From NCBI GenBank assembly GCA_903839675.1, contig CAIMDB010000006.1, forward strand, positions 1 through 64,000: 64,000 bases of DNA. Direction: 5' to 3'. Positions within the stretch are counted from its first letter, which is position 1; each line of letters starts with the position of its first letter. The notes under the pieces were generated by a model that had not been told where the DNA came from, made no database searches, and saw nothing but the letters and a program-made list of their open reading frames with translations. Made by a program: the position numbers and the translations under genes. This DNA is from an uncultured Sphingomonadales bacterium (GTDB taxonomy: Bacteria; Pseudomonadota; Alphaproteobacteria; Sphingomonadales; Sphingomonadaceae). Shown piece by piece: positions 1-64,000 of this stretch.

Positions 1-33
1 CCGGCGATTTAAGACGATCTTGCCCACCCCCAG

Positions 34-55
34 CCCCTCCCGCAAGCGGGAGGGG
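34..55. repeat. GC-rich perfect hairpin downstream of the valine operon
   Basis: Two 10-base arms, CCCCTCCCGC and GCGGGAGGGG, are separated by AA. The hairpin lies 5 bases past the stop of the last gene of the minus-strand valine operon, so it could end that transcript, but no T-run follows on the minus strand. Short CCTCCCGC-type palindromes recur between genes in many alphaproteobacteria, so a dispersed repeat is as likely as a dedicated terminator. Confidence 0.5.
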
Positions 56-60
56 GAGTA

Positions 61-843
61 TCATTTCCCCTTCCACACGCCAGGGCGCTTTTCGATAAAC
101 GCGGCCATGCCTTCGGCCTTATCCTCGGTCGCGGTCAGCACTTGGAAGATGCGGCGCTCCATCAGCAGGCCCTGATCGAGCGTTGTCTCGAACGCGGCGT
201 TGACCATTTCCTTGTTCGCGATGGCCGCAAGCGGCGGCATCGCGGCGATCTCGGTCGCGGTCTTCAGCGCCTCCTCAACGAGCGAGGCCAGCGGCAGGAC
301 GCGGGCGACGAGGCCCGAACGTTCGGCTTCTTCCGCGCCCATCATGCGGCCGGTCAGGCACATTTCCATGGCCTTCGCCTTGCCGATGGCGCGCGTCAGC
401 CGCTGTGATCCGCCCATGCCCGGGCCGACGCCGAGCTTGATTTCGGGCTGGCCGAATTTCGCATTTTCGCTCGCGATGATGAAATCCGCCATCATGGCCA
501 ATTCACACCCGCCACCCAGCGCAAAGCCGTTGACGGCGGCGATCCAGGGCTTGCGCGTGGTCTTGACGACATGGCTCGTCCAGCGCGCGAAAAAGTCCTG
601 CGCGTAAAACTCTGCCGCAGGTTTTTCGGCCATCTCCTTGATGTCCGCGCCCGCTGCAAAGGCCTTCTCGCCTGAACCTGTGAGGACGGCACAGCGTTGC
701 GATGCATCCGCCTCAAACGCGGCGAAGGCGACGATCAGTTCTTCGAGCACCTGCGCATTCAATGCGTTCAACGCCTGCGGACGGTTGAGCGTGATCAGGG
801 TGACAGCGTCCCGCTGTTCAACAAGGATGGTCTCATACGTCAT
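61..843 (-). CDS. enoyl-CoA hydratase
   Basis: This 260-residue protein of the crotonase superfamily would hydrate trans-2-enoyl-CoA to 3-hydroxyacyl-CoA; here the likely substrate is methacrylyl-CoA from valine. The N-terminus has the family pattern of a beta strand followed by [10 protein letters not shown]. The oxyanion region [10 protein letters not shown] is at about residues 61-70. The two catalytic acids are visible as GGGCE (Glu114) and GQPEIKLG (Glu134). I chose the ATG at 843 because it overlaps the stop of the upstream gene as ATGA; an in-frame ATG at 855 would add four residues. It is the last gene of the mmsA operon, and its place beside 3-hydroxyisobutyryl-CoA hydrolase supports a valine-pathway role over general beta-oxidation. 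Confidence 0.9.
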
Positions 844-1883
844 AGGGGTTTCCATTCTTCATTTGATGGTAGCGGGGCAAAGATGCCCTCAATTAGATCG
901 CCAGTGACACCTTCCGGCGTCGCGGGGGCCCATTTGGGCGCGTTGTCCTTATCGACAATGACCGCGCGGACGCCCTCGGCGAAGTCGGGGCGGGTCAAAA
1001 CGCGCGAGGCAATGCGGTATTCCATCACCATATTCGCGGCGAAATCTGCACAGGACAGGCTGTCTTTAAGTTGGCGCAGCGCGACCTTGCAGGTCTGCGG
1101 GCTTTTGGTGCCGAGCGTCGCCAGTTCCTTCGCGGACCAGTCCGACCCTTCCGCCTCAAGCGCGGCGAGGATGTCCTCATAGCGATCCGACGCGAACAGC
1201 CGGTCGATCTGCCCGACATTGGCGGCGATCCGCGCCGGCGGCGGCGCGTCGGCATAGGATGCGAGGATGGCGTCGGCGCGCGCCGGGTCTGCTGCGATCT
1301 CTGCCTTGGCTTCGGCCAATGTCGAAGCCGGCAGGTAATGCGTAGCAAGGCCAATCTCAACGCATTCCGCGCCGTCAAGCCGCGCACCGGTGAGCGCCAG
1401 AAACGGGCCGACACGTCCCGGCAGGCGGGAGAGATACCAGCCGCCGCCTACATCGGGGAACAAGCCGATGCCCGTCTCCGGCATGGCAAAGCGCGTGTTC
1501 TCGGTCGCCACGCGGAAGGTCGCGGGCTGGCTGATCCCGACGCCGCCGCCCATGGTGATGCCGTCCATGAAGGCGATCACCGGCTTGGGATAAGTGAACA
1601 GCAGGTGGTTGAGCTGATATTCGTCGTGGAAGAATTTGCAGCCGGAGACGCCGCCATCGTTGAGCGCAGAGTTGCGCAGGAAAGCGATGTCGCCGCCCGA
1701 GCAAAACCCGCGCCCTTCCGCATGATCGATAATAATTGCCTCGACCGCCGGATTGTCCCGCCAGTCGAGCAACGCCGCCGTCATGATATGCACCATGTCG
1801 AGCGTCAGCGCGTGGATAGCCGACGGGCGATTGAGGCTTAGAAAGCCGACCTTGCCTTCGATGCGGGTGAGAACGTCGGTCAC
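840..1883 (-). CDS. 3-hydroxyisobutyryl-CoA hydrolase (enoyl-CoA hydratase/isomerase family)
   Basis: At 347 residues this is longer than a plain hydratase and fits the hydrolase branch of the crotonase fold, which releases free 3-hydroxyisobutyrate from its CoA ester in valine breakdown. Diagnostic stretches are FCSGGDI (about 60-66), [11 protein letters not shown] (about 108-118) and [20 protein letters not shown] (about 135-154), the last typical of this subgroup. It overlaps the upstream dehydrogenase by 4 bases and the downstream hydratase by 4 bases, so the three are probably translationally coupled. The product would be oxidised by 3-hydroxyisobutyrate dehydrogenase (not in this window) before MmsA acts. 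Confidence 0.9.
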
Positions 1884-3025
1884 TGGCGTGTCAGCTCCCG
1901 CCCGATGATCATACGCATGACTTGGTTGGTTCCTTCGAGGATCGAGTGGACGCGCAGGTCGCGCCAGAAACGTTCGATGGGGTAGTCTTTTAGGTAGCCA
2001 TAGCCACCGAAGAGCTGGAGCGCCTTGTTGACGATCTCGCTGCCGCTGTCGGTCGCGAGGCGCTTGGCCATCGCGGAAAAGCGTGTCTTGTCCGGCGCGT
2101 TGGCGTTCACCTTGGCCGCGGCGAGATAAAGGAGCGCGCGCGCCGCTTCCAGGTCCGTCGCCATATCGGCAAGCGTGAATTGCGTGTTCTGGAAATCGGC
2201 AACGGCTTGCCCGAACTGCTGGCGCTCCTTGGTGTATTTGATCGCCTCATCCAGGCAGCGCTGCGCCCCGCCCAGCGAGCAGGCACCGATATTGAGGCGC
2301 CCACCATCCAGCCCCGCCATGGCAAAGCGGAAGCCATCGCCCTCCGCCCCCACACGGTTGGCAACAGGCACGCGGCAATCCTCGAAGATCACCTGCGCTG
2401 TGGGCGACGCGTTCCAGCCAAGCTTCTTTTCCGGCGCGCCAAAGGACAGGCCGGGCGTGTCCTTTTCAACCACGATGCAAGTGATGCCCTTCGCGCCATT
2501 GTCATTCGTCCGCACCATGACGACGTAGACGTCGTTATAGCCCGCGCCTGAAATGAACTGCTTGGTGCCGTTCAGCACATAATGGTCACCATCCAGCCGC
2601 GCCGTCGTCTTGAGCGCAGCAGCATCTGACCCGGAGCCGGGCTCCGTCAGGCAATAGCTCGCGATCTTTTCCATGCTGACAAGTGCAGGAAGGTAACGGG
2701 ATTTGAGATCATCACTGCCGAACGTGTCGATCATCCATGCAGCCATATTGTGGATGGAGATGAACGAGCTCGTCGCCGGGCAGCCATAGGCCATCGCCTC
2801 CATGATCAGCGCCGCCTCCAGCCGCCCGAGGCCAATGCCGCCCGATTCTTCGGAGACATAGATTGACCCGAAGCCCAGCTCCCCCGCCGCTTTCCAGACG
2901 TCGACGGGGTAATGATGCTCTTCGTCCCAGCTTGCGGCGAACGGCGTGATGCGGTCTGCCGTGAACTTCTTCGCCATTTCCTGAATGGCAAGCTGGTCTT
3001 CGTTGAGATCAAACTGGCTGGTCAT
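1880..3025 (-). CDS. isobutyryl-CoA dehydrogenase-type acyl-CoA dehydrogenase
   Basis: This 381-residue flavoprotein would oxidise short branched acyl-CoA (isobutyryl-CoA in valine catabolism) and pass electrons to ETF. The family signatures are present in order: YCLTEPGSGSDA (about 137-148), the flavin-contacting FISGAGYNDVY (about 157-167), a helical C-terminal domain, and ILEGTNQVMR near the end with the catalytic base Glu at about 364. The substrate assignment comes from the operon (mmsA and 3-hydroxyisobutyryl-CoA hydrolase); sequence alone would also allow another short-chain acyl-CoA. The ATG is 18 bases from the stop of the upstream secreted-protein gene. Confidence 0.88.
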   Translation of the reverse strand: MTSQFDLNEDQLAIQEMAKKFTADRITPFAASWDEEHHYPVDVWKAAGELGFGSIYVSEESGGIGLGRLEAALIMEAMAYGCPATSSFISIHNMAAWMIDTFGSDDLKSRYLPALVSMEKIASYCLTEPGSGSDAAALKTTARLDGDHYVLNGTKQFISGAGYNDVYVVMVRTNDNGAKGITCIVVEKDTPGLSFGAPEKKLGWNASPTAQVIFEDCRVPVANRVGAEGDGFRFAMAGLDGGRLNIGACSLGGAQRCLDEAIKYTKERQQFGQAVADFQNTQFTLADMATDLEAARALLYLAAAKVNANAPDKTRFSAMAKRLATDSGSEIVNKALQLFGGYGYLKDYPIERFWRDLRVHSILEGTNQVMRMIIGRELTRQ

Positions 3026-3043
3026 CGGGTCCGTCCATTGTCC

Positions 3044-4297
3044 TTACTGGGTGGCCGGCGCAGGTGCGGGTGTCGGCTCGTCCTTTGCTGCCGCAGGTGC
3101 AGCGGCGTTGGTCGCATCACCTTCGGCTTTGGTCGGAGCAGCCGTCCAAACATCTGCGATACCGGGATAATCGCTGCGCGTCATGCTGGTTCCAAAACAG
3201 CTATAGGTCGCACGGTTTTTGATCGGAGCTTCGCTCAATCGCTCCGCCAGAGCGGGCTGGAAAGTCGCCAGTCCAGCGCGCGCGGCAGCGGCATCCCGAA
3301 CCAGACCCATTTCAATCACGCGCTTTCCGTCCGGCTTCTTCATATTCACGGGCAGTATGTCGGTCAGATAGGCGATTTCCCCCGCCTTCACCGTAAACAT
3401 AGGTGCGCCGAAGCAATATGTCGTGCCAAGGTTCATCTTCCCAAGCCCGTCAAAGTCGATGACATAGCTGCCGGGCGACAGACGGACGATGTGCAGTTCG
3501 TAGGGCGATGTTTTGTCAGCCGAGGTCACATCGGTGGAATAGACAGTTTTGTCGCCCTTCTTCTTCCAGTCACGCGGCTGGAAGACGAGGTCTCCCTTGT
3601 CTGCATCAAAGCGCTTGAAGCTCATGATGCCATGCTGGTTTCCACTTTCAGCGGAACGGCGGAACGCGACCACGACAGCCGCCTCATTGTCGCCGATGAT
3701 GATGGGTGCCTTGGGGTCGATTTTCTTCCCGGCAAAAAACTGAGCTGGCCCTGCCGCGGGCATGGGCGTTTCAAACTTGCGGTCGAAGGATGTGACCGAC
3801 GTGATGTCGCCTGTCACGTCGGATGCGCCGACGATGCGGTTGAAGTAGGCGTCCTTATCGGCGTCGGCCAAGGCTGCGACGCGCGCAGTCTCATCCGCAG
3901 GCAGTTCAACAAGCCGCCAGCCGCGGATCATCAGGCAAGACCGCCGGTTGGCACGGCGTTGCTGGCCTTCAATAATGGCGGCACCAATAGCAGCGCCAAT
4001 GCCACCGCCGATAGCCCCTGCCATTGGCGAGATGGCCGGGTTGTAAAGCGAAGGGTTGTAAAAGGTCACCGTGCCCGCTGGCGTCCGCGATCCGCGCGCA
4101 ATCAGGCGGCATTCCTGCCAGTCGCGATCATAATCGGCACGCGCGGCTCCGGGCTTGTTGTAGAAGCGATTGTCTTTGAGGTCGCGGGATGCGTCCTTTG
4201 CGATTTCCTCCGGTGTATCCTCATCCTGCGGAGCAGTTTGCGCAATTGCCTGAAACGGCAGTGCACCGGCAGCCAAAATCAACATCACCTTCTTCAT
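3044..4297 (-). CDS. secreted protein of unknown function with a glycine-zipper segment
   Basis: I do not recognise this 417-residue family. Residues 1-20 form a clear Sec signal peptide ending AIAQ. At about residues 88-104 there is a small-residue stretch, AGAIGGGIGAAIGAAII, resembling the glycine zippers of outer-membrane or surface proteins. The rest looks like soluble beta-rich sequence with SPGSYVIDF and YCFGAPMF motifs, and the last 30 residues are Ala/Pro-rich low complexity. It sits between mmsA (64-base gap) and the acyl-CoA dehydrogenase (18-base gap) on the same strand, so it is probably co-transcribed with valine catabolism although nothing in the sequence suggests an enzyme. An envelope or lipid-layer role is possible but unproven. 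Confidence 0.75.
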   Translation of the reverse strand: MKKVMLILAAGALPFQAIAQTAPQDEDTPEEIAKDASRDLKDNRFYNKPGAARADYDRDWQECRLIARGSRTPAGTVTFYNPSLYNPAISPMAGAIGGGIGAAIGAAIIEGQQRRANRRSCLMIRGWRLVELPADETARVAALADADKDAYFNRIVGASDVTGDITSVTSFDRKFETPMPAAGPAQFFAGKKIDPKAPIIIGDNEAAVVVAFRRSAESGNQHGIMSFKRFDADKGDLVFQPRDWKKKGDKTVYSTDVTSADKTSPYELHIVRLSPGSYVIDFDGLGKMNLGTTYCFGAPMFTVKAGEIAYLTDILPVNMKKPDGKRVIEMGLVRDAAAARAGLATFQPALAERLSEAPIKNRATYSCFGTSMTRSDYPGIADVWTAAPTKAEGDATNAAAPAAAKDEPTPAPAPATQ

Positions 4298-4361
4298 CGC
4301 TTACTCCCCTATTACAGGCCCCGCCGCCATACGGGCGAACGGGGCGTTACAGATCACATCA

Positions 4362-5858
4362 TCACCCCATTGTTGGGATGATGAAGGCGTTTCCGCCATC
4401 CACTGACCCATCGGGCCAGCGGGCCGTAATCTTCTTCTTCTTGGTCCAAAAGGCAATGCCGTCCATGCCGTACTGGTCGGTGTCCCCAAAGCCGGAACGC
4501 TTCCATCCGCCAAAGCTGTGATAGGCGACAGGGACAGGGATTGGCACGTTGATGCCGACCATGCCGACATTTACGCGCGCGGCGAATTCACGCGCGGCGT
4601 GGCCGTTGCGGGTGAAGATGGCGACGCCGTTACCGTACTGATGCTTGCTCGGCAGGCTCAGCGCCTCTTCAAAATCCTTGGCGCGGACGATCTGGAGGAC
4701 CGGGCCGAAGATTTCATTGTGATAGCTGGTCATGTCCGTGGTCACATGGTCAAGCAGCGTCGGACCGACGAAATAACCTTCTTCATGCCCCTGCAGGGTG
4801 AAGCCACGCCCGTCGATGACGAGTTCGCTGCCTTCATTGACCGCGGTCTCAATCCAGCGTTCGATATTGGCCTTGTGCATCGCCGTGACGACGGGGCCAT
4901 ACTGCGCGTCGGGATCAGTCGAGATGCCGACCTTGAGCGCTTCGATGGCCGGGATGAGCTTTGCCTTGAGCCGTTCGGCTGTGTCTTCGCCCACCGGCAC
5001 CACAACCGGCAGCGCCATGCAGCGTTCACCGGCCGAGCCGAAGGCCGCACCGCATAGATCGCCGACCACCTGATCGAGATCGGCATCGGGCATGACGATA
5101 CCGTGGTTCTTGGCACCGCCCATCGCCTGGATGCGCTTGCCCGCTGCGACGCCGCGCGAATAGACATATTGGGCGATATCTGACGATCCGACGAAGCTGA
5201 CCGCGCCGATGGCCGGATGATCGAGGATCAAGTCCACCATTTCCTTGTCGCCATGGACGACCTGGAAAATGCCTTCGGGCATGCCGGCTTCCAGGAAGAG
5301 TTCGGCAAGGCGGACGGGGACAGTTGGGTCGCGCTCGCTCGGCTTTAGGATGAAGGCATTGCCGACGCTGGTCGCGACAGCACCCATCCACAGCGGGATC
5401 ATTGCTGGGAAGTTGAACGGAGTGATGCCCGCGCCAATGCCGATGGGCTGGCGCATCGAATAGACGTCGATGCCGGGACCTGCGCCATTGGTGTATTCGC
5501 CCTTCATGACGTGCGGCAGGCCGCAGCAGAATTCGACCACTTCAAGCCCGCGCTGGATATCACCCTTTGAGTCGGCGATGACCTTGCCGTGCTCAGCCGA
5601 GAGCATGTGCGCCAGTTCATCCATGTTCTTTTCGATCAGGGACTTGAACTCGAACATCACGCGCGCACGGCGCTGCGGGTTCATGGCGGCCCAGCCGGGC
5701 TGCGCCTTTGCAGCGGCCTGCACGGCGCGCTCCAGCACGGCAGCATCGCCTAGTGCAACCTGCGCCTGAACGCCGCCATTATTGGGGTCAAACACGTCGC
5801 TATGGCGCGACGCTGCGCCTCCTGAACCACCGACGATAAAATGATCAATCTGGCGCAT
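4362..5858 (-). CDS. mmsA: methylmalonate-semialdehyde dehydrogenase (CoA-acylating)
   Basis: This 498-residue aldehyde dehydrogenase converts methylmalonate semialdehyde plus CoA and NAD to propionyl-CoA, the last step of distal valine degradation. MmsA-type features are the PFNFPAMIPLWM stretch (about 147-158), GAKNH (about 248-252) in place of the catalytic-Glu region of ordinary aldehyde dehydrogenases, and the nucleophile in SAGERCMAL (Cys280). Length is normal for the family. It is the first gene of the operon, and its ATG has a strong upstream GGAGAAG. Neighbouring isobutyryl-CoA dehydrogenase and 3-hydroxyisobutyryl-CoA hydrolase genes support the call. Confidence 0.96.
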   Translation of the reverse strand: MRQIDHFIVGGSGGAASRHSDVFDPNNGGVQAQVALGDAAVLERAVQAAAKAQPGWAAMNPQRRARVMFEFKSLIEKNMDELAHMLSAEHGKVIADSKGDIQRGLEVVEFCCGLPHVMKGEYTNGAGPGIDVYSMRQPIGIGAGITPFNFPAMIPLWMGAVATSVGNAFILKPSERDPTVPVRLAELFLEAGMPEGIFQVVHGDKEMVDLILDHPAIGAVSFVGSSDIAQYVYSRGVAAGKRIQAMGGAKNHGIVMPDADLDQVVGDLCGAAFGSAGERCMALPVVVPVGEDTAERLKAKLIPAIEALKVGISTDPDAQYGPVVTAMHKANIERWIETAVNEGSELVIDGRGFTLQGHEEGYFVGPTLLDHVTTDMTSYHNEIFGPVLQIVRAKDFEEALSLPSKHQYGNGVAIFTRNGHAAREFAARVNVGMVGINVPIPVPVAYHSFGGWKRSGFGDTDQYGMDGIAFWTKKKKITARWPDGSVDGGNAFIIPTMG

Positions 5859-5987
5859 GCCACTTCTCCAAAATACGTATTCTCAGCCTCGGCTTTGCCG
5901 CGCGGGGGGGGCACAGGCAAGTGGCAATATGGCCGATTACGTCGGCATAATTGCCTAGCATTTTTGCGCAATTGGTAAGGAAAATGT
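5859..5987 (-). promoter_or_regulatory. control region of the mmsA operon with three dyads
   Basis: The 129 bases between mmsA and cysQ contain no gene. They hold three inverted repeats: AATACGTATT at 5872-5881, just upstream of the mmsA ribosome-binding site; GCCGA-N5-TCGGC at 5932-5946; and AATTGC-N13-GCAATT at 5949-5973. A minus-strand promoter must lie here for the valine operon. The density of dyads suggests one or more regulators, but I cannot assign which. The identity of the -35 and -10 boxes is uncertain. Confidence 0.45.
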
Positions 5988-6722
5988 TCAATGCGCCAGC
6001 CCGCGTACCTCGGTGAGCACGCGATCAGCCAGCTCAGGGCGGCAGATCAGCAGGTCCGGCATATAGGTTTCGCGCTGGTTATAGACGAGCGGACTGCCAT
6101 CCACGCGTGAACAGTGCAGGCCATAAGCGCGCGCGACGGCGACCGGTGCGCAGCTGTCCCACTCATATTGGCCACCCGTATGCAGATAGATTTCCGCATC
6201 GCCTTGTACGACCGCCATCGCCTTGGCGCCGGCAGAGCCCATGGGGACGAGCTCTGCCCCCAGCGCATCGGCCACGGCCAAAGCTTCGGCCGCGGGGCGC
6301 GTGCGGCTGACCAGCATCCGCAGCTTGTCTGGTGCAGGTCGCAGCGGGGTCGGTTGGTCTGTGCGCAGGACAAGGCCGGAACCGGGCAAGGCGACGGCGC
6401 CGATGGTTGCGACACCATCAATGGCGAGCCCCACGTGCACCGCCCAGTCGGCGCGAGCCTCGCCATATTCGCGGGTGCCATCGACGGGATCGATGATCCA
6501 GACGCGCGACTTGCTAAGGCGGGCATCGTTGTCCTTTTCCTCTTCGGAGAGGAGCCCGTCGTCGGGCCGCTGTTCGCGGATGGCGTGGCACAGGAACTGG
6601 TTGGCCGTCGCGTCACCTGCGGCCCCCAACGCCTTCAGGCTGAGCACATTGGACGACCGCACCTCGATCAGCAGTCGCCCCGCGACTTCGGCCAAATGGG
6701 CGGCCAGTTCCGCATCCGTCAT
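5988..6722 (-). CDS. cysQ: 3'(2'),5'-bisphosphate nucleotidase, CysQ type
   Basis: This inositol-monophosphatase-fold enzyme removes 3'-phosphoadenosine 5'-phosphate (PAP), the by-product of PAPS use, by splitting it to AMP and phosphate. The metal-binding motifs are visible: LLSEEEKD (about 57-64), IIDPVDGTREY (about 77-87) and the C-terminal YEWDSCAP with the conserved Asp. I chose the ATG at 6722 (244 aa), preceded by AAGGG; an in-frame GTG at 6728 is an alternative. It follows cysNC by 17 bases on the same strand, so PAPS formation and PAP clearance are encoded together. Confidence 0.92.
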   Translation of the reverse strand: MTDAELAAHLAEVAGRLLIEVRSSNVLSLKALGAAGDATANQFLCHAIREQRPDDGLLSEEEKDNDARLSKSRVWIIDPVDGTREYGEARADWAVHVGLAIDGVATIGAVALPGSGLVLRTDQPTPLRPAPDKLRMLVSRTRPAAEALAVADALGAELVPMGSAGAKAMAVVQGDAEIYLHTGGQYEWDSCAPVAVARAYGLHCSRVDGSPLVYNQRETYMPDLLICRPELADRVLTEVRGLAH

Positions 6723-6739
6723 CGACACCCTTATTCCCC

Positions 6740-8647
6740 CTATTTCAGCGGCAAGAGCTGCTGAATGATGTAGTCGGCGGCTTCTTCCGCGCTCATTTCT
6801 GCCGTGTTCACACAGATTTCAGGCACTTCCGGCGGCTCATAGGGACTGTCGATCCCGGTGAAGTTCTTGAGTTCGCCCGCACGCGCCTTCTTGTAAAGGC
6901 CCTTCACGTCGCGCTGTTCGGCTACCGCGAGCGGGGTGTCGACATAGATCTCCACAAACTCGCCTGCCGGGATCATCTGGCGCACCATGTCCCGCTCGGC
7001 GCGGAAAGGCGAGATGAACGCGGTCAGGACAATCAGCCCTGCGTCCGCCATCAGTTTCGCAACCTCGCCGACGCGACGGATATTCTCAATCCGGTCCGCT
7101 TCGGTAAAACCAAGGTCCTTGTTGAGGCCGTGGCGGACATTGTCGCCATCCAGAAGGAAGGTGTGGCGGTTCATGAGGTTGAGCCGCTTTTCCACTTCAT
7201 TGGCGATGGTCGATTTACCCGCGCCTGAGAGACCCGTGAACCACAGCACCCGCGGCGTCTGGTTCTTCAGGCGCGCATGTTCTGCGCGCGTGATGTCTGT
7301 GGGCTGCCAATGGACATTCTGCGCGCGGCGCAGCGAGAAGTGCAGCATGCCAGCCGCCACTGTGGCGTTGGTGATCTTGTCGACCAGAATGAACCCGCCC
7401 AGCGTCCGGTTGTCTGCATAGGCTTCAAACACGATGGGCCGGTCGGTCGCGATTTCAACGACGCCGATGGCGTTGAGGTCCAGCGTTTTTGCCGCCAGAT
7501 GTTCCATCGTATTGACGTTGACGACGTATTTCGGCTGCTGGACCGTGGCAGAGACTGTCTGTGTTCCAAGCTTCAGCCAATAGGCCCGGCCCACATGCAT
7601 CGCATCATCATTGAGCCAGACGAGCGTGGACTCAAACTGGTCGCTCGCTTGCGGCGGATTGTCGGCAATGGCGATCACGTCGCCGCGCGAACAGTCAATC
7701 TCATCGGCAAGACAGAGTGTCACGGATTGGCCCGCAACGGCTTCGTCCAGATCGCCACCCAGCGTGACGACGCGGGTGACTTTGCTCGTCTTGCCGGAGG
7801 GCACAACGCGGATTTCGTCACCCGGCTTCAAGCTTCCCGTCGCGATCAGGCCGGAGAAGCCCCGGAAGTCGAGATTGGGCCGGTTGACCCATTGCACCGG
7901 CATGCGGAACGGCTTTCCAGCATCGACGGATGACAGGACTTCAACCGTTTCCAGATGCTCGACCAGCGTCGAGCCGGTGTACCAAGGCGTGTTGGCCGAT
8001 GGGCTGGTGATGTTGTCGCCCTTGAAGCCGGAGATCGGCATCGCGGTGAAACTTTCGATCCCGATCGATTTGGCGAAGGCCGCATAGTCGGCGACGATGT
8101 CGTCAAAGACCTTCGGGTCATAATCGACCAGATCCATCTTGTTGACCGCCAGCACGAGATTGCGGATGCCAATGAGGTGGCAAAGATAACTGTGCCGCCG
8201 CGTCTGGACGAGCACGCCTTTGCGCGCATCAATGAGGATCACGGCCAAGTCGGCGGTCGAGGCGCCGGTCACCATGTTGCGCGTATATTGCTCATGCCCC
8301 GGGCAATCCGCGACGATGAACTTGCGCTTTTCGGTGTTGAAGAAGCGATAGGCGACATCGATGGTGATGCCCTGTTCTCGCTCGGCGGCGAGGCCATCGA
8401 CGAGCAACGCAAAGTCGATCTCCTGACCCTGCGTGCCGACCTTCTTTGAATCTGTTTCCAGCGCGGCCAGCTGATCTTCAAAGATCATCTTGCTGTCATA
8501 CAGCAGCCGCCCGATCAGCGTGGACTTGCCGTCATCGACGCTGCCGCAGGTGATGAAGCGCAGCATCGTCTTGTGCTCATGCTGTGCGAGATAGGCGTCG
8601 ATGTCCTCGGCGATGAGCGCTTCGGTCTGGTAGATGGGCTCGCTCAT
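6740..8647 (-). CDS. cysNC: bifunctional sulfate adenylyltransferase subunit 1 / adenylylsulfate kinase
   Basis: This 635-residue fusion has an N-terminal EF-Tu-like GTPase that drives ATP sulfurylase and a C-terminal APS kinase that makes PAPS. In the GTPase, G1 is GSVDDGKST (about 35-43), G3 is [11 protein letters not shown] and G4 is NKMD. The kinase begins at about residue 470 with the P-loop GLSGAGKST (472-480), followed by [15 protein letters not shown]. The start overlaps the cysD stop as TGATG. CysN/CysC fusions are common in alphaproteobacteria; CysD is its partner subunit. Confidence 0.96.
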
Positions 8648-9561
8648 CAGAAGTACCCCTGCTGCTTCTTCACTTCCATACCAGCGCCGCCCGCGTCCTT
8701 ATCGATGGCGCGACCCTGACGTTCAGAGGTGGTGGTGAGGAGCGTTTCCTGAATGACTTCGGGCAGCGTCTTGGCGGTGCTCTCCACAGCGCCTGTCAGC
8801 GGGAAGCAGCCCAGCGTGCGGAAACGGATCGAGCGGTTGGTGATTTCGGGCTTATTCCCCATCAACTTTTCCAGCCTCTCCACGTCATCTGCCATGAACA
8901 GTTGGCCTTCCCACATATAGGTCGGGCGTTCTTCGGCGAAGTAGAGCGGCACGATCGGCACATCGTTCAGATGGATATACTGCCAGATGTCGAGCTCGGT
9001 CCAATTCGAGATCGGGAAGACGCGGATGCTCTCTCCCTTGTTCTTCTTGGCATTGTAGAGGTTCCAGAGCTCGGGCCGCTGGTTCTTTGGGTCCCAGCCA
9101 TGGCTTGCAGTGCGGAAGCTGAAGATGCGTTCCTTGGCGCGGCTCTTTTCCTCGTCACGCCGCGCGCCGCCAAAGGCAGCGTCAAATCCATATTTGTCGA
9201 GCGCCTGCTTCAGCCCTTCGGTCTTCCACATATCGGTGTGGAGTGCGCCATGATCGAACGGGTTGATGCCGCGCTCCTGCGCTTCCGGGTTCTGGTAGAC
9301 CAGCAATTCCATGCCCGACTCTTTGGCCATCTTGTCGCGCAGGTCGTACATCGCCTTGAACTTCCAGGTCGTATCGACATGGAGCAGAGGGAAGGGCGGG
9401 GGCGAGGGATAAAAGGCCTTGCGCGCCAGATGCAGCATCACGGCGGAATCCTTGCCGACCGAATAGAGCATCACAGGCCGTTCGGCTTCGGCCACCACTT
9501 CACGCATGATGTGGATCGCCTCGGCCTCAAGGCGTTCGAGATGTGTCAGGCTCTTCGTCAT
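8647..9561 (-). CDS. cysD: sulfate adenylyltransferase subunit 2
   Basis: This 304-residue catalytic subunit of ATP sulfurylase makes APS from ATP and sulfate in complex with the CysN GTPase. The PP-loop is [11 protein letters not shown] (about 34-44). [17 protein letters not shown] and the [13 protein letters not shown] stretch are characteristic of CysD and distinguish it from PAPS reductases. It is the first gene of the cysD-cysNC-cysQ run. GGAGTGGATGA immediately precedes the ATG. Sulfite-forming genes (cysH, cysI/J) are not in the window. Confidence 0.96.
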
Positions 9562-9600
9562 TCATCCACTCCGGGGCACATTCTGGGCGACGATCTCGCA

Positions 9601-9630
9601 CAATAAGGTGGCCGTTTACCCTCCTTATTG
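9601..9630. promoter_or_regulatory. 8-base inverted repeat upstream of cysD
   Basis: CAATAAGG and CCTTATTG form a perfect 8-base dyad with a 14-base spacer, starting 40 bases upstream of the cysD start in the 266-base gap shared with the divergent porin gene. The position fits an operator for a sulfur-responsive regulator. No regulator gene is adjacent and the motif does not match one I know. The rest of the gap (9631-9827) shows no further gene. Confidence 0.4.
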
Positions 9631-9827
9631 GGGGGATGGCACGCAATGTTCGCTATTCAGGATGAAACTGATCTTTTGCCTGCCGTCACTGGCCTGACGC
9701 GCGCGTGCTTGGCTTGTCACGGGTAAACCAACGCGTTAGTTGAATGCCATCCCGGGGCAATGCAACCTCCCGGACAAGCGCAGCGTGCGCTCAAGCGTTG
9801 TCTTCTTTCCTCCGCTAGAGCGGAGCC

Positions 9828-11165
9828 ATGGAGGCGTGTTTGAAAAAGCTGTGCTGGATCGCCGCCGCCCTTTCACCATCAGTCGCTTTGGCTGAGGACG
9901 GCCTCACCGTCAGTGGCAGCAGCCGTATTCGTTATGAACTGATTGAAGGGCAACCGCGCACCGGGTTCAACGCGTCAGACGACCTGCTCAACATCCGCAC
10001 CATCCTTGGAGTCGAATACCGAGCCGGGAACCTTCATCTGGGCGCCCAAGTTTACGACAGCAGAGCCTATGGCGGCAATGCGGGCACGCCCATGTCGACG
10101 AATGAGGTTAACACGCTTGAGCCGGTGCAGGCCTATATCGCTTATGAGGTGCCGGGCGCTTTTGGCGCGCAGACGAAGCTTGCCCTGCAGGCGGGCCGCT
10201 TCATGCTCAATCTGGGGTCCCGTCGCTTAGTCGCTGCAGACGATTACCGGAACACTACTAACGGCTACACTGGGCTGCGGGCGGATTTAAGCCTGCCGCA
10301 CAAGCTGACAGCGACGCTTATCTACACCATGCCACAGGTGCGCCTGCCCGATGCACGGGCGGACCTTTCCCGAAACAAGGTACAGTTAGACCGGGAAAGC
10401 GGTGACCTTGTCCTATGGGGCGGCGTCCTAACCAAGAAACTCAATGCCAGCGCCGGTGCGCTCGAGATCACGTATCTGCATTTGGGGGAACGGGATTCGG
10501 CAAAGCTTGCGACGCGTGACCTTTCGCTCGATACATTCGGCGCGCGGCTGTTTCGTGAACCGGCATCTGGGCGCTTGGATTTTGAAAGCGAGTTCATCGT
10601 CCAGGCGGGCCACATCAGTGCGTCGCTTGCGCCGTCCGCACCGAAACTTAGAGTGTGTAGCGGGTTTGTGCATGCAGAAGCCGGGTTTACAGCGCGACAC
10701 CCTTGGTCGCCGCGCCTTGCCCTTGAGTTTGACTATGCCAGCGGGGATGGCCGCGGACCAAAATTCGGTCGTTTTGATACGCTTTTCGGGATGCGCCGCG
10801 CAGACTTAGCCCCCTCGGGCCTCTACAACGCTTTGGCGCGCACCAATATTATTTCACTTGGGCTTCGCGCGGAGGCCGCACCCTCCAAACGGCTGGACGC
10901 CTTCGCCGCTTACCGACCGATGTGGCTCGCCTCTGCCACAGACAGCTTCGCGACGACCGGTGTGCGCGATGCCGCTGGTCTGTCAGGGACATTCGCGGGC
11001 CACCAATTCGAGGCGCGCGTTCGTTACTTGCTCGTGCCCAAGCGGCTCCGGCTGGAATGGGACGGGGTCCTCCTCGCAAAGGGACGGTTTCTGGAAGACG
11101 CGCCCAATGCGCCGCCGAGTGGCACGACAGTCTACAACTCGTTCAATGCGACGGTGAGCTTTTAA
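9828..11165 (+). CDS. alginate export-type outer-membrane porin
   Basis: This 445-residue protein has a signal peptide (cleavage after about VALA) and then alternating beta-strand sequence typical of a 16-18-strand outer-membrane barrel; it ends in an aromatic-terminated strand, NATVSF. YRAGNLHLGAQVYDSRAYGG and FMLNLGSRRLVAADDYRNT resemble the alginate-export (AlgE-like) family, whose sphingomonad members probably pass sugars or other solutes. The substrate cannot be read from sequence. The ATG at 9828 has poor Shine-Dalgarno spacing. A TTG at 9840 has GGAGG five bases upstream and would give a textbook signal peptide starting MKKLCW, so it may be the real start. The gene is divergent from cysD. 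Confidence 0.8.
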   Translation: MEACLKKLCWIAAALSPSVALAEDGLTVSGSSRIRYELIEGQPRTGFNASDDLLNIRTILGVEYRAGNLHLGAQVYDSRAYGGNAGTPMSTNEVNTLEPVQAYIAYEVPGAFGAQTKLALQAGRFMLNLGSRRLVAADDYRNTTNGYTGLRADLSLPHKLTATLIYTMPQVRLPDARADLSRNKVQLDRESGDLVLWGGVLTKKLNASAGALEITYLHLGERDSAKLATRDLSLDTFGARLFREPASGRLDFESEFIVQAGHISASLAPSAPKLRVCSGFVHAEAGFTARHPWSPRLALEFDYASGDGRGPKFGRFDTLFGMRRADLAPSGLYNALARTNIISLGLRAEAAPSKRLDAFAAYRPMWLASATDSFATTGVRDAAGLSGTFAGHQFEARVRYLLVPKRLRLEWDGVLLAKGRFLEDAPNAPPSGTTVYNSFNATVSF

Positions 11166-11281
11166 AGATTTGACCAATGGGGCGGGTTGGGCCTCAACCA
11201 CAGCCCAGCGACACCCGCTTTCGCAAGGCGTGGTGTCACTTCTTCGAGAATGGGACTGTCTGACGGAAGCCCGTGCAGCAA

Positions 11282-11373
11282 TGGCGGAGACGGCGAGATT
11301 CGAACTCGCGGTAGCGGTTACCCGCTACGACGGTTTAGCAAACCGTTGGTTTCAGCCACTCACCCACGTCTCC
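11282..11373 (-). tRNA. tRNA-Ser (anticodon GCU)
   Basis: Read on the minus strand, the acceptor arms GGAGACG and CGTCTCC pair perfectly, followed by discriminator G and an encoded CCA. The anticodon loop sequence is TTTGCTAAA, giving GCU. A long variable arm (TAGCGGGTAACCGCTA) marks it as a class II serine tRNA, and the T loop GTTCGAATC is canonical. Length is 92 bases including CCA. Bases 11166-11281 and 11374-11544 show no gene. Confidence 0.97.
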
Positions 11374-11544
11374 CGATGCGCTTGGCTGGGGCGGCTATAG
11401 CGAGGGCTTTTGCAGGACACAATGCCCCAACGCTGCGGAAATTCGATTCAAACCGGCGTAAATTCGACTCGCCTCGTCGCTCTTGGCTTGCGGGCGCGCA
11501 GGGAGGCGATTCTAGCTTGTCGGATTGAGGCTTGGGAGTTTGGC

Positions 11545-12285
11545 ATGATTGGGCAATGGGCGCGTCGTTTTGCAATAGGTATGGTGGCGATCATGGTCGC
11601 GGCCGGACCGGCAGGGGCGCAGGTCAAGCAGGTTGACCCCAGCGTGCCGTATGAAGTGCCCGCCGCACCGTCTACGTCCGCGCCGAATGGGGATGTGGCC
11701 ATCGAGTCAGATGTGACGCAGTCAGACCTCGCCGGGCCGCAGGATGTTGCAGGCGCGTCGGTTGCATCCGGTGCAGAGACGGCGTCGGCGGCCATGCCGG
11801 CCAAGACCTATAAGAAGGATGATTTGATCGGCGCGGCCGAAGGCGTGTTTGGCAAAGGGGCCAAGGGCCTTGCTGAAATGCTAGAGAAAATCTTGAAGGA
11901 CCAAGGCGAACCCAACGCCTATATTGCGGGGCGCGAAGCCTCTGGCGCGATTGGTATTGGCTTCCGTTATGGGTCGGGCACCATGGTGCATTCGGTGGAA
12001 GGGGAGCGGCCTGTTTACTGGACTGGTCCGTCGCTTGGCTTTGATCTGGGGGGCGATGCCGCAAAGACCTTCGTGCTCGTCTATAACCTCTATGACAGTC
12101 AGGATCTTTACCGCCGCTATCCGCAGGTGGAGGGACGTGCCTATTTCGTGGGTGGCCTTTCGGCCACATATTTGCGCCGGGGCGACATTGTTATCATCCC
12201 CATCAGATTAGGAGTCGGCGTCCGCCTGGGTGCCAATATTGGATATATGAAGTTCAGTGAAAAATCCCGCTGGCTGCCCTTTTAA
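11545..12285 (+). CDS. EipA-like periplasmic protein (DUF1134)
   Basis: This 246-residue exported protein has a signal peptide ending near AGAQ, a Pro/Ala-rich linker, and a conserved C-terminal domain starting around YIAGREASGAIGIG. The pattern SGAIGIGFRYGSG, VYNLYDSQDLYRRYP and RRGDIVIIPIRLGVGVRLGA matches DUF1134. The characterised member is Brucella EipA, a periplasmic barrel protein needed for envelope integrity. I chose the ATG at 11545 because GGGAG lies six bases upstream and the signal peptide begins there; the frame is open further upstream without a better start. It stands alone, ended by the hairpin at 12346-12377. Confidence 0.88.
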   Translation: MIGQWARRFAIGMVAIMVAAGPAGAQVKQVDPSVPYEVPAAPSTSAPNGDVAIESDVTQSDLAGPQDVAGASVASGAETASAAMPAKTYKKDDLIGAAEGVFGKGAKGLAEMLEKILKDQGEPNAYIAGREASGAIGIGFRYGSGTMVHSVEGERPVYWTGPSLGFDLGGDAAKTFVLVYNLYDSQDLYRRYPQVEGRAYFVGGLSATYLRRGDIVIIPIRLGVGVRLGANIGYMKFSEKSRWLPF

Positions 12286-12345
12286 GGGGGCGCCGTTCGA
12301 GGGAAGCGATCAACGATAAGAAGGTTTTCGGGTCGCACCAAACTT

Positions 12346-12377
12346 AAAGGGTCGCAGCGCAAGTTGCGGCCCTTTTT
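12346..12377 (+). terminator. Rho-independent terminator after the EipA-like gene
   Basis: AAAGGGTCGCA and TGCGGCCCTTT form an 11-pair stem (one T-G pair) around an 8-base loop, followed by TT. The run CCCTTTTTA gives the U-tract. It lies 61 bases past the stop of the EipA-like gene and just before the 3' end of convergent pyrC. Confidence 0.8.
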
Positions 12378-12397
12378 ATCTCCGTCAAACTCTAAAG

Positions 12398-13435
12398 TCA
12401 GTCGACGAGCCGCCAAGGCAGCGTTTCTCCGGCGTGGAACGGCACCAGTGCAGAGCCTGCAGCCGGAATGGTGTCTGGCACAGCGGTGGAGGCTCGCTCC
12501 AGCGTGATGGTGCCCTCGTTGACGGGCAGGCGGTAGAAAGCGGGGCCGTTGAGAGAGGCGAACGCCTCCAGCCGGCCCAGCGCATTCTCCTCATCAAACA
12601 CCTGCGCATAGCTCTCTATGGCGAAGGGTGCGTTGAAGATGCCCGCGCAGCCGCAGGAGGTTTCCTTGGTTTCAATGGCGTGCGGCGCTGTATCCGTCCC
12701 GAGGAAGAATTTGGGCGAACCGGATGTCGCGGCTTTACGCAAAGCGAGGCGATGTTCCTCCCGCTTCACAATCGGCAGACAATAAAGATGCGGGCGGATG
12801 CCGCCGACCAGCATGGCATTGCGGCTGATGTGCAGATGCTGTGGCGTGATGGTGGCCGCAACATTGGGGCCAGCGCTCTCCACGAACTCTGCTGCATCTT
12901 TGGTCGTGATATGCTCAAACACGACGCGCAGCTCCGGCAAGTCGCGCACCAGCTTTGTCATGGTCCGCTCGATGAACACAGCCTCGCGGTCGAAGACGTC
13001 GACATCATGGTCGGTGACTTCGCCGTGGATGAGGAAAGGCATGCCGATCTTCTGCATCCGCTCCAGCACGCGCATCACATTGGCGATGTCGGTTACGCCG
13101 TGCGCGGAATTTGTCGTGGCGTTGGCGGGGTAGAGTTTGACTGCGGTAAAGGCGCCGCTCTCAAACCCGCGTTCAATCTCATCGGGGTCGGCAGTGTCGG
13201 TCAGGTAGCAGGTGATGAGCGGTTCAAAATCGCTGTCGGCCGGAAGCGCCGCCATGATGCGGGCTTTATAGGCGAGTGCCTGTTCCGGCGTGGTGACCGG
13301 CGGTTTCAGATTGGGCATCACGATGGCGCGGCGGAACTGGCGCGCTGTGAAGGGCACAACGGCGGCCATCATCTCATCATCGCGCAGATGGACATGCCAG
13401 TCATCAGGGCGGCGGATGGTGATGCGGTCGGTCAT
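12398..13435 (-). CDS. pyrC: dihydroorotase
   Basis: This 345-residue class II dihydroorotase closes carbamoyl-aspartate to dihydroorotate in pyrimidine synthesis. The metal-site motif [13 protein letters not shown] (about 8-20) carries the HxH pair. [21 protein letters not shown] with the carbamylated Lys, LIHGEVTD, and [15 protein letters not shown] with the catalytic Asp follow in the usual order. Length matches E. coli PyrC. It is monocistronic and divergent from ygfZ across 38 bases. Confidence 0.97.
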
Positions 13436-13473
13436 TTCGGCTCCGGCTTGGGATTTTGTTCAGGACATCCTAG

Positions 13474-14148
13474 ATGGGGCGCATGGCAAACACGACTCTG
13501 GGCGACCGCGCCGTCATCCGAATGTCCGGTGAGGATGTTCGCGGATTTTTGCAAGGTCTTGTAACGAACGATGTGCTGGGCGCGCTGCCGGTCTGGGCAG
13601 GGATGCTGACGCCGCAGGGCAAGGCGCTGTTCGATTTTCTGCTCTGGGCAGACGGGGACGATGTTCTGATCGACTGTGAAGCCGATCAGGCCGACGCGCT
13701 GGTCAAGCGGCTGAGCATGTACCGCCTGCGCCGCCCGATCACCATTGTGCGGGAAGCCACACTGGCCGTCCATTGGGCGAAAGAGGGCGGGGACGGTGTG
13801 CCTGATCCGCGCCTGCCAGAATTGGGCCGCCGCTGGATTGCGCCGCCAGATGGGGAGGCACATGGCTATAACGCGCACCGGCTGTCGCTTGGTGTGCCGG
13901 AGGGCGCCGCGGAACTGGGGCAGGACAAGACGCTCTGGCTGGAGACCAATGCGGTCGAACTCAACGGCGTCAGCTTCACCAAGGGCTGCTATGTCGGGCA
14001 GGAGAATACGGCGCGGATGAACTACCGTCAGAAGGTCAACCGGCGGCTGTTTGTGTCGCCGGATGGCTCGGTTGAGCGACGCCCGGTGTCGGCCCCCGGG
14101 GACGCCCTCATTCCCGATTGGTTGGGACCGGCGCTATCCGCTGATTGA
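13474..14148 (+). CDS. ygfZ: folate-binding YgfZ-family protein (Fe-S cluster maintenance)
   Basis: This 224-residue protein resembles the GcvT/YgfZ fold. The family hallmark KGCYVGQE is present at about 170-177, with the conserved Cys at 172. YgfZ uses tetrahydrofolate to help maintain or repair certain iron-sulfur enzymes. It is shorter than E. coli YgfZ (326 aa), as is usual in alphaproteobacteria. The ATG at 13483 (MANTT...) with GGGG upstream is an alternative start, three codons later. Only 38 bases separate it from divergent pyrC, so both promoters are very close. Confidence 0.88.
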   Translation: MGRMANTTLGDRAVIRMSGEDVRGFLQGLVTNDVLGALPVWAGMLTPQGKALFDFLLWADGDDVLIDCEADQADALVKRLSMYRLRRPITIVREATLAVHWAKEGGDGVPDPRLPELGRRWIAPPDGEAHGYNAHRLSLGVPEGAAELGQDKTLWLETNAVELNGVSFTKGCYVGQENTARMNYRQKVNRRLFVSPDGSVERRPVSAPGDALIPDWLGPALSAD

Positions 14149-14237
14149 TCGACGCGCGGTGGCCTCCCTTGCTTCCCCTGAAGTCCCCATGCGATAGCAG
14201 CGTTAATGGCACCGCATAGCGGGCCAAGGGGGGGTAG

Positions 14238-15002
14238 ATGACGGACCTGATAAAAGCCTGGCTGGGGCTTGATCCTGTCACTTTTGGGGCATTGTGCGGC
14301 ATCGTGTTGGGCGCGGGGGCTGTGCGTGGATTGACAGGCTTCGGCTTTGCGATTCTTGCCGTCCCCTTGATGGGGCTCGTCATTCCGCCGACCGAGGCAG
14401 TGCTGCTTGCGATCATCCTGCAAATGCTGATTGGACCCTTCGGTGTGCGCGGGGCGATCGCGCATATCGACCGGCGACTTGTTTCGGGCGTTGCCCTTGG
14501 CGCAGCGCTCGGCACGCCTTTGGGACTGCTGGTTCTGTCGGCAACCGCGCCGGACACCGCCCGCCTCATGATCGCGGCGGTAGCCATTGGCAGCTTTGCA
14601 ATCTTCCTTATCAAGCGCGCGCCTTTGCCCAACCGGGCGCCGTCACATATCGCAGCGACGGGGCTTGCGGCTGGCGTGCTCAACGGCTTTGCCGCGATGC
14701 CCGGGCCACCTGTCGTCCTTTACTTTGTGCGCAGCGGGGTCACGCCGATGGCGGCGCGCGGATCGATGATTCTCGTCTTCTTTGCAGCGGCCACAGCGGG
14801 CACGCTGACGGCCTGGCTGCGGGGTCTGCTCGATGGGCAACTGGTGCTGCTGTCTGCTGCGGTTTTCCCTTTGATGCTGGCTGGAAATCACGTCGGGTCG
14901 AAGTTTTTCGGCACCGTGCCGGAACGGACCTGGCGCACAGCCGTGGTCATTCTTTTGATTGTCTCGGCACTTGGCGCGCTGTTCAAGCTCTGGCGGGGTT
15001 GA
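14238..15002 (+). CDS. sulfite exporter TauE/SafE-family permease
   Basis: This 254-residue membrane protein has about seven or eight hydrophobic segments. The N-terminal GAGAVRGLTGFGFAILAVPL and the internal repeat GVLNGFAAMPGPPVVLYF show the two-fold pattern of the TauE/SafE family. Members move sulfite, sulfoacetate or other small organic anions; which one applies here is not evident. It lies 89 bases after ygfZ and 54 bases before leuD on the same strand. The preceding gap shows no other feature. Confidence 0.85.
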   Translation: MTDLIKAWLGLDPVTFGALCGIVLGAGAVRGLTGFGFAILAVPLMGLVIPPTEAVLLAIILQMLIGPFGVRGAIAHIDRRLVSGVALGAALGTPLGLLVLSATAPDTARLMIAAVAIGSFAIFLIKRAPLPNRAPSHIAATGLAAGVLNGFAAMPGPPVVLYFVRSGVTPMAARGSMILVFFAAATAGTLTAWLRGLLDGQLVLLSAAVFPLMLAGNHVGSKFFGTVPERTWRTAVVILLIVSALGALFKLWRG

Positions 15003-15056
15003 CGGCGGGCCTGCACACCGCCAATCGGTCGGGCAGATTTTGAAGGAATTTATCGC

Positions 15057-15650
15057 GTGGAACCGGTCAATACGATTGATGGCAAAGCCTATCCGTTCGG
15101 TCTGAAGAACATCGACACGGATGTCATCATTCCGGCGGAATGGCTGAAGACCATCAGCCGCACCGGCCTTGGCAAAGGCGCGTTTGAGGCATTGCGCAAG
15201 GACCCGGACAATCTGTTCGACAGCCCTGAATACTCAGGCTCCCCCATCCTGATCGCCGGCGACAATTTCGGGTGCGGTTCCAGCCGGGAACACGCCGCTT
15301 GGGCGCTGCTTGATCTGGGGGTCAAGGCCGTGATTGCGCCAAGTTTCTCAGACATTTTTTCGGGCAATGCCTTCAAAAACGGCATCCTCACGGTCGTCCT
15401 GCCGCAAGAGGCGATTGACCGGTTGATGGAGGTCGCCAAGACGGACGCTATTCATATCGACCTTGAAGCGCAGACGGTGACGACACCGTTTCAGGACCGC
15501 TTTGCCTTTGAGATTGATGCGTTCCGCAAGAATTGCCTGCTCAACGGCCTAGACGAAGTCGGCCTGACGATGGCGATGGACGCGAAGATTTCAACCTATG
15601 AGAGCCGTGCGAAAGAAGCATGGCCATGGCAGGCAGGAGCGGTAACATGA
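15057..15650 (+). CDS. leuD: 3-isopropylmalate dehydratase small subunit
   Basis: This 197-residue subunit works with LeuC to isomerise 2-isopropylmalate in leucine synthesis. [16 protein letters not shown] (about 16-31), [17 protein letters not shown] and [14 protein letters not shown] are the LeuD swivel-domain motifs. It begins with GTG at 15057, supported by AAGGA nine bases upstream. leuC, its obligate partner, is not in the window, so the two subunits are encoded apart in this genome or leuC lies elsewhere. Its stop overlaps the start of the next gene as ATGA. Confidence 0.96.
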
Positions 15651-16648
15651 AAGCATTATTGTCAAAGGCCGCCGGTGGCCCGGAAACGCTGGTTCTGGAA
15701 GATGTGGTTGATCCCGTCGCGGGTCCCGGCCAGATCCTCGTCGCGGTGAAGGCCTGTTCAGTCAATTACCCCGACGTCCTCATCATCGAAGACAAATATC
15801 AGTTCAAACCGCCCCGGCCCTTCTCGCCGGGCAGCGAAGTGTCTGGTATTATTGAGGCAGTGGGCGAAGGCGTGGCCAATTTTAAGGTTGGGGACCGCGT
15901 TCTGGGTGCGACTGGCAGCAGTGGCGGCATGTCTGAAAAGGTCGTGCTCAATGCCGCGACCGCCTATGAACTGCCCGCAGAGCGCAGCTTTGCCGAAGGT
16001 GCCGCGCTGATCCTGACCTATGGCACATCGATCCACGCGCTGCTGGACCGTGGCCATATCAAGGAAGGCGATACGCTGCTCATCCTTGGTGCCGCAGGTG
16101 GCGTTGGCCTGGCCGCGATTGAACTGGGTGTGGCGTTTGGCGCGCGTGTCATCGCCGCTGTCTCTTCGGAAGAAAAGGCCAAGGTTGCGCGTGAAGCGGG
16201 AGCTTCGGACGTGGTGATCTATGGTCGCGCACCGTTTGACAAAGACCAGTCCAAGGCATTGTCCGAGGCGTTTAAGAAGGCTGTCGGCCCCAATGGCGCG
16301 GACATCATCTATGACGCGGTCGGTGGTGATTATGCGGACCCTGCGATCCGCAGCATCGCTTGGGAAGGGCGTTACCTCGTCGTTGGTTTCCCGTCAGGCA
16401 TCCCGAAGCTGCCGCTCAACCTCACGCTGCTCAAGAGCTGCGATGTGTGCGGCGTGTTCTGGGGCGCGTTCACCATGCGTGATCCGGAAAAGAACCGCGA
16501 TCACATCGCCCGCCTCTTCCGCCTGTGGAAGGACGGCAAGATCAATCCGCGTGTCACCGACACCTTCCCGCTTGCCAAGGGCGGTGACGCCATTGCCAAG
16601 ATGGCGCGGCGTGAAGCCATCGGGAAGCTCGTCGTCACGAATGACTAA
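15647..16648 (+). CDS. NADPH:quinone oxidoreductase family protein
   Basis: This 333-residue zinc-free medium-chain dehydrogenase/reductase resembles quinone oxidoreductase (QOR). [15 protein letters not shown], the [18 protein letters not shown] substrate-domain motif and the nucleotide-binding [15 protein letters not shown] (about 144-158) are visible; zinc-ligand Cys/His patterns are absent. The ATG at 15647 overlaps the leuD stop (ATGA) and has AGGAG seven bases upstream. Co-translation with leuD does not have an obvious metabolic meaning. Confidence 0.87.
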
Positions 16649-16685
16649 GCGGATGCGCGGGTTTCGGCGTTGAACGTCGGGCCCG

Positions 16686-16732
16686 CAGTCCCTATTATGA
16701 GAACAGACGAGTTCGGCATGAGAAAGGGACTG
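16686..16732 (+). promoter_or_regulatory. inverted repeat enclosing the ribosome-binding site of the zeta-subunit gene
   Basis: CAGTCCCT (16686-16693) and AGGGACTG (16725-16732) are perfect 8-base complements with a 31-base spacer. The right arm contains the AAGGGA Shine-Dalgarno of the gene starting at 16735. If the transcript begins upstream, folding would hide the ribosome-binding site. It could equally be a DNA operator. Seen in sequence; the function is inference. Confidence 0.4.
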
Positions 16733-16734
16733 AC

Positions 16735-17058
16735 ATGACCACCTTTGAGAATCGCGAAAATGCGTTTGAGAACAAGTTTGCGCGGGATGAGGACATGTCG
16801 TTCCGGATCACGGCGCGGCGCAACCGGCTTGTTGGCCAATGGGCCGCCGCAAAAATGGGCCTGACCACCGAGGAAACCGATTCCTATTCAAAATCCGTCG
16901 TTCAGGCTGATTTTGAAGAGGCCGGCGACGAAGACGTCATCCGCAAGCTTTTGGGCGATCTGACGGCCGCGGGCGTCGACACAAGCGATGAAGAAGTCCG
17001 CAAAGCGCTGTCCGACCATGAAGTTGAAGCCCGCCGCCAGTTGATGGAATCGAAATAA
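16735..17058 (+). CDS. F1Fo-ATPase inhibitor zeta subunit (DUF1476)
   Basis: This 107-residue, mostly helical, highly charged protein begins TTFENRENAFENKFARDED, the conserved N-terminus of the DUF1476 family. In Paracoccus denitrificans this protein (zeta) blocks reverse rotation and ATP hydrolysis by the F1Fo-ATPase through its N-terminal inhibitory segment. RRNRLVGQWAAAKMGL is another conserved stretch. Three bases separate it from bolA, so zeta, BolA and glutaredoxin form one operon. Its ribosome-binding site lies in a potential hairpin. Confidence 0.92.
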   Translation: MTTFENRENAFENKFARDEDMSFRITARRNRLVGQWAAAKMGLTTEETDSYSKSVVQADFEEAGDEDVIRKLLGDLTAAGVDTSDEEVRKALSDHEVEARRQLMESK

Positions 17059-17061
17059 CTT

Positions 17062-17295
17062 ATGCCAATGGCTGCCGCCGATATTGAAGACCTGATCCGC
17101 GCCGCATTTCCGGATGCCGTGATCGACATCACGGATCTCGCCGGAGACGGGGACCACTATGCTGCCAAGGTGACATCTGCTGCCTTTGCAGGGATGCCCC
17201 GTGTGCGCCAGCATCAGGCCGTTTATGCCGCCCTGGGCGGCCGCATGGGCGGAGAACTGCACGCCCTTCAACTCACTACTGCCATCCCCGATTGA
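17062..17295 (+). CDS. BolA family protein
   Basis: This 77-residue BolA-like protein carries the conserved helix-turn region [20 protein letters not shown] with the invariant His (in RQH) that helps bind a [2Fe-2S] cluster together with a monothiol glutaredoxin. That partner is encoded 10 bases downstream. BolA-Grx4 complexes act in iron sensing and Fe-S trafficking. Length is typical of the short BolA/IbaG branch. Confidence 0.92.
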
Positions 17296-17305
17296 GGACC
17301 TCATT

Positions 17306-17641
17306 ATGACCGACGCCACCCAAGCCCGTATCGGCGAGATTGTGAACAGCAGCGATGTTCTGCTGTTCATGAAGGGCACGCCCTATTTCCCACAGTGCGG
17401 TTTTTCGAGCCGCGCCGTCGCCATACTTGAACATCTTGGTGTTGAGTTTGGCAGCTTTGACGTGCTGCAAGACCCTGAAGTCCGCGCAGGCATCAAGGAA
17501 TTTTCCGACTGGCCGACCATTCCCCAGCTTTATGTGAAGGGCGAATTTGTCGGCGGATCGGACATCATGATGGAAATGTTTGAAGCCGGAGAGCTGAGTG
17601 CGATGATGGCTGAAAAGGGCGTGCCGTCAACCGCCGCCTGA
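17306..17641 (+). CDS. grxD: monothiol glutaredoxin, Grx4 type
   Basis: This 111-residue protein has the monothiol active site CGFS at residues 31-34 after MKGTPYFPQ, and the downstream [19 protein letters not shown] glutathione-binding loop. It carries or transfers [2Fe-2S] clusters with BolA. I chose the ATG at 17306; the frame is open further upstream across bolA, but the family begins here. Together with bolA and the ATPase zeta gene it forms a three-gene operon. Confidence 0.95.
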
Positions 17642-17667
17642 CGCCGAGTTCCGAAAGCATCTCCGTC

Positions 17668-17817
17668 GCCCCGTGCGTGACACGGGGCTTGGCTTTTATT
17701 GCAGTCTCACGGTCGGCGTGGAGGTCGAATTGCCCGATCTTCGGGGCCAATGGTCGACTGGAAGCTTGGGACGGAAACCCGACGAAGCGAAGCCCAGCCC
17801 CGTGTCAAGCAAGGGGC
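17668..17817. repeat. inverted pair of palindromic elements (REP-like doublet)
   Basis: Element 1 (17668-17695) contains GCCCCGTG-CGTGA-CACGGGGC followed by TTGGCTTTTA, which could terminate the grxD transcript. Element 2 (17790-17817) is the reverse complement of element 1 at about 24 of 28 positions. Two facing copies of one palindrome about 95 bases apart resemble a REP/BIME unit. The stretch 17818-17900 shows nothing else I can support. Confidence 0.6.
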
Positions 17818-17900
17818 GACGGCTGTGTGGCGGCGAATTTGTCCACGCTGCAAAGGCTCGGGCGAAAGGCTGGGGCACTGCATGGGGCTGTCCAGAAACG

Positions 17901-18045
17901 GGAAAGGGCGGACCGATGCGAGACCAGAGGAGCAATCGATCCGCCCTTTAAGAAGCGTTTGGGGAACGCTCGTTGGGAACACCCATAACGATGCAGGCTG
18001 CGTGCCAGTTTGGGCGGGTGTCGGTTTTCTGACGTTTCTGGTGGT
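17901..18045 (-). ncRNA. candidate small RNA, copy 1 of a duplicated unit
   Basis: This minus-strand candidate of about 145 bases is nearly repeated at 19133-19278. Its 3' end is a 15-pair stem (17903-17949) with a 17-base loop reading UGCUCCUCUGGUCUCGC on the minus strand, then UUU. Compared with copy 2, one stem pair changes from C-G to T-A. Another changes from A-T to a pair that works as G-U only in minus-strand RNA and would be a C-A mismatch on the plus strand. That pattern favours a minus-strand RNA. The CUCCUCU loop could pair with Shine-Dalgarno sequences. The 5' end is a guess from the promoter-like sequence at 18053-18078. No known RNA family was identified. Confidence 0.5.
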
Positions 18046-18052
18046 GAAGCAG

Positions 18053-18089
18053 ATTTTAACCAAATAGCGATCTGTCAAAATTTCCGACA
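18053..18089 (-). promoter_or_regulatory. promoter-like sequence and dyad of candidate small RNA copy 1
   Basis: On the minus strand TTGACA (18078-18073) is followed after 14 bases by TAAAAT (18058-18053), a shorter spacing than usual. On the plus strand TGTC-N9-GACA (18073-18089) forms a dyad overlapping the -35 box. The dyad recurs with identical spacing in copy 2, so both may be under the same control. Confidence 0.4.
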
Positions 18090-18143
18090 AATGGGGCGGG
18101 GATCGCCCGCGGATGTTCCTGGCTCTTGTGTTCATTTCTATAT

Positions 18144-18159
18144 TTCGATAATCATCGAA
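18144..18159 (+). promoter_or_regulatory. ArsR/SmtB-type operator in front of arsR
   Basis: TTCGAT-N4-ATCGAA is a perfect 6-base dyad ending two bases before the arsR ATG. The AT-rich TTCGAT half-site is like known ArsR-family operators. Its position would block the promoter or the first transcribed bases and suggests autoregulation of arsR and the aquaglyceroporin. No ribosome-binding site fits between it and the ATG, so the message may have little or no leader. Confidence 0.6.
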
Positions 18160-18161
18160 TC

Positions 18162-18482
18162 ATGGAAACGAAAACCGACGCTGCCATCATCGTCCGTGCC
18201 CTCAGTGCCTTGGCGCAGGAGCATCGCCTCGCCGTGTTCCGTTTGCTCGTGCAAGCGGGGCCGGAGGGGCTGCCTGCGGGCGTCCTCGCTGATGCGCTCG
18301 CGGTGCCTGCCTCGTCGATGAGCTTTCATCTCGCCCAATTGGCCAATGCCGGGCTTGTTACCCAAAAGCGGCAGAGCCGATCGATTATCTACGCAGCGGA
18401 CTTTGCGGCGATGAGCACGCTGATGGCGTTCATGACTGAAAACTGCTGCGGCGGCGTGCCGTGCGAGGCTGCGGCGGCATGA
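18162..18482 (+). CDS. arsR: ArsR-family metalloid-responsive repressor
   Basis: This 106-residue winged-helix regulator spans about residues 8-90 as the HTH domain, with recognition helix PASSMSFHLAQLANAGLV. It ends TENCCGGVPC, placing three cysteines at 95, 96 and 101. A C-terminal cysteine cluster is the As(III)/Sb(III) site in the Acidithiobacillus ArsR type, so this is more likely arsenite-responsive than a Zn/Cd sensor. I chose the ATG at 18162, abutting the operator; an upstream in-frame ATG at 18126 would put the operator inside the coding region. Its stop overlaps the channel gene as ATGA. Confidence 0.88.
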   Translation: METKTDAAIIVRALSALAQEHRLAVFRLLVQAGPEGLPAGVLADALAVPASSMSFHLAQLANAGLVTQKRQSRSIIYAADFAAMSTLMAFMTENCCGGVPCEAAAA

Positions 18483-19129
18483 TTCAGCGGCTTTGGGCCG
18501 AAGCGCTCGGCAGTTTCTTTCTGTTCGCGACTGTCGTTGGGTCCGGCATCATGGCGGAACGGCTGGCAGGCGGGAATGTCGCGGTCGCCCTCATCGGCAA
18601 TACGCTGGCGACAGCCGCCATTCTCTATGTGCTGATCACGATGCTTGCACCCGTGTCTGGCGCGCATTTCAATCCGGCTGTCAGCCTCGTCGCGCGGCTG
18701 CAGGGGGATGGAAGCTGGAAGGGGCTGGGCGCCACAATCGCGGTCCAGATCCTTGCGGGCATCGCGGGGGTGTGGACGGCCCATGCCATGTTCGATTTGC
18801 CGATCCTTCAGGCCTCCACTCATATCCGCACCGGACCCGGCCAATGGTTGGGGGAATTTGTTGCGACCTTTGGTCTGGTCATGACCATCCTGCTGACGGT
18901 CCGCCACCGCGCAGAGGCCGTGCCGCTGAGCGTGGCGCTCTACATCACGGCGGCCTATTGGTTCACCTCGTCGACGAGCTTTGCCAACCCTGCGATCACG
19001 ATTGCCCGCAGCCTGAGTGACAGTTTTGCCGGAATTGCGCCTGCAGACGTGCCTGCCTTCATCGCTGCGCAATTTGCAGGCGCACTGGCGGCGCATGGCT
19101 TTGAACGGGGCATCTTCAAACAAAGCTGA
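18479..19129 (+). CDS. MIP-family channel (AqpS-like aquaglyceroporin)
   Basis: This 216-residue channel has six hydrophobic helices and two NPA boxes, GAHFNPAVS (NPA 65-67) and FANPAITIAR (NPA 170-172), with the pore Arg at 177. It is coupled by ATGA to an arsenite-type arsR. The arrangement matches arsR-aqpS of Sinorhizobium, where the channel lets arsenite leave the cell after arsenate reduction. No arsenate reductase, ArsH or ArsB/Acr3 is present here, so the pair is incomplete or the other genes lie elsewhere. The stop is 6 bases from the 3' end of candidate RNA copy 2. Confidence 0.87.
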   Translation: MIQRLWAEALGSFFLFATVVGSGIMAERLAGGNVAVALIGNTLATAAILYVLITMLAPVSGAHFNPAVSLVARLQGDGSWKGLGATIAVQILAGIAGVWTAHAMFDLPILQASTHIRTGPGQWLGEFVATFGLVMTILLTVRHRAEAVPLSVALYITAAYWFTSSTSFANPAITIARSLSDSFAGIAPADVPAFIAAQFAGALAAHGFERGIFKQS

Positions 19130-19132
19130 AAT

Positions 19133-19278
19133 GGAAAAGGGCGGATCGACGCGAGACCAGAGGAGCAGTCGATCCGCCCTTTAAGAAGCGTTTGGGGAAC
19201 GCTCGTTGGGAACACCAATATCAATGCAGGCCGCGTGCCAGAGCGTGCCAGTGTCGGTTTTCTGACGCTTTCGATGGT
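19133..19278 (-). ncRNA. candidate small RNA, copy 2 of a duplicated unit
   Basis: Near-identical to 17901-18045 over the whole unit, including its promoter region. The 3' stem (19136-19182) is a perfect 15 pairs, AAAGGGCGGATCGAC with its complement, around the same 17-base loop as copy 1; on the minus strand it is followed by UUUUCC. Thus the terminator orientation, the conserved loop and the base-pair changes between copies all agree with a minus-strand transcript running from the blaI side toward the channel gene. It may also terminate the arsR operon message on the plus strand. Confidence 0.5.
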
Positions 19279-19284
19279 GAAGCG

Positions 19285-19322
19285 AAATTAACCAGCGACC
19301 CCATTTGTCAAAAATCCCGACA
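19285..19322 (-). promoter_or_regulatory. promoter-like sequence and dyad of candidate small RNA copy 2
   Basis: On the minus strand TTGACA (19311-19306) precedes TAATTT (19290-19285) by 15 bases. The plus strand shows the same TGTC-N9-GACA dyad as copy 1 (19306-19322). Conservation of this dyad outside the transcribed part argues that the duplicated unit includes its control region. Confidence 0.4.
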
Positions 19323-19362
19323 AAAACATCGCCTCTTGCATTCATCTGTGGTTCAGGCGTAC

Positions 19363-19378
19363 GATTACATTTGTAGTC
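19363..19378 (+). promoter_or_regulatory. BlaI/MecI/CopY-type operator upstream of blaI
   Basis: GATTACATTTGTAGTC contains the exact TACA-N2-TGTA core (19366-19375) recognised by BlaI/MecI/CopY repressors, with six of seven arm positions symmetrical. A possible -35 TTGCAT (19336-19341) and -10 TACGAT (19360-19365) lie directly against it, so binding would block transcription. It sits 44 bases upstream of the blaI ATG and predicts autoregulation of the blaI-M56 operon. Confidence 0.75.
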
Positions 19379-19421
19379 ACAAGACGCGGGCAAGACTCGC
19401 AAGCGACAGGAGCCGACGCAG

Positions 19422-19790
19422 ATGGCCGAACGGATCAGCGATGCAGAGCATGCGGTGATGGAGGTCCTTTGGGATCACGCGCCGCTTGATGCCCAGTCTA
19501 TCTATGACCGCCTCTCCGGTTCGCAGAGCTGGACGCTGGCGACGGTGAAGACGTTGCTCTCGCGTCTGGTGAGCAAGGATGCGCTGGCCACTCAAGCGCA
19601 GGGACGCAAGTTTCTCTATCGCCCTGCCATTGAACGCACGGCCTATGTCGCCGGGGAATCGCACCGTTTCGTTGACCGATTATTTGGCGGCAAGCTGAGC
19701 CCGCTGGTCGCGCAGTTCGCAGAGTCAGAGAAACTGTCTCCTGAGGACATTGCCGAAATTGAAGCCCTTTTGCAGGAGCTGAAGAAATGA
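19422..19790 (+). CDS. BlaI/MecI/CopY-family transcriptional repressor
   Basis: This 122-residue repressor has the N-terminal winged helix (MAERISDAEHAVMEVLW, then the recognition helix WTLATVKTLLSRLVSKD) and a C-terminal dimerisation helix bundle. Such repressors are inactivated by proteolysis triggered by a partner M56 membrane protease, which is encoded directly downstream with ATGA overlap. A consensus operator lies upstream. There is no beta-lactamase gene adjacent, so the regulated output is unknown. Confidence 0.93.
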   Translation: MAERISDAEHAVMEVLWDHAPLDAQSIYDRLSGSQSWTLATVKTLLSRLVSKDALATQAQGRKFLYRPAIERTAYVAGESHRFVDRLFGGKLSPLVAQFAESEKLSPEDIAEIEALLQELKK

Positions 19791-21322
19791 GCGGTTGGAT
19801 TATCGAGACGCTGATTGCGTCCACATTGTTGATGCTCTTCGTTCTGGCCCTTCGAGAGCCGGTGAGCCGCCACTTCGGCTCGCGCATCGCTTACGCATTG
19901 TGGCTTCTGCCCGCGCTGCGGCTGGTGCTACCGCCCATGCCCGAAAGCTGGGGCGCGGCTGCTGTGGCACCCGCGGCGAAAATGTCTGTTTTGATCGGAC
20001 AGGCGGCTCCGGTCGTTGAAACCAGCACCAACTGGGCTCTCGTGTTTGCGGGTGCCTGGGCCTTGGGAAGCTTGGCCTTTCTCGGCTGGCATCTCGCGGT
20101 CTATCGGCGCTTTGCCGCCCGCGTGCGGCAGGATTGTGAACCTTTGTGTGATCATGAGGCGTTCCCTGTGCAGGCCAGCCCCTTGGTCCGGTCGCCGCTG
20201 GCCTTTGGTGTGCGCGGTAAGATGGTCGTCGTCCCCGCCGACTTTGCCGATCGCTACGATGCCGCTGAACAACGGTTCGCGCTCGCCCATGAAGTGACGC
20301 ACCACCGGCGCGGCGATCTGATTGCCAATTTTGTCGGGCTTGCCGTACTGGCGCTGCATTGGTTCAACCCAGTTGCGCATATCGCCTGGCGCGCCTTTCG
20401 GCTGGATCAGGAAGCCGCGTGCGATGCCATGGTGTTGCGTGGGGCCTCGTCCGAAGACCGCCATGTTTATGGCTTAGCTCTCGTCAAATCAGCGACAGGT
20501 GGCGTGCCGCTGGCGGCCTGCACGATGACGGCTAAGACCGGCCTCAAGACAAGGCTGCGGCGGATCGTTGAGGGGCGCTTGGCCCCGATGCGCGGCGGCG
20601 CGGCTGTCGCCGGACTGCTCGTCGCAGGCGGTCTTGCGGTCACGGCCTCCACAGGCATCGCCGCCGAAGCCGCGCGCAAGGTTGAAGCGTCTGCCCCGAT
20701 GCTCGCGCTCAACGAAGTTGTGCTGGTGCATGACCTACCCGATCCGGCAGAGATTGAGGCGAAGATCCAGGCCGCGGACGCGCAGGCCAAGGCTGAGGTC
20801 AACCGCGCCCGTGCCAGCGCCCAGGCCGAGATCAATCGCGTTGCTGCTGCGGGCTATATGAGCGCAGCCGATTTCGCCGAAGCCAAGGCTGATGTTGATC
20901 AGGAATTGGCTGAGGGTCTGGCTGATGCGCAGGTCGCACTAGACGAAGCGCGTCGGGACGCGGAGGCTGCACGGACAGAGGCAGAGGCCGCCCGCACAGA
21001 TGCGCAAGCCCGGTCGCATGCTCGCCCCATCAGCACCGCTATCTCCTCTGCCATGCCCGTTCGTTGCGGCGAGGGGACGAAACTCTCTAGTTTTGCGCAG
21101 CAGGTCGCGTCACCCGATGGCCCGACCCGCGTGATCCGCATCGCGGTTTGTGCGCCGGATGCGAAGACGACGCGCGCGATGGTCCGTCATTCGCTCGCCC
21201 AGGTGCGCGCCCAGATCGCCCGTGATCCGATGATCCCTGCCGACATGCGTCAGACCATCCTGACGTCGCTTGACCAGCAGATGGCAGACGAACCCGCGCG
21301 CCAGCGGATGTCGCTGCAATAA
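19787..21322 (+). CDS. M56-family (BlaR1/MecR1-like) membrane peptidase
   Basis: This 511-residue protein has hydrophobic segments at about 5-20, 33-50, 85-105, 180-192 and 272-290. Between them is the zinc protease site: HEVTH at 168-172 and QEAACD at 208-213. After the last membrane segment comes a charged Ala-rich coiled coil (about 325-410) and then a domain with C427-x27-C455. It lacks the penicillin-binding sensor of BlaR1, so the signal is probably not a beta-lactam. It likely cleaves the BlaI partner when the outer domain senses its cue. The C-terminal domain is repeated in the next gene. Confidence 0.9.
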   Translation: MSGWIIETLIASTLLMLFVLALREPVSRHFGSRIAYALWLLPALRLVLPPMPESWGAAAVAPAAKMSVLIGQAAPVVETSTNWALVFAGAWALGSLAFLGWHLAVYRRFAARVRQDCEPLCDHEAFPVQASPLVRSPLAFGVRGKMVVVPADFADRYDAAEQRFALAHEVTHHRRGDLIANFVGLAVLALHWFNPVAHIAWRAFRLDQEAACDAMVLRGASSEDRHVYGLALVKSATGGVPLAACTMTAKTGLKTRLRRIVEGRLAPMRGGAAVAGLLVAGGLAVTASTGIAAEAARKVEASAPMLALNEVVLVHDLPDPAEIEAKIQAADAQAKAEVNRARASAQAEINRVAAAGYMSAADFAEAKADVDQELAEGLADAQVALDEARRDAEAARTEAEAARTDAQARSHARPISTAISSAMPVRCGEGTKLSSFAQQVASPDGPTRVIRIAVCAPDAKTTRAMVRHSLAQVRAQIARDPMIPADMRQTILTSLDQQMADEPARQRMSLQ

Positions 21323-21346
21323 CAGAAGAAGAAGAGGAGGAAGATC

Positions 21347-21787
21347 ATGGTTTCAGACAAGGCCTTTATCGTTGCCGGAACCACACTTGTGGTTGGCACG
21401 CTGTTTGCCCTCGCGTCCCCCACGCTCGCCGCCAACGAGCCGGAGCCCAAGGTGACCAAGACAATCATCATCCGCCATCATGATGGTGCCGAAGAGGTGC
21501 GCGAAGAAAAGGACATCGCCATCGCTGATTGCGCAGCCGGCGGTCGCAAGTTCGCGACCGATAATGAAGTGACGGACGGCAATGGTCAGGTGCGCAAATC
21601 AAAGATCGTCATCTGCGGTGCGCCGGACATAACGGACGCCGAAATGGCCAAGAAGCTCTCCGAAGCGCGCGCCCGCATCGCCAAGGATATGGAGAAGGCT
21701 GGCGAAGCGCGGGACAAAGCGCTCGCCGCCCTCGACAAGGAAATCGCGCGGCTCAACGGCCCGCACAAGGATTATCCAAAGGAATAA
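21347..21787 (+). CDS. small exported protein resembling the M56 sensor domain
   Basis: This 146-residue protein has an N-terminal hydrophobic segment (signal peptide or anchor, about 7-28, ending TLAAN). The mature part has two cysteines, C62 and C90, separated by exactly 27 residues, the same spacing as C427/C455 in the upstream peptidase. VICGAPD here corresponds to AVCAPDA there, and both are followed by a long charged helix (ARARIAKD versus VRAQIARD). The gene is 24 bases downstream and starts after a strong AGAAGAGGAGG run. It may be a soluble paralogue, ligand or competitor of the sensor domain. I know no characterised homologue. Confidence 0.8.
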   Translation: MVSDKAFIVAGTTLVVGTLFALASPTLAANEPEPKVTKTIIIRHHDGAEEVREEKDIAIADCAAGGRKFATDNEVTDGNGQVRKSKIVICGAPDITDAEMAKKLSEARARIAKDMEKAGEARDKALAALDKEIARLNGPHKDYPKE

Positions 21788-21795
21788 AGTCTCCC

Positions 21796-21827
21796 CTCCG
21801 GCCGTTATTTCCCTTTTCCGGCCGGAG
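21796..21827 (+). terminator. possible hairpin terminator after the blaI operon
   Basis: CTCCGGCCG and CGGCCGGAG are perfect 9-base arms around a 14-base T/C-rich loop, starting 9 bases past the stop. No U-tract follows, so termination is uncertain. The rest of the gap to 21926 shows no gene. Confidence 0.4.
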
Positions 21828-21926
21828 ACCAAGACCGGGGGTGCAGGAGAGGCTTCATCCCACCTCGCCTGCATCCCCGGCCCCTTTCGGTCCTCACTGC
21901 TTGAACATCCCCCCGTCTTTCGCCAA

Positions 21927-22817
21927 ATGAAGGGGATGGACGTGCCCGACCTTTCCAAAGAGCCTTATGCCGTTGCCGAGCAGATCAGTCCGCTGATCCG
22001 CCGCGTGCTGGCGCATAACCCTTCGCACTTCAGCTATACGGGCACTCAAACCTATATTGTCGGCACAGGTGAGGTCGCGGTGATCGACCCGGGCCCGCTG
22101 GGCGATGACCCGCATCATGTCGACGCGCTGATCAACATCCTGTCGGGTGAAAAGATCGTGGCGATCATGTGCACGCATACCCACCGTGATCATTCACCAG
22201 CCGCAGCACCCTTAAAGGCCGCGACCGCCGCGCCAATCATCGGCTGTGCGCCGCTGGTGCTGGAAGATGATGGCCCACGCGCTGATGCCAGCTTTGACGC
22301 GACCTATGTGCCTGATCGGGTTCTTGCGGACGGTGATAGCGTTTCCGGCCCCGGCTGGACGCTGACGGCACTTGCGACACCCGGCCACACCTCCAATCAT
22401 CTCTGCTTTGCGCTGGCGGAGGAGAAAGCTTTGTTCACCGGCGATCACGTGATGGGCTGGTCAACGAGCGTCGTCTCCCCGCCCGATGGCGACATGGCCG
22501 ACTACATGCGCAGCCTCGCTTTGCTGATGGAGCGGGATGACACGGTCTATTACGCGGCGCATGGGGCTCCAATTGAAACCCCGCAACGTCTCGTGCGCGG
22601 CATGATGGGGCATCGCAAGCAGCGCGAAGGGCAGATCCTCCGCCTGCTGGAGGCCGGAACAGGTCACATCCCGGATATGGTGCTCAGCATGTACAAGGGC
22701 GTCGACAAGCGCCTGCACGGGGCGGCCGGTCGTTCTGTCCTCGCGCATTTGCTGGACCTGCGGGGCCGCGGGATTGTTCTGGGTACTGAGGAGGCGGGAT
22801 GGAAGCTGGCCGCATGA
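21927..22817 (+). CDS. metallo-beta-lactamase-fold hydrolase
   Basis: This 296-residue protein has the zinc motif CTHTHRDHS (His84, His86, Asp88, His89), a later GHTSNHLCF with a metal-binding His, and FTGDHVMGW with the bridging Asp. The C-terminal winged-helix-like part (about 230-296) recalls LACTB2/RNase Z-like or glyoxalase-type members. The substrate is not clear. The ATG at 21927 has no obvious Shine-Dalgarno; the ATG at 21936 is an alternative. It overlaps the DUF4230 gene. Confidence 0.85.
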   Translation: MKGMDVPDLSKEPYAVAEQISPLIRRVLAHNPSHFSYTGTQTYIVGTGEVAVIDPGPLGDDPHHVDALINILSGEKIVAIMCTHTHRDHSPAAAPLKAATAAPIIGCAPLVLEDDGPRADASFDATYVPDRVLADGDSVSGPGWTLTALATPGHTSNHLCFALAEEKALFTGDHVMGWSTSVVSPPDGDMADYMRSLALLMERDDTVYYAAHGAPIETPQRLVRGMMGHRKQREGQILRLLEAGTGHIPDMVLSMYKGVDKRLHGAAGRSVLAHLLDLRGRGIVLGTEEAGWKLAA

Positions 22818-23407
22818 AACGTCTGATCGTTCTGCTGCTCGGCCTAGCGGTCATCGCGGGCGGGAGCATTTGGATGTTGCAGCGCCGTTTCAATCCGCCC
22901 GTCGAAACCGTTGTCTCCTCCAGCCTTGCCGCGCTGCAGGAACAGAACCGCCTCTCCGCCTTCGCCGCGCGCTTTGTGACGGTGGTGACCTCCAGCAAGA
23001 CACAACTCGGCTTCAGCGCGGAAAAGACCCTGATCCTGCCCGCGATGATCCGCTACGAAGTCGATATGGCCCGCCTCCGCCAGCAGGATTTGAGCTGGGA
23101 TAAGGACACGAACACGCTGTCCGTCCGGCTGCCGCCGATCCAGATTGCAGGGCCAGAATTCGATCTGGGGCAAGCGCGTGAATATGGCAGCGGCGCGGTG
23201 CTGATGGCGCTCACCGATGTGGAAGCGTCGCTTGATGCTGAAAACAAGGCCAAGGCGCGCGAAGACGTGATCCGTCAGGCCGCAGGCGAAGTGACGATGA
23301 AGCTCGCCCGTGAAGCCACGGTTCGTGCTGTGCAATCCAGTTTTGCTATGCCGCTTGCCGCTGCCGGTATAGAAGCAAAGGTGAATGTGACCTTCGCCGG
23401 TCGCTGA
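22814..23407 (+). CDS. DUF4230 domain protein, single-pass membrane anchored
   Basis: This 197-residue protein begins with a membrane segment, LIVLLLGLAVIAGGSIWML (about 3-21), followed by a periplasmic domain. The pattern LSAFAARFVTVVTSS, ILPAMIRYEVDMARL and PPIQIAGPEFDL matches DUF4230, whose function is not known. I chose the ATG at 22814 (ATGA overlap with the previous stop); an in-frame ATG at 22799 adds five residues. A 27-base gap leads to nadA. Confidence 0.8.
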   Translation: MKRLIVLLLGLAVIAGGSIWMLQRRFNPPVETVVSSSLAALQEQNRLSAFAARFVTVVTSSKTQLGFSAEKTLILPAMIRYEVDMARLRQQDLSWDKDTNTLSVRLPPIQIAGPEFDLGQAREYGSGAVLMALTDVEASLDAENKAKAREDVIRQAAGEVTMKLAREATVRAVQSSFAMPLAAAGIEAKVNVTFAGR

Positions 23408-23434
23408 CCTGATTGATACCAAGAGGATGACCAG

Positions 23435-24421
23435 ATGAACGCCCCTACCACCAGCCTTGCCGGTGTCGATATCCGCGCTGAAATTGAGCGTCTGCGTAAG
23501 GACCGCAACGCCATCATCCTCGCGCATTATTACCAGCGCCCGGAAATTCAGGATTTGGCCGACTATGTGGGCGACAGTCTGGAACTCAGCCGCAAGGCTC
23601 AGGAAACCGATGCCGATGTCATCGCCTTTTGCGGCGTGCGCTTCATGGCGGAAACGGCGAAGATACTTTCGCCTAGTAAAACCGTGATCCTGCCCGACAT
23701 GGACGCCGGATGCAGTCTGGAAGACAGTTGCCCGCCCGATCAGTTCAAGGCCTTCCGCGAGGCACACCCGAACCATATCGCGCTGACCTACATCAACTGC
23801 TCAACCGAGGTGAAGGCGCTGTCTGACATCATCGTCACAAGCTCTTCCGCTGAAAAGATTCTCTCGCAAATCCCGCTGAGCCAGAAGATCATCTTCGGCC
23901 CGGACAAGCATCTCGGCGGCTATCTCCAGCGTAAGCTTGGGCGGGAGATGCTGCTATGGCCCGGCGTTTGCATCGTGCACGAGGCCTTCTCGGAAACCGA
24001 ACTGATCAAATTGAAGGCGCAGCACCCCGGCGCGCCCGTCGCCGCGCATCCGGAATGTCCTGCGCATATCGTCGAGCACGCTGACTATGTCGGCTCGACG
24101 AGCGGCATCCTGAACTATGCCAAGACGATGGAGGGCGACACGCTGATCGTTGCGACCGAGCCGCACATCATCCACCAGATGGAACTCGCCGTCCCGCACA
24201 AAACCTTCATCGGCGCGCCGGGTGCCGACGGAAACTGCAACTGCAACATCTGCCCCTATATGGCGCTCAACACGCTCGAAAAGCTCTACATCGCGCTGCG
24301 GGATTTGAAGCCGCAGGTCCACATTGAAGAGGGATTGCGGTTGCAGGCGAAGAAGTCGCTCGACCGGATGCTGGAGATGGCGAGCGGGACTGTCGGGCAG
24401 GGGGATTTGGGGGCGCGGTGA
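23435..24421 (+). CDS. nadA: quinolinate synthase A
   Basis: This 328-residue [4Fe-4S] enzyme condenses iminoaspartate with dihydroxyacetone phosphate to quinolinate. AHYYQRPEIQDLADYVGDSL near the N-terminus, DAGCSLEDSCPP and HPECPAHIVEHADYVGSTSG are conserved. The C-terminal cluster ligand region NCNCNICPYMALNT has C268, C270 and C273. nadC lies downstream, but nadB (aspartate oxidase) is absent; the iminoaspartate source must be encoded elsewhere, perhaps aspartate dehydrogenase. Its stop overlaps a GTG start as GTGA. Confidence 0.97.
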   Translation: MNAPTTSLAGVDIRAEIERLRKDRNAIILAHYYQRPEIQDLADYVGDSLELSRKAQETDADVIAFCGVRFMAETAKILSPSKTVILPDMDAGCSLEDSCPPDQFKAFREAHPNHIALTYINCSTEVKALSDIIVTSSSAEKILSQIPLSQKIIFGPDKHLGGYLQRKLGREMLLWPGVCIVHEAFSETELIKLKAQHPGAPVAAHPECPAHIVEHADYVGSTSGILNYAKTMEGDTLIVATEPHIIHQMELAVPHKTFIGAPGADGNCNCNICPYMALNTLEKLYIALRDLKPQVHIEEGLRLQAKKSLDRMLEMASGTVGQGDLGAR

Positions 24422-24807
24422 GATACGGCGACGCCTTTGCCAAACTTGGTTACAGGCTTGAGGCTCCAAGACAAGATTGGACTGCCGAAAATACGACAGG
24501 CGTATGCATCACTTTATGGCGGTCCGAGATCGACTGGCCTTCTATGGTGATGGACAGTCGGTTCCATGGAGGTCCTTTAGAGGTTTGGCGAGATAAACCG
24601 GGAAACCGGAAGCGCATTCGGCATGCCAAGCGCTCCCTCGACGAATGTGATGGCTGGGTGGACGTCGTGATTGTGTCGGGTTCACCCGGCGGGGGCGTGG
24701 AAGACGCTTCGCCCTGGATCCCAAACGACCGCAACGGGTTGAGGTGGAAGGTGACGCATCTGGAATCCGATACGGGACACATCCGTCTAGAAGCTTCAAA
24801 GCCATAG
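24418..24807 (+). CDS. hypothetical protein between nadA and nadC
   Basis: I do not recognise this 129-residue protein. It starts with GTG overlapping the nadA stop (GTGA), which implies translational coupling. It has no signal peptide or membrane segment. Noticeable stretches are LWRSEIDWPSMVMDSRFHGG and RKRIRHAKRSLDECDGWVDV. It is rich in Trp, Asp and Arg, and the composition suggests a soluble folded domain. Its place in the NAD operon next to a toxin-antitoxin-like pair is the only clue to function. Confidence 0.7.
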   Translation: MRYGDAFAKLGYRLEAPRQDWTAENTTGVCITLWRSEIDWPSMVMDSRFHGGPLEVWRDKPGNRKRIRHAKRSLDECDGWVDVVIVSGSPGGGVEDASPWIPNDRNGLRWKVTHLESDTGHIRLEASKP

Positions 24808-24837
24808 ACTTGCACTAGTGCACCATATGCACTACTC

Positions 24838-25074
24838 ATGCGCCACATGGTCACTCTCACGCGCGGCCCGAATTGGAAGATTGCGGTGTATGGGCGGGAG
24901 CATGGCGTGCCGCATTATCACATCGAAGGACCCGGCTTCCGCTGTTCGGTGTCGATTGCGACGGGCGAGGTGATCATCGGGTCTGTTCCGGCGTCGGTAT
25001 TGCGGCAAGCGAGGGTGTGGGCTGATGCGAACAAGGCGGAGCTGGCCGCCATCTGGCAGGAGTTGAACGGTTGA
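24838..25074 (+). CDS. DUF4160 domain protein (possible toxin partner)
   Basis: This 78-residue protein matches DUF4160: an N-terminal strand pair, GREHGVPHYHIEG with the conserved HYH, SVSIATGEVIIG, and a helical end. DUF4160 genes are often paired with DUF2442 genes, as here, where the stop overlaps a TTG start. Such pairs have been proposed as toxin-antitoxin-like modules. The toxic role is inference. Confidence 0.8.
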   Translation: MRHMVTLTRGPNWKIAVYGREHGVPHYHIEGPGFRCSVSIATGEVIIGSVPASVLRQARVWADANKAELAAIWQELNG

Positions 25075-25496
25075 GCATGGACAAGATGCGGACCATCATC
25101 GCCGTTGAGGCACGACGCGCTGGGTCGCTCTGGCTTCGCTGGTCCGACGGTATTGAGGCAACGGTGGATGTTGCCGGGCTGGTCAAGTTCGATGACGGTT
25201 TCGGCGGAGCTTCTGTCGGGGAATGGGGGCACAGTGTCGTCTGGCCCAGTGGTGCGGACATCGGTGCCGAAAGGCTCTGGCTGGAAACCTTGTCGGCCAG
25301 TGGACATGAGGATGCCCGACACTTTCTTGAATGGCGGATGCGGCACGGCCTGTCGCTGACCAAGGCGGCGGAAGCGCTTGGGCTCGCGCGCCGTACCGTC
25401 GCTTATTATTCCAATGGGGATAGGCCGGTGCCGAAGGCGATTCTGCTGGCGTGTCGCGGATGGGAAGCAAACGAAGGATTGCCCCGCGCGGCTTGA
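25071..25496 (+). CDS. DUF2442 protein with C-terminal HTH (possible antitoxin)
   Basis: Residues about 7-85 match DUF2442 (SLWLRWSDGIEATVDV, FGGASVGEWGHSVVWP). Residues about 90-125 form an XRE-like helix-turn-helix (RHGLSLTKAAEALGLARRTV). A DNA-binding tail suits an autoregulating antitoxin. TTG at 25071 overlaps the DUF4160 stop and has AGGAG eight bases upstream; ATG at 25077 is the alternative, with poorer spacing. The gap 25497-25662 before nadC holds no gene I can support. Confidence 0.75.
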   Translation: MSMDKMRTIIAVEARRAGSLWLRWSDGIEATVDVAGLVKFDDGFGGASVGEWGHSVVWPSGADIGAERLWLETLSASGHEDARHFLEWRMRHGLSLTKAAEALGLARRTVAYYSNGDRPVPKAILLACRGWEANEGLPRAA

Positions 25497-25662
25497 ACAA
25501 ATCCCTTTCCTACACGCCCCCTTTTCGCCTAGCTGGCAGGCATGAACTGCGTCTCAGTCCAGCCCTTTGCTTCCGGAAGTTATGCCTCTCCTACAAAGCA
25601 CGGATTTCGATGCGTCGAGGCCCTCAACTTCCTCCACTTCCACACCTTTGAAAGCGCTCCGA

Positions 25663-26511
25663 ATGTCTTTTGAGCTGCCGCAGATCGACCTTGATTCGTT
25701 TGTCCGTGCAACGCTGGCGGAGGATTTGGGGCCAACCGGCCGCGATGTGACTTCGGAAAGCGTGATCCCGGCCGACGCGCTTTTTGCAGGCGTGATGGAC
25801 AGCCGCGATGCTATTGTCGTGGCGGGCCTGCCGATTGCGGAAGCCTTCTTCCGGCATCTTGATCCGGCGATGACGGTCGAGATTCTCGTCGAAGAAGGCG
25901 CGTCAGTCGCCAAAGGGTCTGACTTGATGCGCCTGCATGGCAAAGCACGGGCGATGCTGACGGCGGAACGGTCCGCGCTCAACATCGTGCAGCATCTCTC
26001 GGGCGTGGCGACGCTGACGCGCGCTTATGTCGATGCGATTGCGGGGACGGGCTGCACGCTGCTCGATACGCGCAAGACGATCCCGGGCCTGCGCGTGCTG
26101 GAGAAATATGCGACGCGGATGGGTGGTGCCACCAACCACCGCATGGGCCTTTGGGATGCGGCGATGATCAAGGACAATCATGTCGCGGTCGCGGGTGGCG
26201 TGGCTGAGGCTGTCCGCCGTGCGCGCGATGCGGGGGTGGAGCGGATCATCCTAGAAGTCGACCGGATCGACCAGATTGAACCCGGCCTTTCGGCAGGCGC
26301 GACGCACCTTCTGCTCGACAATATGGACGCGCCGACGTTGCGCGAGGCTGTCGCTGTAGTGGCTGGCCGCGTGCCGACCGAAGCCTCGGGCGGCGTCACG
26401 CTGGAGACGATCCGCGCCAAGGCGGAAAGCGGCGTGACCTACATCTCGGTCGGGCGCCTGACCCAGAGCGCGCCTGCCGCTGACATCGGGCTCGATTTTA
26501 CGTCTGTTTAG
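25663..26511 (+). CDS. nadC: nicotinate-nucleotide pyrophosphorylase (carboxylating)
   Basis: This 282-residue enzyme converts quinolinate and PRPP to nicotinate mononucleotide. ATLAEDLGPTGRDVTSE near the N-terminus, the ERSALNIVQHLSGVAT helix, LLDTRKTIPGLRVLEKYA, GGATNHRMGLWDAAMIKDNH and the C-terminal VSVGRLTQSAPA-like end are the family signatures. I chose the ATG at 25663, where homology appears to start; the frame is open to an ATG at 25567, but the extra 32 Ser/Thr-rich residues do not look like the family. The ribosome-binding site is weak. Confidence 0.95.
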   Translation: MSFELPQIDLDSFVRATLAEDLGPTGRDVTSESVIPADALFAGVMDSRDAIVVAGLPIAEAFFRHLDPAMTVEILVEEGASVAKGSDLMRLHGKARAMLTAERSALNIVQHLSGVATLTRAYVDAIAGTGCTLLDTRKTIPGLRVLEKYATRMGGATNHRMGLWDAAMIKDNHVAVAGGVAEAVRRARDAGVERIILEVDRIDQIEPGLSAGATHLLLDNMDAPTLREAVAVVAGRVPTEASGGVTLETIRAKAESGVTYISVGRLTQSAPAADIGLDFTSV

Positions 26512-26518
26512 GGTGGCT

Positions 26519-26643
26519 GGTTCACGCGAAGCGCGCGAAGGAAAGAAGGTCGCGAAGGATATTTCTTCTTCGACATGCGTGGTATCGGTGCAGGATTAAT
26601 GCGCTTCGCGCGCTTGGTTTCTTCGCGGCCTTCGCGTGAAACC
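26519..26643. repeat. inverted intergenic repeat with GGTTCACGCGAAG ends
   Basis: GGTTCACGCGAAG at the left and CTTCGCGTGAAACC at the right are inverted copies differing by one inserted base. Internal CGCGCGAAG/CTTCGCGCG stretches also mirror each other. The 125-base unit nearly fills the nadC-gcdH gap (26512-26700), which otherwise holds only the gcdH leader. It looks like a dispersed REP/BIME-type element. Confidence 0.6.
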
Positions 26644-26700
26644 TCCTTTCCAACTCCCCCCGGGTGTTGAGGCCGCCGTGCAAACATCGTAGGAAGCGGC

Positions 26701-27879
26701 ATGGCAAAATTCGCACCTTTCAAATGGGATGACCCCTTTCACCTCGATGCGCAGCTGACCGAAGACGAGCGGATGATCCGCGATGCGGCTGAAGGCTATG
26801 CGCAGGACAAGCTCCTGCCGCGTGTCGTTTCCGCTACGCTCTCCGAACGTTTTGATCGGGAGATCATGAATGAGCTGGGCGCGCTCGGCCTGCTCGGTTC
26901 GACGATTGAGGGCTATGGCTGCGCCGGTGTCAGCAACGTGGCTTACGGCTTGATCGCCCGCGCCGTCGAGCGTGTTGATTCGGGTTATCGCTCTGCCATG
27001 TCGGTGCAGAGCTCGCTGGTGATGCATCCCATCCATGCCTATGGCTCGGAAGAGCAGCGGCAGAAATATCTGCCCAAGCTGGCGACGGGCGAATGGGTTG
27101 GCTGTTTTGGCCTGACGGAGCCTGATGCCGGGTCTGACCCTGCGTCCATGAAAACCAACGCCAAGCAGGCGGCGGGCGGCTACATCCTCAACGGCGCGAA
27201 GATGTGGATCACCAATTCTCCGATCGCCGACATTGCGATTGTCTGGGCGAAGGATGAAGGGGGCGTGATCCGCGGCTTCATCGTCGAGCGCGGGATGGAA
27301 GGTTTCTCCACGCCGAAGATTGAAGGCAAGATGAGCCTGCGCGCGTCCATCACGGGCGAGATCGTCCTTGAAGATGTGTTTGTGCCGGAAGAAAATCTTC
27401 TGCCCAATGTGCAGGGTCTGTCGGGTCCGTTCGGCTGCCTCAACAAGGCGCGCTATGGCATTGCCTGGGGCGTGATGGGCGCGGCGGAAGACTGCTTCCA
27501 CCGCGCGCGGCAGTACCAGTTGGACCGCCAGCAATTTGGGCGTCCGCTTGCGGCAAACCAGATCCCACAGCTCAAGATGGCGAACATGCAGACCGAAATC
27601 GCGCTGGGCCTTCAGGCCGCGCTGACGGTTGGGCGTTCGATGGATGACGGCACTTGGTCGCCAGAAATGGTGAGCCTCATCAAGCGCAACAATTGCGGCA
27701 AGGCGCTCGATATCGCCCGCGTTGCGCGCGACATGCACGGCGGCAACGGCATTTCGGCGGAATATCACGTCATCCGCCACGCCATCAATCTGGAGACGGT
27801 CAACACCTATGAAGGCACGCACGATGTGCACGCCCTCATCCTTGGCCGCGCCATCACCGGCATTCAGGCATTTAGCTGA
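26701..27879 (+). CDS. gcdH: glutaryl-CoA dehydrogenase-type acyl-CoA dehydrogenase
   Basis: This 392-residue flavoenzyme is predicted to dehydrogenate and decarboxylate glutaryl-CoA to crotonyl-CoA in lysine/tryptophan breakdown. [35 protein letters not shown], the glutaryl-specific [12 protein letters not shown] and [13 protein letters not shown] fit this subfamily. The catalytic base is Glu371 in [11 protein letters not shown] CaiB-type CoA transferase two genes on could activate glutarate. Confidence 0.92.
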
Positions 27880-27899
27880 TCCAACCCAAAAGGGGCAAT

Positions 27900-29309
27900 A
27901 TGCGCTTTTCAAAACTGATCGCGGCGAGCGTTCTCGCTGCCCTGTCGTCCACCTCGATGGCGCAGTCGCTGCGGCCTGATCAGGCGGCATTCCGTGATCT
28001 CTACAAGGAACTGGTCGAGACGAATACGACCCAGTCGGAAGGCAGCTGCACGCTGGCGTCTGAACGGATGGCGTCGCGCCTGAAGGCCGCCGGATTTGCG
28101 GACAGTGACATCACGCTGTTTGCAACGCCGGAAAAGCCCAAAGACGGTGGTCTGGTCGCGGTGCTCAAGGGCACATCCAAGACCGCCAAGCCGATCCTGC
28201 TGCTCGCCCATATCGATGTGGTCGAAGCGCGCCGTGCCGATTGGGTGCGCGATCCCTTCACGCTGATTGAAGAGGGCGGCTATTTCTACGCCCGTGGCGC
28301 ATCGGACGACAAGTCGCAGGCCGCGATCTGGACCGATGCGATGATCCGCTTCAAGAAGGAAGGCTTCAAGCCGAAGCGGACGATCAAGCTCGCTTTGACC
28401 TGCGGCGAAGAAACGGTCGGCGCATTCAACGGTGCCGAGTGGCTGGCGACCAACAAGCCGGAGCTGATCGCAGCGGAATTCGCGCTCAACGAAGGCGGCG
28501 GCGGGCGGCTCGATAAGTCGGGCAAGAAGGTCTCGCTGTCGATGCAGGTCGGTGAAAAGACCGTCCAGAACTACCTTCTGGAAACGACCAACCCCGGCGG
28601 ACACAGCTCGGTTCCGCGGCCCGACAATGCGATCTATTCGCTGACGGCGGCCGTCACAAAGGTCGGGCAATATGAATTCCCGATCCAGTTTAGCGACACG
28701 ACACGCACCTTCTTCAAGCGTACCGCCGAACTCACCGGCGGCGAGATGGGCAAGGCGCTGACCGCCGTGCTCGCCAATCCCGAAGACAAGGCAGCCGATG
28801 CCATCGTGTCGAAGGATGCGAGCTACCATTCCACGCTGCGCACCACGTGCGTGGCGACGATGCTCGATGCCGGCCATGCGATGAATGCGCTGCCGCAGCG
28901 CGCGCGTGCGGTCGTCAACTGCCGTGTCTTCCCGGGCGTTTCTGTCGATGTTGTGAAGGCCGAACTGGACCGCGTCATTGGTGATCCGTCGGTGTCGATC
29001 ACGAAGATTGAACCGATCCGCCCGATGGCTGTCCCGCCGCCGCTTTCGCCCAAGGTCTTTGGCCCGGCTGAAAAGCTGGCCGCGAAGTACTTCCCCGGAG
29101 TGCCGATGATCCCGGTTATGTCGACGGGCGGCACTGACGCCCCCTATTTGTCGCTGGCCGGCATCCCAACTTACGGCATGCCCGGCATCTTCCAGCAGCT
29201 TGAAGGCAGCGGTGTCCATGGTTTGAATGAGCGGATTTCCGTTAAGTCGCTCTACGAAGGCCGCGACTATCTGTTCGATCTCACCAAGATCTACGCCAAT
29301 CAGGACTGA
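27900..29309 (+). CDS. secreted M20-family metallopeptidase
   Basis: This 469-residue di-zinc hydrolase has a signal peptide (cleavage near SMAQ). Metal-site motifs are LLAHIDVVEA (His), ARGASDDKSQAA (bridging Asp), TCGEETVGAFNG (catalytic Glu and ligand) and GTDAPYLSLAGIPTYG. It likely cleaves peptides or N-acyl amino acids outside the cytoplasm. It lies 20 bases after gcdH and 3 bases before the CoA transferase, so all three look co-transcribed, an odd mix of a secreted peptidase with acyl-CoA enzymes. Confidence 0.88.
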   Translation: MRFSKLIAASVLAALSSTSMAQSLRPDQAAFRDLYKELVETNTTQSEGSCTLASERMASRLKAAGFADSDITLFATPEKPKDGGLVAVLKGTSKTAKPILLLAHIDVVEARRADWVRDPFTLIEEGGYFYARGASDDKSQAAIWTDAMIRFKKEGFKPKRTIKLALTCGEETVGAFNGAEWLATNKPELIAAEFALNEGGGGRLDKSGKKVSLSMQVGEKTVQNYLLETTNPGGHSSVPRPDNAIYSLTAAVTKVGQYEFPIQFSDTTRTFFKRTAELTGGEMGKALTAVLANPEDKAADAIVSKDASYHSTLRTTCVATMLDAGHAMNALPQRARAVVNCRVFPGVSVDVVKAELDRVIGDPSVSITKIEPIRPMAVPPPLSPKVFGPAEKLAAKYFPGVPMIPVMSTGGTDAPYLSLAGIPTYGMPGIFQQLEGSGVHGLNERISVKSLYEGRDYLFDLTKIYANQD

Positions 29310-29312
29310 TCG

Positions 29313-30506
29313 ATGACCAAGGCCCTTTCCGGCATCAAGGTGCTCGATCTGTCGCGCGTGCTGGCGGGGCCTTGGTGCACGCAGATGCTGGGCGATCTCG
29401 GTGCCGAGATCATCAAGATCGAACAGCCGGGCAAAGGCGATGACACGCGCGGCTGGGGCCCGCCTTGGCATGGCGAGGGGGAGGAGCGGCTGTCGGCTTA
29501 TTACCTCTCCGCCAACCGCAACAAGAAGAGCGTGGCGATCGACATCTCCAAGCCTGAGGGGCAGGCGCTGATCCGCGAGATGGCGTCCAAGTGCGACGTT
29601 CTGGTCGAGAATTTCAAGGTCGGCGGGCTGGAGAAATACGGCCTCGATTATCTGAGCCTGAAGGCTGCTAACCCACGCCTCGTTTACTGCTCGATCACTG
29701 GTTTTGGCCATTCGGGTCCGCGCGCGCATCAGCCCGGCTATGATCTGATGGTGCAGGGCATGTCGGGCCTGATGAGCATTACTGGCGATCCGGCAGGCGA
29801 ACCGCAAAAGGTGGGCGTTGCGCTTGTCGATGTGATGACGGGGCTTCATGCCTGCATCGCCGTTCTGGCCGCGCTCAACCAGCGTCATGCGACGGGCCGG
29901 GGCCAGTTCATCGACATGGCGCTGCTGGATGTTGCGGTCTCAACGCTTGCCAATATTGGCCTGAACCAGCGGGTGACAGGCGACGCGCCGAAGCGGATGG
30001 GCAATGCGCATTCGAGCGTCGTGCCCTATCAGGTGTTCGAGACGGCGGACGGCCACATGATCGTCGCCGTCGGCAATGACGGGCAGTTTGCGCATTTCGT
30101 GGGTGCGCTGGGCCTCGCGTCAATGGCAGAAGACCTCCGCTACAAAACCAATTCCTCCCGCGTCGAAAACAGGGATACGCTGATCCCGCAATTGGCCGCC
30201 GCTATGAAGACACAGACGACAGCGCATTGGGATAGCGCGCTGACCGCCGTCAATGTGCCCGCCGGGCCGATCAACGACATCGGGCAGGCGCTCAACGATC
30301 CGCAATCCGTGGCGCGGGGTTTGGCGACCATGGCCGGGGACCGGCCGGCCATTGCTAGCCCGTTGAGGTTGTCGGACTCCATGCCCGACGCAGGGACGGA
30401 ACCGCCGATGTTGGGGCAGAACACGGAGACCGTGCTGCGCGCCTTCCTCGGGCACAGCGATGCGGATTTGGCGGAATTGAAGGCGAAGGGTGTCGTCCCC
30501 TCTTAG
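29313..30506 (+). CDS. CaiB/BaiF-family (class III) CoA transferase
   Basis: This 397-residue enzyme moves CoA between carboxylic acids through an aspartyl-CoA intermediate. VLDLSRVLAGPWCTQMLGDL at the N-terminus is a class III hallmark, followed by NRNKKSVAIDI, the GYDLMVQGMSGLM stretch and the presumed catalytic Asp in VALVDVMTGLHA. The substrate is not readable; linkage to glutaryl-CoA dehydrogenase suggests succinyl-CoA:glutarate CoA transfer. Confidence 0.88.
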   Translation: MTKALSGIKVLDLSRVLAGPWCTQMLGDLGAEIIKIEQPGKGDDTRGWGPPWHGEGEERLSAYYLSANRNKKSVAIDISKPEGQALIREMASKCDVLVENFKVGGLEKYGLDYLSLKAANPRLVYCSITGFGHSGPRAHQPGYDLMVQGMSGLMSITGDPAGEPQKVGVALVDVMTGLHACIAVLAALNQRHATGRGQFIDMALLDVAVSTLANIGLNQRVTGDAPKRMGNAHSSVVPYQVFETADGHMIVAVGNDGQFAHFVGALGLASMAEDLRYKTNSSRVENRDTLIPQLAAAMKTQTTAHWDSALTAVNVPAGPINDIGQALNDPQSVARGLATMAGDRPAIASPLRLSDSMPDAGTEPPMLGQNTETVLRAFLGHSDADLAELKAKGVVPS

Positions 30507-30507
30507 T

Positions 30508-30599
30508 CGTCATCCTGAACTTGTTTCAGGATGACGGAGTCGGGCCTTTTACCAGCCGAACCAGCGCGCCGCCCTGTTATGCTGAAACAAGTTCAGCAT
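30508..30599. repeat. facing pair of TCATCCTGAA-type palindromes
   Basis: The first hairpin (30508-30536) has 12-base arms CGTCATCCTGAA/TTCAGGATGACG with a CTTGT loop. The second (30579-30599) has ATGCTGAA/TTCAGCAT with the complementary loop ACAAG and the flank ATGACG, so it is an inverted, diverged copy. The first starts two bases after the CoA transferase stop and may serve as its terminator. This resembles a dispersed REP element common in sphingomonads. Confidence 0.7.
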
Positions 30600-30621
30600 G
30601 ACGAGGAGAGGGGACATCATC

Positions 30622-30710
30622 CCGTTTGTGCTGAGCCTGTCGAAGCACTGTCCTTCTGAGGACCACCGCCCAAAGAAAGGACAGCCCTTCGACAAGCTCA
30701 GGGCAAACGG
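30622..30710. repeat. large inverted repeat with CCTGTCGAAG/CTTCGACAAG arms
   Basis: The left arm (30622-30655) and right arm (30677-30710) are about 34 bases each and complementary except for a few positions; both contain the GAGCxTGTCGAAG motif and GCACTGTCCTT/AAGGACAGC. A 21-base GC-rich stretch separates them. It ends 8 bases from the stop of the convergent FAH-family gene. With the neighbouring pair, three palindromic units fill the 211-base gap. Confidence 0.7.
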
Positions 30711-30717
30711 AAACGGA

Positions 30718-31719
30718 CTAACCCACCGTCTGTTCAATCACCCCAAAGATCGGATGGTGCTTGTCATCCTCCATCCAGATGCGGACTGTATCGCCCTTCT
30801 TCAGGAACTGCGTCTCCGGCTTGCCGCCGAGGATGGTTTCCACCGTCCGCACCTCGGCCAAGCAGGAATAGCCTACCCCGCCCGTGCTGATCGGTTTGCC
30901 GGGGCCACCATCAGGCCCACGGTTGGAAACAGTGCCTGAGCCGATGATCGTCCCCGCACACAGGCTGCGTGTTTTGGCGGCATGGGCGATCAGCTGGCCG
31001 AAGTCGAAGGTCATGTCGACGCCTGCATCGGCGCGGCCCAGCGGCGCGTCGTTCAGATCAACGCAAAGCGCACCGTGCAGTTTGCCGCCGTCCCACAGGT
31101 CGCCCAACGCATCGGGTGCCACAAAAACGGGGGAGAAGGCGCTGGCGGGCTTTGACTGCAGGAAACCGAAGCCCTTGGCGAGTTCATCGGGGATGAGGTT
31201 GCGCAGCGACACGTCATTGGTGAGGCCGACAAGCCGGATGTAGCCCCGGGCCTCCCCTGCCGATACGCCCTGCGGCACGTCGCCGGTGACGACCACGACT
31301 TCCGCCTCCATATCGCAGCCCCAGGCTTCGTCTGCTAGCGGAATGGCATCACGCGGAGCAAGGAAGCCGTCTGATCCGCCCTGATACATCAGGGGGTCAT
31401 GCCAGAAGCTGTCAGGCATCTCGGCACCGCGCGCCTGCCGGACGAGGGCGACATGGTTCACATAGGCGGAGCCGTCCGCCCATTGGAAGGCACGCGGCAA
31501 GGGCGAGGCGGCATTGCGTTCATGAAACCGCATCATCGGGATGGTTTCATGCGCCAGATCGATCGCAAGGTTAAGAAGCAGAGGTTCTGCCATGTGCCAA
31601 TCATCAAGGGCAGCTTGAAGCGTGGGGGCGATGTGCGAGGCGTCGGCACACCAAGCGAGATCGTCTGAAACGACAACAAGGCGGCCATCACGTCCACCTT
31701 TTAGAGATCCGAGCTTCAT
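30718..31719 (-). CDS. fumarylacetoacetate hydrolase (FAH) family protein
   Basis: This 333-residue protein carries the FAH C-terminal fold: LADEAWGCDMEAEVVVV with the acidic metal ligands, GYIRLVGLTNDVSLRNL and the end region TIIGSGTVSNRG. Members hydrolyse fumarylacetoacetate or act on related 3-oxo acids; length and motifs suit the homogentisate/aromatic catabolism type, but no partner enzymes are adjacent. I chose the ATG at 31719, with AGGAG upstream on the minus strand. It is divergent from the C13 peptidase gene across 97 bases with no other feature. Confidence 0.85.
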   Translation of the reverse strand: MKLGSLKGGRDGRLVVVSDDLAWCADASHIAPTLQAALDDWHMAEPLLLNLAIDLAHETIPMMRFHERNAASPLPRAFQWADGSAYVNHVALVRQARGAEMPDSFWHDPLMYQGGSDGFLAPRDAIPLADEAWGCDMEAEVVVVTGDVPQGVSAGEARGYIRLVGLTNDVSLRNLIPDELAKGFGFLQSKPASAFSPVFVAPDALGDLWDGGKLHGALCVDLNDAPLGRADAGVDMTFDFGQLIAHAAKTRSLCAGTIIGSGTVSNRGPDGGPGKPISTGGVGYSCLAEVRTVETILGGKPETQFLKKGDTVRIWMEDDKHHPIFGVIEQTVG

Positions 31720-31816
31720 GCGCCTCTCCTGTCTCATGGTATCCATCCGACTTGACGGACACATCCATTCATGGTGGCTTTGTCATCCGAAACGGGGCGC
31801 ATTGAAAGGGGATTCG

Positions 31817-32746
31817 ATGGGGGCTGCCAGGAAACGATGGGGATGGGGCATTTTGGCGGCTGGATTGCTCGGCCTGTCCCCCCTGTTCGCGCAGCGTGTG
31901 GACCCGAATGAGGAGGCCGCGCAGAAGGGGTTCATGACCGATGTGGGGCGGGCGCCCGCCTGGCATTTGACCCAGCTCAAGCGGATGTCAGCAGCGATTG
32001 CAGCGCTGAAGCCCCAACGGCCGGGTGTGGTGGACGCCTATGTTGTCGCTGTCGGGCTCGATTCAGACCCTGTCTTTGGGCGGGAGGCCGCCGAGGCCGC
32101 CAAGGTTCTATCTCGCCGCTATGATGCGGATGGCCGCACGCTTCTGCTGGCCGCAGGCGGTGGCGCAGGTCCCGTGCCAAATGGATCGCCCGCCAACCTC
32201 CAGGCGGCACTGGCTGCAGTTGCCGGATTGATGGACGCTAAGGAAGATGTGCTCCTACTTTACACAACATCGCACGGCGCGCCGAAGGTTGGCCTCGTCT
32301 ATAAGGACGGAGAAAATGGCTATGGCTATATCGCGCCGAAGAACCTTGCCGCGACCCTGAACGGGCTGGGCATCCACAATCGGATGGTCCTGATTTCAGC
32401 CTGCTATTCCGGCATCTTCATTCCCGATCTGGTGAATGATGACACGGTGTTGATCACCGCTGCATCGCCAGTGACGACGTCCTTTGGCTGTGCGCCTGCC
32501 AATGATTGGACGTTCTTTGGCGATGCCCTGATCAACAATGCCTTCCGGGCACCGGCCAAGCTTGATGAGGCGATGGGGCAGGCGCTGTCGCTGATCGGCG
32601 GCTGGGAAAGGATGCGCGGCCTGCCGGCCTCCAATCCACAGTTTTTTGTGGGGGCACGTGCACGGGGCTGGCTGACGTCGCTTGAGGCGCGGACGCCTGC
32701 GACGACAACGCCCAAAGTGGGACGGCCTGCTATTGAAGAGAAATAG
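31817..32746 (+). CDS. secreted C13-family (legumain-like) peptidase
   Basis: This 309-residue protein has a signal peptide ending near LFAQ. The caspase-like fold shows the catalytic His in LLYTTSHGAPK (His153) and Cys in VLISACYSGIF (Cys196). Bacterial C13 proteins of this type are poorly characterised; they probably cut after Asn or Asp in the periplasm. The ATG at 31817 has AAAGGGGA upstream. The MarR gene begins 23 bases downstream. Confidence 0.85.
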   Translation: MGAARKRWGWGILAAGLLGLSPLFAQRVDPNEEAAQKGFMTDVGRAPAWHLTQLKRMSAAIAALKPQRPGVVDAYVVAVGLDSDPVFGREAAEAAKVLSRRYDADGRTLLLAAGGGAGPVPNGSPANLQAALAAVAGLMDAKEDVLLLYTTSHGAPKVGLVYKDGENGYGYIAPKNLAATLNGLGIHNRMVLISACYSGIFIPDLVNDDTVLITAASPVTTSFGCAPANDWTFFGDALINNAFRAPAKLDEAMGQALSLIGGWERMRGLPASNPQFFVGARARGWLTSLEARTPATTTPKVGRPAIEEK

Positions 32747-32769
32747 GACAACGCCCTAAGAGCGTTCTG

Positions 32770-33207
32770 ATGTCCTCGCTCACACTTGAAGAATTCGTGC
32801 CCTATCGGCTGTCGGTCGCGTCCAATGCCGTGTCGACGCGCATTTCCCAAAGCTACCGCAAGCGCTTCAAGCTGAAAGTAGCGGAATGGCGGCTGATCGC
32901 CATCCTTGCGGAAACAGCGCGCATGACCCCGCAGGACATCGGCAAGGCGGGCGAATTGGACAAAATCACCGTCAGCCGGGCGGCGGCGGCACTGCTGAAG
33001 CGGGGGCTGGTGGCGCAGGACCGTAATCCCGAAGATGGCCGTTCGCATCTCCTGACCCTGACACCAGAAGGCAAAGCGCTTTACGAACAGATCGTGCCCG
33101 CCGCCAAGGGAATGGAAGACGCGTTGCTGGCCAATTTCTCGGCGGAAGACCGGGCCCACCTTGTCCGCTTGCTCCGACAGATCGAGATCGCTGCAAATTC
33201 TCCTTGA
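32770..33207 (+). CDS. MarR-family transcriptional regulator
   Basis: This 145-residue winged-helix protein shows MTPQDIGKAGELDKITVSRA (recognition helix) and the wing LVAQDRNPEDGRSHLLTLTP, the classic MarR DxRxxxLxLT signature. MarR proteins usually sense small aromatic or acyl ligands. The acyl-CoA dehydrogenase 56 bases downstream is the likely target. Its stop codon lies inside a palindrome at 33204-33219. Confidence 0.92.
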   Translation: MSSLTLEEFVPYRLSVASNAVSTRISQSYRKRFKLKVAEWRLIAILAETARMTPQDIGKAGELDKITVSRAAAALLKRGLVAQDRNPEDGRSHLLTLTPEGKALYEQIVPAAKGMEDALLANFSAEDRAHLVRLLRQIEIAANSP

Positions 33208-33219
33208 CGTAAACGTGAA
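33204..33219. promoter_or_regulatory. 16-base palindrome with ACGT-N2-ACGT core upstream of an acyl-CoA dehydrogenase
   Basis: TTGACGTAAACGTGAA is symmetrical except for one pair. Its ACGT-AA-ACGT form resembles the operators of LiuR, the MerR-family regulator of branched-chain acyl-CoA genes in proteobacteria. It overlaps the marR stop and lies 45 bases upstream of the dehydrogenase ATG. The neighbouring MarR could instead be the ligand. A small hairpin, CTTGG-N5-CCAAG, follows at 33220-33234. Confidence 0.5.
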
Positions 33220-33263
33220 CTTGGGGATTCCAAGAAGGCATATTTCAACGAAAGGACTCCCCG

Positions 33264-34418
33264 ATGTCGCTCGACGTGTTGCACCGCACCGCCTACACCG
33301 AAGACCATGAAGCATTCCGTTCGACCGTCCGCCAATTTGTGGCGAAGGAAATCGAACCCAATGCCGACAAATGGGATGCCGAAGGCCTTGTGCCCAAGGA
33401 CGTCTGGCCAAAGGCAGGGGAACTTGGTCTGCTCTGCCCAACCGTTCCGGAAGCCTATGGCGGGCTTGGTCTCGACTTTGGCTACAATTCGATCATCAAC
33501 GAAGAATTTGGTTACAACACAGATGTTGCGACCGGCTTCTCACTGCAGACCGATATCGTTGCCAACTACCTGATCGAATATGGATCAGAGGAGCAGAAGG
33601 CGCATTGGCTGCCCAAGATGGTGTCGGGCGAGATTGTCACGGCGATCGCGATGACGGAACCCGGCACCGGATCGGACCTTCAGGGGATGCGGACCACCGC
33701 GAAGAAGGACGGCAACCATTATGTGATCAATGGAGCAAAGACCTACATCACCAATGGCCAAAATGCGGACCTGATCCTCGTTTGCGTCAAGACGGATCCC
33801 GATGCGCAGCCGGCCTATAAGGGCGTGTCCATCGTTCTGGTTGAAGCCGACCGTGAAGGATTTAAGCGTGGCCGCAACCTCGACAAAATAGGTCTGGATG
33901 CGGCGGATACGTCGGAACTGTTCTTTGAAGACGTTCGCGTGCCGATCACCAACTGTCTTGGTGAAGAGGGCATGGGCTTCATCTATCTGATGACGGAGCT
34001 TCCGCAGGAGCGTCTGTCGATCGCCATCGGCGCGCAGGCCGCGGCCCAGCGCACCTTTGACCAGACGGTTGAGTTCGTGCGGGAACGCAAAGCCTTCGGC
34101 AAGCCGATCCTGGATTTCCAGAATACCCGCTTCGTGCTGGCTGATCTGAAGACGAAGCTGCAGGTGGGCTGGGCGCATATTGATTGGGCGCTCGCCCGTC
34201 ATCTGAAGCGCGAGCTGACCCCGGAAGAAGCTTCATCGGCGAAGCTCTGGCATACCGAATTGCAAGGCGAGATGGTCGACAAGTGCCTCCAGCTGCATGG
34301 CGGCGCCGGCTTCATGAACGAATATCCGATTGCCAAGCAGTTCCGTGGCGCGCGCGTAACCCGCATTTTCGGCGGCACGAGCGAAATCATGAAGGAATTG
34401 ATTGGTCGCAAACTCTAA
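33264..34418 (+). CDS. acyl-CoA dehydrogenase, long-chain/isovaleryl type
   Basis: This 384-residue flavoprotein shows AIAMTEPGTGSDLQGM and AKTYITNGQNADLILV. The C-terminal site that holds the catalytic Glu in short-chain enzymes reads IFGGTSEI with no Glu. An alternative Glu249 in ELPQERLSIAIG matches the helix position used by long-chain and isovaleryl-CoA dehydrogenases, so the enzyme is probably active on longer or branched substrates. It follows marR and ends at the hairpin at 34437. Confidence 0.9.
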   Translation: MSLDVLHRTAYTEDHEAFRSTVRQFVAKEIEPNADKWDAEGLVPKDVWPKAGELGLLCPTVPEAYGGLGLDFGYNSIINEEFGYNTDVATGFSLQTDIVANYLIEYGSEEQKAHWLPKMVSGEIVTAIAMTEPGTGSDLQGMRTTAKKDGNHYVINGAKTYITNGQNADLILVCVKTDPDAQPAYKGVSIVLVEADREGFKRGRNLDKIGLDAADTSELFFEDVRVPITNCLGEEGMGFIYLMTELPQERLSIAIGAQAAAQRTFDQTVEFVRERKAFGKPILDFQNTRFVLADLKTKLQVGWAHIDWALARHLKRELTPEEASSAKLWHTELQGEMVDKCLQLHGGAGFMNEYPIAKQFRGARVTRIFGGTSEIMKELIGRKL

Positions 34419-34436
34419 GTTTCGGAACAGAAAAGG

Positions 34437-34474
34437 CGGCCGTCCGGACCTTGAAGGTTCGGGCGGCCGTTTTC
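34437..34474 (+). terminator. Rho-independent terminator after the acyl-CoA dehydrogenase
   Basis: CGGCCGTCCGGACC and GGTTCGGGCGGCCG form a 14-pair stem, including two G-T pairs, around a 5-base loop TTGAA. TTTTC follows as the U-tract. It starts 19 bases after the stop codon. Confidence 0.88.
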
Positions 34475-34521
34475 GATTCTGCCCCCTAGCCAAATCGCAT
34501 CCAATCCGCGACAAGCGCGCC

Positions 34522-35277
34522 ATGCGTAAGGGTCATCGTCCATCAAAGCCGCCGTCAAATCGTCCACGTTTTTGGGGAAAGCACGCCGTTTATGCGGCGC
34601 TCGATAACCCGAACCGTGTGTCCCGCAAATTATGGGCCACGCGCGAAGCCGCGTCGGCGATTGTTATTCCTGACGGGCTCACCGTCGCTTTTGCTGATGT
34701 GGCTGATCTTGGTCGCATGGTCCCTAATGATGCGCCGCATCAGGGCCTCGTGCTTGAGGTCGATCCGCTGGAGGACGTCTGGCTCGACGATCTTCTGGCC
34801 GATGGTGCAAACGACACCCGTCCTATTTTGGTGCTCGATCAGGTCACAGACCCGCATAATGTCGGCGCGATCCTTCGGTCGGCTGCCGCCTTCGATGCGC
34901 TTGGTATTGTGACGCAAGACCGGCATGCGCCGCCGGAGGGCGGGGCGTTGGCCAAAGCTGCCTCCGGCGCGCTGGAAATCGTGCCTTGGGTGCGCGTCGT
35001 CAATCTCGCCCGTGCGCTCGATGCTATCGGGGAGGCTGGCTACTGGCGCATTGGCCTGACGGGTCATGCCGACCGGTTGCTCGGAGAAGCGATTGGCATG
35101 GTAAAAGTCGCGCTGGTGCTGGGTGCGGAAGGGGAAGGCATGCGCCAGAACACCGAGGCGCACTGCGATGAACTCGCCAAGCTGCCGATCAGCCCGAAGG
35201 CAGAAAGCCTGAACGTATCCAATGCCGCGGCCATCGCTCTTTATGCGGCCGCAACCGGACGGGGAGGGGAAGAATGA
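34522..35277 (+). CDS. rlmB: 23S rRNA (guanosine-2'-O-)methyltransferase, TrmH/RlmB family
   Basis: This 251-residue SPOUT methyltransferase has an N-terminal RNA-binding part (GKHAVYAALDNPNR) and the knotted domain. ILVLDQVTDPHNVGAILRSA, ALVLGAEGEGMR and LPISPKAESLNVSNAAAIAL are the three SpoU motifs. The E. coli homologue modifies G2251 of 23S rRNA. The ATG at 34522 follows the terminator; earlier in-frame starts lie inside it. Its stop overlaps the next gene as ATGA. Confidence 0.92.
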   Translation: MRKGHRPSKPPSNRPRFWGKHAVYAALDNPNRVSRKLWATREAASAIVIPDGLTVAFADVADLGRMVPNDAPHQGLVLEVDPLEDVWLDDLLADGANDTRPILVLDQVTDPHNVGAILRSAAAFDALGIVTQDRHAPPEGGALAKAASGALEIVPWVRVVNLARALDAIGEAGYWRIGLTGHADRLLGEAIGMVKVALVLGAEGEGMRQNTEAHCDELAKLPISPKAESLNVSNAAAIALYAAATGRGGEE

Positions 35278-36191
35278 AGATCATCCGCACATTGAGCGTG
35301 CTGGCAGCATCCACGATGCTCTCCGGTTGTTTTCTGGTTCCCGGCAAGTTCGGTGCGGACGTCGACATTCGAAAGGCAGGTGACTTCACTGTCGCCTATA
35401 AGGGCGAAATCATCTTCCAGATGCCCGATGACATCATGGGCAGCAAAATGAAGCCCAAAGTGTGGGATGATGCCTTTGCGACCTGCTACGCCAGTGGCCG
35501 CACAATGACCGACGAATATGCGTCAGCGGAAACCCACCAATCTGCCATCGAGGGTGCAGAAGAGGGCTCCATTGATGGCCAGGACGACGACAGCCGGGAA
35601 GTGGCCTGTTCGGCTAAGCAGGTCGCCGAGCTCCGCAAAACCTACGAAAAGGAAAAGGCTGAAGCCGCTGCCAAAAAGGCCGAAGAGGCCGACAAAATGG
35701 CACAGATGTTTGGTTTTTCCGGCAGCGGTGATGAAGCCAATCAGAAGTTCGCCGCCGCGCTGATGAAGTATGATGGTTGGAAAAACGTCACCTATCTCGG
35801 CAAGGGTAAGTTTGACGTCGATTACCGCTATTCCGGTAAGCTGACGCACGACTATGTGTTCCCGATCTTCCCGAAGATGGACATGATCTTCCCGTTCATC
35901 ATGGTCCGAAAGCGCGCGGATGGGACCGTTACGGTCACAGCGCCCTCGCTGATCGGTGGCGGGATGAAGGCGATGGCCGGGCGGGCGAAGATGCTGGGGG
36001 ATCTTTCAGCGTCAAAGGATATGCCGGAATCGCCGCAAACGTCCGGGATGTTCACCGTGACGACCGACGGTGAAATTCTGAGCAACAACAGCGAAGACGG
36101 CCCTACATCTGACCCCAAGGGCAAGAAGCTCGTCTGGGATGTGAACCCCATGACAGACCGGCTTCCTGAGGTGCTCATCAAAATCAAATGA
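35274..36191 (+). CDS. lipoprotein of unknown function
   Basis: This 305-residue protein has a lipobox, MLSGCFLV, with lipidated Cys19. The middle (about 115-145) is a charged coiled coil (RKTYEKEKAEAAAKKAEEAD), followed by a domain with YLGKGKFDVDYRYSGKL and an IFPKMDMIFPFIMVRK stretch. I do not recognise the family. It is coupled to rlmB by ATGA but shares no obvious function, and ends at a bidirectional terminator. Confidence 0.8.
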   Translation: MKIIRTLSVLAASTMLSGCFLVPGKFGADVDIRKAGDFTVAYKGEIIFQMPDDIMGSKMKPKVWDDAFATCYASGRTMTDEYASAETHQSAIEGAEEGSIDGQDDDSREVACSAKQVAELRKTYEKEKAEAAAKKAEEADKMAQMFGFSGSGDEANQKFAAALMKYDGWKNVTYLGKGKFDVDYRYSGKLTHDYVFPIFPKMDMIFPFIMVRKRADGTVTVTAPSLIGGGMKAMAGRAKMLGDLSASKDMPESPQTSGMFTVTTDGEILSNNSEDGPTSDPKGKKLVWDVNPMTDRLPEVLIKIK

Positions 36192-36192
36192 A

Positions 36193-36220
36193 AAAGCCCC
36201 GGGGTGAACCGGGGCTTTTC
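36193..36220. terminator. bidirectional terminator between lipoprotein and ferredoxin genes
   Basis: AAAAGCCCCGG and CCGGGGCTTTT form a perfect 11-pair stem with loop GGTGAA. A- and T-runs on both sides allow termination on either strand. It starts two bases after the lipoprotein stop and 29 bases from the ferredoxin stop. Confidence 0.9.
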
Positions 36221-36248
36221 ATTCTTCGCTTGGAAAAAAGGCTAAGCC

Positions 36249-36566
36249 TTAGTCTTCCTGCGCAATCGTGACTTTCAGGCCGTCGAGCGCCGCTTTGAAG
36301 TGGATCTGGCACGACAGGCGCGACGTCGCGTCGCGGTGGGCCGAGCTGTCGAGCAAGTCATTCTCGTCTTCGCTCATCGGATCAACCTTGTCCGCAAAAG
36401 CGGCGTCGACATGGATGTGGCACGTCGCGCAAGAGCAGCAACCGCCGCACAAAGCGAGCAATTCATCAAACCCGGAGTCACGGATGATTTCCATGACCGA
36501 CAGGCCTTCCTGACCGTCAACTTCCTTCTCAGTGCCGTCGCGCGTCACAACTACCAGCTTTGCCAT
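36249..36566 (-). CDS. [2Fe-2S] ferredoxin, adrenodoxin type
   Basis: This 105-residue ferredoxin carries the adrenodoxin pattern C40-x5-C46-x2-C49-x36-C86 ([16 protein letters not shown] and RLSCQIHF), with two extra cysteines at 43 and 44. Such ferredoxins feed electrons to P450s or Fe-S assembly. It stands alone, divergent from alkA; no isc or P450 gene is adjacent, so its partner is unknown. Confidence 0.93.
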
Positions 36567-36646
36567 GCTCTTTCCTCTTGATCCCGTGTCTAAGCTTCGC
36601 CAGCGTCGCTAGCGGTGCCAAAGGCGCAGATCAAGGGACGAGTTTG

Positions 36647-37264
36647 ATGGGGCTGACTGCAGATCAATTAAAGGCCTCTGTTGACGCGTTGATCGCGATT
36701 GAGCCGAGGTTCGGCGATGCCGTGGGGCGGGTTGGCTATCCGGAGCCGCGGATACGCAGCCGGGGCTATGAAACGCTGCTCCGCACGATCATCGGCCAGC
36801 AAGTCAGCGTGAAGGCTGCGGCTTCCATCTGGAACAAGCTAGAGGCGGGTCTGGGTGACCTCGACAAGCCGACCACGGTACTGGGTTCCAATGAGGAGGA
36901 GCTGCGCAGCTTTGGCTTGTCGCGGCAAAAGCAGGGCTACGTCCTCAGCCTTGCCCGTCTGGTGGAGGATGGTGATTTGGACCTGCACAACCTACCCGAA
37001 GACGATGAAGAGGCCATCACGTTGATGACGAAGGTTAAGGGTATTGGCCGCTGGTCAGCAGAGATTTATCTGCTCTTTGCGGAAGGGCGCGCCGATATCT
37101 GGCCGGCAGGGGATTTGGCGGTACAGATCGAAATAGGCCGCATCTTGGCTTTGAACGAGCGGCCGAGCGAGAAACTTGTCCGTCAATTGGCCGAGGCCTG
37201 GCGACCCCATCGGGGTGCCGCTGCTATCATGGCCTGGCATCACTATAATACCGACACAATCTAG
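36647..37264 (+). CDS. alkA: DNA-3-methyladenine glycosylase II family
   Basis: This 205-residue HhH-GPD glycosylase excises alkylated purines from DNA. The hairpin and catalytic region reads KVKGIGRWSAEIYLLFA and then WPAGDLAVQ with the catalytic Asp. TLLRTIIGQQVSVKAAASIW is the conserved N-terminal helix. It lacks the N-terminal AraC-like or extra domain of E. coli AlkA, as usual in alphaproteobacteria. The ATG at 36647 has AGGGACGAG upstream. Confidence 0.9.
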   Translation: MGLTADQLKASVDALIAIEPRFGDAVGRVGYPEPRIRSRGYETLLRTIIGQQVSVKAAASIWNKLEAGLGDLDKPTTVLGSNEEELRSFGLSRQKQGYVLSLARLVEDGDLDLHNLPEDDEEAITLMTKVKGIGRWSAEIYLLFAEGRADIWPAGDLAVQIEIGRILALNERPSEKLVRQLAEAWRPHRGAAAIMAWHHYNTDTI

Positions 37265-37276
37265 CCGGTTGCGCGA

Positions 37277-38092
37277 TCAGATGGTGGGCGGACCCGATAC
37301 CGAGAGCGTGATGGCTTCCAATCGGTCCAGCGCTTTACGGACCTGCACATAGTTGCGGGCGCGGGCCAGCCAAGGCTTGGCGTCGGCCTGACCGGGCAGA
37401 GCCTCCACCTCACGAATGGCGACCTCAACCCTGTCCCGGTCCAGCGCACGGCTGGCCCGATCAAAGCGCTGATCTGGTGAAAGGCGATCCTCGCCTTCGT
37501 GTTTGATGACGGCCAGATTGCCCATGTCGTTCCAGATGCGCTTGAACCAGCCTGCATCTGCGGGAGCGGTTATCAGACCCGTGCGCGCGGTGTTGAGCCC
37601 TTCTTCGAGTTGTTCGAGCGTCACAGGCGCGCGGGCGCCTTTGATGATTGCGGCGACAGCATTCGCATCTGTGCCGCCAAATTGCCGCATCAGCGCGCCT
37701 TCAAGATAGCCAAGCGAGGCGCCGCGCTCGATCGCCCTGCGCGCGGCAAAGGCAATCATCATGCGTTCGGCGCGCGAGGCGTCATTGGAGGCGCTATCGG
37801 CCTGCTGGTCTATGATCGCGAGCTTTTCTTCGATCTTCGCCATATGCGCTTCAGGCGAGGCGACGATCTCATCTTCCGGAGCAGCCGGCGCTGGCGGGGT
37901 GCTTTCAGGCGGCGCGAGGACGGCTTGGGGGGTGGGGGATGTTCCCAGCACAAGGTTGCGGGCGGGTGTCCACTCGGTCAAAAGCCACCCCATTGCGGCA
38001 ATGCCAATGACAAAGCAGACCATCGCGAAGATGACCAGTCCGCGGATGGAACGTGAGCGGGCGGGTTCGGTCGGCGTAATATCCTCGTCCAT
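37277..38092 (-). CDS. membrane-anchored coiled-coil protein downstream of hemD
   Basis: This 271-residue protein has a short cytoplasmic head, one membrane segment (LVIFAMVCFVIGIAAMGWLL, about 19-38), a Pro-rich linker and a long helical periplasmic part. It is transcribed after hemC-hemD, overlapping the hemD end by one base. In many proteobacteria this position holds HemX or a mitofilin-like (COG4223) protein, and the architecture agrees, but direct similarity is too weak to name it. Confidence 0.75.
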   Translation of the reverse strand: MDEDITPTEPARSRSIRGLVIFAMVCFVIGIAAMGWLLTEWTPARNLVLGTSPTPQAVLAPPESTPPAPAAPEDEIVASPEAHMAKIEEKLAIIDQQADSASNDASRAERMMIAFAARRAIERGASLGYLEGALMRQFGGTDANAVAAIIKGARAPVTLEQLEEGLNTARTGLITAPADAGWFKRIWNDMGNLAVIKHEGEDRLSPDQRFDRASRALDRDRVEVAIREVEALPGQADAKPWLARARNYVQVRKALDRLEAITLSVSGPPTI

Positions 38093-38781
38093 CAGAGGGA
38101 TGTGCCCGTTTCACCGGCGCGGCACAAGGGGGCAGCGATCTCTAGCATTGCCGGGTCCGACGGAGCCTCCGGCCAATGGACGCTCGCCCAGCCCGGCCCG
38201 GCGGCAATGGCGGCCTTCTCACTGATGGCGACAAGGTCGATATGTCTGCGCTCTGCAACAAGACCTGCGAAGCGCCGCGCCGCCCGTGGGGAATGGACGA
38301 GCGTAACAAGGGACTGCTGCGTCACTTCTTGAACTCGAATATCAATAGCTAATTCAGCGGTTCCATAGACAATCTTCACATCAAATATGAGGTCTGGATG
38401 ATTGACGGGCGTGTGCGGCTCTCCGGCCAGCCATAGCAAATGTTGATACCCCAGGGCGGCAGCGAGATCCGCCAGTGCCGCGGCGCCGTCTGTGCCTGCT
38501 GTGACGTCACTTAACCCAGCCCGCCGTGCCGCTTCTGCCGTCGCCTGACCGACGCAGAAAATGGGCAGGCCTTTTAATAAATTAAGATTGTTATCGATAA
38601 ATTTCAATGCGTTAGAACTTGTTATGAAGACTGCATCATAGGGCGTGGTTGGATCCATCGACCACGGCACGGCCCTCACCTCAAACATCGGGATGACCAA
38701 AGGCGCCAATCCCTGCGCAACCGCGCGCTTTGCCGTCTCATCCGCCCCCGGCTGGGGCCGCAGGACGAGGAGTGGCTTCAT
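38092..38781 (-). CDS. hemD: uroporphyrinogen-III synthase
   Basis: This 229-residue enzyme cyclises hydroxymethylbilane to uroporphyrinogen III. The family is poorly conserved, but VFITSSNALKFI, the LPIFCVGQATAEAARRAG stretch and TLVHSPRAARRF are typical. The call is strengthened by the ATGA-type overlap with hemC upstream. Confidence 0.9.
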   Translation of the reverse strand: MKPLLVLRPQPGADETAKRAVAQGLAPLVIPMFEVRAVPWSMDPTTPYDAVFITSSNALKFIDNNLNLLKGLPIFCVGQATAEAARRAGLSDVTAGTDGAAALADLAAALGYQHLLWLAGEPHTPVNHPDLIFDVKIVYGTAELAIDIRVQEVTQQSLVTLVHSPRAARRFAGLVAERRHIDLVAISEKAAIAAGPGWASVHWPEAPSDPAMLEIAAPLCRAGETGTSL

Positions 38782-39674
38782 CCGAAAATGGCCCGCAGGC
38801 GGGGCGCTGCGCGTTCCAGCAGCGCGTTGGCAAGCGTTGCGGGATCGTCCGATACGCCGTGTTCCCGCATCGACCCGTCTTCGGTGAGGATCTCTCCACG
38901 TATGTGGAGCGCGCCCTCAACATGCCGTGCTTGGGCGGCAACGGGTGAGTGGCAGTCCGCACTCAAGGTGGCGAGGAAGGCCCGCTCTGCCATCACGCAG
39001 GCAAAGGTCTCGGCGTGATTGATCGGATCCAGCAAGGCGCGGACGCGCGCATTGTCACCAAGCGTTTCGATGCCAACAGCCCCTTGAGCAGGGGCGGGCA
39101 GCATCTCATCTTCTGAAATGGCGACACCCACATTCTGTTGTCCCAGTCGGTCCAGCCCTGCTGCCGCCAGCAGGGTGGCATCGGCCTCTCCGGCCTCCAG
39201 CTTGGCAAGGCGTGTGGCGACATTGCCGCGGAACAGGACGATGTTCAGGTCGGGGCGCAAACGCCGCAACTGGGCACTGCGCCGGGGGGAACTGGTGCCG
39301 ACGCGCGCGCCCTGTGGCAGCGCATTAATGCTGGCCGCGCCGATCAGCCGGTCACGGACATCTGCGCGCGGCAGCATGGCCACGATAGCCAGTTCAGGTG
39401 GTCGGAGGGTCTCGACATCCTTCATGGAGTGGACTGCGAAATCGATGTCGCCTTCAAACAAGGCGCGATCCAGCTCCTTCGTCCACAAGGCCTTGCCGCC
39501 GACCTCTGCCAGAGGGCGGTCCAGAATACGGTCGCCACTGGCCGTCATAGCGACGATCTCGATACGCGACTCGTGCCATCCATGCGCCTTTAACAGGGCA
39601 TCGCGCACCAAATGGGCTTGGGCGAGGGCGAGAGGAGAGGCGCGAGTGCCGAGTTTTAAGGGCTGGTCTGTCAT
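38778..39674 (-). CDS. hemC: porphobilinogen deaminase (hydroxymethylbilane synthase)
   Basis: This 298-residue enzyme polymerises four porphobilinogen units. LGTRASPLALAQAHLV at the N-terminus, FAVHSMKDVETLRP, GTSSPRRSAQLRRLRPD and LPAPAQGAVGIE are the standard motifs. The usual dipyrromethane Cys region is in MAERAFLATLSADCHSPVAA (Cys near 241). I chose the ATG at 39674; a longer in-frame start reaches into the tsaD leader. It is divergent from tsaD, an arrangement common in alphaproteobacteria. Confidence 0.96.
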   Translation of the reverse strand: MTDQPLKLGTRASPLALAQAHLVRDALLKAHGWHESRIEIVAMTASGDRILDRPLAEVGGKALWTKELDRALFEGDIDFAVHSMKDVETLRPPELAIVAMLPRADVRDRLIGAASINALPQGARVGTSSPRRSAQLRRLRPDLNIVLFRGNVATRLAKLEAGEADATLLAAAGLDRLGQQNVGVAISEDEMLPAPAQGAVGIETLGDNARVRALLDPINHAETFACVMAERAFLATLSADCHSPVAAQARHVEGALHIRGEILTEDGSMREHGVSDDPATLANALLERAAPRLRAIFG

Positions 39675-39718
39675 GGCGGCGCTTGTGCTAGCGGCGTGTG
39701 GGGCTAGAGGGAAGGCCA

Positions 39719-40753
39719 ATGGCAATCATCCTTGGCCTTGAATCCAGTTGCGACGAAACCGCAGCGGCGCTCGTTACGAGTGATCGGGTCGTTCTGGCGC
39801 ACAAATTGGCGACGCAGGAAGCCGCGCACCGGCCCTTTGGCGGCGTGGTGCCGGAGATTGCCGCGCGCGCCCATGTCGACGTTCTGGCGTCGCTGATCGA
39901 ACAGACGCTGGATGAGGCAGGCCTGAAGCTGAACGAGGTTGACGCTATCGCCGCGACCGCAGGGCCGGGCCTGATCGGCGGCGTCATGGTCGGGCTGGTG
40001 ACAGGCAAGGCCTTGGCCCACGCTGCGGGTAAGCCGCTCATCGCCGTCAATCATCTGGAAGGCCATGCGCTGAGCCCGCGTCTCGCGGACCCTGCGCTGG
40101 AGTTTCCCTATTTGCTCTTGCTCGTCTCCGGCGGGCATTGCCAATTGCTGTTGGTGGAAGGTGTCGGCCAATATCGCCGCCTTGCGACAACGATTGATGA
40201 TGCGGCGGGGGAAGCCTTCGACAAGACGGCCAAGCTGTTGAAGCTCGGCTTTCCCGGCGGCCCGGCAGTGGAAGCTGCCGCAAAGCAGGGAAACGCCAAA
40301 GCGGTGCCTCTGCCGCGCCCGCTCGTTGGCACAGCTGAGCCACATTTCTCGTTCGCGGGCTTGAAAAGCGCGGTCTTGCGCGCGCGCGATGCGGGCATCC
40401 ACAAGCCCGAAGACATTGCCGCGAGCTTTCAGCAGGCCGTGGTTGATTGCCTCGTCGACCGCACAAAGCGTGCTATTCACCGCGCTGAAGGAGCGACGGC
40501 CTTGGTCGTCGCCGGCGGCGTGGCGGCTAATCAGTCGATCCGGTCTGCGCTTGAGGCACTGGCGGCATCCAATGGCCTCCCCTTCTTTGCACCGCCGCTC
40601 TGGCTTTGCACCGACAATGCGGCGATGATCGGCTGGGCCGGTGCAGAGCGATTTGCACTGGGACTGACTGATCCGCTCGATGTCATTGCGCGGCCGCGCT
40701 GGCCGCTTGATCCAGATGCGGAAACGGTCCGTGGCGCAGGAGTAAAGGCATGA
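39719..40753 (+). CDS. tsaD: tRNA N6-threonylcarbamoyladenosine synthase subunit
   Basis: This 344-residue ASKHA-fold protein transfers the threonylcarbamoyl group to A37 of ANN-decoding tRNAs with TsaB and Tsa[16 protein letters not shown] opens the protein. The iron-binding [10 protein letters not shown] (His112, His116) and [12 protein letters not shown] follow. [19 protein letters not shown] is the C-terminal signature. The ATG at 39719 has GAGGGAAGG upstream. It overlaps gpsA by ATGA. Confidence 0.97.
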
Positions 40754-41730
40754 AGCTTGGGGTCATTGGTGGCGGCGCTTGGGGCACGGCATTGGCTCAA
40801 GTTGCAGCTGCGGGTGGAGACAAAGTGGTTCTCTGGGCGCGGGAGGCTGATGTCGTCGCGTCGATCAATGCGTCGCACGAGAATAGCAGCTTCCTGAAAG
40901 GCGTTTCCCTCTCGGACCATATCGTCGCGACGGGTGATTTGGCGGACTTGGCGCCATGCGACGCGTTGCTGGTCGTCACCCCGGCGCAGCACATGCGTGC
41001 AGTGCTGGCGAACACGCAGGTGGGGACTCGTCCGCTCGTTCTGTGTGCCAAAGGCATCGAGGCCGAGACGCAAATGCTGATGTCTGAAGTCGCGGCGCAA
41101 TGTTGCCCGGCGTCTGCGATTGCCGTTCTGTCTGGCCCCACCTTCGCGCACGAAGTCGCGGAGGGCCTGCCCACGGCCATTACGCTTGCCTGTGAGGATG
41201 CGGCCATCGGGCAGCAACTCGCCGCGCGCATCGCAAAGCCGCATTTTCGGCCTTATGTTTCGACCGATGTGATCGGCGCGGAAATCGGCGGCGCAGTGAA
41301 GAACGTTCTCGCCATCGCCTGTGGCGTCGTGGAAGGGGCGGGGCTCGGCCAGAATGCGCGGGCGGCCCTTATTGCACGTGGCTTTGCAGAGATGACCCGT
41401 TTTGGCCTCGCACGCGGTGCGCAGGCGGAGACGTTGGCTGGTCTATCGGGTCTGGGCGATCTCGTCCTCACCTGTTCCTCGACCAGTTCACGCAACTTCT
41501 CACTCGGCAAGGGGTTGGGTGAGGGGCAGAGCGCCGCGTCGCTGCTGGCTGACCGGAAGACTGTGGCCGAAGGGGCCTACACAGCTCCTGTACTTCAGCA
41601 GGCCGCCGCTGTGGCCGGTGTGGAGATGCCAATCGTTGACGCGGTCTGTGCGCTGCTCAACAGTGCCGACATCGGTGAGGTTGTCGCGTCATTGCTCTCC
41701 CGCCCCCTCAAGGGCGAAGGCGCAGCCTAA
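40750..41730 (+). CDS. gpsA: NAD(P)H-dependent glycerol-3-phosphate dehydrogenase
   Basis: This 326-residue enzyme makes sn-glycerol-3-phosphate for phospholipid synthesis. The dinucleotide fold is [17 protein letters not shown] (about 7-23). [18 protein letters not shown] and [15 protein letters not shown] with the catalytic Lys follow, then the [10 protein letters not shown] helix. Length is typical. It is translationally coupled to tsaD. Confidence 0.97.
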
Positions 41731-41898
41731 TCAGAAGTCGACCGCGATCCCCTTCAAGGTCCAGTCACCATAGCGGACGGGATTGAGGCCAAGCGGATCA
41801 TCGGTTGTCGTCTTCTCCACCACCGGCTCCGGCTGAGGCAAAGGCGGGCTTTTGGAGAGATGCGCCGGTGGCTTCACATGTGCGGGGCGGTTTCCCAT
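41731..41898 (-). CDS. succinate dehydrogenase assembly factor 4-like protein (DUF1674)
   Basis: This 55-residue protein is read from ATG at 41898 to TGA at 41731. After a Pro/Lys-rich, probably unstructured head it ends DPLGLNPVRYGDWTLKGIA followed by VDF. That C-terminus, with the invariant PxRYGDW and terminal DF, is the DUF1674/SDHAF4 signature; the mitochondrial homologue binds flavinylated SdhA during complex II assembly. AAGGGAC precedes the start. The gene is convergent with gpsA (stops adjacent) and divergent from rsmB across 155 bases, which show no other gene. Confidence 0.88.
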   Translation of the reverse strand: MGNRPAHVKPPAHLSKSPPLPQPEPVVEKTTTDDPLGLNPVRYGDWTLKGIAVDF

Positions 41899-42053
41899 GG
41901 CGGCAGTCCCTTAATCTTAAGTCGTGACAAGATGTCCAAGCCCCTCTCTTAACATAGCGCGCAGCGACTTGGCAGACCAAATGGGCGGCCGGGGAAAATG
42001 GCGCACTTGATCCATTGGGCTGACAAGGCCGTGCGCCCGCGCTAGGGCGGGGG

Positions 42054-43298
42054 ATGACAGATATCCAAGGCCTTCCCGCACGGCGTGCGGCGCTCCAATT
42101 GCTCGACGCTGTTCTGCGTCGCGGACAACCGCTTGAAAACGCACTGAACGCCGCCACCAAGGGCATCGACAACCCTGCGGATCGCGCGCTGGCACATGCC
42201 ATCGCGTCAGAAGCTTTGCGCCGCTTGCCCGATCTGGATGATCTGATTGACGGCGCAACCAAGCAGCGGCTGCCGGATGATTCCAAGGCGCGCATGGTCC
42301 TGCGGATCGCGCTTGTGCAGGCATTGATCCTCGGCACCCCGCAGCATGCGGCTGTGGCGACGGCTCTGCCGCTTGTGGAGGGCGGACCACGCCGGTTGGT
42401 GCATGGTGTGTTGGGCACGCTGTTCCGGCAGGGTGCGCAATTGCGCAAAGTGCCCATGCTCCTTCCCGCCGTTGAGCAACGCTGGGGCGAGGCCTGGGGT
42501 CACGCGATGCTGGGCGCAGCCTCAGAAGTTCTGGCCGAACAACCCGCGATTGATCTCACGCTGCGGACAGCCGGGTCGACAGTCGACTGGGCGGAAAAGC
42601 TTGGCGGCGAATCGCTGGCCCCCGGCCATGTCCGCGTCAGTCGGGATCGGGCGATTACGGATCTTCCCGGATTTGCTGAGGGCGAATGGTGGGTTCAGAA
42701 TATCGCAGCCTCCATCCCCGCGCGATTGCTGGGTGCAGGCGACGGCCGGACGGTGCTGGATTTGTGTGCCGCACCGGGCGGCAAAACCATGCAGCTTGCA
42801 GCGTCCGGTTGGAATGTGATCGGTGTGGAGCGGGAGGCGGCCCGTCTGGACCGCCTGCGCGAAAATCTGGCGAGAACAGAGCTTTCTGCTGATCTCGTGG
42901 TCGGCGACGTCTTGAAGTGGGAACCCAAAGAACCGGTCGATGCGATCCTGCTGGATGCGCCATGCAGCGCGACTGGCATCTTTGCGCGCCACCCCGATGT
43001 GCTCCATCGCATCCGTCCCAAGGACATTGCGCAACTGGCTGAAATACAAGCCAAAATGCTGGAGCGCGCGGCAGGCTGGCTGAAGCCCGGTGGCCGCATC
43101 GTTTATGCAACCTGTAGTCTGGAACGACCGGAAGGTGAGGACGTGGCGGCACAGGCAAAGGCATGGGGCCTGTCCGTTGATCCGATTGAAACCGCTGATC
43201 TTTTTGGCGGGCTTCAGGCATCCCCCGAAGGCTGGCTGCGCGTTCTGCCGGGGCAGGGACGCGACGGGTTTTTCATTGCGCGGTTCAAGAGGGCGTGA
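42054..43298 (+). CDS. rsmB: 16S rRNA (cytosine-5)-methyltransferase, RsmB/NOP family
   Basis: This 414-residue protein has an N-terminal NusB-like helical domain (about 1-140) and a C-terminal SAM-dependent methyltransferase. SAM binding is VLDLCAAPGGKTMQLA. LLDAPCSATGIFARHPD carries one catalytic Cys and GRIVYATCSLERPEGED the nucleophile Cys. The fused NusB domain points to RsmB (m5C967) over other NSUN-like enzymes. Confidence 0.93.
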   Translation: MTDIQGLPARRAALQLLDAVLRRGQPLENALNAATKGIDNPADRALAHAIASEALRRLPDLDDLIDGATKQRLPDDSKARMVLRIALVQALILGTPQHAAVATALPLVEGGPRRLVHGVLGTLFRQGAQLRKVPMLLPAVEQRWGEAWGHAMLGAASEVLAEQPAIDLTLRTAGSTVDWAEKLGGESLAPGHVRVSRDRAITDLPGFAEGEWWVQNIAASIPARLLGAGDGRTVLDLCAAPGGKTMQLAASGWNVIGVEREAARLDRLRENLARTELSADLVVGDVLKWEPKEPVDAILLDAPCSATGIFARHPDVLHRIRPKDIAQLAEIQAKMLERAAGWLKPGGRIVYATCSLERPEGEDVAAQAKAWGLSVDPIETADLFGGLQASPEGWLRVLPGQGRDGFFIARFKRA

Positions 43299-43342
43299 CT
43301 CGCCTTGCCCGTGGCGGCGCTGCCTACTAAGGCCTCGACTTA

Positions 43343-44005
43343 ATGACTCATTCCGTTCTCATCGCACCGTCGATTCTCTCCGCTGACTTTGCCCGTTTGG
43401 GCGAGGAAGTTCGCGCCATTGATGCCGCAGGGGCAGATTGGATCCATGTGGATGTGATGGACGGCCATTTTGTGCCCAACATCACGATTGGCCCCATGGT
43501 GGTAAAGGCGCTGCGCCCCCACACGCAAAAGGTGATGGACGTGCATCTCATGATCACGCCTGTTGATCCGATGCTGGATGCCTTTGCCGAGGCTGGGTCT
43601 GACTACATCACCGTGCATCAAGAAGCCGGGCCGCACCTTCACCGGACGGTGCAGCGCATCAAGGCACTGGGCAAGAAGGCCGGCGTTTCGCTCAATCCGG
43701 CAACACCCGCCAAGATGCTGGATTACATGTATGAGGACATCGACCTTATCCTCGTGATGAGCGTCAACCCCGGCTTTGGCGGGCAGAGCTTTATCGAAAG
43801 CCAGCTGCGCAAGATTGAAGCCATCCGCAAGAATATCGACAAAAAGGGCTTGGATATCCGCCTGCAGGTTGATGGCGGTGTGGATGCCAATACAGCGCCA
43901 CGTGTCATTGAAGCCGGCGCAGATGTGCTTGTTGCGGGCACGGCAACCTTCAAAGGTGGCCCTGATGCTTATGCGGCCAATATTGCGAGACTGCGCGGCC
44001 AATGA
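43343..44005 (+). CDS. rpe: ribulose-phosphate 3-epimerase
   Basis: This 220-residue TIM barrel interconverts ribulose-5-phosphate and xylulose-5-phosphate. [40 protein letters not shown]-type [21 protein letters not shown] and [13 protein letters not shown] are the family motifs, with metal-binding His and Asp in place. Its stop overlaps the heparinase-like gene as ATGA. Confidence 0.97.
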
Positions 44006-45732
44006 GCGGCGACACGCCGGACACATCCGATACGATTGAATCCGGCAAACGCCTTGTGCGTGCGCGCACGTCATCTGGCTCCTCGCTGGGGGAGCGATTG
44101 CTCAACCAGTTTTACCGGCTGACCTGGCGCACGCCGATCCATGCTTTCAAACTGCGCGGCCGTTATCCTCTGAAGCTCCTGACTGTTCCCGAGGACCCCG
44201 TGCTTGGCGATGCCGAACGCGGACTGGCCATGCTGGAAGGCACCATCCGGTGGCGGGGGGAAACGCAGGCCATTGAGGGGTGCCGTTTTGACGCCACCAA
44301 TTGGTCGCGCGGCTTTTCCGATTATATGCACAGCTTTGCATGGTTGCGTGATCTGGCGGCGGCCAAGGATCGCGACATTGCCGCCCCCATTGCTGAATAT
44401 TTGATGCGCGCTTGGCTTTCCGCCAATGCTGACAATGTCACCGACGCCGCCTGGCGCGGAGACCTGGCCGGAAAGCGCGTTCTCTATTGGGCCGCGCACG
44501 CGCCGCTGATCCTCTCAAGCACCGATCTTGTTTACCGATCCAGCGTGCTCAACACGCTCGCCCGCACGGCCCGCCATCTGGACCGGGTGGCGGACCGGAC
44601 GCCAATTGGTGTTCCGCGCGTCCACGCTTGGGTGGGCGTGATTGCAGCCGGACTGCTGATGCCGGGCGGAGAACCCCGCCGGACTTTTGGCGAGGCGGGG
44701 CTGCAAAAGGCGCTTGCGGGCGCTTTTACCTATGACGGCGGCTCAGTCTGTCGATCCCCCAATGCGCTCGCTGATGGAATCGTCACGCTATCGATGCTCG
44801 TGAAAGCCTATGAGGCGCGCCGCATTCAACCCGATGCCCTGATTGGCGAGGTGCTGGCTAAGGCCGTCCCCGCGCTTCAGGGTGTGATGATGGGGGATGG
44901 GGCGCTGTCCAGTTGGCAAGGCGGGCTGCCGCTCTGCAAGGTCGATATGGATGCGATCCTCCTCGGCAGTGGCGTCCGGGCCCGGCCCATGCGGCAGGCG
45001 CGGGATTGGGGTTATCAGAGGATCAGTGTCGGCGACACGATCATCGTGATAGATGCCGCACCGCCGCCGGTCAGCCGCTTGGTCGAAACGGGCTGCGCCT
45101 CAACGCTGGCTATTGAGATTTCAGACGCAACCCACCGGCTCGTCGTCAATTGCGGCGGTGCGCGCGCAGGCGGGGCAGGCATGACGCCCGCTCTCGCGCA
45201 GGGCCTCCGCACAACGGCGGCACATTCAACGCTGACCTTGTCCGATAGCAACTCAACATCGGTTCATGCTGATGGGTCTTTGGGCAAGGGCGTGGAAGAG
45301 GTTGAGCTTGATCGGCAGGAGGCTGAAGTCGGCAGCCGCATTGAGGTGAGCCACGACGGCTATGCCCGGCGCTATGGTTTCGTGCATCGGCGGAGCATGT
45401 CTGTGGGGCCCGATGGCCGCGAAATTCGCGGGGATGATGTGCTCGTCCCAGCTCAAGTCCGTCGTAAGGGGCAGGCGGCGACGTTCGCGGTCCGCTTCCA
45501 TCTTGGGCCAGATGTGGAAGTCAGCCCGACCGCTGACGGAAACGGCGCGTTGCTGCGGATTTCGGAAGGCGCATTGTGGCAGTTCCGCAGCCATGGCGGC
45601 GCGCTCGTCATTGATGACAGCCTTTGGGTGGACGGCAATGGCCGCATCCGGGCGACCCAGCAATTGGTGATTTCAGGCGAGGTGCCGGCAGGCGGCGCTT
45701 CGGTAAGTTGGGCGTTTCGACGCGCCGGATAA
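44002..45732 (+). CDS. heparinase II/III-family protein
   Basis: This 576-residue protein has an N-terminal alpha/alpha toroid part ([33 protein letters not shown]) and a C-terminal beta-sandwich with [18 protein letters not shown] and [15 protein letters not shown], the pattern of the heparinase II/III C-terminal domain. There is no signal peptide, so it may act in the cytoplasm or leave by another route. Alphaproteobacteria often carry this gene between rpe and purH, and its true substrate there is not known. It begins inside the rpe stop. Confidence 0.85.
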
Positions 45733-45750
45733 CGACGGAAAAAGAACGAC

Positions 45751-47340
45751 ATGACGACTATGAAGATTAAGCGGGCACTGCTTTCCGTGTCCGACAAGGC
45801 CGGGCTTTCGGAACTGGGCGCTGCCCTTTCACGCCACGGCGTGGAACTGGTGTCGACCGGGGGTACGGCCAAGGCGCTGCGCGATGCGGGCCTTGCTGTG
45901 ATGGATATTTCCGAGCTCACGGGCTTCCCCGAAATGATGGATGGCCGCGTGAAGACGCTGCACCCCAAGGTCCATGGCGGCCTGTTGGCGGTGCGCGATA
46001 ATCCAGACCATGTGGCCTCCATGACTGAGCATGAGATTGGCGCCATCGATCTGGTTGTCGTCAACCTCTATCCTTTCGCCCAGACCGTCGCCAAGGGCGC
46101 GGATCGTGACGAAATTATCGAGAATATCGATATCGGCGGCCCGTCGATGGTGCGCTCTGCCGCCAAGAACCACGCCTCGGTCGCGATCGTGACCGACCCT
46201 GCCGACTATGCCGAGCTGATCGCTGCGATGGACGGCAATGAAGGTGCCACCGACTATGATTTCCGGCGGCGTTTGGCGGCCAAGGCTTATTCGGCAACGG
46301 CGGCTTATGACGCGATGATCAGCCAGTGGTTTGCCTTTGCCGACCAGCAGCAGATGTTCCCGGATATGCTCGCCGTGACGGCCAACAAGCAGGAAGAACT
46401 GCGCTATGGGGAAAACCCGCACCAGAAGGCGGCGCTTTACATCCCCAATGGCCCGCATGGCACCGGCATCGCCCAAGCCGAACAGGTGCAGGGCAAGGAA
46501 CTGAGCTACAATAACTACAATGACGCCGATGCCGCGCTGGAACTGGTCAGCGAATTCCGCAATGGCCCGCCAACCGTCGTGATCGTCAAGCACGCCAACC
46601 CCTGCGGTGTGGCGACTGGGGCGACATTGATCGAAGCTTATCGGAACGCGATGGAATGCGATTCCGTTTCCGCCTTTGGCGGCATCATTGCCTGCAACCG
46701 TCCGCTCGACGGCCCGACAGCAGAAGCAATCTCCGGCATTTTCACTGAAGTCGTGGCAGCTCCCGGTGCGGATGACGCCGCCCGTGCGGTGTTCGCCAAG
46801 AAGAAAAACCTCCGCCTGCTGATCACCGGTGACCTGCCCGATCCGGCGCGTGGTGGCCTCAACATCAAAAACATTGCAGGCGGATATCTCGTCCAGAGCC
46901 GCGACAATGGCACTGTCACGCGTGAGATGTTGAAAGTCGTCACCAAGCGCCAGCCGAGCGCGCAGGAACTCGATGACTGCCTGTTCGCCTGGACCGTCGC
47001 CAAGCACACCAAATCAAACGCGATTGTCTATGCCAAGGACGGCGTGACGGCAGGTATCGGGGCTGGCCAGATGAACCGCCGCGATTCCGCACGGATCGCT
47101 GCGATCAAGGCGAAGGAAGCCGCCGAAACCTATGGCTGGGCATCACCCAAGACCTTGGGCAGCGCCGTCGCCTCCGACGCGTTCTTCCCCTTTGCCGATG
47201 GGTTGCTGGCGGCGGTTGAAGCCGGGGCAACCTCGGTCATCCAGCCCGGTGGGTCCATGCGCGATGACGAAGTGATTGCAGCTGCTGACGAAGCAGGGCT
47301 GGCGATGGTCTTTACAGGGATGCGCCACTTCCGGCACTGA
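45751..47340 (+). CDS. purH: bifunctional AICAR transformylase / IMP cyclohydrolase
   Basis: This 529-residue enzyme performs the last two steps of IMP synthesis. The N-terminal cyclohydrolase has [29 protein letters not shown] and [15 protein letters not shown]. The transformylase half shows [37 protein letters not shown] and [11 protein letters not shown]. Length is standard. Confidence 0.98.
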
Positions 47341-47352
47341 TCGGAAGCGACA

Positions 47353-48843
47353 TTAGGCCATCTTGCGGAACAGGACGCGGTCTTCCTCACGGAAGCCGCG
47401 CCTCCACAAGAGCCAGCCATAGGTGACCAAGATGGCGGGGATGCCAACCGCCAGCTCCACCCATTCGGGCAGACGGATGAAAATCTGCCCGACGAACACG
47501 GCACCTGCAGCGGCCCAAACGATCGACCAACGCCACACCGAAACGGGCGCGCCGAGCAAGCGGCTCGCGAGGCGCGATTTGATGACGGAACTGATGGCAA
47601 GGGCGACGCACAGGCCCATCGCGACGCCCGCGGCCATCCAGGCTTCGCTCAATCCTTCGCGCTGCATGACGAATAGGATGGCGACGGAGGCAAGCGCCTG
47701 CACGGTGATCATACCAAGCGAAATGAGCATGTTGCGGTGGCGCGCGATGTAGACGAGCGCGGCTTCACTGACGACGGCGAGCGAGGCCACGACTTCGGCC
47801 AACAGCAGGAACGACAACGCGCCCGTGCCCGCCACAAAGCTGCCACCCGGCCCGACCAAGCCCAAAACGCCCTCCGCCGGAATGCCTAGGGCAAATGCAA
47901 TTCCGACTTGCGCTGCCAAGATCCAGAAGCCGACCTGGCTGACCTGCGTTGCGATTGCGGGCAGGTTCTTTTCCTCCAGCCGTCGTGTGATGACGGGGCC
48001 GAGCACGGGGTCAAAGCTGGTCTTCAGCTTCTGCGGCAGGGAGGCGACCTGCTGCGCGACCCAATAGATGCCGACGGTTGCGGGGGAGACAAACAGGCCG
48101 AGAATGGCAAGATCCAGCCGGCGGGATCCCCATTCAATGGCGTCTGCGGCGGCCAAGGGGATGTTACGTTGTGTGAGGCCCCAAAGTTCGCGGGGCCTTG
48201 GCTTCCAATTCTTCGGCAGGCCGATGGTCCTTAGGAACGGGATGAGCGAGGCGATCAGGGCCGCTGCCATCGACAGGGCATAGGCGATCAGCAGGCCGTC
48301 CCGCGGCTGGCTCCACGCCAAGGCAAAGGCGGCTATGCTGATTGTCCAAGGCTCAATCACAGCACGCGCGCGCACGGTGGAGGCGACGTCAAAGCGATAG
48401 GCGAGGGCGGTCAACATCAAGTCAGACGCCGCAAGCGCCGGAATGATAAGCGGCAGCAGATTGTCCAGCCCGTTGATCGGGCTGTTCGGGAACATGATTT
48501 CTGGCACCCACATCAGCAGGATGGTCAGTGGCAATGTCGCCAGCAGGACGACGACAAGGCCGTCCCACGCCCCGTTTTCTTTGCCCTCACCGGACAGATG
48601 CAGCGCCAGCCCGCGCTTCAGTCCGAGGGTGGCGATTTGTGCTGCAAACTCCACAATGACGATGGCGTAGGCCAGCCGCCCTAGAGCCTCTGCGCCATAC
48701 CACTGACCGCCGATGATGAGAAACGGGATACGCGCCAGCAGGCGGACGAAAAAGCCCGCCACGTTCGTCCGGCCGCCCTTGGCGAGGGCCTGGATGTCGT
48801 CGCCCTGTTCACGGGCGGGGGCTGTCAATGTGCCGCGCCCCAA
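47353..48843 (-). CDS. polysaccharide flippase-type membrane protein (MOP/MATE superfamily)
   Basis: This 496-residue protein has about 12-14 membrane segments and an opening loop typical of oligosaccharide/O-antigen flippases ([38 protein letters not shown]). It probably moves lipid-linked glycans across the inner membrane. The ATG at 48843 overlaps polA by 19 bases; a TTG at 48828 is a possible later start. No glycosyltransferase genes are adjacent. Confidence 0.8.
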
Positions 48844-51614
48844 TTCTTGCCGGTGCCGATTTCAACACCCAGCGGGACATCCAGTTTGACGAGCGGTTCA
48901 GCAGCTTCCGCCATCACGCGTTCGATGACCTTGCTGGCCGCGGCCACATCGCCTTCGGGCAGTTCGAACACGAGTTCATCATGCACTTGCAGCAGCATCT
49001 TCACATGGGGCAGACCCGCCTCCGCCAATGCGGGGAGCATGCGGACCATGGCGCGCTTGATGATGTCGGCGCTTGTCCCTTGGATTGGCGCGTTGATGGC
49101 GGCGCGCTCGCTGCCGGCCCGTTCCGTCTGGTTCGCGCTGGTGATGCGCGTGAAGTGCGTTTTCCGACCGAACAAAGTCTCGGTGAAGCCTGTCTCCCGC
49201 GCCGATTGCAGCGTGCGGCTGATATATTGGTTGATCCCGGGGAAGCTTTGAAAATAGCGGTCGATCATCGACTGCGCTTCGTCCGCTGAAATGCCGAGCC
49301 GTCCGGCTAGGCCCCAGCGGGAAATGCCGTAAAGCAGGGAGAAGTTGATCGTCTTGGCGCGGCCGCGCGTGTCGCGGTTTACTTCGCCGAACAATTCCTG
49401 TGCGGTGCGGGCGTGGATGTCTTCGCCATTGGCAAAGGCATCCTTCAGCGCCGGCACATCGGCCATGTGCGCGGCCAGCCGCAATTCGATCTGGCTGTAG
49501 TCCGCAGAGAGCAAGACATTGCCGGGTTCCGCCACAAAGGCTTCGCGGATGCGGCGACCAATTTCGGTACGGATGGGAATGTTCTGCAAGTTCGGATCAT
49601 TCGAGGAAAGACGCCCCGTTTGTGCGCCCGTCAAGCTGTAGCTCGTATGAACACGCCCCGTCTTGGTGTTGATCTGTGTTTGCAGCGCATCGGTATAGGT
49701 GGACTTCAGCTTGGACAGCTGCCGCCAGTCGAGCACCTTGCGCGCGATCTCGACGCCTTCTTCGGCCAGCTTTTCCAGCACAGTGACATCCGTGGAGAAG
49801 TCGCCTGACTTGCCCTTCTTGCCGCCCTTCAGGCCCATCTGCCCGAACAGAATCTCACCCAACTGCTTCGGGCTGCCAACGGAAAAAGGCTGTCCGGCAA
49901 GGGCGTGGATCTCAATCTCAAGCCCCGCACAGCCCTCCGCAAACTCTGCGGACATGCGAGCGAGTTCATCGCGGTCCACCTTGATGCCTTCGCGCTCCAT
50001 GCCCGCGAGGACGGGGACCAGGGGCCGGTCAACGCGTTCATAGACGCGCGTGGCCTTTTCGGCGCTGAGGCGGGGCTTCAAGCGATGCCAAAGGCGCAGC
50101 GTGACATCGGCATCTTCTGCGGCATAACGCGTGGCTTCGGCCATGCCGACCTGATTGAAGGTCAGCTGGTTCTTGCCGGTGCCGCAGACGTCTTTGAAGG
50201 CAATGCAGCTGTGCCCGAAGTGGATCAGCGCCAGCTCATCCATGCCGTGGTTATGCTTCCCCGCATCCAGATCGAAACTCATCACCATCGTGTCGTCGAT
50301 GGGGGCAACGCTGATGCCATAACGTTCCAGCACGTTCAGATCATATTTGATGTTGTGGCCGATTTTGAGGACGGAGGGGTCCTCAAGCAGCAATTTCAAC
50401 TTCGCAATCGCCGAGGCCATGGGAACTTGGGCGGGGGAATCCGAAAACAGATCGCTGCCGCCATGTGCGAGTGGAATGTAGCAGGCGCGGTTTGGCCCCG
50501 TCGCGATGCTGACACCGACGAGGCCCGCCGCCATGGAATCCAGCGCGTCGGTCTCCGTATCGACGGCAATGGTTCCGGCAAGCATCGCCTCGGCAATCCA
50601 AGCGTCCAGCTGCGCCTCGGTTTGGACGCAGTCATAGATGTCGCGGTCAAACACCTGCGCAACGGGGGCGGGGGCGGCTTCAGCGGACGTCCCCTTTGCC
50701 TCAGACCGGATCATCGCCATGGCGTGACCGTCGGCACGGGCGGTGGGGCCGTCTAGCTTCTTCAGTAGAGACCCAAAGCCGTGATGCTCCAGAAAGGCGC
50801 GCAAGGGGGCGTCGGGGATTTCCTTCAGGAGGAAATCATCTAGCGGTTCGGGAAGGGCCGCATCATCCTTCAGCGCGACGAGAATACGCGACAGGCGGGC
50901 TTTGTCCGCATGCTCGATCAAATTGTCGCGCATCTTGGAGGGTTTCATAGATGGCGCAGCTTCGAGCACTGCTTCCAGCGTGCCGAATTCAAGGATCAGC
51001 TTGGATGCGGTCTTGGGGCCGATACCGGGAACACCGGGCACGTTGTCCGCTGTATCCCCCATCAGCGCGAGGACATCGGCCAGACCATCCGGCCCGACGC
51101 CGAATTTGTCGACCACAGCCTGAGGACCGAGCCGCTCACTCTTCATCGGGTCGAGCATGTCGAGGCCAGGCTGGATGAGCTGCATCAGATCCTTGTCGGT
51201 CGATACAATGGTGACGAGCCAGCCATCGGCCAGTGCGGCCTTGGCGTAGGACGCAATAATGTCATCCGCTTCCAGCCCGAGTTCTTCGATGCAGGGCAGA
51301 GAGAAAGCGCGCGTGGCATCGCGGATCATCGGGAATTGCGGAACAAGGTCTTCCGGCGCGGGCGGCCGGTGCGCCTTATACTGATCGTAAATCTCGTTGC
51401 GGAACGTCTTTGAGGACGCGTCGAGGATCACGGCCATATGCGTTGGCCCATCCGCCTTGTGCAGCGCATCTGCGAGCTTCCACAGCATGGTGGTGTAGCC
51501 ATAGACGGCGCCCACAGGCTCGCCGCGAATGTTCGTCAGCGGCGGCAGGCGGTGATAGGCACGGAAAATATAGCCCGAGCCATCGACGAGATAGAGGTGT
51601 TTTTGTTCTCCCAT
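48825..51614 (-). CDS. polA: DNA polymerase I
   Basis: This 929-residue enzyme contains all three domains. The 5' nuclease is about residues 1-290 (LYLVDGSGYIFRAYHRLPPL, GLEADDIIASYA, GVPGIGPKTASKLI). The 3'-5' exonuclease is about 320-510, with intact acidic residues in TIAVDTETDAL. The polymerase is about 530-929, with motif A (SADYSQIELRLAAH), motif B (RGRAKTINFSLLYG) and motif C (QVHDELVFE). Both exonucleases therefore look active. The flippase gene overlaps its 3' end. Confidence 0.98.
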   Translation of the reverse strand: MGEQKHLYLVDGSGYIFRAYHRLPPLTNIRGEPVGAVYGYTTMLWKLADALHKADGPTHMAVILDASSKTFRNEIYDQYKAHRPPAPEDLVPQFPMIRDATRAFSLPCIEELGLEADDIIASYAKAALADGWLVTIVSTDKDLMQLIQPGLDMLDPMKSERLGPQAVVDKFGVGPDGLADVLALMGDTADNVPGVPGIGPKTASKLILEFGTLEAVLEAAPSMKPSKMRDNLIEHADKARLSRILVALKDDAALPEPLDDFLLKEIPDAPLRAFLEHHGFGSLLKKLDGPTARADGHAMAMIRSEAKGTSAEAAPAPVAQVFDRDIYDCVQTEAQLDAWIAEAMLAGTIAVDTETDALDSMAAGLVGVSIATGPNRACYIPLAHGGSDLFSDSPAQVPMASAIAKLKLLLEDPSVLKIGHNIKYDLNVLERYGISVAPIDDTMVMSFDLDAGKHNHGMDELALIHFGHSCIAFKDVCGTGKNQLTFNQVGMAEATRYAAEDADVTLRLWHRLKPRLSAEKATRVYERVDRPLVPVLAGMEREGIKVDRDELARMSAEFAEGCAGLEIEIHALAGQPFSVGSPKQLGEILFGQMGLKGGKKGKSGDFSTDVTVLEKLAEEGVEIARKVLDWRQLSKLKSTYTDALQTQINTKTGRVHTSYSLTGAQTGRLSSNDPNLQNIPIRTEIGRRIREAFVAEPGNVLLSADYSQIELRLAAHMADVPALKDAFANGEDIHARTAQELFGEVNRDTRGRAKTINFSLLYGISRWGLAGRLGISADEAQSMIDRYFQSFPGINQYISRTLQSARETGFTETLFGRKTHFTRITSANQTERAGSERAAINAPIQGTSADIIKRAMVRMLPALAEAGLPHVKMLLQVHDELVFELPEGDVAAASKVIERVMAEAAEPLVKLDVPLGVEIGTGKNWGAAH

Positions 51615-51661
51615 TGCGGGGGATTAGCAATGGTGCAGCACTTTGGCGACAGCTTTAGCGG

Positions 51662-52849
51662 TTAGTTTGCTCCACGACCGCGTTGGCCGCCCCGCGAGGC
51701 GTAGTCATTGCTCTTATGGTTGGCAGCGACAACCGAGGCGACTTGCTGGATCAGCTTCTGCCGGGCGGGAATCGGCGCTGTCGTGTCAGCGATCATGACA
51801 GCGACGGCATAGCTGGTGCCATCGGGTGCAACCATGATGCCAACATCGTTGAAGCCGGCTGTGCGGCTCCGCAGGTCCTGACCAGTGCCGGTTTTGTGCG
51901 CAAGCTTCCAACCGGCAGGAACGCCGGCCTTCAGGCGGGCACGGCCTGTTTCGGTCGATTCCATGATATTGATCAGATAGCGGGTCGATTGTGCGCTCAA
52001 CAGTTCGCCGCGCTTCAGGCGGGCAAGCGAGCGGGCAATGGCGGCGGGCGTCGCGCCGTCCATCGGATCCGACACATATTTGTCCATCGCCGCCTTCCGG
52101 GTGGCCGGGGATAGAGCCGCGCGCGCCGTGTTGAAGGCGCCGCCAAAGCTATACTCGGGCTTCCAAGTCAGGCCTGCGGTTGCCGCCTGAAAATTGCGTT
52201 CGCCGGGGCCAAAGCGGATGGCGCCGAGGCGCTTTGAGGCGATCAACTCGCGGATGGCGTTCGGGCCACCGACGCGGCGCATGAGGAAATCATTGGCCGT
52301 ATTGTCGCTCTGCATCATCGCGCGCTTCAGCAGACTTGCAATCGTCGTTGTATAGCCATTGGGGCCAATCAGCCCTGCAATTGGCTGATGAAACACGGTG
52401 ATGTCCGATTTCCGCAGAGTGACGCTGTCATCCAGCGACAATTTGCCTTTGTCGATCGCGTCCATCACCGCGATGGAGACCCATAATTTTGATACGCTCT
52501 GCTGCGGCATCGGTTCATCGCCGCGATACGAGACGATCCACGATCCGTCTGTCTTCATGACCGCAATGCCGGCCTTGCCGGGGAACGACGCCCACATAGA
52601 GCGAAGTGCGGTCACCATTTCCGGCGGCGCTGCGCGCGCACCATCGTTGATGGTCGGCTGCGAAGAAGGTGTAGGGAGCGCGATACGGACCGACTGTCCA
52701 ACTGGCCGCGCCCCTTTGGCGACGCTTTGCGCGTCCGCGCTTTTGGGCGTTGTGATTCGGGCAGGGGGAGAGGCCGGCGAAACGCAGGCTGTCGCGATCA
52801 GTCCAAGCCCCAATGTCAAACGAACCTGTTTGACAACATTCACAACCAT
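51662..52849 (-). CDS. class A beta-lactamase-like serine hydrolase
   Basis: This 395-residue exported protein begins with a membrane/lipoprotein-type signal (LTLGLGLIATAC, possible lipid Cys). Class A landmarks are in order: SVSK (SxxK), QSDN (SDN) and HKTGTG (KTG). Counting from the SDN Ser as position 130 places a Glu exactly at position 166 in GPGERNFQ, but position 170 is Gln, not Asn. About 40 extra residues follow before the DGATPAAIARSL helix. It may be a divergent beta-lactamase or a peptidoglycan hydrolase. The ATG at 52849 starts the signal; a longer frame reaches 52990. Confidence 0.82.
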   Translation of the reverse strand: MVVNVVKQVRLTLGLGLIATACVSPASPPARITTPKSADAQSVAKGARPVGQSVRIALPTPSSQPTINDGARAAPPEMVTALRSMWASFPGKAGIAVMKTDGSWIVSYRGDEPMPQQSVSKLWVSIAVMDAIDKGKLSLDDSVTLRKSDITVFHQPIAGLIGPNGYTTTIASLLKRAMMQSDNTANDFLMRRVGGPNAIRELIASKRLGAIRFGPGERNFQAATAGLTWKPEYSFGGAFNTARAALSPATRKAAMDKYVSDPMDGATPAAIARSLARLKRGELLSAQSTRYLINIMESTETGRARLKAGVPAGWKLAHKTGTGQDLRSRTAGFNDVGIMVAPDGTSYAVAVMIADTTAPIPARQKLIQQVASVVAANHKSNDYASRGGQRGRGAN

Positions 52850-52988
52850 TTTGGTTAAGTCCTTAAATTCTCTATACAAATTTGATAGGCTCCATGAGTC
52901 GTCCAACCAAATGGATTGCGACGAACGATTCTGCTGCAGCGACGAACCGATGGTTGCGCGACGGAACGGGGAGTGCTTTGTTTGGATC

Positions 52989-54158
52989 ATGACAAGTTTT
53001 GACCAATGGCGAACACGGTCGCCCTATTACGACGAAACCCATGAACAATTGGCTATCGCCGTCCGACGTTTCGTCGCAAGCGAGGTGCAGCCCAACATTG
53101 ACCAGTGGGAAAAAGACGGTGAGCTGCCGCGCTCGTTGCATAAGAAGGCGGCAGAGGCGGGCATTCTCGGCCTGCGCTATCCGGAAGAATATGGCGGGCA
53201 TAGCGATGGGTTCGACATCTTCCACGGGCTGACCCAAACCGAAGAGCTTTCCGCTGTTGGCGCCGGTGGGCTGGGCGCGTCATTGATGACGCACGGCATT
53301 GGCCTGCCTCCGATCCTCGCTTTAGGCTCGGATGAACTGAAGCGCCGCGTGGCCCCGCCCGTGCTGTCTGGCGACAAGATTATCGCGCTGGGCATCACCG
53401 AACCCTCGGGCGGATCGGATGTCGCCAACCTCAAAACCCGCGCTGTGCGCAAGGGCGACCATTATGTCGTCAATGGCTCCAAGATGTTCATCACCAGCGG
53501 GATGCGCGCCGACTGGCTCACTTGCGCCGTGCGAACGGGCGGGGAAGGTGCGGGCGGCGTCTCGCTGCTGCTGATCGATATGAATGCCAAGGGCGTCTCC
53601 CGCACGCGGCTTGAGAAAATGGGCTGGCATTGTTCGGATACCGCTGCGATCTATTTTGAGGATGTCGAAGTTCCCGTCGAAAACCTCATCGGGCCAGAAA
53701 ATGGCGGCTTCATCGGCATCATGCGCAACTTCAATTCCGAACGGCTGGGCATGGCGATGGGGTGCTGCGCCTTTGCGCGTGTCTGCCTGAAGGAAGCGTC
53801 CGAATGGGCGCAGCAACGTGAAACCTTTGGCAAGCCGCTGATCGGCCATCAGTCGATCCGCATTAAGCTCGCCGATATGGCGCGGCAGATCCAGACGACG
53901 CAGGCCTGGGTTGATCTGTGCGCCTGGCAGGTTCAGCAAGGCGCGGACCAACCCGCCGACTTCGCGATGCTCAAAGTGCAGGCGACCCGCATGCTGGAAA
54001 GTGTCGCGCGGGAAGCGGCTCAGGTGCTTGGCGGCGCCAGCTATTTGCGCGGGTCAAAAGTGGAGCGCATCTACCGCGAGGTTCGCGTCAACGCGATTGG
54101 TGGCGGATCTGAAGAGATTATGCTCGATCTGGCCGGGAGACAAATGTTTGGTCGTTGA
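52989..54158 (+). CDS. acyl-CoA dehydrogenase
   Basis: This 389-residue flavoprotein shows GITEPSGGSDVANLKT and SKMFITSGMRADWLTCAV. The C-terminal GGGSEEIMLDLAG lacks the short-chain catalytic Glu-Gly pair; the Glu in NFNSERLGMAMG is the probable base, as in long-chain/isovaleryl types. The ATG at 52989 sits close to the divergent serine hydrolase start (52849). The substrate is unknown; there is no CoA ligase or hydratase beside it. Confidence 0.88.
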   Translation: MTSFDQWRTRSPYYDETHEQLAIAVRRFVASEVQPNIDQWEKDGELPRSLHKKAAEAGILGLRYPEEYGGHSDGFDIFHGLTQTEELSAVGAGGLGASLMTHGIGLPPILALGSDELKRRVAPPVLSGDKIIALGITEPSGGSDVANLKTRAVRKGDHYVVNGSKMFITSGMRADWLTCAVRTGGEGAGGVSLLLIDMNAKGVSRTRLEKMGWHCSDTAAIYFEDVEVPVENLIGPENGGFIGIMRNFNSERLGMAMGCCAFARVCLKEASEWAQQRETFGKPLIGHQSIRIKLADMARQIQTTQAWVDLCAWQVQQGADQPADFAMLKVQATRMLESVAREAAQVLGGASYLRGSKVERIYREVRVNAIGGGSEEIMLDLAGRQMFGR

Positions 54159-54224
54159 CCGGCACATCTGGACATTTCCTGCATTATCAACCTAACCAAC
54201 ACATCCCTGTTCAGGAGCAAACAC

Positions 54225-55160
54225 ATGGCATCCGGCCTTGCCGCCCTACTTGATGATATCGCGCTGATCGCAAAGGTTGCCGCTGCGTCTATCGACGATG
54301 TCGGCGCCGCTGCAGGCCGGGCGGGCGTGAAGGCGGCGGGTGTTGTGATTGACGATACCGCTGTCACCCCCCGCTATGTCACGGGCTTTACGCCGGACCG
54401 GGAACTGCCGGTGATCTGGCGGATCGCCAAGGGGTCCCTGTTCAACAAACTGTTCCTCATTTTGCCGGTGGGGCTGCTGCTCAGTTACTTCTTGCCCGGA
54501 GCGATCACGCCCATCCTGATGCTTGGCGGCGCGTTTCTGTGCTATGAAGGCGTTGAGAAAATCGTTGAATCCCTGCAGCCGGAGGATGAAACGCTGGACG
54601 AAGCGATTGCCGAACTCTCCAGCGAAGAACATGAAAAGCTTATGGTCTCGGGCGCGGTGCGGACGGACCTGATCCTGTCGGCGGAAATCATGGCGATTGC
54701 ACTTGGCGAAGTGGCCGAAGAGTCGATCTGGCTCCAGGCCGGCATCCTTTTCGTTGTGGCGGTCGCGATCACGATTGGCGTTTATGGCATGGTCGGCCTG
54801 ATCGTGAAGATGGATGACATTGGCCTCAATATGGCCAAGCGCGATGCCCGTGCTGTGCAGGCCATTGGCCGGGGGCTGGTGCGCGCCATGCCAAAGCTGC
54901 TCGCGGGCCTGTCCGTCATCGGCATCGCGGCCATGATCTGGGTGGGCGGCGGCATCTTCCTGCATGGGATGCACGAATACCACTTTACGCCGCTGCCCGA
55001 ATGGCTGGATCACGCCTCCCTTGCTGCCGGAGCGGCCGTCCCGGCGGCGTCAGGCCTCGTGCAATGGCTGGTCCATGCCATTGGATCGGGCGCGTTTGGC
55101 CTTATCATCGGCGGCGTGATCGTGGGCATTCATCACGCCTGGGCACACCGTAAGGGATAA
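54225..55160 (+). CDS. DUF808 (YedI-like) inner-membrane protein
   Basis: This 311-residue protein begins ASGLAALLDDIALIAKVAAA and continues KAAGVVIDDTAVTPRYVTGF, the conserved DUF808 opening. Hydrophobic segments lie at about 78-100, 170-195, 225-245 and 280-300, with a long charged region (EKIVESLQPEDETLDEAIAE) between. The family's function is not known. AGGAGCAAACAC precedes the ATG. Confidence 0.88.
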   Translation: MASGLAALLDDIALIAKVAAASIDDVGAAAGRAGVKAAGVVIDDTAVTPRYVTGFTPDRELPVIWRIAKGSLFNKLFLILPVGLLLSYFLPGAITPILMLGGAFLCYEGVEKIVESLQPEDETLDEAIAELSSEEHEKLMVSGAVRTDLILSAEIMAIALGEVAEESIWLQAGILFVVAVAITIGVYGMVGLIVKMDDIGLNMAKRDARAVQAIGRGLVRAMPKLLAGLSVIGIAAMIWVGGGIFLHGMHEYHFTPLPEWLDHASLAAGAAVPAASGLVQWLVHAIGSGAFGLIIGGVIVGIHHAWAHRKG

Positions 55161-55163
55161 GCC

Positions 55164-56414
55164 CTATTTGCCGATGCGGGCCTCACTGGGTGGAACGTTC
55201 TTCATGCTCGCGGCCACCTGCTCTGCCTGTCGCAAGGCGCGGATGACGTTCCGGCTGGAGATCTTTTCCAAATCCGCCTGACTATAGCCGCGCTTGGCGA
55301 GTTCCACGAACAGGGCCGGATAACCCGACACATCCTCCATGCCGGCGGGCGCGCTGTCCATGCCGTCATAATCGCCGCCAAGGCCGATATTGTCGATGCC
55401 GGCGACCTTGCGGATATGGTCAATATGGTCGGCAACCTGGGCGATTGTGGCCTTAGGTTTGGGGTTGGCTTTCTCCCAATCCGCCAGTTGCGCCTTCGCG
55501 GTTGCGGGGTCAAAGGAGGTCAGGCGCGATAGGCGCGTTTCCTCAGCAGCGCGGCGCGCGGCCCATTGGCGGACCTCTTCGCTGACATAGTCGGGGAGGA
55601 ACACCATCATCACGACGCCGCCATTCTTGGCCAGGCGTGCCAGAACACTGTCGGGCACGTTGCGGCCATGGCCGTTGATCGCCCGCGCGCCGGAATGGCT
55701 GAAAATGACCGGCGCCTTGGAGACATCCAGCGCGTCCATCATCGTCGCTTCAGAGACATGGCTCAGGTCCACGAGCATCCCGATGCGGTTCATTTCCTTT
55801 ACGACCTCAACCCCGAAAGGAGAGAGGCCGTCAAATTTGGGCGCATCGGTGCCGCTGTCGGCCCAGTTGCTCGTCTTGCTGTGCGTCAGCGTCATGTACC
55901 GCGCGCCGGCACGATACATCTGGCGCAGCACGCCAACCGAGGACCCGATGGAATAGCCGCCCTCCATGCCGATCAGCGAGGCGATCTTTCCAGACTTGAA
56001 GCCTGCTTCAATATCCGACGCCGTCAGCGCGAGCGCGAGCCGGTCGGGATAGGCGGCAATCAGCCGGTGCACGATGTCGATCTGCTCTGTCACGGATTCC
56101 ACCGCTTCGGGATCAGACATGGACGCTGGAACCCAGACCGACCAGAATTGGCCACCGACCATCCCCTTTTTCAGGCGCGCGAGATCCGTATGCATCATGA
56201 TGTCGGTCGCTGTGGCTGTGCCCGTCGTGTCATTGAAATTGAACTTGGACAAATCATTGTCGAACCGGCCGCGGATCTGTTCCGGAACGTCATTATGTCC
56301 ATCGACGACGGGCGATGCCTTGAGCGCAGCGCGCGCGATCTGTTCAGGGGTGGCTGCAAGCGCTGTTTGGGCAAGGCAAAGGGCGAGGATGGTGGTGAGG
56401 CTGTGCTTGATCAT
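55164..56414 (-). CDS. secreted membrane dipeptidase (M19 family)
   Basis: This 416-residue di-zinc enzyme has a signal peptide ending TALAAT. Metal-site motifs are VVDGHNDVP (HxD), SLIGMEGGYSIG (bridging Glu), LTHSKTSNWADSG, VDLSHVSEATM and IFSHSGARAI (His ligands), then GLGGDYDGMD. It likely cleaves dipeptides, including D-amino acid-containing ones, in the periplasm. It is convergent with the DUF808 gene, stops 3 bases apart. Confidence 0.92.
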   Translation of the reverse strand: MIKHSLTTILALCLAQTALAATPEQIARAALKASPVVDGHNDVPEQIRGRFDNDLSKFNFNDTTGTATATDIMMHTDLARLKKGMVGGQFWSVWVPASMSDPEAVESVTEQIDIVHRLIAAYPDRLALALTASDIEAGFKSGKIASLIGMEGGYSIGSSVGVLRQMYRAGARYMTLTHSKTSNWADSGTDAPKFDGLSPFGVEVVKEMNRIGMLVDLSHVSEATMMDALDVSKAPVIFSHSGARAINGHGRNVPDSVLARLAKNGGVVMMVFLPDYVSEEVRQWAARRAAEETRLSRLTSFDPATAKAQLADWEKANPKPKATIAQVADHIDHIRKVAGIDNIGLGGDYDGMDSAPAGMEDVSGYPALFVELAKRGYSQADLEKISSRNVIRALRQAEQVAASMKNVPPSEARIGK

Positions 56415-56491
56415 ACCTGAGACTTAACGGCCCTGTCGGACCTGTCAAAGTGCTTTCACCAAGTGACCTTAAGAACGTCACGACTTGCCAA

Positions 56492-56510
56492 TTGATGGGA
56501 CTCCCATCAA
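56492..56510. promoter_or_regulatory. perfect inverted repeat upstream of fghA
   Basis: TTGATGGG-ACT-CCCATCAA, with 8-base arms and a 3-base centre, lies 36 bases before the fghA ATG. The compact symmetry suits an operator, perhaps for a formaldehyde- or thiol-responsive regulator, or a hairpin in the leader. It does not match the FrmR site I know. The surrounding gap (56415-56545) shows no gene. Confidence 0.45.
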
Positions 56511-56545
56511 GAGCGGCGCACCATTTGCCAGTGAAGGACCACGCC

Positions 56546-57388
56546 ATGACTCTTGAGACCGTTTCCACCAATCGCAGCCATGGCGGCACCCAAGGCGTCT
56601 ACAAGCATGCCTCGACTACGACGGGCACTGAGATGACCTTTTCGGTCTTCGTGCCGGATCATGCGCCGGGCGCAAAGCTGCCGGTCGTCTGGTATCTGTC
56701 GGGCCTGACCTGCACCCATGCGAACGTGACCGACAAGGGTGAATTCCGCGCAATCTGTGCCGAACTCGGCATCATCTTTGTTGCACCCGATACAAGCCCC
56801 CGTGGCGAAGGCGTCGCCGATGATGCGGACGCGGCCTATGATTTCGGGCTTGGCGCAGGCTTCTACGTCAACGCGACCCAAGAACCATTTGCCGCGCATT
56901 ACCGGATGCGCGATTATATTGAGCAGGAACTGCCCGCGCTTGTGGCCGCCAACTTCCCCGTCGACATGGCGCGGCAGGGCATCACCGGCCATTCGATGGG
57001 CGGGCATGGCGCGCTGACCATTGCGCTGCGCAATCCCGATCGTTTCAAGAGCACGTCGGCTTTTGCGCCGATTGTTTCACCAACCAACTGCCCCTGGGGT
57101 CACAAGGCGCTGGGCGGCTATCTGGGCGATGATCGTGCGGCTTGGGCCGAGTATGATGCCTGTGCGCTGATCGAAGGCGGTGCGCGCTTGCCTGATCTGC
57201 TGGTGGATCAGGGCGACGCGGACAACTTCCTTGTCGAACAGTTGAAGCCGGAACTGCTCCAGGCCGCCTGCGATGCCGCCGGGCAGAAGCTCACGCTGCG
57301 GATGCAGCCGGGCTATGACCACAGCTATTATTTCATCTCCACCTTCATGGCAGACCATCTGCGCTGGCACGCAGAACGGCTTGGTTAA
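56546..57388 (+). CDS. fghA: S-formylglutathione hydrolase
   Basis: This 280-residue serine esterase of the esterase D family hydrolyses S-formylglutathione to formate and glutathione in formaldehyde detoxification. Its catalytic Ser is in ITGHSMGGHGAL, the Asp in VDQGDADNFL and the His in PGYDHSYYF. FVPDHAPGAKLPVVWYLSGL and LTCTHAN are also typical. The usual partner, glutathione-dependent formaldehyde dehydrogenase, is not adjacent. AAGGA precedes the ATG by seven bases. Confidence 0.95.
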   Translation: MTLETVSTNRSHGGTQGVYKHASTTTGTEMTFSVFVPDHAPGAKLPVVWYLSGLTCTHANVTDKGEFRAICAELGIIFVAPDTSPRGEGVADDADAAYDFGLGAGFYVNATQEPFAAHYRMRDYIEQELPALVAANFPVDMARQGITGHSMGGHGALTIALRNPDRFKSTSAFAPIVSPTNCPWGHKALGGYLGDDRAAWAEYDACALIEGGARLPDLLVDQGDADNFLVEQLKPELLQAACDAAGQKLTLRMQPGYDHSYYFISTFMADHLRWHAERLG

Positions 57389-57400
57389 AGGCTGACGACC

Positions 57401-60289
57401 TTATTTTGTGGGCGCAGCGCTCTCCGGCGCAACGACCATGGAGAACGTTTTATTGGCCTTCAGATAGCGCTTCGCCAGCTTCTGCAAGGTGGCGGGCGTC
57501 ATCGATTTCAGGTCTGCCCCCCAGCTCAGCAAATTGTCGACGCGCATCGGCTCGCTGGTCGCGCCGGACAGTTGCGACAGCCAGAACATGTTGCCGGTCT
57601 GCGCGCGGGCAAGGCGTTGCAGCATCGGGCCGACGGCGCGCTGCAATTCGTCTGGTGTCACGGGTTTAGACGCGAGGTCCTTTGCAATGGCGCGGGCGCG
57701 CACGAAGAAGGCATCGACCGATTCCGGCTTCACCTGCGCCATTACGGTAAAGTTGCCGCCGCTGTCGAAGGTGGAGGGCCAGCTGCTCGACACATCGGGG
57801 CTGTAGCTTGCCCCTTCGCCTTCGCGGAACTGCTCGAACAGACGGTCTGTGAAGATCCCCGCCAGCATATCCAGCTGGCGGCCGGTGCGGACATTCGCCA
57901 TGCCACCCCCCGTTGCCCAAGAGAGGACAGCCACCGCCTGATCGGGTGAGCCCTTATGCGTCAGGCGGACGGGCGTCTTGGTGGGCTTTGGCCCGGATGA
58001 CATGTCGCTGCCCTTCAGCGCAACCGCCAAAGGCCGGGCGGGCAAGGCACCAAAGGTTTCAAGGATGATTGGCTTTACCGCATCAGGATCAAAGTCGCCA
58101 AAGATGGAAAGCTCGATGGGGCCAGTTGCAAGCACCGGTTCCCAAAAGGCGCGAAAGGCTTCTGGCGTCAGGGCTTCGGCATCGGCCTTGCCGGGAGTGC
58201 TCCAGCGCTTGTCGCCGCTGCGCAGATATTGGCCAAGTTCGCGGCCAACCACATCACGCGGCGATGAGTCGGCGGTGCGCAGGCCGAGGATCGCGGCGGC
58301 CTTGGTCCGAATAACAGGCGCCGGGTCCCAGCCGGGGGCGGTAAATTTTGCGGCCATCAGCTTGAGCTGATCGGCAAGATCCGCCGGGCGGGTCAGGGCC
58401 CGCATGGTGAAGGCGCTTTCGCCGGTGTCGATCGCCATGTTGATCTGGCGGCCGCTGGTCATGCGTTCCAACTGGTCCTGCTTCAGCGTGCCGATGCCGC
58501 TTTGGACGAGTGCGCCCGGCCCCGCCCAAGCCGCTGTCAGGCGATCCCGCGGCAGGGACTTCATGCCGTTGCCGAAACGGGCGGAGACATAAACCCGACC
58601 GGCCTCAGACGAAGAGGGGCTGAGCATAACCTTGGTCCCGTTGGACAGCGTGAGGACATCAAGATCAACGCCCTTAAAGCGCTGCGTGCCGGTGATAGTC
58701 CCCGCCGGACCGGCCTTTGGCAGTTGATCGAACGTGATCTGTGCCTGATCGCGGTCGGTGGTCAGCGCGGTGACGGGCGCAGCAATGGCGGCAGCAAGTT
58801 GTTCTGCGCCATCAGTCTGTTCGGTCTGGCTGGACACAAAGGCGCGCGGGCCGGTGCCGGAAAAGAGGCGCTGGGTTGCCTTTAACACATCTGCCGGACG
58901 GATCTTGTCTTTGAGAGCTCCAAAGACATCACGGGCCACTTCCGGGCTGGCGACAGTCTCACGGATGTTGACGGCCTCGACCAGATCATCCGCCTGCTTA
59001 GCGCTGGCCTCTGCGCGTGCCGTTTCCACCTGCACGTCGAGCAGTGCTGTGAATTCGTTGGTTTCCCGATCAATCTCCGCCTGTGTCGGTAGGTTGACGA
59101 GCGCATCAGCAATGACGGCGCGCACATCGCCCAAGGCAGGGCGCCAATCCTCTCCCAAGGGGAGGATTGAGACAAAGGTCGCGTCGGTAGACCGCGCGAC
59201 ATTTTCCTGCTGCACATCGGCCTGAAGGAAGCTGCCTCCCGCACGGGCGCGCTGCTCCAGACGGCGGTTGATGAGGCGTGAGGCGACGATTTCGATGAGG
59301 CGCCCCTGGTTAAGCGCAATCGTATCATCCACCTGCGTCCATGGGCGCAGCCAAGCGAGGCTGACGGACGTTGGCAGGCCGGGTTCTGCGATAAAACTGG
59401 TTGTCGGTGCGATGGGCGTCGGGCGGCCAAGATCCACGGAGGGGACGGGGCCTGCGGCGACCGGCTTCCAGTCCGAGAAATACTTGCTGATCAGTTGCGC
59501 GAAGACCACCGGATCGCCGTCACCCGACATGGCGATGACGGTGTTGTCAGGGCGGTACCACCGGTCGTGAAAGCCGCGCAGTGAAGCGGATGTGGCCTTG
59601 GCGAGCGAGTCCAGGTTGCCGATGGGGGAGCGGTCGGCCAAGGGCTGGCCTGCATAAAAGAGCTTGGAGGCGGCATCGGCGATGCGGACCTGGGCGCCAT
59701 CCTGTTCGCGCGCTTCGGCAGAGACGGTGCGGCGTTCTGCGTCGACTTCTGCTGCCGAAATCGTTGGTCCGGACATCATGCCCGACAGGATCTTCATGCT
59801 TTCATTGAGCGCAGGGAAACCGGCATTGGGCAGGTCCAGCTTATAGACCGTCTGCGTGGGCGAAGTGATGGCGTTGCTGTCATTGCCGAAGGTCGCACCC
59901 AGACGCTGCCAGACACGCTTGGCCTCACCATCGGTCACATATTTGGAGCCGCGGAAGGACAGATGCTCGATGAAATGAGCATAGCCGCGCTCATTCTCAC
60001 GCTCCATCAGCGAGCCTGCATCAATCGCCACACGGATCGAGACTTGCCCCGGCGGGACGCGGTTGCGACGCACGGCATAGCGCAGGCCATTGGGCAATTC
60101 CCCAAAGATCCACTGCTTGTCGACCGGAATGTCGCTGTTCTTGTAAAGCCAGGGGACGTCGGCTTCGACAGGCGCAACCTTGGTCGCGGCGGCCTTCGGC
60201 TTTGCGGGGGTTTTGGCGGCCGGAGAAGCGGCGACAAGGGCGAAGCCTGATAGGGCGAGCGTGAGGGAACGCAGGAAGGGGAAACGCAT
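57401..60289 (-). CDS. M16-family metallopeptidase (two-repeat, pitrilysin/PqqL-like)
   Basis: This 962-residue protein has a signal peptide (LTLALSGFALVAASPA) and two tandem M16 halves. The N-terminal half carries the inverse zinc motif HFIEH in YAHFIEHLSFRGS. The C-terminal half (about 500-962) lacks it, as expected for the inactive partner domain. It probably degrades peptides in the periplasm. I chose the ATG at 60289 because the signal peptide begins there; the frame is open to 60394. It is divergent from the small membrane gene and apt. Confidence 0.88.
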   Translation of the reverse strand: MRFPFLRSLTLALSGFALVAASPAAKTPAKPKAAATKVAPVEADVPWLYKNSDIPVDKQWIFGELPNGLRYAVRRNRVPPGQVSIRVAIDAGSLMERENERGYAHFIEHLSFRGSKYVTDGEAKRVWQRLGATFGNDSNAITSPTQTVYKLDLPNAGFPALNESMKILSGMMSGPTISAAEVDAERRTVSAEAREQDGAQVRIADAASKLFYAGQPLADRSPIGNLDSLAKATSASLRGFHDRWYRPDNTVIAMSGDGDPVVFAQLISKYFSDWKPVAAGPVPSVDLGRPTPIAPTTSFIAEPGLPTSVSLAWLRPWTQVDDTIALNQGRLIEIVASRLINRRLEQRARAGGSFLQADVQQENVARSTDATFVSILPLGEDWRPALGDVRAVIADALVNLPTQAEIDRETNEFTALLDVQVETARAEASAKQADDLVEAVNIRETVASPEVARDVFGALKDKIRPADVLKATQRLFSGTGPRAFVSSQTEQTDGAEQLAAAIAAPVTALTTDRDQAQITFDQLPKAGPAGTITGTQRFKGVDLDVLTLSNGTKVMLSPSSSEAGRVYVSARFGNGMKSLPRDRLTAAWAGPGALVQSGIGTLKQDQLERMTSGRQINMAIDTGESAFTMRALTRPADLADQLKLMAAKFTAPGWDPAPVIRTKAAAILGLRTADSSPRDVVGRELGQYLRSGDKRWSTPGKADAEALTPEAFRAFWEPVLATGPIELSIFGDFDPDAVKPIILETFGALPARPLAVALKGSDMSSGPKPTKTPVRLTHKGSPDQAVAVLSWATGGGMANVRTGRQLDMLAGIFTDRLFEQFREGEGASYSPDVSSSWPSTFDSGGNFTVMAQVKPESVDAFFVRARAIAKDLASKPVTPDELQRAVGPMLQRLARAQTGNMFWLSQLSGATSEPMRVDNLLSWGADLKSMTPATLQKLAKRYLKANKTFSMVVAPESAAPTK

Positions 60290-60395
60290 GGCGTATTTGC
60301 TAACCATCCATGCCCATGAAAGCCAATGAAAAACCGGCAATGCCGTCTGGCGCCTGTAAGCGGACCATGCCACATTGGCCGCCAAGGGAGGCATT

Positions 60396-60563
60396 ATGCC
60401 AGAATATAGATCCGTATCCTATTCCGCGACCAAGGCCGGCATCGGCTTTGGCAGTGCGTTGGCGATCACCATTTCATGGTCGCTGCACAAGTCTGTCCTG
60501 TGGGCGATCATCCAAGGCTTCTTCTCTTGGTTTTACGTCGCCTATTATCTGATCACCCGATGA
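60396..60563 (+). CDS. 55-residue single-membrane-span protein upstream of apt
   Basis: This small protein begins MPEYRSVSYSATKAGIGFG and has one long hydrophobic part, SALAITISWSLHKSVLWAII, ending FYVAYYLITR. AAGGGAGG lies just upstream of the ATG, and its stop overlaps the apt start (ATGA), which supports real translation. I do not know a function. Short proteins of this look are found near membrane-stress or transport genes, but the apt link gives no clue. Confidence 0.72.
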   Translation: MPEYRSVSYSATKAGIGFGSALAITISWSLHKSVLWAIIQGFFSWFYVAYYLITR

Positions 60564-61096
60564 TCGATGATCCGCTGCGGAACCTCATCCGCACCATCCC
60601 GGACTTCCCGAAGCCCGGCATCCAGTTCCGCGATATCACGACGGTGCTGCGCGACGCGGAAGGTTTTGGCCTCGCGATAGAACGGATGCGCGCGGCGCTG
60701 GACGGCCACGACGTCAACATGATTGCGGGGATCGAGGCACGCGGCTTCATCTTTGGCGCGGCTTTGGCGCGGGAGATGGGGCTGGGTTTTGTGCCAATCC
60801 GCAAGAAGGACAAGCTGCCCGGCCGGACCATCGGGATGAACTATGCGCTGGAATATGGGCAGGACCGGATCGAGATCCACGATGATGCCGTCGGCAAGGG
60901 AGACCGGATTGCGCTCATCGATGATCTGATTGCCACGGGCGGCACCGCGATTGCGGCCACCCGCTTGCTGCGGTCGGCGGGGACGGAAGTGCCGGTTGCG
61001 GTATTCTTGGTCGATCTGCCCGATCTCGGCGGGGCGGACCGGCTTTCGGAAGAAGGGCCCGTCGTCCACAGCCTCGTTGCGTTTGACGGGCATTGA
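60560..61096 (+). CDS. apt: adenine phosphoribosyltransferase
   Basis: This 178-residue enzyme salvages adenine to AMP. IRTIPDFPKPGIQFRDITTV opens the protein. MIAGIEARGFIFGAALA and the PRPP loop RIALIDDLIATGGTAIAA (about 117-134) follow. I chose the ATG at 60560, coupled to the small membrane gene; earlier in-frame starts are inside that gene. Confidence 0.97.
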   Translation: MIDDPLRNLIRTIPDFPKPGIQFRDITTVLRDAEGFGLAIERMRAALDGHDVNMIAGIEARGFIFGAALAREMGLGFVPIRKKDKLPGRTIGMNYALEYGQDRIEIHDDAVGKGDRIALIDDLIATGGTAIAATRLLRSAGTEVPVAVFLVDLPDLGGADRLSEEGPVVHSLVAFDGH

Positions 61097-61140
61097 CGCT
61101 TTCTCTGGCATCCGGTGATCTGAACCGGTAGCGCAATTTC

Positions 61141-63411
61141 ATGCCCAAGCACCCCCATCACAGCAAGTCCAACGGTCTTCCGACCCGACAGCAGATCTTA
61201 GACTTTATCACCACGTCCGACACAGCGGCCGGCAAGCGCGAGATTGCGCGCGCCTTTGGCTTGCTGGGCAATGAGAAGATCGCGCTGAAGGCGCTGCTCA
61301 AGGACATGGCCGATGAAGGGCTGATCGACAGCGCGCCGGGCCGCGCCTTCCACAAGATGGGCGGGCTGCCCAAGGTGACGGTGCTGCGCATCGTAGATGT
61401 GGACGACGCGCAGGTCATCGCGATCCCGGAACATTGGGAGGCCGAAGGCAAACCGCCGCCGCGCCTGCGCGTTGTGGAGCGCGGCAAGCGCTCTGCGCTT
61501 GGCGTGGGGGATCGCATCCTCGCCCGCACCGAAGAACAGGGCGCAGGCTATGTCGCCCACCCGATGAAGAAGCTCGCGCGGAGTGAGGAACAGCTGCTCG
61601 GCGTCGTGGCCAAGGACGGGGACCGGTACTGGCTGCGCGCTATCGATAAGCGCGAGCGGCGCGATACGCCCATTTCCGATCTGGGTGAGGCAGGTGAGGG
61701 CAACCTTGTGCTGGCCGAGAAAACTGGCCGTCCGCCGCGCATCACGGCGAAGGTCGTGGAGATTTTGGGCGATCCGTTCGCGCCCAAATCCTTCAGCCTG
61801 ATCGCCATCCACAAGTTCAATATCCCGCACGTCTTTTCCGAAGAGCTGTTGCAGGAAGCCGAGACGATGGCCGCGCAAAGCCTTGGTGAACGCGAAGACC
61901 TGCGCCATCTGCCCATCGTCGCGATTGACCCTGTTGATGCGCGGGACTTTGACGATGCCGTCTGGGCCTCCCCGCGGGATGATGGCGGGTTTGATGCCAT
62001 TGTCGCCATTGCCGATGTCAGCTTTTACGTCCGCCCAGGCAGCGCGCTCGACCGTGAGGCGCGTAAGCGCGGCAACAGCGTTTACTTCCCAGATCGCGTC
62101 GTGCCGATGCTGCCCGAACACCTCTCCGCCGACGTCTGCTCGCTGCGGGCGGGGGAAGATCGTGCGGCGATGGCGTGCCACATGGTCATTGATGCCAAGG
62201 GCCAGATGGTCAGCTGGCGCTTCTCCCGCGCGGTCATCAAGGTCGCAGCGAACATCCCCTATGAGGATGCACAGGCCGCGATTGACGGCGTGAAGCCCCA
62301 TGACCTGACCGAGGTTGCGCTGCGCCCGTTATGGGCGTGCTGGGCGCTTTTGTTCAAGGCGCGGGAAAAGCGCGAGCCGCTGGACCTCGACCTGCCCGAA
62401 CGCCGCGTGGAGCTGGACGAGAAGGGCCGTATCCAATCGGTCGCGCCGCGTGAACGGCTGGATGCGCATAAGCTGATCGAGGATTACATGATCGCGGCCA
62501 ACGTCGCCGCCGCCAAAGCGCTGGAGGCGAAGAAGGCGCCGGTCATGTACCGCATCCATGAACCGCCGAGCCGCGAAAAGCTCGTCGCGCTCAAGGAATA
62601 TCTGGCGACGTTTGAGATTGCCTTTGCGCTGGGGCAGGTCGTCACGCCCGCCACCTTCAACCGCCTGATCGATAAGCTGGGCGAGGTTGAATTCCGCACC
62701 GAGGTGATGGAGCAGATCCTGCGCAGCCAGACACAGGCCTATTACGGCCCGCAGAACAGCGGCCATTTCGGCCTCTCGCTCGGGTCCTACGCGCACTTCA
62801 CCTCACCCATCCGCCGCTATTCGGATTTGATCGTCCACCGCTCCCTCGTCGGCGCTTACGGCCTCAATCCGCAAGGCGAAGCGACCGCGCTCACCAAGGA
62901 CGATGCCGAGCGGATGAAGCTCATCGGCGAGGTCATCTCCGCGGCCGAACGCCGCGCGATGGAGGCGGAGCGCGAGACCGTGGACCGCTATGTCGCCGCC
63001 TTCCTCGCCATGCGCGTGGGGGAGATTGTCGCCACGCGGATCACCGGCGTCACCAATTTCGGCTTCTTCGCCACCGTCGAAGGGCTGGGCGGCGACGGGC
63101 TGGTGCCGATCTCCACGCTGGGCACGGAATATTTCCGCTTTGATGAGGCGCATAAGTCTCTCATCGGGGAGCAGACCGGCGAGACGTTCCGCATCGGCCA
63201 GCACATCGATTTGCGTTTGGCAGAGGCCAACCCCATTTCAGGCGCACTGCGTTTTGAATTGCCGGAAGGGGCGAGCCACTTGCCCATGCCCGGCGGGAAC
63301 AGAGGCCGCGATGGGGACAAAGGAAAAGACCGCAAAGACCGCGTCCGCCGCCCCGCAATGGGCCAGCGCGGACGGCCGGGCAACATCCGCCATCAGGGGC
63401 GGCGGAAGTAG
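61141..63411 (+). CDS. rnr: ribonuclease R
   Basis: This 756-residue 3'-5' exoribonuclease degrades structured RNA. It has an N-terminal winged-helix part, cold-shock domains (about 80-230), and the RNB catalytic domain starting VAIDPVDARDFDDAVWA (about 260) with its metal-binding Asp residues. FTSPIRRYSDLIVHR and a C-terminal S1 domain (GEIVATRITGVTNFGFFATV) follow. It ends in a basic Gly/Arg tail typical of RNase R. Confidence 0.97.
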   Translation: MPKHPHHSKSNGLPTRQQILDFITTSDTAAGKREIARAFGLLGNEKIALKALLKDMADEGLIDSAPGRAFHKMGGLPKVTVLRIVDVDDAQVIAIPEHWEAEGKPPPRLRVVERGKRSALGVGDRILARTEEQGAGYVAHPMKKLARSEEQLLGVVAKDGDRYWLRAIDKRERRDTPISDLGEAGEGNLVLAEKTGRPPRITAKVVEILGDPFAPKSFSLIAIHKFNIPHVFSEELLQEAETMAAQSLGEREDLRHLPIVAIDPVDARDFDDAVWASPRDDGGFDAIVAIADVSFYVRPGSALDREARKRGNSVYFPDRVVPMLPEHLSADVCSLRAGEDRAAMACHMVIDAKGQMVSWRFSRAVIKVAANIPYEDAQAAIDGVKPHDLTEVALRPLWACWALLFKAREKREPLDLDLPERRVELDEKGRIQSVAPRERLDAHKLIEDYMIAANVAAAKALEAKKAPVMYRIHEPPSREKLVALKEYLATFEIAFALGQVVTPATFNRLIDKLGEVEFRTEVMEQILRSQTQAYYGPQNSGHFGLSLGSYAHFTSPIRRYSDLIVHRSLVGAYGLNPQGEATALTKDDAERMKLIGEVISAAERRAMEAERETVDRYVAAFLAMRVGEIVATRITGVTNFGFFATVEGLGGDGLVPISTLGTEYFRFDEAHKSLIGEQTGETFRIGQHIDLRLAEANPISGALRFELPEGASHLPMPGGNRGRDGDKGKDRKDRVRRPAMGQRGRPGNIRHQGRRK

Positions 63412-63445
63412 GGGGCTTTTCCCGTCTTCCTCCCAAACCCCAACC

Positions 63446-63552
63446 CGTCATTCCCGCGAAGGCGGGAATCTATGAACACCGAATGTCCCGAATAAGACGC
63501 CTCAATCGCTCAGGTGAGATGCAAATAGATGCCAGCCTTCGCTGGCATGACG
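63446..63552. repeat. facing pair of CGTCATTCCCGC-type palindromes
   Basis: ATTCCCGC-GAAG-GCGGGAAT (63450-63469) and ATGCCAGC-CTTC-GCTGGCAT (63529-63548) are flanked by CGTC/CTAT and TAGA/GACG, so they are inverted, diverged copies of one element about 60 bases apart. This is a common REP/BIME arrangement and may also end the rnr transcript. The rest of the 63412-63627 gap shows no gene. Confidence 0.75.
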
Positions 63553-63627
63553 AAAGGGGGAGGGCGAGGCGCGGACGCACCACAGCACCCCCATTTGAAA
63601 TCCACCCCCACAGCCCTATGAGCAGCC

Positions 63628-64000
63628 ATGTCTCTTGATCTCTCCCGCCTGTTCATCGGCACGCTCGATTACACCATCCCCTTTGCCGCACTGGATGATG
63701 TGCGGTTTGAACGCATCCTGCGCGGCTTTGGCAGCCATTATGTTGTGCACCCGACCTCACAATCGAGCTTCACCTTCGCGCGCGGCGAAGGGTTTGATAA
63801 GTTTGAGAAATGGGATGCCTTTGCCTATGTCGATGGCGGCACCCTCACGCGCCTGCGGGAACAAGTGGAGCTGGAGACGGACCCCGGCTCCAACATCGCG
63901 ATCCTGCCGCCCCCCTGGTCCGGCCTGCGCCTGACCCTCAACGTCCGCGTGGTCCTCATCTTCTGGGCGCTCGGCCTCATCATCGCGCGGAGCTTTACCG
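63628..64000 (+). CDS. partial membrane protein of unknown function (cut by window edge)
   Basis: The reading frame opens at ATG 63628 (MSLDLSRLFIGTLDYT) and runs without stop to the window edge, giving 124 residues. The N-terminal part is soluble (GFGSHYVVHPTSQSSFTFAR, then an acidic helix), and a membrane segment begins at about residue 107 (VVLIFWALGLIIARSF). I do not recognise the family. Codon use matches neighbouring genes and no competing frame looks better. Confidence 0.65.
   Translation, partial: MSLDLSRLFIGTLDYTIPFAALDDVRFERILRGFGSHYVVHPTSQSSFTFARGEGFDKFEKWDAFAYVDGGTLTRLREQVELETDPGSNIAILPPPWSGLRLTLNVRVVLIFWALGLIIARSFT

Follow-up and report, generated by a model that had tools for sequence, protein, structure and literature searches.

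The analysed stretch of 64,000 nt, hereafter the window, contains two near-identical units, copy A and copy B, lying among plus-strand genes. The bolA and grxD genes (17062-17641, +; Pfam BolA and Glutaredoxin) are convergent with copy A and are conserved neighbours by synteny. An ArsR-type regulator gene and a MIP channel gene (18162-19129, +) separate the twins, the MIP stop codon being located 3 nt before the hairpin of copy B. The blaI-like and blaR1(M56)-like genes (19422-21322, +; Pfam Penicillinase_R and Peptidase_M56) diverge from copy B and are frequent neighbours by synteny. Open frames on the minus strand span both copies (17707-18135 and 18955-19224). Between grxD and copy A lies an inverted repeat of 33 nt (17663-17695/17790-17822, 91% complementary, 94 nt apart); similar letters adjoin the locus in a relative (G002), and it is perhaps a palindromic repeat element. 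Elsewhere in the window, the Rfam cis-regulatory RNA chrB-b has a match at 9752-9801 (+; 37.8 bits, gathering score 36.5). It immediately precedes an alginate-export-type porin gene (9828-11165) and is divergently oriented to a cysD-like gene.

A sequence-only reading of this DNA had described the twins as units of ~190 bases (17901-18091 and 19133-19324). Alignment confirmed the duplication, with 88% identity over 156 ungapped nt (17895-18050 versus 19128-19283) and 84% when extended to 197 nt, and the two units are the sole matches across their own 2.9-Mb genome. The stem arms of 15 nt separated by 17 nt, and the loop letters between them, were found as described in both copies, at 17903-17917/17935-17949 in copy A (93% complementary) and at 19136-19150/19168-19182 in copy B (100% complementary). 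Both stem differences already pointed out are also present: a C-G to U-A change between the copies, and a G-U pair of copy A, possible on the minus strand only, where copy B pairs Watson-Crick.

Between the dyad and the stem, both copies carry TGGCACG-N4-CTGCA, which fits the -24/-12 consensus of sigma-54 promoters. The exact matches are TGGCACGCAGCCTGCA in copy A (17992-18007, -), kept in relatives, and TGGCACGCGGCCTGCA in copy B (19225-19240, -). Exact TGGCACG-N4-YTGCW occurs nowhere else in the window, and six times genome-wide compared to two for the reversed pattern; with up to two mismatches, the 26 matches in the window are not above the 28.9 expected by chance. Upstream of these elements, pattern searches found enhancer-like dyads of 17 nt: TGTCGGAAATTTTGACA in copy A (18073-18089, -), a candidate PrsR site with the spacing of PEP-CTERM promoters, and TGTCGGGATTTTTGACA in copy B (19306-19322, -). 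The sequence-only reading had noted TGTC-N9-GACA dyads at identical spacing in a promoter-like region. The dyads are indeed present in both copies, but they are not the core promoter, which is the sigma-54 element 65 nt downstream that this reading had overlooked. A sigma-70 promoter at TTGACA was dropped given the exact sigma-54 element, and sites near 51784-51842 resembling the dyad and the sigma-54 element, with two mismatches each, were taken as chance. The interval between enhancer and promoter also includes a second, weaker dyad seen in this genus (18019-18034 in copy A, 19252-19267 in copy B, both -). At 18042-18061 (-), again between dyad and promoter, a GGTTAA...AACCAT block is conserved at the same place in relatives; a bending protein or a second regulator may bind there.

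From the usual 12-nt distance to the -12 GC, we infer that the RNAs start near 17981 and 19214. The promoter direction and these predicted starts point to a minus-strand RNA of probably ~80 nt, instead of the ~145-nt transcript previously suggested. Copy A would extend over 17899-17981 (-), with a 5′ stem at 17953-17971 and a 3′ stem-loop at 17903-17949, and is supported by covariation (see below); copy B would extend over 19132-19214 (-), with its 3′ stem-loop at 19136-19182, the exact ends of both being predicted from sequence. These 83-nt RNAs fold with z-scores of -5.3 (A) and -5.9 (B), and none of 200 shuffles folds as well. For the longer stretches delimited by the sequence-only reading, z-scores were -3.6 and -2.8 on the minus strand versus -3.5 and -4.4 on the plus strand; since the plus strand folds about equally well, the fold alone does not fix the strand. 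No U-run follows the stem in the window copies, while one is present in G361, G179 and G230. At gathering score, no Rfam 15 family matches at the locus, and over 18 loci of relatives tRNAs alone were above this score, none on the sRNA.

BLAST searches of 60 genomes, including its own, gave matches in six, all of this genus; a search for plasmid relatives gave no match. In G002, G009 and G012, the twins form a tandem pair between grxD and blaI, with starts 428 to ~490 nt apart. No ArsR/MIP genes were found in the stretches examined of these three genomes; this cassette splits the twins in the window genome only and is absent from the sRNA locus elsewhere. Covariance-model searches, called for by the sequence-only reading, did yield homologues: model R1, built on 10 transcript sequences with the promoter excluded, matched 55 of 397 genomes of the family, in 18 of 96 genera. 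Its matches run from 76 to 100 nt with many indels. Forty-four of the 50 non-training places were read, leaving out G341, G154, G311, G340, G159 and the second place of G061. TGGCAC-N6-TGC was present upstream in 40 of these 44 loci (displaced 30 nt upstream in three partial matches), with near misses in G163 and G332 and no sigma-54 promoter in G225 and G214. The dyad expression, ending TTGACA/TTTACA, matched in 36 of the 44, five more being one base off. Model R2, built on 52 sequences, was run against 396 genomes sampled from the order and matched 56, every one of them in this same family; this does not imply absence outside the family. Among 11 further R2 loci (12 were new, L255 being left out), the promoter was found in all 11 and the dyad in 10. 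Since the promoter was excluded from the models, its conservation at model matches is largely independent support, a few matches overlapping its last bases.

A scan of genome contigs gave, among the matches listed, many in unrelated phyla; R1 matched 18 of the 80 loci listed, at 19 places. Carriers of R1 matches among those listed include Parasphingopyxis marina, Parasphingopyxis lamellibrachiae, Sphingorhabdus contaminans and Sphingopyxis sp. BC.033, with weaker ones in Novosphingobium sp. FKTRR1 and Sphingomonas sp. KR1UV-12. Judging from these carriers, the family would be Sphingomonadaceae in a broad sense. One R1 match, among those listed, lies in a record labelled Cytophagales (L156).

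Covariation was analysed in two alignments, both without G225 and G214, the two loci lacking a sigma-54 promoter. A4, a MAFFT alignment of 52 sequences that was not fitted to structure, displays a consensus 3′ stem of 10 pairs, nine of which carry double compensatory changes. A5, from which two plus-strand antisense matches were also left out, is structure-fitted and so leans towards its own structure; 93.6% of its cells pair, compared to 31.9-46.4% when slid, and changes on both sides occur in 22 of 24 pairs, as in none of 500 shuffles. G-U cells exceeded A-C cells in the inner 3′ stem of A5 (13 versus 0), over all A5 pairs (51 versus 21) and in the A4 stem minus its innermost pair (17 versus 3). 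This excess fits a minus-strand RNA. Together with the double changes of the A4 stem and the direction of the promoter, it upholds the earlier proposal that RNA structure is under selection on the minus strand. The stem, whose loss in relatives had been named beforehand as evidence against that proposal, is conserved in the matching relatives.

The loop sequence GGUCUCGC was found exactly in 34 of 41 scored rows (three of the 44 rows were not scorable, two of them containing CUCC); a loop tally of 38 of 42 leaves out G225 and G214. CUCCUCU stands in the loop of both window copies and in those of the tandem pairs of G002, G009 and G012; anti-Shine-Dalgarno-like letters were observed in 2 of the 41 scored divergent loops. 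At the 5′ end, a GYGUUCC-like stretch occurs in just 25 of 44. Target prediction with the loop as seed, also proposed earlier, was carried out with the loop complement in five genomes and gave no signal, with 5 non-sRNA matches versus 13 in the reversed control.

The promoter was also searched independently of the RNA, as a dyad followed after 55-75 nt by the sigma-54 element, in 37 genomes, of which 33 have no R1 match. It was present in 25 of the 37, exactly once in 22 of these 25, whereas the reversed control gave zero in 37/37. Behind the promoter, 18 genomes carry a hairpin RNA with a different sequence; R2 also gives weak matches in two of them, G013 and G122. Of these 18 divergent loci, 14 contain GUCUC, and 14 of the 18 make up alignment A6. 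The grxD gene is convergent in 16 of the 18, its end located 136-467 nt from the promoter, and the divergent loci thus look like positional counterparts. Genes for secreted-type proteins follow this promoter in G015, G017 and G076; five of the proteins were scanned, and four scored at or above the cut-off of a model for a PEP-CTERM sorting domain or family. One promoter match in G238 seems unrelated to the sRNA candidate of that genome. Over 81 loci, grxD is found downstream in at least 46, blaI upstream in at least 28 and an MBL-fold gene upstream in at least 16, these counts being lower bounds since the loci are short; an MBL-like match lies further off in about one locus (17 MBL matches over the 81 loci).

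The PrsK/PrsR pair has been linked to surface proteins sorted by exosortase, and floc formation to genes belonging to this system; to our knowledge, little is known downstream of this pair. Haft et al. 2006 (PMC1569441) describes proteobacterial PEP-CTERM genes as preceded by a motif of 17 nt that ends in TTTACA, followed after a spacer of 62.8 nt (SD 10.6) by a sigma-54 motif, also of 17 nt, and proposes PrsR as the binder of the upstream motif. By this published description, the sRNA loci have the same layout, with the 17-nt dyad, a spacer of 65 nt in the window copies and of 64.6 nt (SD 1.7) over 63 loci, -24 (GG) and -12 (GC) elements, and a genome with PrsR, PrsK and sigma-54. RpoN dependence of a PEP-CTERM gene was shown in Aquincola, where a prsK mutant was not restored by a prsK-prsR plasmid (PMC9850573).

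The genome of the window encodes PrsR (TIGR02915; 671.8 bits, cut-off 502.6), PrsK (TIGR02916; 517.7 bits, cut-off 300) and RpoN (TIGR02395; above cut-off), together with a PrsT-like protein scoring 272.4, under the cut-off of 312.2. Its prsK/prsR genes adjoin a PEP-CTERM-system glycosyltransferase gene. Just upstream of the prs operon, in the region divergent with a mannose-1-phosphate guanylyltransferase-like gene, two enhancer-like dyads, one of them exact and the other with 1 mismatch, are located 25 nt apart (L109:10561-10602, corresponding to contig 35:30561-30602). G009 has the same pair at this place; no sigma-54 promoter was recognised by eye beside the dyads. Allowing up to one mismatch, the enhancer pattern occurs 19 times in the genome versus 4 in the reversed control and, since the latter also matches, many single occurrences are due to chance. 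A fourth exact match is found at contig 32:9905-9921 (L065). One sigma-54 activator homologue of the genome (L022, contig 17) has GAFAGA in place of GAFTGA in its loop.

PrsR was found in 65 of 71 genomes (36/36 with an R1 match and 29 of 35 chosen without), a near-universal presence, so that its co-occurrence with the sRNA says little. The six genomes devoid of PrsR (G001, G004, G006, G007, G008 and G025) have neither the sRNA nor the promoter, and all six have RpoN. Within the genus, six genomes have both PrsR and the sRNA, five have neither and one has PrsR only (Fisher p 0.015, a value that ignores kinship; G011 left out); the five are fragmented and 76-95% complete, and the co-loss of PrsR and sRNA may be one event. 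Model and pattern searches found neither sRNA nor promoter in the PrsR-positive G005, G078, G157, G199 and G257, while in G015, G017 and G076, also PrsR-positive, only PEP-CTERM or other genes lie behind the promoter. Such absence calls are soft, as the twins of G012 escape the promoter pattern.

Several other explanations of the twins were considered. The hairpins could be mere terminators, possibly bidirectional, of the convergent plus-strand genes on the grxD side and of the MIP gene, given that both lie downstream of plus-strand genes, that their A/T-flanked stems are readable on both strands and that the plus strand folds equally well. This is very unlikely in view of the conserved sigma-54 promoter and enhancer pointing at the hairpin, the conserved loop and the G-U bias favouring the minus strand, although the hairpin may in addition terminate plus-strand transcription. 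The same promoter stands before PEP-CTERM genes in some genomes, as would be expected if the stretch were the 5′ leader of an mRNA, whether PEP-CTERM or other; but both window copies run into plus-strand genes, the convergent grxD lies downstream at the majority of the 81 loci, and the conserved stretch ends at a terminator-like stem, making a leader extremely improbable. We likewise give next to no weight to a small-protein gene, despite the minus-strand open frames over both copies: this coding reading was set aside on the lengths and indels of the homologues, in which paired bases are kept rather than frame. Finally, the CUCCUCU loops of the window copies and of the three tandem pairs recall the CcsR/cuckoo-type anti-Shine-Dalgarno RNAs, as the sequence-only reading had suggested. 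We rejected this identification, which is scarcely credible with a stretch that is not conserved outside this genus, a sigma-54-type promoter and neighbours such as grxD and blaI.

A further alternative keeps the sigma-54-dependent sRNA and replaces PrsR by another activator, namely NtrC, the NtrC-family neighbour of NtrC, PspF or one of two others, since six proteins of the genome match Sigma54_activat strongly. The length, end and spacing of the dyad nevertheless fit the motif proposed for PrsR, dyads lie upstream of the prs operon itself, the same promoter precedes PEP-CTERM genes, and sRNA and promoter are absent where PrsR is absent though RpoN is present. Another activator is thus unlikely, and from the motif and the co-occurrence we infer that PrsR is the activator.

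The interpretation we favour, and consider probable, is that the twins are duplicate genes for one ~80-nt trans-acting sRNA, the transcription of which would depend on sigma-54 and PrsR. Its basis lies in the promoter, dyad, structure, homologues and synteny, and in the presence of PrsK, PrsR and RpoN, as read from the genomes. The membrane kinase PrsK would phosphorylate PrsR, which would then bind the TGTCGG...TKACA dyad and activate sigma-54 polymerase at TGGCAC-N6-TGC, 65 nt downstream. The resulting short RNA would start ~12 nt past the promoter and end at the strong 3′ stem-loop, and its exposed GGUCUC loop would pair with target mRNAs, base-pairing being the presumed mode of action. Induction of surface and EPS proteins could thereby be coupled to post-transcriptional control of other genes. 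On the scale of the family, we lean towards the view that PrsK-PrsR controls a dedicated sRNA, perhaps its most widely kept target in sphingomonads: the gene would stay by bolA-grxD while the RNA sequence turns over fast, the enhancer, the sigma-54 promoter and the GGUCUC loop persisting, with a tandem pair in one genus.

The twins, each behind a promoter type otherwise known from genes for biofilm surface proteins, appear to be an RNA component, so far unrecognised, of a known control system for surface building. In the open-access literature searched by title and abstract (subscription journals and supplements being outside this scope), no description of such an sRNA was found; if true, this would apparently be the first case in that literature of an exosortase regulon with an RNA arm. 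On this reading, surface assembly would be tied to the post-transcriptional regulation of other genes throughout a large environmental family, and the short list of sigma-54-driven sRNAs would gain one lineage and one activator. A conserved sRNA behind a PrsR-type promoter could also serve as a compact reporter for PrsR activity.

By analogy, the RNA may work like other sigma-54-controlled sRNAs, Qrr being the nearest analogue, while it belongs to none of the sRNA families tested. GlmY/GlmZ and CrcZ/CrcY are likewise duplicated sRNAs under sigma-54 control; their activators, sequence, structure and hosts differ, and no Rfam match to them was obtained here. Qrr is an Rfam family, and the absence of an Rfam match speaks against its conserved 32-nt core; as far as the activator scan of the genome reaches, LuxO is not the activator either. 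As described in PMC4211561 and PMC10162802, the Qrr RNAs of Vibrio resemble the twins in being sibling sRNAs under a two-component sigma-54 activator (LuxO). They differ in lineage and activator, and in their dispersed instead of tandem copies. The CcsR/cuckoo family of Alphaproteobacteria, repeated small RNAs like the twins, is defined by its anti-Shine-Dalgarno loop, which is not conserved here, the pyrimidine-rich loop being shared in this genus only. According to PMC10253847, a DUF1127 gene shares its transcript and RpoHI/RpoHII promoter with the CcsR RNAs, whereas the Pfam-scanned neighbours of our locus are not DUF1127 and its promoter is of the sigma-54 type. SuhB of Sphingopyxis granuli, a 61-nt sRNA from the same broad bacterial family, is linked to growth rate and thnR in PMC6563040; no Rfam family matched the locus studied here. 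The closest likeness is in the promoter: the PEP-CTERM promoters of Proteobacteria (Haft et al. 2006, PMC1569441) share the 17-nt dyad ending T(T/G)ACA, the ~65-nt spacer, the -24/-12 elements and a PrsK/PrsR genome, the difference being that the promoter here drives a predicted short structured RNA and not a PEP-CTERM protein gene.
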